Positions 1 through 20,544 of a stretch of 20,544 nucleotides of DNA are shown here, piece after piece (within the stretch, counting starts at the first letter, position 1; each line of letters opens with the position of its first letter). The position numbers and the translations under genes were made by a program. The stretch is from positions 1 through 20,544 of the IMG/VR virus record IMGVR_UViG_3300018876_001667; one strand, given 5' to 3'. The DNA comes from a virus. The notes below the pieces were generated by a model. It saw nothing but the letters and a program-made list of their open reading frames with translations, was not told where the DNA came from and searched no databases.

Positions 1-9
1 AAAAAAGTC

Positions 10-38
10 TTGACATTAGCCGAATTATGTGCTAGACT
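10..38 (+). promoter_or_regulatory. Rightward sigma70-type promoter
   Basis: The sequence shows TTGACA at 10-15, a 17-bp spacer, a TGn extension at 30-32 and TAGACT at 33-38. That is a perfect -35 and a 4/6 -10 with an extended -10 element. Transcription would start near 45 and run right. No gene follows; the first downstream structure is the hairpin plus T-run at 150-185, so a short RNA of about 140 nt is possible. The CTTGACA core is shared with the other promoters in this window. Confidence 0.6.
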
Positions 39-149
39 AGTGGTCTTTCCTTTGTGAAAAAAGTATAAGGAAATCAGTAGGTTATATCTTATTGATTTTT
101 ATGGATATTTTAAATATATCCGACTTGGAACCGCTCCGGAATTTCTGAA

Positions 150-185
150 CCACCCGCTCCGGAGCCAGGACCCGGTGGATTTTTT
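150..185 (+). terminator. Candidate intrinsic terminator (rightward)
   Basis: CCACC (150-154) pairs with GGTGG (174-178), enclosing the palindrome GCTCCGGAGC (156-165), and T180-T185 follows directly. The outer stem is only 5 bp, so strength is uncertain. The 10-mer CCGCTCCGGA occurs at 131-140 and again at 154-163, so the hairpin could instead be part of a repeat-based site. As a terminator it would end RNA from the promoter at 10-38. Confidence 0.4.
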
Positions 186-187
186 CT

Positions 188-278
188 CTCTCAAACCGCC
201 AAATCCGGAAGGAATTCTCTTCTCTATTCGCCGGATCCCGCTCTCAACCTCTCAATCTACTCTCAAGTCCAGGCTCAA
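188..278. repeat. Pyrimidine-rich CTCTCAA repeats
   Basis: CTCTCAA occurs at 188-194, 241-247, 249-255 and 260-266, with a looser GCTCAAG at 274. The surrounding bases 181-300 are pyrimidine-rich on the + strand and show no convincing gene in any frame. The meaning is unknown. Simple strand-asymmetric tracts of this kind occur beside replication origins and unwinding elements, but nothing here proves that role. Confidence 0.4.
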
Positions 279-323
279 GACTCGGCACCCGCTCATACGC
301 ATATACGCACATGTGTCTCTCTA

Positions 324-497
324 TGGCACCTCAACCCCCGGGGTGTGGCACCTCAGCTCCTCAGCTCGTGGCACCTGAACCTGCGACGGTTTGGCACCTC
401 GTTTGGCACCTGGTTTGGCACCTGGTTTGGCACCTCGTTTGGCACCTCGTTTGGCACCTCGTTTGGCATTTACCTTGGCACCTCGTTTGGCATTTAG
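324..497. repeat. 12-bp tandem repeat array (iteron-like)
   Basis: Nine contiguous units of consensus TTTGGCACCTCG run from 390 to 497 with an exact 12-bp period. Units starting 402 and 414 end in GG rather than CG, and units starting 462 and 486 change CACC to CATT. Three looser TGGCACCT copies lie upstream at 324, 346 and 369, spaced 22-23 bp. A further in-phase TTGGCA lies at 511-516 inside the neighbouring promoter spacer. The period is divisible by three, so long open frames on both strands (Trp-His-Leu on +, Gly-Ala-Lys-Arg/Pro on -) are probably artefacts. Iterons at a replication origin or a regulator-binding array are the leading readings. Confidence 0.85.
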
Positions 498-500
498 GAC

Positions 501-529
501 TTGACAGGCGTTGGCATCCGTGTTATAAT
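501..529 (+). promoter_or_regulatory. Consensus rightward sigma70 promoter
   Basis: TTGACA at 501-506, a 17-bp spacer and TATAAT at 524-529 match consensus exactly, with a TGn extended -10 at 521-523. It abuts the 12-bp repeat array, and one in-phase repeat core (TTGGCA, 511-516) lies in its spacer. Transcription would start near 536 and run toward the end of the leftward HIT gene. No rightward gene lies downstream, so it would make a non-coding, origin-priming or antisense RNA. Confidence 0.8.
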
Positions 530-668
530 AATAGGTATTGGTTCTGTTGCATAATTTCCGGAGCACATTTACCTACTTCCAGTTCCAACTCCTACCGAAA
601 TCCTATGTTCATGTCTAGTTTAAAACGAAACAATGTCTCTCTTTTCGCCTTAATACCGAAACATTGTC
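530..668. other. Non-coding stretch after the orphan promoter
   Basis: No believable gene is seen on either strand between the promoter and the 3' end of the HIT gene. The stretch contains TCCGGA at 557-562, a hexamer also present at 135, 158 and 204. It also contains near-duplicate segments CGAAACAATGTCTC (626-639) and CGAAACATTGTCTC (657-670). An RNA starting near 536 would cross this stretch and become antisense to the HIT gene unless it terminates. Confidence 0.5.
620..667 (-). terminator. Weak candidate terminator of the leftward operon
   Basis: On the minus strand ACAATGT (667-661) can pair with ACATTGT (636-630), with an inner TTCG/CGAA pairing, and TTTCGTTTT follows. It lies just past the stop of the last leftward gene, where a terminator is expected. 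The stem is AT-rich and the loop is long, so this is only a candidate. Confidence 0.3.
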
Positions 669-1043
669 TCACCAATACTTAGCCTTACTCGGTACTATCC
701 ATCGTATTCCTCCTCTCGGATCTATACAATCTCCCTTATATCTGGGTATTAGATGTATATGGCAATGGGGAACCGTTTGTCCTGCTACTTTACCGTCATT
801 GATTCCTATATTATAAGAGTCCGGACTATACAGATCATCCAATATATACTTAAAATCATCTAGTAAGTCTAACATATCTTTCCTTTCTTCCTTAGTAAGA
901 TCAAAGAAAGATGCTATATGATTTTTGGGTATTATAAGAGAATGTCCTTTACTAATAGGATACTTATCATATATCGCTACGGCGTTTCTATTCTCGTAAT
1001 TATCACCTTTTTCTATTAGTTCACAGAAGGGACAACCTTTCAT
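669..1043 (-). CDS. HIT-family nucleotide hydrolase/transferase-like protein
   Basis: This 124-residue protein has the histidine-triad signature at residues 93-99 (HCHIHLI), preceded by the usual GHSLIIPK strand (33-40). It begins with a CPFC pair (4-7) of the kind that often binds zinc in HIT proteins. HIT enzymes hydrolyse nucleoside phosphoramidates or dinucleoside polyphosphates; the exact substrate here is unknown. The length is normal for the family. The ATG lies in an ATGA overlap with the upstream coiled-coil gene and has an AGGAC ribosome site. It is the last gene of the leftward operon, which also carries MazG-like and HAD proteins, so a nucleotide-recycling role is plausible by inference. 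Confidence 0.88.
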   Translation of the reverse strand: MKGCPFCELIEKGDNYENRNAVAIYDKYPISKGHSLIIPKNHIASFFDLTKEERKDMLDLLDDFKYILDDLYSPDSYNIGINDGKVAGQTVPHCHIHLIPRYKGDCIDPRGGIRWIVPSKAKYW

Positions 1044-1258
1044 TCACTGTCCTTTGGTAATAGATTTGCCGTTTGGACGCTCTCTCGTTTTATCATATCT
1101 ATGATTGATTCCGTGAGTTTTACTTCCTGTTTTAGCCAGAATACTTTTTGATTAAGGCGTTCCAACTCCTCCATGTAGAATTCTATCTCCTTTTCCTTTC
1201 TGAGCTTCTGTTCTATGACATCCGTTATGAGGATTATTTTCTTTTCTTCTTCGCTCAC
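1040..1258 (-). CDS. Small coiled-coil protein, unknown function
   Basis: A 72-residue charged protein beginning at GTG, chosen because AAGGA sits 5 bases upstream and no ATG is better placed. Residues 5-60 are rich in Glu, Lys and Leu and look like one long helix or coiled coil. There is no signal peptide or membrane segment. It shares an ATGA junction with the HIT gene downstream and lies one base from the membrane-protein gene upstream, so it belongs to the same operon. The family is not recognised. Confidence 0.65.
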   Translation of the reverse strand: MSEEEKKIILITDVIEQKLRKEKEIEFYMEELERLNQKVFWLKQEVKLTESIIDMIKRESVQTANLLPKDSE

Positions 1259-1259
1259 T

Positions 1260-1460
1260 TTAATCCTTGGTGCTTAGGAACTCAAATTCATGGTCGGTGA
1301 TGTGGAGCTTTACTACATTATCATTATCAGAATGATCCACGAGAAAGTCTATCATCTTGACGATACCTTCCTTCTGGCCTGCTAGGAATGACATGACGCC
1401 ACATCCTATCATGAGAAACAGAGTGATTCCATAGTACACATAGGAGACTTCGATTTCCAT
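1260..1460 (-). CDS. Small single-span membrane protein
   Basis: The protein has 66 residues. The start is the ATG at 1460, which overlaps the upstream stop (TGATG) and has AAGGAGA about 6 bases before it; a TTG one codon earlier is less likely. Residues 8-28 form one hydrophobic transmembrane segment, followed by a charged tail rich in Asp, His and Glu. No known family is recognised. Small membrane proteins in phage accessory regions may act on the host envelope, but nothing here shows that directly. Confidence 0.65.
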   Translation of the reverse strand: MEIEVSYVYYGITLFLMIGCGVMSFLAGQKEGIVKMIDFLVDHSDNDNVVKLHITDHEFEFLSTKD

Positions 1461-1888
1461 CAATCGTCTCCTTCTGGACTTAGGATGATTGTGTCTTCCG
1501 TCAAATCGCCGAGCGTGACCGTCAGAGGCTCTTCGAGATTAGTAGGAGTGATTGTGATACTGTCTGCTGTAATAGTATCTGTATTGTAAGATGATATAGA
1601 GATTACATCGTTTAGCGTTTCTGGAATATGTGCCACCGAGGACATGTTATCCGTTGAGATAGAGATGTTATGTACCTCGTCCATTGATATAGGACTGATG
1701 CTGATACCTGCTGACTGTTCTGCTAATCGTCCTGCGCTCCAGGGTGATGCAGGTGTGTTTGTTTCAACTGCTTCCATCTCTAGTAAACATCTTGCACGAT
1801 CCCTGACCTCTGCCGTGACTGCATGTCCAAACTGTTCAGGGTCTAGCAGACTGCGTAAAAAATTATTGATTTCAACTTCGCTTCTCAT
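1460..1888 (-). CDS. Hypothetical protein with Ser/Thr/Ile-rich tail
   Basis: A 142-residue acidic protein. Residues 1-45 look helical and charged. The remainder is rich in Ile, Ser and Thr in alternating patterns, as in beta-structured or low-complexity tails of phage proteins. No catalytic motif is visible. The ATG overlaps the MazG-like stop as ATGA and has GAGGAA 5 bases upstream, so the start is firm. It is co-transcribed with its neighbours. The family is not recognised and no function is proposed. Confidence 0.65.
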   Translation of the reverse strand: MRSEVEINNFLRSLLDPEQFGHAVTAEVRDRARCLLEMEAVETNTPASPWSAGRLAEQSAGISISPISMDEVHNISISTDNMSSVAHIPETLNDVISISSYNTDTITADSITITPTNLEEPLTVTLGDLTEDTIILSPEGDD

Positions 1889-2217
1889 AGTATTTCCTCG
1901 TAAAGTTCTTTAACAAAAATTCCGTCTACCATTTTTCCTTTTCGATCTTTGATATCATTGTAAGCAACATCCAAGCATTCCGTAATACTATAACCATTTC
2001 TCTCAGCTATATTTATTAGGACCACTATACAGTCTCCTATGTCATCCCGAATGTCTTGCTGCTTACAAACATTGTCCGAAAGCTCTCCGACTTCCTGAAT
2101 CAGTTTGCATACCTGATCCTTGTCCGTAGCTCCCTCGATCAAATTCCTGTCACGGTGCCATTGCTTTATCAGCATTGTCTTGGACACCATGTCACTAGTT
2201 TCAATTGTCTCCATCAT
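1885..2217 (-). CDS. MazG-like nucleotide pyrophosphohydrolase
   Basis: The 110-residue protein carries the MazG/all-alpha NTP pyrophosphatase metal signature: ExxE at 42-45 (EVGE), then DxxD at 59-62 (DIGD) followed by a hydrophobic helix. Enzymes of this family hydrolyse (d)NTPs to monophosphates, and phage versions have been proposed to adjust nucleotide or alarmone pools. The length fits single-domain phage MazG-like proteins. Its ATG lies inside the 36-residue gene upstream and has CAGGAT before it. Fold and metal site are well supported; the substrate is not known. Confidence 0.85.
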   Translation of the reverse strand: MMETIETSDMVSKTMLIKQWHRDRNLIEGATDKDQVCKLIQEVGELSDNVCKQQDIRDDIGDCIVVLINIAERNGYSITECLDVAYNDIKDRKGKMVDGIFVKELYEEIL

Positions 2218-2311
2218 TTTTATCCTGTATAGTCTGAATCAGATCAAGGATCTGTTTGAGTTCCTCGGCGTCTTTTTCCGTGTCGATCTCTATCTCTATT
2301 TTAATTAGCAT
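2201..2311 (-). CDS. 36-residue acidic helical microprotein
   Basis: A short frame begins at the ATG at 2311, just inside the end of the membrane-protein gene, and ends at TGA 2201 inside the MazG-like start region. It encodes an amphipathic acidic peptide beginning MLIKIEIEID. AGGATGGA lies about 8 bases upstream. Overlap with both neighbours matches the coupled style of this operon, which supports it as a real gene. No family is recognised. Confidence 0.55.
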   Translation of the reverse strand: MLIKIEIEIDTEKDAEELKQILDLIQTIQDKNDGDN

Positions 2312-2583
2312 ATATTATCCATCCTAAAAGGATCACCATAAACTTCTGTATAATTACTCCACACCACTCGTATCCAAGCGATGGCGTAGATGAAGGCAAG
2401 TGCAAGAATACCAGGTTGCCAGTTGATGTAGGCAGTGAAGAACCAGAAAGGCTCACCGAAAAGACCAATAACTCCTCCCTTTAATCTGTCTCTGGGCGAC
2501 TGACTTGCCATAAAGTATAGCGAACCCATGCCGGTGCAAGTAATAACGAATTGCGAAAAATAATCAAGATACTGTACTGTCAT
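2305..2583 (-). CDS. Small multi-span membrane protein
   Basis: The protein has 92 residues. The ATG at 2583 is chosen because it overlaps the upstream TGA as ATGA; a non-ATG start four codons earlier is less likely. Two or three hydrophobic stretches are seen, roughly residues 8-26, 38-52 and 60-76, with aromatic residues at their edges (EPFWFFTAY). It resembles small inner-membrane proteins common in phages, but no defined function or holin-type organisation can be assigned. It is translationally coupled to the HAD gene. Confidence 0.65.
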   Translation of the reverse strand: MTVQYLDYFSQFVITCTGMGSLYFMASQSPRDRLKGGVIGLFGEPFWFFTAYINWQPGILALAFIYAIAWIRVVWSNYTEVYGDPFRMDNIC

Positions 2584-3188
2584 CGGTAGCCCCACTTAAT
2601 GTGACGATATACTTCTTCCCAGTTTCTCACTGGAATTGCGCTGCCTTGATAATCGATGTTATGTCCATGCGACATGAGAAGCGTATCCAGTCCCAGAGAC
2701 ACACCTAGATCAGCGTTGACCATCTTGTCCTCAATCCACACTGCACCGGGATATTCTTCTGCGGCTTTTGCCAATGCTTCATCCTTCGGTGCTCCACAGC
2801 CAAGACAGATTACCTTTTTGAAGGCATTTGAACCGAACAGTTTGTTAAGATTCTTTACCCGCAGTTTCTTGGCATATGGGTTCAGACTCAAGCTGGTAAT
2901 CGCTATGAACCTGTACTGGTACTTTTCGTGTAGCTTTTTGATATAGTATTGTGCATCTCTCAGAGGAGGCAGAAAGCCTATCGCTGCTGACTCATTGAAA
3001 GTATGCACAAGTCTTCCTGCTTTACCACTAGACAGATCAAATGCCTTGTCTATGTAGTAAGAATTTTTATTCTGCAGGTCATGTCCCTGCGTTTCCATCC
3101 ACTGAGTGAATGCAAATTCCCAATCGAGAACCACACCATCAATGTCGGTTAATATTATTTTATCCTGTCTTTGTCTTTTTGTATGCAA
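2580..3188 (-). CDS. HAD-superfamily phosphatase / 5'-nucleotidase-like
   Basis: This 202-residue protein has HAD motifs in order: DIDG (15-18, nucleophile Asp15 and acid Asp17), Thr98-Ser99 (motif II), Lys135 (motif III) and Glu153-Asp154 (motif IV). Such enzymes dephosphorylate small substrates; phage members often resemble 5'(3')-deoxyribonucleotidases, which would fit the MazG-like neighbour, but the substrate is inferred. The only usable start is TTG at 3188: an in-frame stop lies three codons upstream and no ATG or GTG precedes Asp15. The 5' end overlaps the metallopeptidase gene by 29 bases. Confidence 0.8.
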   Translation of the reverse strand: MHTKRQRQDKIILTDIDGVVLDWEFAFTQWMETQGHDLQNKNSYYIDKAFDLSSGKAGRLVHTFNESAAIGFLPPLRDAQYYIKKLHEKYQYRFIAITSLSLNPYAKKLRVKNLNKLFGSNAFKKVICLGCGAPKDEALAKAAEEYPGAVWIEDKMVNADLGVSLGLDTLLMSHGHNIDYQGSAIPVRNWEEVYRHIKWGYR

Positions 3189-3723
3189 TTGTCTTTATTC
3201 CGTGTATTTTTCGTTTCTCTATAATATCGTTTGTGAATTTGTTTTCTCTGCTCCAGTCCATCTTCTTCAGAGTTCTTGGACTCATAGTCTTAGCTAACTT
3301 GAGAGTGATGCCAAGTTCCTTCTTGATAAACTCCTTAGATAGAGCATGTTGTCCTTCCCATGCTTCGATCTCCCAAGGCTGATCTTTGTAAGGAAGTCCC
3401 GTCAAGTCCTCCCCATGCCATAGTTCAACTTTGCCTTCGGTTGTTAGTTCTCCTTTGAGATACTGCTTCATGTGAATACATTCATGAGCAATGAAGGTTA
3501 TGTAATCGTACAGAGTACCTCTGCTATGGGATTCCAAATTAAATTCATTTTCATCAACGTACTCACAGAAGCCAGCAATATCATATTGAATGAGATTGTG
3601 AATCTTCAGATCAATCAGCAACTCTTCCTTTTCAGGAACAAGTTTTTTTACAAAGAACCTAATTGCATCTTCTCCTAGGTCTCTTTGCTTTGCTGTACCG
3701 CCTTCAACGGAAATCAATATCAT
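3160..3723 (-). CDS. Putative zinc metallopeptidase (HExxH)
   Basis: A 187-residue protein with HECIH at residues 80-84, the HExxH zinc and catalytic motif, in a helix ending in MKQY. PWEIEAWE (116-123) follows about 35 residues later and likely supplies the third zinc ligand, probably Glu120. Similar small HExxH proteins with a downstream E-x-E-A segment are common in phages, but their targets are unknown. No signal peptide is seen, so it probably acts inside the cell. The ATG overlaps the upstream stop as ATGA. The lysine-rich C-terminus overlaps the HAD gene. Confidence 0.75.
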   Translation of the reverse strand: MILISVEGGTAKQRDLGEDAIRFFVKKLVPEKEELLIDLKIHNLIQYDIAGFCEYVDENEFNLESHSRGTLYDYITFIAHECIHMKQYLKGELTTEGKVELWHGEDLTGLPYKDQPWEIEAWEGQHALSKEFIKKELGITLKLAKTMSPRTLKKMDWSRENKFTNDIIEKRKIHGIKTIAYKKTKTG

Positions 3724-4067
3724 GAATTGATGTCACCGAAATAAGTCGTATCGACTTGTCGGAACTGCTGATCACCAATCTTGATCTCTTTAGTCTTGCC
3801 GTTAGAACCAACCAGAACCTTAGTGCTGTGTGCAAAGCCCTCAGCGATTACATTGTGTGCCAGCATGTCAAACTTGATAAACTTATCACTAGATAGGATT
3901 TTACCAAGAGTAGTCTGCTTGTAGTTCTCAATATCACGCATAGTAGCCAGATTCACGAGTTTAGTATCGGCCACTAAATCATGACGATCCAGAGATAGTG
4001 CCATTTCTGCTCGTGAAAGCTGTGTGCCAACGCACGATGTAGTTGCTCTTACTGTTCGGTCGTACAT
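3720..4067 (-). CDS. Hypothetical protein, first gene of the leftward operon
   Basis: A 115-residue soluble protein with no motif I recognise. The N-terminal half looks helical; the C-terminal part contains a probable beta hairpin around residues 84-100 (VLVGSNGKTKEIKIG). TGAGGAC lies 5 bases before the ATG. It directly follows the leftward promoter at 4102-4130 and is coupled by ATGA to the metallopeptidase gene, so it heads the operon running to 669. Confidence 0.65.
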   Translation of the reverse strand: MYDRTVRATTSCVGTQLSRAEMALSLDRHDLVADTKLVNLATMRDIENYKQTTLGKILSSDKFIKFDMLAHNVIAEGFAHSTKVLVGSNGKTKEIKIGDQQFRQVDTTYFGDINS

Positions 4068-4101
4068 AATAAGTCCTCACTCATATTGTCAATGAACCGT
4101 C

Positions 4102-4130
4102 ATTATGACAGGTTATGAACCAAATGTCAA
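4102..4130 (-). promoter_or_regulatory. Leftward sigma70-type promoter
   Basis: On the minus strand TTGACA (4130-4125), a 17-bp spacer and CATAAT (4107-4102) form a near-consensus promoter. The -35 box contains the TGA stop (4129-4127) of the 50-codon gene upstream, in the context GCTTGACA. The predicted start near 4095 leaves a short leader before the gene at 4067. It should drive the operon down to 669. Confidence 0.75.
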
Positions 4131-4279
4131 GCATTAATTTCAAATTTAGCCAGATTTCTTTCAATATTTGCACAAAATCTTTCGGCAGACTCTATATCCG
4201 TATTACTGCCGGAAGTGTAGTAGTTTTCGAGTGCCTGTTCGGCTGAAAATAGCATTTCAAGTAGCGTATCTTTTGTCAT
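4127..4279 (-). CDS. 50-residue hypothetical protein
   Basis: A short frame from ATG 4279 to TGA 4127 encodes an acidic, largely helical protein beginning MTKDTLLEML. AAAGGAGT lies about 6 bases upstream, one of the strongest ribosome sites in the window. A consensus leftward promoter (4310-4338) sits just upstream, leaving a leader of about 24 nt. Its stop codon is embedded in the -35 box of the next promoter. It is therefore expressed as its own unit or as the head of the downstream operon. No family is recognised. Confidence 0.7.
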   Translation of the reverse strand: MTKDTLLEMLFSAEQALENYYTSGSNTDIESAERFCANIERNLAKFEINA

Positions 4280-4309
4280 TGCTTGACTCCTTTATTAATT
4301 TGTACTACC

Positions 4310-4338
4310 ATTGTATCAATTCCGAAGGCATATGTCAA
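4310..4338 (-). promoter_or_regulatory. Leftward sigma70-type promoter (likely early)
   Basis: On the minus strand TTGACA (4338-4333), a 17-bp spacer and TACAAT (4315-4310) give a strong promoter with a start near 4303. It drives the 50-codon gene and possibly the genes beyond. The rightward late-type motif at 4341-4348 begins only two bases behind its -35 box, so the two promoters stand back to back. Confidence 0.8.
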
Positions 4339-4340
4339 GT

Positions 4341-4348
4341 TATAAATA
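4341..4348 (+). promoter_or_regulatory. T4-like late promoter motif TATAAATA
   Basis: The octamer TATAAATA is the T4 late promoter -10 element, recognised in T4 by the gp55 sigma factor with gp33 and the sliding clamp. Here it would start transcription near 4355, about 20 bases before the ATG of the rightward gene at 4376, which has AGGA before it. It is the only + strand copy noticed in the window and is correctly placed. Whether this phage encodes a gp55-like factor cannot be seen here. Confidence 0.6.
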
Positions 4349-4375
4349 GTATAAAACTTTCATTAGGAAATAATA

Positions 4376-5626
4376 ATGGCAGATGATACTTCGTATGCAG
4401 AATCGGTTCAGGCACTTTTTTGTGCGGTGGCAGACTATCTAGGAAAACAAGAAGCCTCCACACTACTAGATGTAAAAAAATACGATTCCCCACAAGAACT
4501 GCTAGAAGAAAAGAAAATCGCAAAAGCTATTCCTTTGGCGTTTAAAAGAATTAATGCCCACTATGCAGGAGGAGCTAGATTTTCTCTAGATCAATTGATT
4601 GATTGGATCACGTTACCTAAAAATATAAAATGGTACAAGTCTACAATAATGATAGCTAATCAAATGATGAAAGAAATTAGTGCAATTGATAATGATTTTC
4701 GCTCTATAGAGTCTCCTAATTTTCAAAATCTATTTTATTTTAGAGGAGACGATGAGATTATGCAGAATATAGAAACTCTTTTTAAATATGCAAACAGCGA
4801 ATCTCTTATCGCTGTTCGTGGTACGATGAAGTTTGGAGATGTAAACAAATGGAGTCCTGCCGACATATATTTTGGCAGCACAATTGCAAAGAACAGAATA
4901 AAAAAGGATCTTAAGGAGTATGCAACGCCAAAAGCAAAACAAGCATATTCCTTTACGCTGATGAATAGTATGATTGGAGAGTTAATAGATACAGGACAAC
5001 TTTTACCTCTTTCACTCAAGCAAGCAGCAGGCTCAGTAACTATCAAAAAAGTAAATTTTGAAAGAACAGTCGAAGAAAAATATATTAATAGTTTAAAAAT
5101 ACAAGATGTGGTTTGGGAACCATACAAGGTATTGCCTTGGTCTAAGTTTTCAAAAATTCCAAAAACACAAAGAACTGCTAGAGATTTTAAAGTTAAGATT
5201 AAAGTAGGAGCCTTAACAGGTGTTATAAAATTTAGACACGATCCTTCTGGAGGTAAATTTCTAGCTGAATATGTGCCCGATAAAGGAAATGCAAGAGAAG
5301 GCCAAATAGGATCTGCAAAACTTTTATCAACTGTAATGAGTGTAGTAGACACAACTTCTGCTAACAAGTTCTTGATGGCATATCAAAAAGGTGAGATTAA
5401 ATTTAAAGAAGAACAAAAAAAACTTAATCTCAAAAAGTCCACAATGCCAAAAGATCAGTTTGACCACGCTAGAGGAAACAATAGTGCAGTCAATATAATG
5501 AATGAAGTAGGCCCTATATTAAAGCAATTTTTTAGAGGAAGAAATGGAACTAAATTTTCTAAATTGGTATTTGAATACAGTACTTCTAGATCAGAAGCAT
5601 CAGGAAAATTTGTAATCGCAAAATGA
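4376..5626 (+). CDS. Unrecognised 416-residue protein, probably late-expressed
   Basis: This is one of two rightward genes in the window. The protein is soluble and lysine-rich. The N-terminal 130 residues look helical; an aromatic block KWSPADIYF lies near residues 157-165; around residues 265-300 there is a probable beta-strand region (VKIKVGALTGVIKF). The C-terminal third is basic. No catalytic motif is certain. The ATG follows a TATAAATA late motif and an AGGA site. It is coupled by ATGA to the NUMOD3 gene. By eye its DNA is more AT-rich than the genes to its left, a possible sign of separate origin. Virion component and DNA-binding protein are both possible. Confidence 0.75.
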   Translation: MADDTSYAESVQALFCAVADYLGKQEASTLLDVKKYDSPQELLEEKKIAKAIPLAFKRINAHYAGGARFSLDQLIDWITLPKNIKWYKSTIMIANQMMKEISAIDNDFRSIESPNFQNLFYFRGDDEIMQNIETLFKYANSESLIAVRGTMKFGDVNKWSPADIYFGSTIAKNRIKKDLKEYATPKAKQAYSFTLMNSMIGELIDTGQLLPLSLKQAAGSVTIKKVNFERTVEEKYINSLKIQDVVWEPYKVLPWSKFSKIPKTQRTARDFKVKIKVGALTGVIKFRHDPSGGKFLAEYVPDKGNAREGQIGSAKLLSTVMSVVDTTSANKFLMAYQKGEIKFKEEQKKLNLKKSTMPKDQFDHARGNNSAVNIMNEVGPILKQFFRGRNGTKFSKLVFEYSTSRSEASGKFVIAK

Positions 5627-6123
5627 ACAAGTCCTACTTTCTATTCAAGACCAAGGAAGGTCATTACATAGTTGAGAACAAAGATGTTCACAAGGTTCCT
5701 AAGCCTCGTGAGATGCTCACCCGTGCTGCTACAGTAGAAGCAGTGCGTGACTATGCCGCTAAGAATAGAATAGAGGTTGACATTGACAAAGCACGAGCAA
5801 AGTCTAAGCACACCGAAGAGACAAAACTAAAGATTGGTGCTGGTGTCAAGGCTAACCACGGACACAAAGACGGGCTTACTGAACAGCACAAAGACAAGAT
5901 TAAAAAGACTATGACAGGTACACGCCAAGACTATATGAATCCTATGTACGGTAGAAAACATAAAGAATCTACTAGACAAAAGATGCATGAAGCGTGGAAG
6001 AAGAGAGTCAGAAAACGCTGGATTTGCGGACCCGAAGGAGCGTTCCTTGTTCCTAAGGATCAACCGTTGCCAGAAGGCTGGCAATTAGGTATGAAGTATG
6101 ATAAGTATAGACCTGAGGATTAA
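5623..6123 (+). CDS. NUMOD3-type DNA-binding protein without nuclease domain
   Basis: A 166-residue basic protein. Residues 63-98 and 106-126 resemble NUMOD3 modules, the helical DNA-binding repeats of phage homing endonucleases (for example NPMYGRKH at 106-113). The C-terminus, RWICGPEGAFLV through LPEGWQLG (132-156), matches the small module that often ends such endonucleases. No HNH or GIY-YIG catalytic core is present; residues 1-60 are unrelated. It may be a degraded homing endonuclease or a repurposed DNA-binding protein. The start overlaps the upstream stop (ATGA), and the stop overlaps the convergent gene by 4 bases. Confidence 0.75.
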   Translation: MNKSYFLFKTKEGHYIVENKDVHKVPKPREMLTRAATVEAVRDYAAKNRIEVDIDKARAKSKHTEETKLKIGAGVKANHGHKDGLTEQHKDKIKKTMTGTRQDYMNPMYGRKHKESTRQKMHEAWKKRVRKRWICGPEGAFLVPKDQPLPEGWQLGMKYDKYRPED

Positions 6124-6129
6124 AAGGTC
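6110..6129. terminator. Weak hairpin at convergent gene ends
   Basis: GACCT (6110-6114) pairs with AGGTC (6125-6129) around the overlapping stop codons of the rightward NUMOD3 gene and the leftward 37-residue gene. The position suits a bidirectional terminator between convergent operons. The stem is only 5 bp and neither side has a good T-run, so it is weak. Confidence 0.25.
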
Positions 6130-6233
6130 AGTAACCAAAAAACACTTACAGACAAAAAAATAAATACTGAAGCTCTCATCACATAAAACCAAGTGGGAGT
6201 TTCATCTTTCCAAGAATATTTCTTTCTTTCCAT
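6120..6233 (-). CDS. 37-residue membrane peptide
   Basis: The frame starts at ATG 6233, one base after the stop of the acetyltransferase-like gene, and ends at TAA 6120. The basic N-terminus MERKKYSWKDE is followed by a hydrophobic helix (about residues 17-36) rich in Phe, Val and Leu. A longer frame opening inside the upstream gene exists, but the short start fits the tight packing. It is the last gene of the leftward operon from 9501 and overlaps the convergent rightward gene by 4 bases. Function unknown. Confidence 0.5.
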   Translation of the reverse strand: MERKKYSWKDETPTWFYVMRASVFIFLSVSVFWLLTF

Positions 6234-6234
6234 G

Positions 6235-6684
6235 TTAAATCTTATACTCAAAATTATTGGTAGTATCGTTTTCACTAAGAAAGGTAGCACCATTACTAAT
6301 ATGAAATCTTTCAGCCATTCTAGTCTTAGGTGACAGTGTAACAATTCTGGGCTTCACTTCCTTGTGTTGATTAGCCTCTTTAACCATTTCAATTACTAAA
6401 TTTACTATCCTTCTTCCTGCTCCAGGCGCATAAGACCAAACAGTGTAGGGAGATATAATATGCTCGTACCCTTCTTTGGCGTTTGATGTTAGCTCGTCTT
6501 CGGTAGTAGGAACCTTTCTTGTGTGAGCTACGCAAATGATTGCGTTGACTTTATCTTCATCTATTAGAGCATAGACTTCGCTGTTATAGGTAGTTCTAAA
6601 CTCAGAATTAAGATGAGGACGAACCGGATCATCCTCAACATATAATTCCATTTGCTTTTCAGTAAATTTAGTTAAGATTTCCAT
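6235..6684 (-). CDS. GNAT-like acetyltransferase domain protein
   Basis: The 149-residue protein has the general order of a GNAT fold. There is a beta-rich first half with a conserved-looking strand (VNAIICVAHTRKVP, 46-59). A turn and helix follow at SYAPGAGRRIVNLVIEMV (84-101), placed like the acetyl-CoA pyrophosphate loop. A C-terminal segment, MAERFHISNGATF, is placed like the GNAT 'phage position' motif. The Q/RxxGxG/A loop is only approximate (APGAGRR), so the activity is inferred. AGGA lies upstream of the ATG. Target unknown. Confidence 0.55.
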   Translation of the reverse strand: MEILTKFTEKQMELYVEDDPVRPHLNSEFRTTYNSEVYALIDEDKVNAIICVAHTRKVPTTEDELTSNAKEGYEHIISPYTVWSYAPGAGRRIVNLVIEMVKEANQHKEVKPRIVTLSPKTRMAERFHISNGATFLSENDTTNNFEYKI

Positions 6685-6694
6685 TATATAATTC

Positions 6695-7213
6695 CTAAGA
6701 TTTTTTTGAAACCTTCTTTGATTTGCTTGAAGCCTTCTTTTTTGCGGTCTTTTTTACGGGCTTGTTATACTCCTCTATACCAAGCAGAGGTAAACACTTC
6801 TCTAGCTTAGGGTATATTGTAAGTAAAGTACCATCTTTAACAGAAGTGAGAATCTTCGCTTCAGAGGAAATAATTCCTTCAAGAATATTCACCCACTGTT
6901 GTTCTCTCTTCCAGGGAGGAAGATTATTCATGTTGCTGTTAGGATCAATAAATTGTTTTACTCTACGCCATTCCAGTGTTAGCGTAGTCTCTCCCATACC
7001 ATCAGGAATATCTTCTTCTATTTTAGTAGTTTCAGGAAGTCCTTCGGGAAGCCCCCAATCAGGTTTTTCTGCACCTACACCCATTCTTACAATAGGAACT
7101 ATTGCCTGGTTTTTGGCTCCCCATTCCTTTAGTCGTTGTACTTGTCCTTCGGGCTTCTTCTCTTCAAAAACCCATTTGAAGCCTTCATTTATTTGTCTAA
7201 AATTATTATTCAT
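6695..7213 (-). CDS. Conserved phage hypothetical with lysine-rich tail
   Basis: A 172-residue protein. The C-terminal 22 residues are almost all Lys, Ser and Ala (KKTAKKKASSKSKKVSKKS), typical of a flexible nucleic-acid-binding tail. The core contains WKREQQWVNILEGI followed by a probable helix and strand; proteins of this plan occur in marine T4-like phages, where I associate them tentatively with the DUF6433 group. AGGAG sits well before the ATG. No function is assigned. Confidence 0.65.
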   Translation of the reverse strand: MNNNFRQINEGFKWVFEEKKPEGQVQRLKEWGAKNQAIVPIVRMGVGAEKPDWGLPEGLPETTKIEEDIPDGMGETTLTLEWRRVKQFIDPNSNMNNLPPWKREQQWVNILEGIISSEAKILTSVKDGTLLTIYPKLEKCLPLLGIEEYNKPVKKTAKKKASSKSKKVSKKS

Positions 7214-7245
7214 TATATCAAACTCCTGAATAAAATAGAAACGTA

Positions 7246-7452
7246 TTACTCAAAATACTTTTCGGACGCTTCTATTAAATCATCATATTCAGCAATTGCC
7301 TTTACTTCTTGTTCAATTGCTTCTATAATATCGCTATGCTCACCGATGCCTGCAGGATTTTTCAAATAAACTTCTACATTGGCTTTGTGTTTAGCTATAT
7401 TTCCTCTTGCATACTCTTTAAATGCTTCTAATAATGTATCTCTCATTTTCAT
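7246..7452 (-). CDS. Small conserved phage protein, helical
   Basis: A 68-residue acidic protein, mostly alpha-helical, with a central NPAGIGEH turn (32-39). Small proteins of this pattern (MKMRDTLLEAF start, NPAGIGEH centre) recur in T4-like phages next to RNase H or replication genes, from memory, with no known role. TAGGAG lies about 6 bases before the ATG. It lies 9 bases after the RNase H stop, within the same operon. Confidence 0.7.
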   Translation of the reverse strand: MKMRDTLLEAFKEYARGNIAKHKANVEVYLKNPAGIGEHSDIIEAIEQEVKAIAEYDDLIEASEKYFE

Positions 7453-7461
7453 TTCAATCTC

Positions 7462-8358
7462 CTAAAAATCTTGTATTACGTCCATCAAACCTTTCATTTT
7501 ATTCTTTATGAAAAAGTTTAATATTTGCGACCTGTCACCACCTTGTTGCTTGGTATAGCTATTTATGATGTTTTCTTTTATCTCTTTTGGAGTCTTAGAA
7601 AGATCAACCAACATTTGATTTCTGTTATAGCCGTGTGACATATCAGCAGTTATCCATTCTTCAGGCGGGGTGACTTTCCATTCAGCTAACAATGCTTTTC
7701 TTATCGCCTTCTGTCTGATACCGTCAACAAAAGAATTGTCTGGAGATAACATGTTAGGTACACCATCACCCTTGTCACCAGTAATTATATGTTCCATCAA
7801 TACAGCGGCCGCTGGTTCTTTAATCTTGATCCACTTGTGCTGTGCTGGAGAGTACTGCTTGACATTACTCCACTTTTGTAATTGATTGAAGTCATGGTCT
7901 CCTGAGAGTATCAGAAAGGGTACAGGCTCTCCCTCATCAAATAGATTAGAAGATTCTCCCGCTGTTTGTGAATATTCTGCAAGTGTGCCTATAACATCAT
8001 CTGCCTCTGCGCCTTCTACATCAATCACAGGATACGGGAAGAATTCATCAAGTTCATCACGAACCATATTTAATGCATCAAAAATAGCACCCCAATCGTA
8101 CTGACTAGCTTCTCTTGCCTTTTTACGATGGCCCTTGTAGAAAGGAAAGACTTCACGGCGCCAGTAGCGCCTATTGTCACAGGCTATTACTATCTCGTCA
8201 CCAAATTCATCTGAAAACTTGTTTTTGTATGAGCGTATTACATTCAAGATCATATGACGGAGTAGAGGCAGATTGACTTCAGTGTCTGCACCACCTCTAC
8301 CAGCCATCTCTCCCATGAAAGATGCAATAGCTACTTGATTAAAATCAATAACTATAAT
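7462..8358 (-). CDS. rnh: RNase H / FEN-type 5'-3' nuclease (T4 RNase H-like), non-standard start
   Basis: This 5' nuclease removes RNA primers and flap DNA at the lagging strand. Acidic clusters are in family order: IDFNQ near the N-terminus, DNRRYWRR with FYKG, EGAEADDVIG, SGDHDFNQL, and the helix-three-turn-helix segment GDKGDGVPN. Full length would be about 298 residues, close to T4 RNase H. The first ATG (8316) lies after the first catalytic Asp. The frame is open back to TGA at 8364-8362 with no ATG, GTG or TTG. Initiation at ATT 8358, or another near-cognate codon by 8349, behind the G-rich GGGGGGTGAGGT site is the best reading; a sequence error is the alternative. Confidence 0.85.
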   Translation of the reverse strand: MIVIDFNQVAIASFMGEMAGRGGADTEVNLPLLRHMILNVIRSYKNKFSDEFGDEIVIACDNRRYWRREVFPFYKGHRKKAREASQYDWGAIFDALNMVRDELDEFFPYPVIDVEGAEADDVIGTLAEYSQTAGESSNLFDEGEPVPFLILSGDHDFNQLQKWSNVKQYSPAQHKWIKIKEPAAAVLMEHIITGDKGDGVPNMLSPDNSFVDGIRQKAIRKALLAEWKVTPPEEWITADMSHGYNRNQMLVDLSKTPKEIKENIINSYTKQQGGDRSQILNFFIKNKMKGLMDVIQDF

Positions 8359-8400
8359 ACCTCACCCCCCGTGCCGGAACACTTTTAACCAAGTTCCTCA

Positions 8401-9501
8401 TTATATGATCCTCAATATTACCATATCAGGTAGAAGCCGCTTTCTAGGAGCTAACTTCTTACCTCGTACAGTATCAACAAATTTATGTAACCCATTTTTT
8501 CTAGTCTTCATAAACCCTGGTACTTGTATGTCAGGCTTACGAAATGTTTTCTCATAAGACTTAGCATCAGAATAATTATGTATACTAGTTCCTTTCACGC
8601 CCAGAGTACCTTCGTAATCAGAAGCGTAAACACCTATCTTCTTTCGTTTGACATCATACACCCAAACTTCAGATGCTCCTATAATGTCTACGGGGTTGAG
8701 GCTCTTGATGTTAAGCTCTTTACACTCTGGTAAATATTTAAGTTTACGAACAAGTTTATTCTTGTCAGTAGGACGCTTTCTCCTAATCCTTACAATCTTT
8801 TTCGACTCTTTTGTAGCAAGTAAACTAGATTGTATGTTAGCAGCAAAATCAACTATTTTTTTAAGAAGAGGCAACTTAATATGAGAATACCCTTCAACCA
8901 ATTGTTGATCCCAATCACCTAAATTTTTGTTGTTTCTTAGAGCCAGTACCTCACGATACTCACCTGCAAGAGTATCTACCTCTGTGTACGCTTTAGACAA
9001 CTCAGGGGCAGATAACTTACTAGATTCAATTATACTATCTACCTTTACAGCATTTCCTGACATAATAAGTGAAAAAGAATCTTCAATTGCATCTAGAAAG
9101 TTAAGTAGATTCTGACGAACCACTGGTGCTTTGACTACAGTTTCACCTTTTTCAGTGATATGAGATTTGCCTTTCTCAACTAACTCATCTTTTAGATTTA
9201 GTAGATAAGTAGTATGTCCTTCTGTCATGTAACCCAACTTATTCCATATGTATCCATACTTAGCATAAGAATGCAGATTGGAGTCAGGAAGTTTGCTGAT
9301 TACTGCAACGTCCTCGGCACTATAGTTTTCTTTCATCCATCTTTTGAGACTAGGAAGTCCTGCTTTATCCTGTATCTCATAGTGTACAAAATACTCACAA
9401 CTTCGGAAAGCTAATTCACGATCAGCCTCTTCCGTATACTCCTTGTATTTTTTCCAATCAGGCTCTGGAAGAACATGAGTGCTTCTTTTACGCTTTGCCA
9501 T
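8401..9501 (-). CDS. Conserved hypothetical, basic, 366 residues
   Basis: A basic, soluble protein. Residues 30-120 look helical; a long helical middle follows; residues 236-260 form a Lys/Arg cluster (VRIRRKRPTDKNKLVRKLK). A beta-rich segment with VWVYDVKRKKIGVY lies near 285. Such charge suggests nucleic-acid contact, but no catalytic motif is seen. Similar proteins sit beside replication genes in marine T4-like phages, from memory. It begins with ATG after AGGA, is the first gene behind the consensus promoter at 9534-9562, and precedes RNase H. Confidence 0.7.
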   Translation of the reverse strand: MAKRKRSTHVLPEPDWKKYKEYTEEADRELAFRSCEYFVHYEIQDKAGLPSLKRWMKENYSAEDVAVISKLPDSNLHSYAKYGYIWNKLGYMTEGHTTYLLNLKDELVEKGKSHITEKGETVVKAPVVRQNLLNFLDAIEDSFSLIMSGNAVKVDSIIESSKLSAPELSKAYTEVDTLAGEYREVLALRNNKNLGDWDQQLVEGYSHIKLPLLKKIVDFAANIQSSLLATKESKKIVRIRRKRPTDKNKLVRKLKYLPECKELNIKSLNPVDIIGASEVWVYDVKRKKIGVYASDYEGTLGVKGTSIHNYSDAKSYEKTFRKPDIQVPGFMKTRKNGLHKFVDTVRGKKLAPRKRLLPDMVILRII

Positions 9502-9533
9502 TATAGTATTCCTTATTTTTAATCACAGTAGTA

Positions 9534-9562
9534 ATTATAACAGCAAGAAACTTCATTGTCAA
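9534..9562 (-). promoter_or_regulatory. Consensus leftward sigma70 promoter
   Basis: On the minus strand TTGACA (9562-9557), a 17-bp spacer and TATAAT (9539-9534) match consensus exactly. The -35 box contains the TGA stop (9561-9559) of the upstream 56-residue gene, in the same GCTTGACA context as at 4125-4130. Transcription would start near 9527 and feed the operon 9501 to 6120. Confidence 0.85.
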
Positions 9563-9729
9563 GCAATACTTTCTTCTTCCAGCAAATCAAGAATATTTTG
9601 TATTTGTATTGTTCCCTGGAAAGAAAGACCGAGATTCTCCCAAGTAATGGTAAAATCATCTACTTCATATCCATTCATTGAAAAGTCGGATAGCTCTTTT
9701 TTTGTTTTGAATTGAAAAACTTCGCCCAT
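9559..9729 (-). CDS. Small hypothetical protein, 56 residues
   Basis: The ATG at 9729 is preferred because it follows GAGGAAAAAAAG and lies just outside the upstream gene; a longer reading from 9810 would overlap that gene by 71 bases. The peptide begins MGEVFQFKTK and contains a probable beta strand and a C-terminal acidic helix. It resembles small phage proteins that start with a VFxFK(T/S) segment, of unknown role. Its stop codon is part of the next promoter's -35 box. Confidence 0.6.
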   Translation of the reverse strand: MGEVFQFKTKKELSDFSMNGYEVDDFTITWENLGLSFQGTIQIQNILDLLEEESIA

Positions 9730-9739
9730 CTTTTTTTCC

Positions 9740-9988
9740 TCAGTGCAATTCTTTAGGTTCCTCTGTGCAATCAAGAGGTAAAATCTTGTCTCTAGATTCT
9801 GAAATAACATCTACCATGCTTTCAAACTCTTCAGGAGTCAGAGAAGTCTTGTAAATTCTAAGTGCAATTGATGCAAATATTCCAGCAATCATATGCGGTT
9901 CAACATTTAGATTGAAAATAATGTCCTCTGAAAATTTCAGAACCATACCTTGAATTTCTGTAAACAAATCCATTTCTTCTTCATTCAT
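9740..9988 (-). CDS. Conserved small phage protein, 82 residues
   Basis: An acidic, helical protein with a hydrophobic central helix (MIAGIFASIALRIYKT, 33-48), then an acidic segment and SRDKILPL near the end. The pattern IAG-x-F-x(4)-LR-x-YKT recurs, from memory, in small T4-like phage proteins of unknown function. The ATG is in a TAATG junction with the 32-residue membrane peptide upstream, so the two are probably translated together. Confidence 0.65.
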   Translation of the reverse strand: MNEEEMDLFTEIQGMVLKFSEDIIFNLNVEPHMIAGIFASIALRIYKTSLTPEEFESMVDVISESRDKILPLDCTEEPKELH

Positions 9989-10086
9989 TACTTTTTCCTA
10001 CTCATGATAATATATAATGTGACAGCAAAACCGAAGTAGCACATAGATAATATAAAAAATGAACCTACTAGCTCTTGGGCACTCAT
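9988..10086 (-). CDS. 32-residue single-span membrane peptide
   Basis: A short frame from ATG 10086 to TAA 9988. The ATG overlaps the upstream stop as ATGA and its stop forms TAATG with the next gene, so it is locked into the operon at both ends. Residues 6-28 are hydrophobic (one membrane helix), ending in the positive tail SRKK, which predicts the C-terminus inside. No family is recognised. Confidence 0.6.
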   Translation of the reverse strand: MSAQELVGSFFILSMCYFGFAVTLYIIMSRKK

Positions 10087-10370
10087 CCTAGGGACCGGAC
10101 ATATTCATTCTGTACAGTATAGCTAATTAGTTTATCAAACTTAATAGTTCTCCAGCCTTTGGCCTCTGTATCAAAAACAGTCAGGCAATCTTTATTCTTA
10201 GGTTTTTGAGTTCCCTTCGTGACCGGAACTAAATTAGGTTGTAAGGTACACTTCATAAATCGTAATGAGCCGTCAGCTTTTTCAAATTTTACTTCACATT
10301 CATGATGATTTAAAAAAGAAACCAAATCAGCTTGCCAAAGTTGATCATTTCTGTTGGGGTGGTATTTCAT
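10083..10370 (-). CDS. SH3-barrel phage protein (WYL_2/DUF2693-like)
   Basis: A 95-residue beta-rich protein. EVKFEKADGSLRFMKCTLQP (26-45) followed by LTVFDTEAKGWRTIKFDKL matches the small phage family of this kind, in which a GWR(S/T) turn precedes the last strand. A nucleic-acid-binding or transcription role has been suggested by fold for related barrels, but function is unknown. GGAG lies 7 bases before the ATG. Its 5' end overlaps the upstream gene by 26 bases. Confidence 0.65.
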   Translation of the reverse strand: MKYHPNRNDQLWQADLVSFLNHHECEVKFEKADGSLRFMKCTLQPNLVPVTKGTQKPKNKDCLTVFDTEAKGWRTIKFDKLISYTVQNEYVRSLG

Positions 10371-10881
10371 AATGTAACTCCTTTATATAATCACTAACAT
10401 CAATTGTATTTTTAATTTCAGGTATCTCTAAACTATTTTCACCTACTACTCTTCTAATATTATATCTTTTTGACAAAAAAATTAAAGATTTTATCCACCT
10501 ACCCCAACTAGAGGGAGGGGTTTGTTCACCATAAACTCTTCCTAACTTACAATCAAATCCTAACAAGTCTATCTGAGATGCGTCTAGTGCTGCTGCTAAT
10601 TCAATGGCAGCGTTTCCACTACTATGATGATTCATAAAATCAGGTGCAAACCAATCTTTCTTAGGTTTCAGTCCTTGATTTGCAAGACTTTTAAATCTGT
10701 AACAAACAGGTCCTTCGTAATCACTTGAGTGCAATTGCTTTAGCATTTCATAATCAACGGCACAAATATAATCTAAAACCATCTCTTCATAGATTTCATT
10801 GCAGCCTATTTTCATGCCTGTTATCTTGCCAATAGGTATAGGCTTTCTTGATATGCCATTTCCTATTACAGTTATTTTCAT
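10345..10881 (-). CDS. Rossmann-like protein of the phage 'IGNGxSR' type
   Basis: The 178-residue protein opens with a strand and Gly-rich loop (ITVIGNGISRKPI, 3-15), then IGCNEIYEE, ICAVDYEML and SSGNAAIELAAAL, and ends the fold with LLGFDCKLG. This order matches phage proteins distantly like sugar-transferase or DUF115/MptE-type Rossmann domains that bind a nucleotide-linked substrate. Activity is unproven and no clear catalytic residue can be named. The ATG overlaps the upstream stop as ATGA. Confidence 0.6.
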   Translation of the reverse strand: MKITVIGNGISRKPIPIGKITGMKIGCNEIYEEMVLDYICAVDYEMLKQLHSSDYEGPVCYRFKSLANQGLKPKKDWFAPDFMNHHSSGNAAIELAAALDASQIDLLGFDCKLGRVYGEQTPPSSWGRWIKSLIFLSKRYNIRRVVGENSLEIPEIKNTIDVSDYIKELHYEIPPQQK

Positions 10882-11912
10882 GTTTCTTCTTTCTTTCCTC
10901 TTTTGTCAATCAACCATTCAAGTTTTCTTCGTACTCTTCTGTCCATCCTATTAACATGTTGCATATCATTTTCAGTTATTTCCATTTCACGATTTTCTGG
11001 TTCTTCTTCAATATTTTCTTCAACCGATTCTTCGGGTTTTAATAACTCAACTATTTCGGAAATCTCTGCTATCTCTTCCTCGACTTCATCTTCTTCTGCC
11101 GTTTCAAGATTGAAATCTTCGGACACTTCTAAGTCTTTTTCGGACATGAAAGCTATGCTCTCACCACGTCTCTGCTTCAAACTCATATTAGCTGCGACCA
11201 CCAAAAGAATAGCCAATGGGTCAAAAACTAATATAAGTAATATTATCACAATCTGTACAGCCTTGTCAATAGTTTCTCTGTCTGAATTACCATAAATCAT
11301 TTCGGCAATATATTTTATCGGACCGACTTCAACTTCTATGGCTAGCTGCTCCTGTTCGAGGAGAATTTTTTCTTCCGATAATTCATCAATCCTCTGGATT
11401 GCTTGATCTATCACAGAATTAAGCTGTAGGCGTTCGTCAGACTGTCTCTGTCGGACGGCAATTGATCCATCGTCACCTCGTATTCTGTCATAGTCAATCA
11501 ATGTTTGCACAGCCTGATCCAGCTGACTAATGACGCTCTCAGCATCTGTGACAGCCCTCTGCTCGGATTCTATTCTCCTATCTATTCTCTGTACTAATAG
11601 GTCGTTATCGCCTGTCAGGACGCTATGCTCGAGGTGTGCTTTTGACAGGAACCCAAAGATTCCCAATGAAGTAATTATACTCAAGATAATCACTGCCGAG
11701 GTAAAATACACTCTGAGGAGGATATTTGTTGTTTTCCAATTACGATAAAGCCAAGAAGCAGTAATAAGTTTAGCTACCTCAAGGACTACACCCATAGAGA
11801 GAATAGCAATCTCTGCTGCTGGAAATATTGCTACAAGGCCTACTATAGAAAAGTAACCAGCTACAGCCGATACTGCTAGTGCTGAAACTAACAACAATAT
11901 TATAAAGGGCAT
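10878..11912 (-). CDS. Coiled-coil membrane protein, 344 residues
   Basis: The start is ATG 11912, with GGAGT 5 bases upstream; an ATG four codons earlier lacks a site. Two or three N-terminal membrane spans occur (about residues 2-20, 24-48 and 66-90, with WLYRNWKTT between the last two). A coiled-coil follows (about 105-205), then another membrane pair (about 218-245). The cytoplasmic tail is very acidic (Glu-rich, 265-320) and ends in a basic segment. Similar proteins are widespread in marine T4-like phages with unknown role. Holin-like or envelope-altering action is possible, but the size argues against a simple holin. Confidence 0.7.
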   Translation of the reverse strand: MPFIILLLVSALAVSAVAGYFSIVGLVAIFPAAEIAILSMGVVLEVAKLITASWLYRNWKTTNILLRVYFTSAVIILSIITSLGIFGFLSKAHLEHSVLTGDNDLLVQRIDRRIESEQRAVTDAESVISQLDQAVQTLIDYDRIRGDDGSIAVRQRQSDERLQLNSVIDQAIQRIDELSEEKILLEQEQLAIEVEVGPIKYIAEMIYGNSDRETIDKAVQIVIILLILVFDPLAILLVVAANMSLKQRRGESIAFMSEKDLEVSEDFNLETAEEDEVEEEIAEISEIVELLKPEESVEENIEEEPENREMEITENDMQHVNRMDRRVRRKLEWLIDKRGKKEET

Positions 11913-12253
11913 TTTGGACTCCATTGTATAGGTTCAAAATCAGCTAGAGGTTCTTTATTAAGACGAATGTTTAACATAGAATTTAAACATCTCGGATCCT
12001 TTCTCTGCTGCCATTGTAATAAAAACTCCTGCATTTTGGCATGAGATTTTTTCTCATACTCTGCAATAGTTTCTTTTTCTAATAAGCCTTTATACTCCAA
12101 GACGTATTTAGAACTACCATAATATTTTTCATAAAGTTTTTCTGTCTTTCCCGAATAACCAATGTAGTAGTCACCGTTCGGGAAGTATGTGCAATAAACT
12201 CGGTGAACCTGTGGTTCCTTTTTCTTTCTCGGTTTTTTCTTCTTCACTGCCAT
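11900..12253 (-). CDS. GIY-YIG-like nuclease domain protein
   Basis: The 117-residue protein has a basic N-terminus (KKKKPRKKK), then RVYCTYFPNGDYYIGYS (18-34), in which YIG (30-32) is intact while the first GIY motif is degenerate (VYC). Glu76 in a later helix and Asn91/Asn95 lie where the family's metal-binding Glu and conserved Asn occur. Small single-domain members are common in marine phages. Start 12253 is chosen for AGGTG 6 bases upstream. It overlaps the acidic gene upstream by 83 bases, which is long for this genome. DNA cleavage is plausible but not certain given the weak first motif. Confidence 0.65.
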   Translation of the reverse strand: MAVKKKKPRKKKEPQVHRVYCTYFPNGDYYIGYSGKTEKLYEKYYGSSKYVLEYKGLLEKETIAEYEKKSHAKMQEFLLQWQQRKDPRCLNSMLNIRLNKEPLADFEPIQWSPKCPL

Positions 12254-12356
12254 CTTCTGCACCTGAATCATAATCTAGTGCATTATTTATATACTCTTCG
12301 GCAGTTGTAAATTTCAAGTCTTTGTCAGCTACTTCTTCTGTATTTTCTTTTGTCAT
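12171..12356 (-). CDS. Acidic low-complexity protein, 61 residues
   Basis: The start is ATG 12356 in a TAATG junction with the zinc-ribbon gene. The peptide is very acidic (runs of Glu and Asp with Lys) and looks disordered. Its last third is read from DNA that also encodes the basic N-terminus of the GIY-YIG-like protein in another frame. It could be an inhibitor or linker peptide, but nothing shows this. A TATAAATA motif lies inside it at 12284-12291. Confidence 0.5.
   Translation of the reverse strand: MTKENTEEVADKDLKFTTAEEYINNALDYDSGAEDGSEEEKTEKEKGTTGSPSLLHILPER
12284..12291 (-). promoter_or_regulatory. Possible T4-like late promoter motif inside a gene
   Basis: The minus strand reads TATAAATA within the acidic gene. 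A start near 12278 would give a leader of about 25 nt before the GIY-YIG-like ATG at 12253, which has its own AGGTG site. The motif may be chance because it sits in coding sequence (Tyr-Ile-Asn). Confidence 0.3.
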
Positions 12357-12538
12357 TACCAATCTTCTTGAATTTCTTCGTCAACAAAATCGTCCAATGA
12401 CGCTTCAATTTCTAATTCTGCACCACAAAAGGCACAGAAGCTAACCACATAATGTCTGTCAGACATGTCATGTTTAATTTTAAACTCTGCTTCACACTCT
12501 TCGCACTCTATAGTTTTACTTACTATGATACTTGACAT
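12356..12538 (-). CDS. Small zinc-ribbon protein
   Basis: A 60-residue protein with two Cys pairs, C12/C15 (CEEC) and C35/C38 (CAFC), spaced as in a zinc ribbon. The tail is acidic and ends in Trp. Such proteins bind zinc and often contact nucleic acid or polymerase, but the acidic charge here suits a protein contact better. CAGGAA lies 7 bases before the ATG. It overlaps the dCMP deaminase 3' end by 16 bases, in the nucleotide operon. Confidence 0.7.
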   Translation of the reverse strand: MSSIIVSKTIECEECEAEFKIKHDMSDRHYVVSFCAFCGAELEIEASLDDFVDEEIQEDW

Positions 12539-12957
12539 ATTTCTATTCCTGCTTTTTCTAAGAACTTAATACCGGAGCCTACAGTCCCATCGTATTCATT
12601 TATATAGTACACCTGCTTAATACCGGTATTGTAAATACTTTTAGCACATTCCATACAGGGAGTATGCGTGACAAAAAGAACTGCACCCTCAGAAGATTCT
12701 GTGCTTTTTGCTATTTTATCAAGCGCATTCCGCTCGGCATGTAATACTTCTGGCTTTGTCTCATAATATATGTTAGTGCCAGTATCAATAACGAACTCGC
12801 ATTCATTAGACCAACCAGAAGGTGTGCCATTGTATCCAATTGAAAGAATTCTATTGTCCTTCACAATGACACAACCAACCTGAAGTTTTTTAGCATTAGA
12901 AAGTTTAGCTGTTTCTTCTGCTATAGTGGCAAAATATTTTATGAATTTATCTTTCAA
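12523..12957 (-). CDS. cd: Deoxycytidylate (dCMP) deaminase
   Basis: The enzyme deaminates dCMP to dUMP, the substrate of ThyX encoded nearby. Zinc and catalytic motifs are HAE at 73-75 and PCMEC at 100-104; the N-terminal region has VGCVIVKDNRILSIGYNGTP (27-46), which is typical of dCMP rather than free cytidine deaminases. The length is 144 residues, slightly short of T4 Cd. The likely start is TTG 12957, sharing TTGA with the nrdB stop and following GGGGAG at 10 bases; TTGs at 12963 and 12975 are alternatives. No ATG is available. Confidence 0.9.
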   Translation of the reverse strand: MKDKFIKYFATIAEETAKLSNAKKLQVGCVIVKDNRILSIGYNGTPSGWSNECEFVIDTGTNIYYETKPEVLHAERNALDKIAKSTESSEGAVLFVTHTPCMECAKSIYNTGIKQVYYINEYDGTVGSGIKFLEKAGIEICQVS

Positions 12958-13925
12958 GCCCAAACATCTCCCCAATCGCCTGACAATGCTCCTTTACTGT
13001 AATCAGTCACCTTGTTTTCAAAAAAATTCGTGTGAGTAGGAGCATTTATCATAGATTCCACCCAAAGTAAAGGGTTCTTCTTGACTTTGAAAATACCTTT
13101 CAAGCCCAAGCTAATAAGGCGTCTGTCTGCAATATATCTGATATATTTTTTGACATCTTCAGAAGTAAGATTTTCCATAGCACCCATAGCAAAAGCTAGG
13201 TCAATAAATTTGTCTTCCAAGTCTACCATTTTTTCTGCTATGCTGTAGATTCTCCCTTTGAGGTCATCGTTCCAAATGTCTATATTCTCGTTAATGTACT
13301 CACGGAATAATTTAATCATATTCTCAGCATGTAAGGTTTCATCTACAATAGACCAAGTTACAATCTGTCCCATGCCCTTCATCTTACCGTGGCGAGGAAA
13401 GTTGAGAAGCATGATAAAGGAACTGAACAACTGCATGCCTTCTGTAAAAGCTGAGAAAGCTGCAATGTTTGTTGCTATTGTACTAGAATCTTGAGTCTCG
13501 GTAGATAATTCTTGTAAGTAATCATGCTTTTCTTTCATTGCCTCGTATTCTAAAAATTCATTGTAAGTTGATTCTGGCATACCCAGAGTTTCAATAAGAT
13601 GAGAATATGCAGCAACATGAAGAGCCTCTCTTGCTGCGAAACCAGCAAGCATCATTCTAACCTCAGGCTGAGGAAAATTGGGCAAGTAGTTATTGATGTA
13701 ACCTCCAGCCACATCAATATCGCCCTGAGTAAAGAAACGAAAAATGTTCGTTAAAAAGCCCTTTTCAGAATCGTCTAGTTTTGTACCCCAATCTTTCACA
13801 TCTTCGTTCATAGGAACTTCAGTGTGCAACCAATGACTCTGCTCGTGCTTCAACCAGGCCTCATACGCCCATGTATAGTTGAATGGTTTGAAATAACTTC
13901 TTTCGTCTGTAAGTTTTAACTTCAT
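12954..13925 (-). CDS. nrdB: Ribonucleotide reductase class I, beta subunit
   Basis: NrdB holds the di-iron centre and tyrosyl radical that start ribonucleotide reduction in NrdA. Likely ligands by alignment in mind with E. coli are Asp69, Glu100, His103, Glu162, Glu196 and His199; Tyr107, four residues after His103, matches the radical tyrosine, so a normal class Ia-type centre is expected. Length 323 is close to the usual 320-380. The C-terminus DWGDVWA is the likely NrdA-docking tail. AAGG precedes the ATG. It lies 25 bases after nrdA. Confidence 0.95.
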   Translation of the reverse strand: MKLKLTDERSYFKPFNYTWAYEAWLKHEQSHWLHTEVPMNEDVKDWGTKLDDSEKGFLTNIFRFFTQGDIDVAGGYINNYLPNFPQPEVRMMLAGFAAREALHVAAYSHLIETLGMPESTYNEFLEYEAMKEKHDYLQELSTETQDSSTIATNIAAFSAFTEGMQLFSSFIMLLNFPRHGKMKGMGQIVTWSIVDETLHAENMIKLFREYINENIDIWNDDLKGRIYSIAEKMVDLEDKFIDLAFAMGAMENLTSEDVKKYIRYIADRRLISLGLKGIFKVKKNPLLWVESMINAPTHTNFFENKVTDYSKGALSGDWGDVWA

Positions 13926-13950
13926 TTATATGACCTTTATCTTTTTATTA

Positions 13951-15753
13951 TTAGCCTTCACATGCCACACAGGTGTCTTCATCAATTAAACTTTGCATGT
14001 CAATTTCTTTGATTATTTGCCTCTCAATTCTAGTAGAAACTTTATCAGCCTTTCCTAGTTTTTCTGATCGGCAATAGTACAGAGTTTTCAATCCTTGCTT
14101 CCAAGCTAGGTAGTGAATTGCGTGTAGGTATTTGATATTTGCATCAGGACGGAAAAATAAATTAAGAGACTGTGCTTGATCGATAAACTCTTGTCTAGTA
14201 GACGCATGTTCAATAACCCAGCGTTGATCTATCTCCATTGATGTTTTAAACACATCCTTTTCCCATTCATCGAGGAAGTTTAAGTGCTGGACTGATCCAT
14301 CGTTTGAGATGATTGAACTCCAGATATCTTCCTCTGTCTGTTTAGTTTTCCCATCTTCAATCTTACTTTGAATAAGACCCACCAAGTATCTATTTTTATT
14401 AAGAAAAGCTCCAGAAAGTGTATCTTGCCTGTAAGCATTTGCCCTAAACGGTTCAATACTAGGAGAAGTGTTGCCCATAATAATACTACTAGACGCATTA
14501 GGAGCGATAGCTGTAACGTGGCTAAATCTAAGGCCTCTTCCTTTAGCGTCAGGGGCTTCTCCTCGTTCCGTTCCAAGTTCTCGGTTTGCATCGTCAAGTT
14601 TACTCCTTATGTGTTTAAACATTCTAATGTTAGCGCCTTTAGCCATTGCGCTTTCCCAAGGCAGATTACTCTTCTGTAGGTAGGCGTGGAACCCTAATGC
14701 ACCTACTCCGATACTCCTTTCACGGGATGCTGAATACTTAGCCCTAGAGACTTCATCAGGAGCATTGTCAATAAAATATTGTAATACATTATCAAGCATT
14801 TCTGCAATGTCTTTCAAGAACAAAGAGTTTCTACTCCACGAATCATAGTATTCTAAATTTACAGAAGAGAGGCAGCAAACAGCAGTTCTGTCTTTGTTTG
14901 TCGGTAAAATGATCTCTGAGCATAAGTTAGACTGATTTATTTTTAATCCCAACTCTTTTTGCCATTCAGGTAGATTTCTGTTGCTAGTATCAATGTAATG
15001 AATGTAAGGTTCACCTGTTTCCATACGGAGTTCAAGAATCTTTTGCCACAGTGCCTTTGCCGATACAGTCTCCCGTATTGCGCCCGAATGCGGATCAGTC
15101 AAATTCCAGCCATCGTCAGCATCTGGATCAGTCATACATCTTTCTATAATTTCCATGAATCTATCAGTGATGTTGATACCATGATGCAGATTCAAACAAC
15201 GAACATTCGGGTCACCTGTAGGCTTTCTCATCTCTAGATACATGAGAACATCGGGATGAGAAATATCAAGATAAGTAGCGTAACTGCCCCTGCGAGTGCG
15301 TCCCTGGCGATATGCGAGGCACGATGCATCATAAGTCTTGAGATGAGGCATAACACCAACAGACTTATTATCGGAGGAACGGATCCCAAAACCAATGCCA
15401 ACGCCACCGCCAAGCATAGATAACCAATTCGTTTCAGATAAATTATCAACCAAACCCTCTGCTGTATCATCAATGTAATTCAAAAAACAAGAAATCGGCA
15501 TTCCTTTCTTGGAACGTCCAAATGAAAGAATAGGTGTAGAATAAGATAACCAGTGTTTACTGCTGTATTCGTAAAGTCTCTGTGCGTGTTCTGGATTTGA
15601 TGCAAAAGTAGAACTTACAAATGCAAACCTTTCTTGAGGAGACCCTTCGTCCTCTCTCATGTAACTTTCTTCTAATCTTGCGAGTCCTAACTTATCAAAA
15701 AGAGAATCTCTTGAATAGTCTATCTGAATTCCCAAATATTCTTTCTTTGCCAT
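13951..15753 (-). CDS. nrdA: Ribonucleotide reductase class I, alpha subunit
   Basis: NrdA reduces ribonucleoside diphosphates to deoxy forms. From the chosen ATG (TAATG junction with thyX, GAGGAA upstream) it has 600 residues. The active-site cysteines are Cys89 (PISCFLNY), Cys278 (NQSNLCSEI) and Cys293/294 (AVCCLSS). Conserved blocks GGGVGIGFG (115-123) and NASSSIIMGNTSPSIEPF are present, the radical-path Tyr pair is in TLYYCRS, and the C-terminal pair CVAC (595-598) accepts electrons from thioredoxin or glutaredoxin. The N-terminal ATP-cone domain of bacterial NrdA is absent, implying weaker dATP feedback, as often suits phages. A longer reading from 15813 lies over thyX and is less likely. 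Confidence 0.95.
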   Translation of the reverse strand: MAKKEYLGIQIDYSRDSLFDKLGLARLEESYMREDEGSPQERFAFVSSTFASNPEHAQRLYEYSSKHWLSYSTPILSFGRSKKGMPISCFLNYIDDTAEGLVDNLSETNWLSMLGGGVGIGFGIRSSDNKSVGVMPHLKTYDASCLAYRQGRTRRGSYATYLDISHPDVLMYLEMRKPTGDPNVRCLNLHHGINITDRFMEIIERCMTDPDADDGWNLTDPHSGAIRETVSAKALWQKILELRMETGEPYIHYIDTSNRNLPEWQKELGLKINQSNLCSEIILPTNKDRTAVCCLSSVNLEYYDSWSRNSLFLKDIAEMLDNVLQYFIDNAPDEVSRAKYSASRERSIGVGALGFHAYLQKSNLPWESAMAKGANIRMFKHIRSKLDDANRELGTERGEAPDAKGRGLRFSHVTAIAPNASSSIIMGNTSPSIEPFRANAYRQDTLSGAFLNKNRYLVGLIQSKIEDGKTKQTEEDIWSSIISNDGSVQHLNFLDEWEKDVFKTSMEIDQRWVIEHASTRQEFIDQAQSLNLFFRPDANIKYLHAIHYLAWKQGLKTLYYCRSEKLGKADKVSTRIERQIIKEIDMQSLIDEDTCVACEG

Positions 15754-16406
15754 TATAGTTCCTCTACTGCCTTTGCAACATCGGGAAAGTGGTGACTTAT
15801 CACATCCCAACATTGGTCAGCTATTTTTATGTGTTCTAACTGGGTTCCATTTGCTCTGCGTAATTTGCAGTAATGTATCCAAGAGCGTAAAGTTCCTGCC
15901 ATGTAAAGGGTCGTTTCGGTATTTCCTTCTGGCAGAACAGCCCTTGCCTGTTCTTTTGCTATTCCATGATCTAGGGCTGATTGATATATCATCTTAGATT
16001 TTTGGATAAGTTCTTGTTGTGCAGATTCCCACCACTTTGAAAGTTCAGGATCATATGCTTCTATACTGTTCTGTCGATTTTTTTCGTCTTGCATCCTGCA
16101 ATCACGAACCTCAAAATCAGTGGATTCTGCGTATCTCTGTGAAAATTCTTGAAAACTGAAGCTACGGTGCCGTATAATCTGTCTAGAGATGTCTCTGGTA
16201 GTCTTTATTTCTAAAGTGACAGAAACCATCTCAAATGGGCTCCAATGTTCATGTTTTATGAGGTATTTCAACAGTTTTGGTGCTGTTTTTTCATTGTTTT
16301 GGTTCTCTGGGTTACTTACTCTCGCTGCATACGCTATTAGTTCATTAGCAGTATTACAACCGGTAATAGCCGAAGGGGTAGTCATTCCAACTAAGCTGAC
16401 TGACAT
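15753..16406 (-). CDS. thyX: Flavin-dependent thymidylate synthase ThyX
   Basis: ThyX makes dTMP from dUMP using methylenetetrahydrofolate, NADPH and FAD. The signature RHRxxSxxxxSxR is exact at 79-91 (RHRSFSFQEFSQR). The length of 217 residues is normal. The start is ATG 16406, in a TAATG junction with primase and with GGAG 9 bases upstream; an ATG at 16412 is possible. Near the C-terminus YMAGTLRSWIHYCKLR is the usual helix with the conserved Arg residues. It forms a pathway with dCMP deaminase in this operon and replaces a ThyA-type enzyme. Confidence 0.95.
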   Translation of the reverse strand: MSVSLVGMTTPSAITGCNTANELIAYAARVSNPENQNNEKTAPKLLKYLIKHEHWSPFEMVSVTLEIKTTRDISRQIIRHRSFSFQEFSQRYAESTDFEVRDCRMQDEKNRQNSIEAYDPELSKWWESAQQELIQKSKMIYQSALDHGIAKEQARAVLPEGNTETTLYMAGTLRSWIHYCKLRRANGTQLEHIKIADQCWDVISHHFPDVAKAVEEL

Positions 16407-17431
16407 TAACATTTTCTCCAAGCGGTGAATTCAAGTTCGGCTTCTAAGCCTTCATAAGTATTATTATCAATTATATATTGTATATTACTCTTTGTCAATC
16501 CTGATAGTATCATATCGTTAATATCTTTTTCTTCTATACTATCAGGCCAGAGACAGACTCTATTACCAGACTTTATTTGTTTATGTATCAATTTACATAT
16601 TTCTCTGTTACGAGGCTGATTGTCAAAGACAAGAGTAAAATAGGTCAATCCAAGTTTGTCTATTTTATTGAATGCTGATCCTGCTGCTGCTATTGAATTA
16701 TCTATAAAAAGACTATCTATAGGACCTTCGACTACATAGACTTCTTTACTGGTATCCACTGCATCCATCCCAAATACAGTAAGGTCGTCTTCCTTTACCT
16801 TAAGATTTATATATCTTAATTTTCCGCCCCGTATGTCTCGCAATGATATGCCTGAAAGTTGGCCATCAGGTCTGATGAAGGGCATAGCTAATCGGGGCTG
16901 CTTTATATTTAGTGAATCTTTGTATTTGGCGTTCAACTGAGAAAGTGATCGTATGTCATCAACATAATATAGACGATTAAACACAGATTCTGGTATTTGT
17001 CTGCCTTTCACATACTTAATTACTTCATGGTCTTGAGGTAGAACATCAAGCCTTTCCATTAAACTATCTATAAGTGATGCTGGTTTATTGAAAGATGGTT
17101 TGAAGTTAAAGGAGTTCTCTAGATTTGACTCTTTCTTAGGTTCTATTTTCTTTTTAGGTTTTATGAATTTTTCTAGTACATATTCCTTATAGAGTAGATT
17201 ATCGATTTGTTCTAAAAATTTGCCGACAGTAGTACCATAGTCGCAATTATGACAACGATAGAACATATCATTTTCTTTTTTGTAGAAATATCCACGGGCT
17301 TTGTTTTTCTTAGAACTAGAGTCATTACAAATCGGGCACCTAAAATTAAACAGGTAGTCATCCTTTTTCTGGAATTTTTCCAGCTTAACGGATACCATGT
17401 TTATGTATTTCAGATCAATAAAAAGAGACAT
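16406..17431 (-). CDS. DNA primase, T4 gp61-like
   Basis: Primase makes RNA primers for the lagging strand, working with a T4 gp41-type helicase not seen here. The N-terminal zinc finger is C32/C35 (RCPIC) and C60/C63 (CHNC), with NKARGYFY between, close to T4 gp61. The TOPRIM domain holds VVEGPIDSLF (233-242, catalytic Glu235) and LVFDNQPRN (267-275). At 341 residues it is almost the same length as T4 gp61. The ATG follows AGG plus seven T's; the AGG lies in the 3' arm of a hairpin just upstream. First gene of the replication and nucleotide operon. Confidence 0.93.
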   Translation of the reverse strand: MSLFIDLKYINMVSVKLEKFQKKDDYLFNFRCPICNDSSSKKNKARGYFYKKENDMFYRCHNCDYGTTVGKFLEQIDNLLYKEYVLEKFIKPKKKIEPKKESNLENSFNFKPSFNKPASLIDSLMERLDVLPQDHEVIKYVKGRQIPESVFNRLYYVDDIRSLSQLNAKYKDSLNIKQPRLAMPFIRPDGQLSGISLRDIRGGKLRYINLKVKEDDLTVFGMDAVDTSKEVYVVEGPIDSLFIDNSIAAAGSAFNKIDKLGLTYFTLVFDNQPRNREICKLIHKQIKSGNRVCLWPDSIEEKDINDMILSGLTKSNIQYIIDNNTYEGLEAELEFTAWRKC

Positions 17432-17460
17432 AAAAAAACCTATATTGTCAGTATAGGTTT
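17432..17460 (-). terminator. Intrinsic terminator overlapping the primase promoter start
   Basis: The minus strand has a perfect 9-bp stem, AAACCTATA (17460-17452) with TATAGGTTT (17444-17436), a 7-base loop CTGACAA and seven T's to 17432, ending at the primase ATG. RNA reading through from the upstream genes would form the full hairpin and stop. RNA starting from the promoter at 17461-17490 begins inside the 5' arm, near 17454, and should escape. Confidence 0.8.
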
Positions 17461-17490
17461 ATTATAAACTAAAACAGTGCTTCATGTCAA
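17461..17490 (-). promoter_or_regulatory. Leftward sigma70 promoter for the primase/nucleotide operon
   Basis: On the minus strand TTGACA (17490-17485), an 18-bp spacer and TATAAT (17466-17461) give two perfect hexamers. The -35 box lies inside an inverted repeat, AGTGCTT/AAGCACT (17476-17495). The predicted start near 17454 leaves a leader of about 22 nt before the primase ATG. Confidence 0.85.
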
Positions 17491-17495
17491 GCACT
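17476..17495. promoter_or_regulatory. Inverted repeat around the -35 box (operator or terminator)
   Basis: Seven-base arms AGTGCTT (17476-17482) and AAGCACT (17489-17495) flank CATGTC. The repeat covers the -35 box, a usual operator position. It also starts 3 bases after the stop of the upstream coiled-coil gene and is followed on the minus strand by GTTTTAGTTT, so it may be a first, weaker terminator. The two readings cannot be separated by sequence alone. Confidence 0.5.
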
Positions 17496-17497
17496 AA

Positions 17498-17971
17498 TTA
17501 AAAAAATGTAGAAAATTCTATTCCGTTTCCTAGAAGCATACCCCCGACAGCAAAGGCTCCGAGAAGTATCCATCTCCATCTCTCAAGGGAGTGGAGCCTA
17601 TCCTCCAAGTTATCGTGCTTTTCAACCATATGACTTTTTAAATCCTTTATAGCTTCTAGCACTTTATCTACTTCGTTGGTCATTTTTGTCTCCAACTCCC
17701 TAGTATTAGTAGTCAACCTTGAGTGTAATTCTTTAATCTCAGAGTCAAATTTTTTTTCTGCTTGTTCCATATCCTTTTTCATGTCTTCAAATTCTTGTTC
17801 ACCGTCTTCTAATCTTCTTTCATGCACAGCCAAGAGTTGTCCAATGTTATTGGAAACATCTGTAATTTTATCGAGGGCTATTTCTAACTTAGAAAAGAGC
17901 TGTCCCATCTGAGACAGTTCATTTTTTACGACAGCTAACTCCGTGTCTAAACTTTTAACTGTCCTTGTCAT
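17498..17971 (-). CDS. Coiled-coil protein with C-terminal membrane anchor
   Basis: A 157-residue protein. Residues 1-130 are a long charged coiled coil (heptad Leu, Ile and Val pattern). It ends with WRWILLGAFAVGGMLLGNG (132-150), one transmembrane anchor, and a short tail. Proteins of this plan occur in marine T4-like phages near structural genes, from memory, with unknown role. The ATG lies 17 bases inside the upstream gene. It is the last gene before the terminators at 17432-17495. Confidence 0.7.
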   Translation of the reverse strand: MTRTVKSLDTELAVVKNELSQMGQLFSKLEIALDKITDVSNNIGQLLAVHERRLEDGEQEFEDMKKDMEQAEKKFDSEIKELHSRLTTNTRELETKMTNEVDKVLEAIKDLKSHMVEKHDNLEDRLHSLERWRWILLGAFAVGGMLLGNGIEFSTFF

Positions 17972-18491
17972 CTTTCTTCTTCTTCTTTTTTCTTCTAAAC
18001 ATCGGTGTCATAACAGCTTCTTTACCAGGCTCTCCTTCAGGACCAACACCGATACCATCGACATTGCCGCCTCCCACTGCGTTGGCTGCTATTTCTTCTT
18101 CTAAAAAAGTATTGAAAGATATTAAGTTGTGTTCTAGGAGTTTAGCTTTTTGTTCTACATCTTCAAATGAAGAATACATCTCTAGCAAAGCATCTACATC
18201 TAATGCGTCTAAATCCTCATTCTTGTTTTCTTTAAGTATACTTAAGGCTGCTGCTAATGTCAATAATCTTTTGGCATTTCTATCAGGAGATTTCATCAAA
18301 GCTCTTTGAACCTTGAATACAAATCGCTGAAGCATAGAATACGAGTCTTTTTCCGATGACGTAACAGCTTTTTTAAGTTGTTTGCCATTGGCGTCAACAA
18401 GACCGAATTCATATGCTTTAGTTTTTTCTATAGGAGTAGATAACATTTTAAGAATTCTTAATGTTACATATCCATCTGCCAATCTTCCCAT
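17955..18491 (-). CDS. Conserved phage protein, 178 residues, basic tail
   Basis: A largely helical protein starting MGRLADGYVTLRILKMLSTP, a pattern I recall from marine T4-like phages next to structural genes. The middle (residues 75-135) is acidic and helical. The tail is Gly-rich (GGGNVDGIGVGPEGEPG), then a PMFRRKKKKKKDDKDS end. Scaffold or virion-associated roles are possible but not shown. The ATG is in a TAATG junction and AAGGG lies 7 bases upstream. Confidence 0.65.
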   Translation of the reverse strand: MGRLADGYVTLRILKMLSTPIEKTKAYEFGLVDANGKQLKKAVTSSEKDSYSMLQRFVFKVQRALMKSPDRNAKRLLTLAAALSILKENKNEDLDALDVDALLEMYSSFEDVEQKAKLLEHNLISFNTFLEEEIAANAVGGGNVDGIGVGPEGEPGKEAVMTPMFRRKKKKKKDDKDS

Positions 18492-18868
18492 TACAGCGCC
18501 CTTAAAACTTGTATCAACTCTTCATTGAGAGGTATGTCTGTTTCTTTTATGCCAGGGGAAACTAAAGTTTCTAGTGGCATTCTGTGCAAATACACTAAGT
18601 ATGTTTTCAAGTCAGACCAATATTCTCGATCTAGCTTATAAAATAACATATCTGTAGTAGCATCACCAAAAACATTGTACAACACAACTAAATGGTTGAG
18701 TACAAGTCTTTCACTTATCTCGCCAGTTTTTTGATAACGATTAAGAAGCCTTTTGACATACTTAAACTTTTTTAAATCATTTTCTAAATCTGACATACCC
18801 ATTGAACCTGGGTTGTGATAATTTTTTACCGCATATAACAAAAAATTATCTTCATTCAATTGCAACAT
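18491..18868 (-). CDS. Conserved T4-like phage hypothetical, 125 residues
   Basis: The start is ATG 18868 (MLQLNEDNFLLYA), preceded by AGGA at 9 bases; a longer frame from 18916 runs back over the upstream gene. The protein is helical. LKKFKYVKRLLNRY (33-46) and RLVLNHLVVLYNVFG (55-69) match a protein found widely in marine T4-like phages, from memory, without known function. It is coupled to the next gene by TAATG, and the small intergenic gap keeps it in one transcript with the structural-type genes. Confidence 0.7.
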   Translation of the reverse strand: MLQLNEDNFLLYAVKNYHNPGSMGMSDLENDLKKFKYVKRLLNRYQKTGEISERLVLNHLVVLYNVFGDATTDMLFYKLDREYWSDLKTYLVYLHRMPLETLVSPGIKETDIPLNEELIQVLRAL

Positions 18869-18882
18869 TATAAAAAATCCTA

Positions 18883-19323
18883 TTATACTGTAGCGGTACC
18901 TCCGATGAAATACCATTTGCTATTAGTATATAGTAATGTTGCAGAATGTCCAGCATCAGTGAAAGTGGCGTTACCTACAACCGTAGAGCTGGCATTAAGT
19001 GTTATTGTATGACCCCCTGAGTTAGAAGTCATTATAACAATTTTAATTTGACCATCTGAACCAGCTTCCAATGTGCAATTACCAGAACCATCAGGATCAC
19101 TGATGTAAGTTATATTAGTAGAAAGACTAATAGCACCCGCCGAAGGCTGTGTGTTAGAGTCAGTTATACTAATAGTATCACTAAATTTGACAGGAGTAGC
19201 AACATCCCCAAAAAAATCAGCGATAGTTATTTTTCTACTAGCACTAGATTGTACCATATACAAAGAATCATCGCCAGCGGCCGCAGTGGCCGCTGTCAAT
19301 TCTGATAGTTTCGCATCTGCCAT
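18883..19323 (-). CDS. Putative virion (tail fibre-like) protein
   Basis: A 146-residue protein rich in Ser, Thr, Ala and Gly, with a beta-strand pattern throughout. The opening MADAKLSELTAATAAAGDD plus a short ITIADFF segment is typical of small phage tail or surface proteins, and the end, ATLLYTNSKWYFIGGTATV, looks like a closing beta-sandwich strand. It may be a decoration or fibre subunit. AAGGAG lies before the ATG. There are no catalytic motifs. Confidence 0.65.
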   Translation of the reverse strand: MADAKLSELTAATAAAGDDSLYMVQSSASRKITIADFFGDVATPVKFSDTISITDSNTQPSAGAISLSTNITYISDPDGSGNCTLEAGSDGQIKIVIMTSNSGGHTITLNASSTVVGNATFTDAGHSATLLYTNSKWYFIGGTATV

Positions 19324-19349
19324 ATTATATACTCCTTAGAGACTTTATA

Positions 19350-19751
19350 TTAGGAGTCTGGGAACTCAGTGTCATCATCATCAGATGTAGCAACTGCTGT
19401 ACCAGTACCCGTACCAGCACCTGTGGCTGTGAATACTGTGCCAGGATTAGAATCTGCTGCTCCAACTGCTGTGAAGTCGGTATCCCCTGTAGTAAGAATC
19501 TTGTACTCTGTGGCTGCTGCAAGAGCAGTTGCAACTACACCGACTGCTGCTTCATATTCAGCGTCAGTAGCGGCGTCTGCCATTGCTACGAGAGTTTCAT
19601 ATTTTACTCTAGATCCTACAGTAGTTCTGCGAACCCAGCCAGGCTGAGCAATGCCGTCAGTAGCGGCACATTCTGCTTCGTCAACCATAAAGATTTCGGA
19701 TGCAGGAATACCCGTGATGACAGGCTTTTCTGATTTTGACCATGCGGACAT
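19350..19751 (-). CDS. Putative virion protein, Ala/Thr/Gly-rich
   Basis: A 133-residue protein. Residues 1-45 (ASEIFMVDEAECA and GWVRRTTVGSR) resemble short N-terminal domains of phage structural proteins. Residues 84-120 contain YKILTTGDTDFTAVGAA and GTVFTATGAGTGTGT, a beta-repeat found in many marine phage tail and fibre proteins. The tail is acidic. AAAGGAG precedes the ATG. It is likely surface-exposed; the exact part is unknown. Confidence 0.65.
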   Translation of the reverse strand: MSAWSKSEKPVITGIPASEIFMVDEAECAATDGIAQPGWVRRTTVGSRVKYETLVAMADAATDAEYEAAVGVVATALAAATEYKILTTGDTDFTAVGAADSNPGTVFTATGAGTGTGTAVATSDDDDTEFPDS

Positions 19752-19769
19752 TGTTATTCTCCTTTCGGT

Positions 19770-20544
19770 TTAAACGTGTTTCTTAAAATTATCGTGACTT
19801 GCGTGTGCGTCAGTGTGCGCTTTTAGCCTTTCTGCAGGTTTCATCTGCATTGTTTTATGTAAAAACTTATAGGCATGTACTTTATCTACTGTGTGAGAAG
19901 AGCCATCTTTAAAAGTTACTGGCTTGCCCACAGTGATAGCTTTGTGCATTTGCTGAACAATGTGTTCATGCTTAGCGTGATCTGCGCTTCTGCCCTTTTG
20001 CTTCTTAGGTTCTGCTGGCTTAGGCTCATCCTTTTTCAGCGGAGCCATTCCACGCTTATCATCTGCTGAGTAATCTCTCTTAGCATCACTGGCTGCGTCT
20101 TCCATAGTCAATCCTGTCTTAGCTCTTTTCTTAGCTACCATCTTTACTTTATCAACCATAGAAGGTTTTGCAACAGGATTTCCGTATTCATCCAACTGTT
20201 CTGTCTCTTCATTAGCCTGACGCAGAGCCTTCTTGGCTGCTGGATGATTAGAAAGACCTTTCTTAATTTTTTCCATCTTATCCGCGGCGCCAGCGTAGTC
20301 TCCGCCTTTGTGGCGCGGATCATTAGCAATACCCTTTGCCATCTTAACTTGCTTAGAAGTAATGTATTCGTTGACTTGCTCTACTTCTTCTTTCACTCCG
20401 CCCTTTTTATGAACAATATAGAAATGCTTGGCATTGCTTTTTTGAGTGTGCATTGCTTTACCATCTCTTGGGCCTCGGAACATAACTTTTGAACCAGGAT
20501 GCTTTTTCTTAAATTCGTCATAGTGTTGCATTGGTACTTTACGG
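19770..20544 (-). CDS. Putative structural or prohead-associated protein, 5' end outside window
   Basis: The frame stays open to the window edge: codons before the in-window ATG (20531) read Arg-Lys-Val-Pro with no stop, so the gene is probably truncated here. The visible part opens with YDEFKKKHPGSKVMFRGP. It then shows EEVEQVNEY (48-56 from that ATG) and, 60 residues later, EETEQLDEY (108-116), separated by a Lys-rich segment with KGIANDPRHKGGDYAG. The rest is Lys, Ala and His-rich and looks flexible. Such E-x-E-Q-h-x-E segments recur in marine T4-like phage proteins; cleavage by a prohead protease is a guess. Confidence 0.6.
   Translation of the reverse strand, partial: RKVPMQHYDEFKKKHPGSKVMFRGPRDGKAMHTQKSNAKHFYIVHKKGGVKEEVEQVNEYITSKQVKMAKGIANDPRHKGGDYAGAADKMEKIKKGLSNHPAAKKALRQANEETEQLDEYGNPVAKPSMVDKVKMVAKKRAKTGLTMEDAASDAKRDYSADDKRGMAPLKKDEPKPAEPKKQKGRSADHAKHEHIVQQMHKAITVGKPVTFKDGSSHTVDKVHAYKFLHKTMQMKPAERLKAHTDAHASHDNFKKHV

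Follow-up and report, generated by a model that had tools for sequence, protein, structure and literature searches.

Why does the longest non-coding stretch in a contig of an uncultured T4-like phage carry a regularly spaced array of short repeats beside a promoter that serves no gene? The contig (IMG/VR record IMGVR_UViG_3300018876_001667; 20,544 nucleotides, or 20.5 kb, the whole of which is the window analysed here) encodes nearly all of its genes leftward on the minus strand, including primase, ThyX, ribonucleotide reductase, dCMP deaminase and a T4-type RNase H followed by small genes, and the best named matches of its primase (~41% identity) are mostly cyanophages together with one Pelagibacter phage. 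The only plus-strand genes, at 4376-6123, encode a phrog_1462 protein and a NUMOD3 homing-endonuclease-like protein; this cassette seems to be present elsewhere in relatives, including directly after iscA (L189 and L190), and is probably a mobile insertion. Positions 1-668 hold no credible gene and are the sole long stretch of which this is true, as had been claimed in an earlier reading of the DNA from its letters alone (hereafter the sequence-only reading). The features of this stretch and of the gene that it adjoins are as follows.

Positions 1-37, minus strand: terminator-like end of the leftward (gene-sense) transcript, an imperfect stem and then TTTTTT at the contig end, as read from the sequence
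Positions 10-38, plus strand: P1, a second promoter-like site, extended (TTGACA-N17-TAGACT, 10/12), missed by the sequence-only reading
Positions 72-84, plus strand: IHF-consensus-like site AATCAGTAGGTTA, a lead only
Positions 324-331, plus strand: first loose copy, TGGCACCT, with a GCAYCT core at 326 that is co-linear with cores at 283 in L084 and 479 in L083
Positions 346-353, plus strand: second loose copy, core at 348, 22 bp after the first
Positions 369-376, plus strand: third loose copy, core at 371, 23 bp after the second
Positions 389-496, plus strand: nine 12-bp units GTTTGGCAYYTN, the first core at 394 (23 bp past the third loose copy), then 12-bp steps to 490
Positions 501-529, plus strand: P2, a predicted extended consensus sigma70-type promoter (TTGACA-N17-TATAAT, 12/12, the -10 preceded by TG), directed antisense to the adjoining operon
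Positions 606-671, no strand assigned: conserved 60-bp block, TTCATGTCTAGT plus two GARACNNNGTTTC motifs, adjoining the stop codon of the gene that closes the operon and likewise missed earlier
Positions 669-1043, minus strand: gene for a HIT-domain protein (Pfam PF01230, E 1.6e-22), the last of the leftward early operon

In Tandem Repeats Finder the array at 389-492 (period 12, 8.7 copies, score 159) outscores every other in the window by a wide margin. Repeat searching recovered, at 389-496, the nine exact units that the sequence-only reading had placed at 390-497, and its three looser copies, as 15-nt copies, at 324, 346 and 369 with steps of 22 and 23 bp. The core is strictly one-sided, occurring 10 times on the plus strand of positions 1-670 and never on the other strand, against a mean of 0.38 and a maximum of 3 in dinucleotide shuffles. 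P2 also proved to be the fully consensus extended promoter with an in-phase repeat core in its spacer that had been described, matching at 12/12 and enclosing a GCATCC core (514-519) that follows the core at 490 by 24 bp. No other plus-strand promoter in the window reaches 12/12; the three remaining 12/12 matches sit on the minus strand, that of nearly all genes, so this promoter class is represented elsewhere in the phage.

General searches did not lead to relatives of the element. Near-DNA search of named phages and distant DNA search of phages and plasmids gave chance matches only, plus one Rhodococcus gene for a Lys/Ala-rich repeat protein; the whole 1-1100 stretch as query had no significant match in relatives, and the exact array pattern was not found in viral contigs. 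Only when pieces of the element were compared by blastn and nhmmer with loci retrieved through the product of a neighbouring gene (window 2580-3188) did it emerge in relatives; these loci included L083, L084 and L087. Pieces of 1-668 matched L084 (nhmmer E 5e-4 and 1.2e-8), L087 (E 1.7e-4) and, weakly, L083 (E 0.36), in each case adjoining the end of an early operon that closes in iscU-iscA or a gene shortly after, and a search of neighbourhoods with the L084 IscA protein added one more lattice member, L192. The lattice is therefore known from four phages, all uncultured: that of the window, L083 (whose 125-kb contig, G011, is the only long contig with the lattice), L084 and L192 (contig G014). 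The sequence-only reading had proposed looking for the array at the same place in related phages, and it does stand at the corresponding place, the end of the early operon, in L083/G011, L084 and L192. Because relatives share this anatomy, an assembly chimera at the contig end is unlikely, as is an IS6-like inverted repeat (133-152/545-564).

Counted in the orientation of the window plus strand, GCAYCT occurs 10 times in the element of the window, nine times in L083, seven in L084 and five in L192, with no occurrence on the opposite strand of any, whereas shuffles of the four elements contain a mean of 0.3-0.7 and at most 3. Allowing the core GCAYYY, the steps between successive cores (in bp) are:

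Window: 22, 23, 23, then eight of 12, then 24
L083: 23, 22, 23, 23, 24, 24, 12, 12, 36
L084: 22, 23, 23, 24, 12, 12, 24, 13
L192: 22, 23, 24, 12, 12

Seven cores are co-linear without gaps between L084 and L083, while placing equal numbers of sites at random gave a mean of 2.9 and a maximum of 6 in 20,000 trials; the window shares eight co-linear cores with each of L084 and L083, a number reached for either pair in 0 of 4,000 random placements. Identity between the cores is at chance level for the window and L083 (14/56) and 25/56 for the window and L084, so the spacing appears to be held by selection while the DNA between the cores is near random identity. Identity within the cores is partly circular as they were chosen by pattern, a problem of which the position test is free. 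A search blind to the hexamer (one degenerate position allowed in each, chained at intervals of 11-13 or 22-25 bp) over ~0.5 Mb of related genomes returned the lattice as the sole non-coding match in the window, G011 and G014, with one coding repeat in G011, and found no chain in G007, G008 and G013 (353 kb). Since distant relatives keep motif and spacing while the intervening DNA has drifted, the element is probably a genuine control site to which protein binds, and perhaps the point at which DNA replication starts, and its cores likely form a binding lattice on DNA. One relative, L087, keeps the flanking block with no lattice and a damaged P2; the product of its neighbouring gene is a 68% match to that of the window, about as close as those of L083 and L084, which indicates that the site is dispensable or replaceable.

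The same conservation bears on whether the array has any meaning at all. The nine contiguous units share flanking letters besides the core, a pattern expected of recent local duplication, but a neutral minisatellite produced by slippage is very improbable: core and spacing persist between phages in which the DNA separating the cores is at or near random identity, and the loose copies have only the core in common. It is harder still to credit a coding repeat, which is what most TTGGCAYYT arrays in public genomes are (KPGA- or AK-type, on the opposite strand). A relaxed pattern did return other arrays from viral and genome contigs, nearly all of them within long ORFs; open frames exist in the window at 311-682 on the plus strand (VWHL) and 321-566 on the minus strand (AKRG), and in the plus frame several differences between units are synonymous. 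However, steps of 22, 23 and 13 bp run out of frame, all six frames of the relatives are interrupted by stops across the lattice, and no homologue of either ORF was seen. Out-of-frame spacing and the stops refute coding for the relatives, and the same two points, 22 and 23 not being multiples of three, uphold the claim that the array does not lie within a conserved gene. Three further candidates were rejected: a sigma54 promoter array (TGGCAC-N5-TTGCW, with an invariant GC at -12), as the next unit has GG for GC with 2 mismatches and neither L083 nor L084 has a match at <=2 mismatches with N5 spacing; an anti-Shine-Dalgarno sponge (CACCTC), against which the core variants GCATTT and GCATCT speak; and a DnaA site, as the element has no good DnaA box in the window, L083 or L084. 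Separately, a 12-bp TTGGCACCTGGC array in L127 (3516-3671) codes on the opposite strand for a KPGA-type repeat in a frame of ~1000 codons, and is a look-alike, not a relative, of the window element.

Could the repeats act in RNA instead? An antisense transcript from P1 would carry GCAYCU repeats that might bind a protein such as Rho, whose rut sites are unstructured, C-rich RNA with YC dimers ~12 nt apart. Every core contains a YC dimer, at a pitch of 12 or 22-24 nt, P1 has a counterpart in L083, and the plus-strand lattice RNA of the window is C-rich and far less folded than shuffles (z +3.9). We consider this rather unlikely, as the cores have GCA in common though Rho needs no GCA before YC, the lattice RNA is not clearly unfolded in L083 (z +0.9) or L084 (z +1.2), and the C-G skew is only 0.04 and 0.10, respectively. 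It appears improbable, too, that the gene-sense (minus) strand specifies a structured non-coding RNA or a 3' untranslated region: the minus-strand RNA folds better than shuffles in the window (z -2.3 to -3.7) and L083 (z -2.8) but no better in L084 (z -0.5), and the GGUGCC self-pairing of the window is absent with the L083 motif AGGUGCAG. Rfam gave no match at gathering scores and a single chance-level match (E 3.1). The candidate terminator at 1-37 is weak, its fold being no better than shuffles, and has a stronger counterpart in L083 at 17513-17537. A role of the lattice at the DNA level is favoured by its position, since the window array lies entirely upstream of P2, reaching >170 bp from it, and the P2 RNA need not carry the repeats, unlike in L083 and L084 where the lattice continues beyond P2; in the window the 12-bp units look like an expansion.

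Predicted P2-type antisense promoters are present in the window (TTGACAGGCGTTGGCATCCGTGTTATAAT), L084 (TTGACAAGCGATGGCACCTGTGCTATAAT) and L083 (TTGACATTCGGCTGCACCTGTGCTAGAAT), and in all three the spacer core has an identical offset, starting 7 bases after the -35 and ending 4 before the -10; in L192 the lattice is present with no clearly recognisable P2. A P2-shaped pattern was found in 100 stretches of viral contigs and adjoins the lattice only in the window, L083 and L084. P2-like promoters with GCACCTGTG occur in many unrelated viral contigs that have no lattice, so the spacer core alone proves little and it is membership in the lattice that counts. P1, at which the window contig ends, lies 491 bp from P2 in the window and 476 bp in G011, where its counterpart is at 31509 (-). 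Apart from the counterparts of P1 and P2, the only strong minus-strand promoter found in G011 is one at 105 kb; just past the P1/P2 pair, a series of nine promoters facing forward begins (31.5-35 kb).

These promoters suggest the closest competitor to a replication origin, in which a regulator bound on the lattice would repress or activate P2, and perhaps P1, the antisense RNA would dampen the leftward early operon, and the site would be an operator only. This is a serious contender that falls clearly short of even odds, nearly as likely on these sequence data as an origin. A protein bound at the conserved spacer core would block RNA polymerase, P1 and P2 are both directed into the end of the sense operon, and G011 has no skew switch at the element. 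Conversely, nine to thirteen sites is a large number for a single promoter that yields no gene product, the window array extends far upstream of P2, and L192 retains the lattice without a recognisable P2. The alternative offered by the sequence-only reading, a regulator-binding array that controls the promoter, is accordingly backed by the shared spacer core in three phages and weakened by L192.

The main proposal of that reading, a transcript-primed origin, fared similarly, in that the array recurs in relatives and lies outside conserved genes, while the GC-skew switch expected of an origin is absent, as is any change of gene strand, at the element in the 125-kb G011. T4 oriA and oriC also lack a strand or skew switch, so its absence is not decisive. 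An origin is further supported by the single-copy, non-coding, same-strand character of the lattice, its iteron-like pitch, an early promoter without a gene, and IHF-consensus sites, of which the element has one in the window, two in L083 and three in L084 (~0.24 per kb genome-wide in G011). AT content reaches 78% at 51-125 in the window and 74% in a stretch in L083, with no such stretch in L084. A single-copy site serving no gene would fit a cis-acting replication site better than an operator. Against an origin stand, besides the missing skew and strand switch, the lack of a recognised initiator gene and the state of L087; as T4 has several origins, the loss of one would be tolerable. The want of a clear P2 in L192, and the position of the window array, which leaves the repeats out of the predicted P2 RNA, also count against this reading.

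The parallel that the sequence-only reading drew with T4 oriE was correct as to the literature, which describes a cluster of evenly spaced 12-nt direct repeats and dependence on an early-mode promoter, and also states that the role of the repeats is ill defined and their link to origin activity never demonstrated (PMC3016281). As in oriE, the element has direct repeats upstream of an early-mode promoter with a transcript antisense to neighbouring genes in a T4-like phage (PMC3016281); the predicted P2 and its counterparts in L083 and L084 would each be such an early sigma70-type promoter antisense to flanking genes. The parallel does not extend to the repeats themselves, as in T4 (L185, NC_000866; ~4408-4600) the '12-nt iterons' seem to fall on the codons for the VxGxxxxx octapeptide repeats of gp5 (VEGN-type) at a 24-nt pitch, so that conservation among T4 relatives may reflect protein rather than replication. 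The oriE repeats lie in gene 5 and are coding, whereas the window element is non-coding with steps of 12 and 22-23 bp and another core, and oriE is near a transcription-strand switch, which the element in G011 is not. We therefore claim no homology with oriE, and tblastn of T4 RepEA and RepEB gave no match below E 0.88 in the window or its relatives.

Outside T4, an iteron pitch of 22-24 bp is usual, and the R6K gamma, RK2, pSC101 iteron and lambda O-type origins resemble the element in having short repeats in one orientation at about this pitch, with a promoter within or beside the array; the element has such same-orientation repeats at a regular and conserved pitch, and IHF-like sites nearby in two relatives. 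It differs from iteron origins in cores of only ~6 bp, in having half of the lattice at 12 bp, in the want of a good DnaA box, and in that no initiator gene was recognised beside the array, the nearest window genes including those for HIT and MazG domains. In parC of plasmid R1, ParR iterons lie on either side of the par promoter, and L083 and L084 likewise have short direct repeats flanking a promoter; unlike parC, P2 drives no recognisable ParM or ParR gene, the gene set is T4-like, and the window repeats are one-sided. A literature search on iterons in myoviruses returned nothing for this lineage.

The motif, its single orientation and conserved spacing, the predicted promoter with its spacer core, the place at the end of an early operon and the lack of coding capacity in relatives are observed; protein binding, control of P2 by that binding, and a part in replication rather than in transcription control only are inferred. 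A sequence-specific DNA-binding protein, of phage or host, would assemble side by side along the GCAYCT lattice, and the set distances (~22-23 bp in one half, 12 or 24 bp in the other) would place it over or next to P2. The protein array may open or mark the site, P2 would make a short untranslated RNA directed away from the array, and the outcome could be a gated replication origin of the transcription-primed or transcription-activated kind. Our preferred, tentative reading is an iteron-type site where protein binds over the antisense promoter, most plausibly an origin or origin control site; that the element is itself an origin is possible at slightly under even odds. More doubtful is the specific form in which an initiator-dependent iteron origin combines the spacing code (22-23-23, then 12/24) and the antisense promoter in one nucleoprotein switch. 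To our knowledge, an iteron-type, initiator-dependent origin with a built-in antisense promoter switch has not been established in any T4-like phage. In T4 oriE the repeats are confounded with coding sequence, whereas the window-type array is non-coding and single-copy with spacing apparently under selection, which makes iteron-type control of replication or early transcription in T4-like phages directly testable. Conserved spacing, rather than sequence alignment, can expose such sites in fast-evolving phage DNA.

The block beside the operon end is a second conserved component. Its two GARACNNNGTTTC half-palindromes are 31 bp apart (window 627-639 and 658-670), the pair is conserved by alignment in four phages (the window; L083 16888-16931; L084 11751-11794; L087 16327-16370), and the block with the pair occurs once per genome in G011 and the window. 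The IHF-consensus-like ATCAANNACTTA recurs in this phage group, often intergenic near promoters or terminators, at 23280, 23316, 31410, 31437 and 62217 in G011 and at several sites each in L120 and G013. In other relatives, different short tandem repeats (10-12 bp) occupy the gene-poor, non-coding junction that lies downstream in the same gene neighbourhood:

L120 6097-6146 and L091 12930-12960: TGACTCAGGGC, 11 bp period
L090 12269-12299: AGCGTAGCCC, 10 bp period
L095 13926-13997 and L096 4508-4620: TACACA runs
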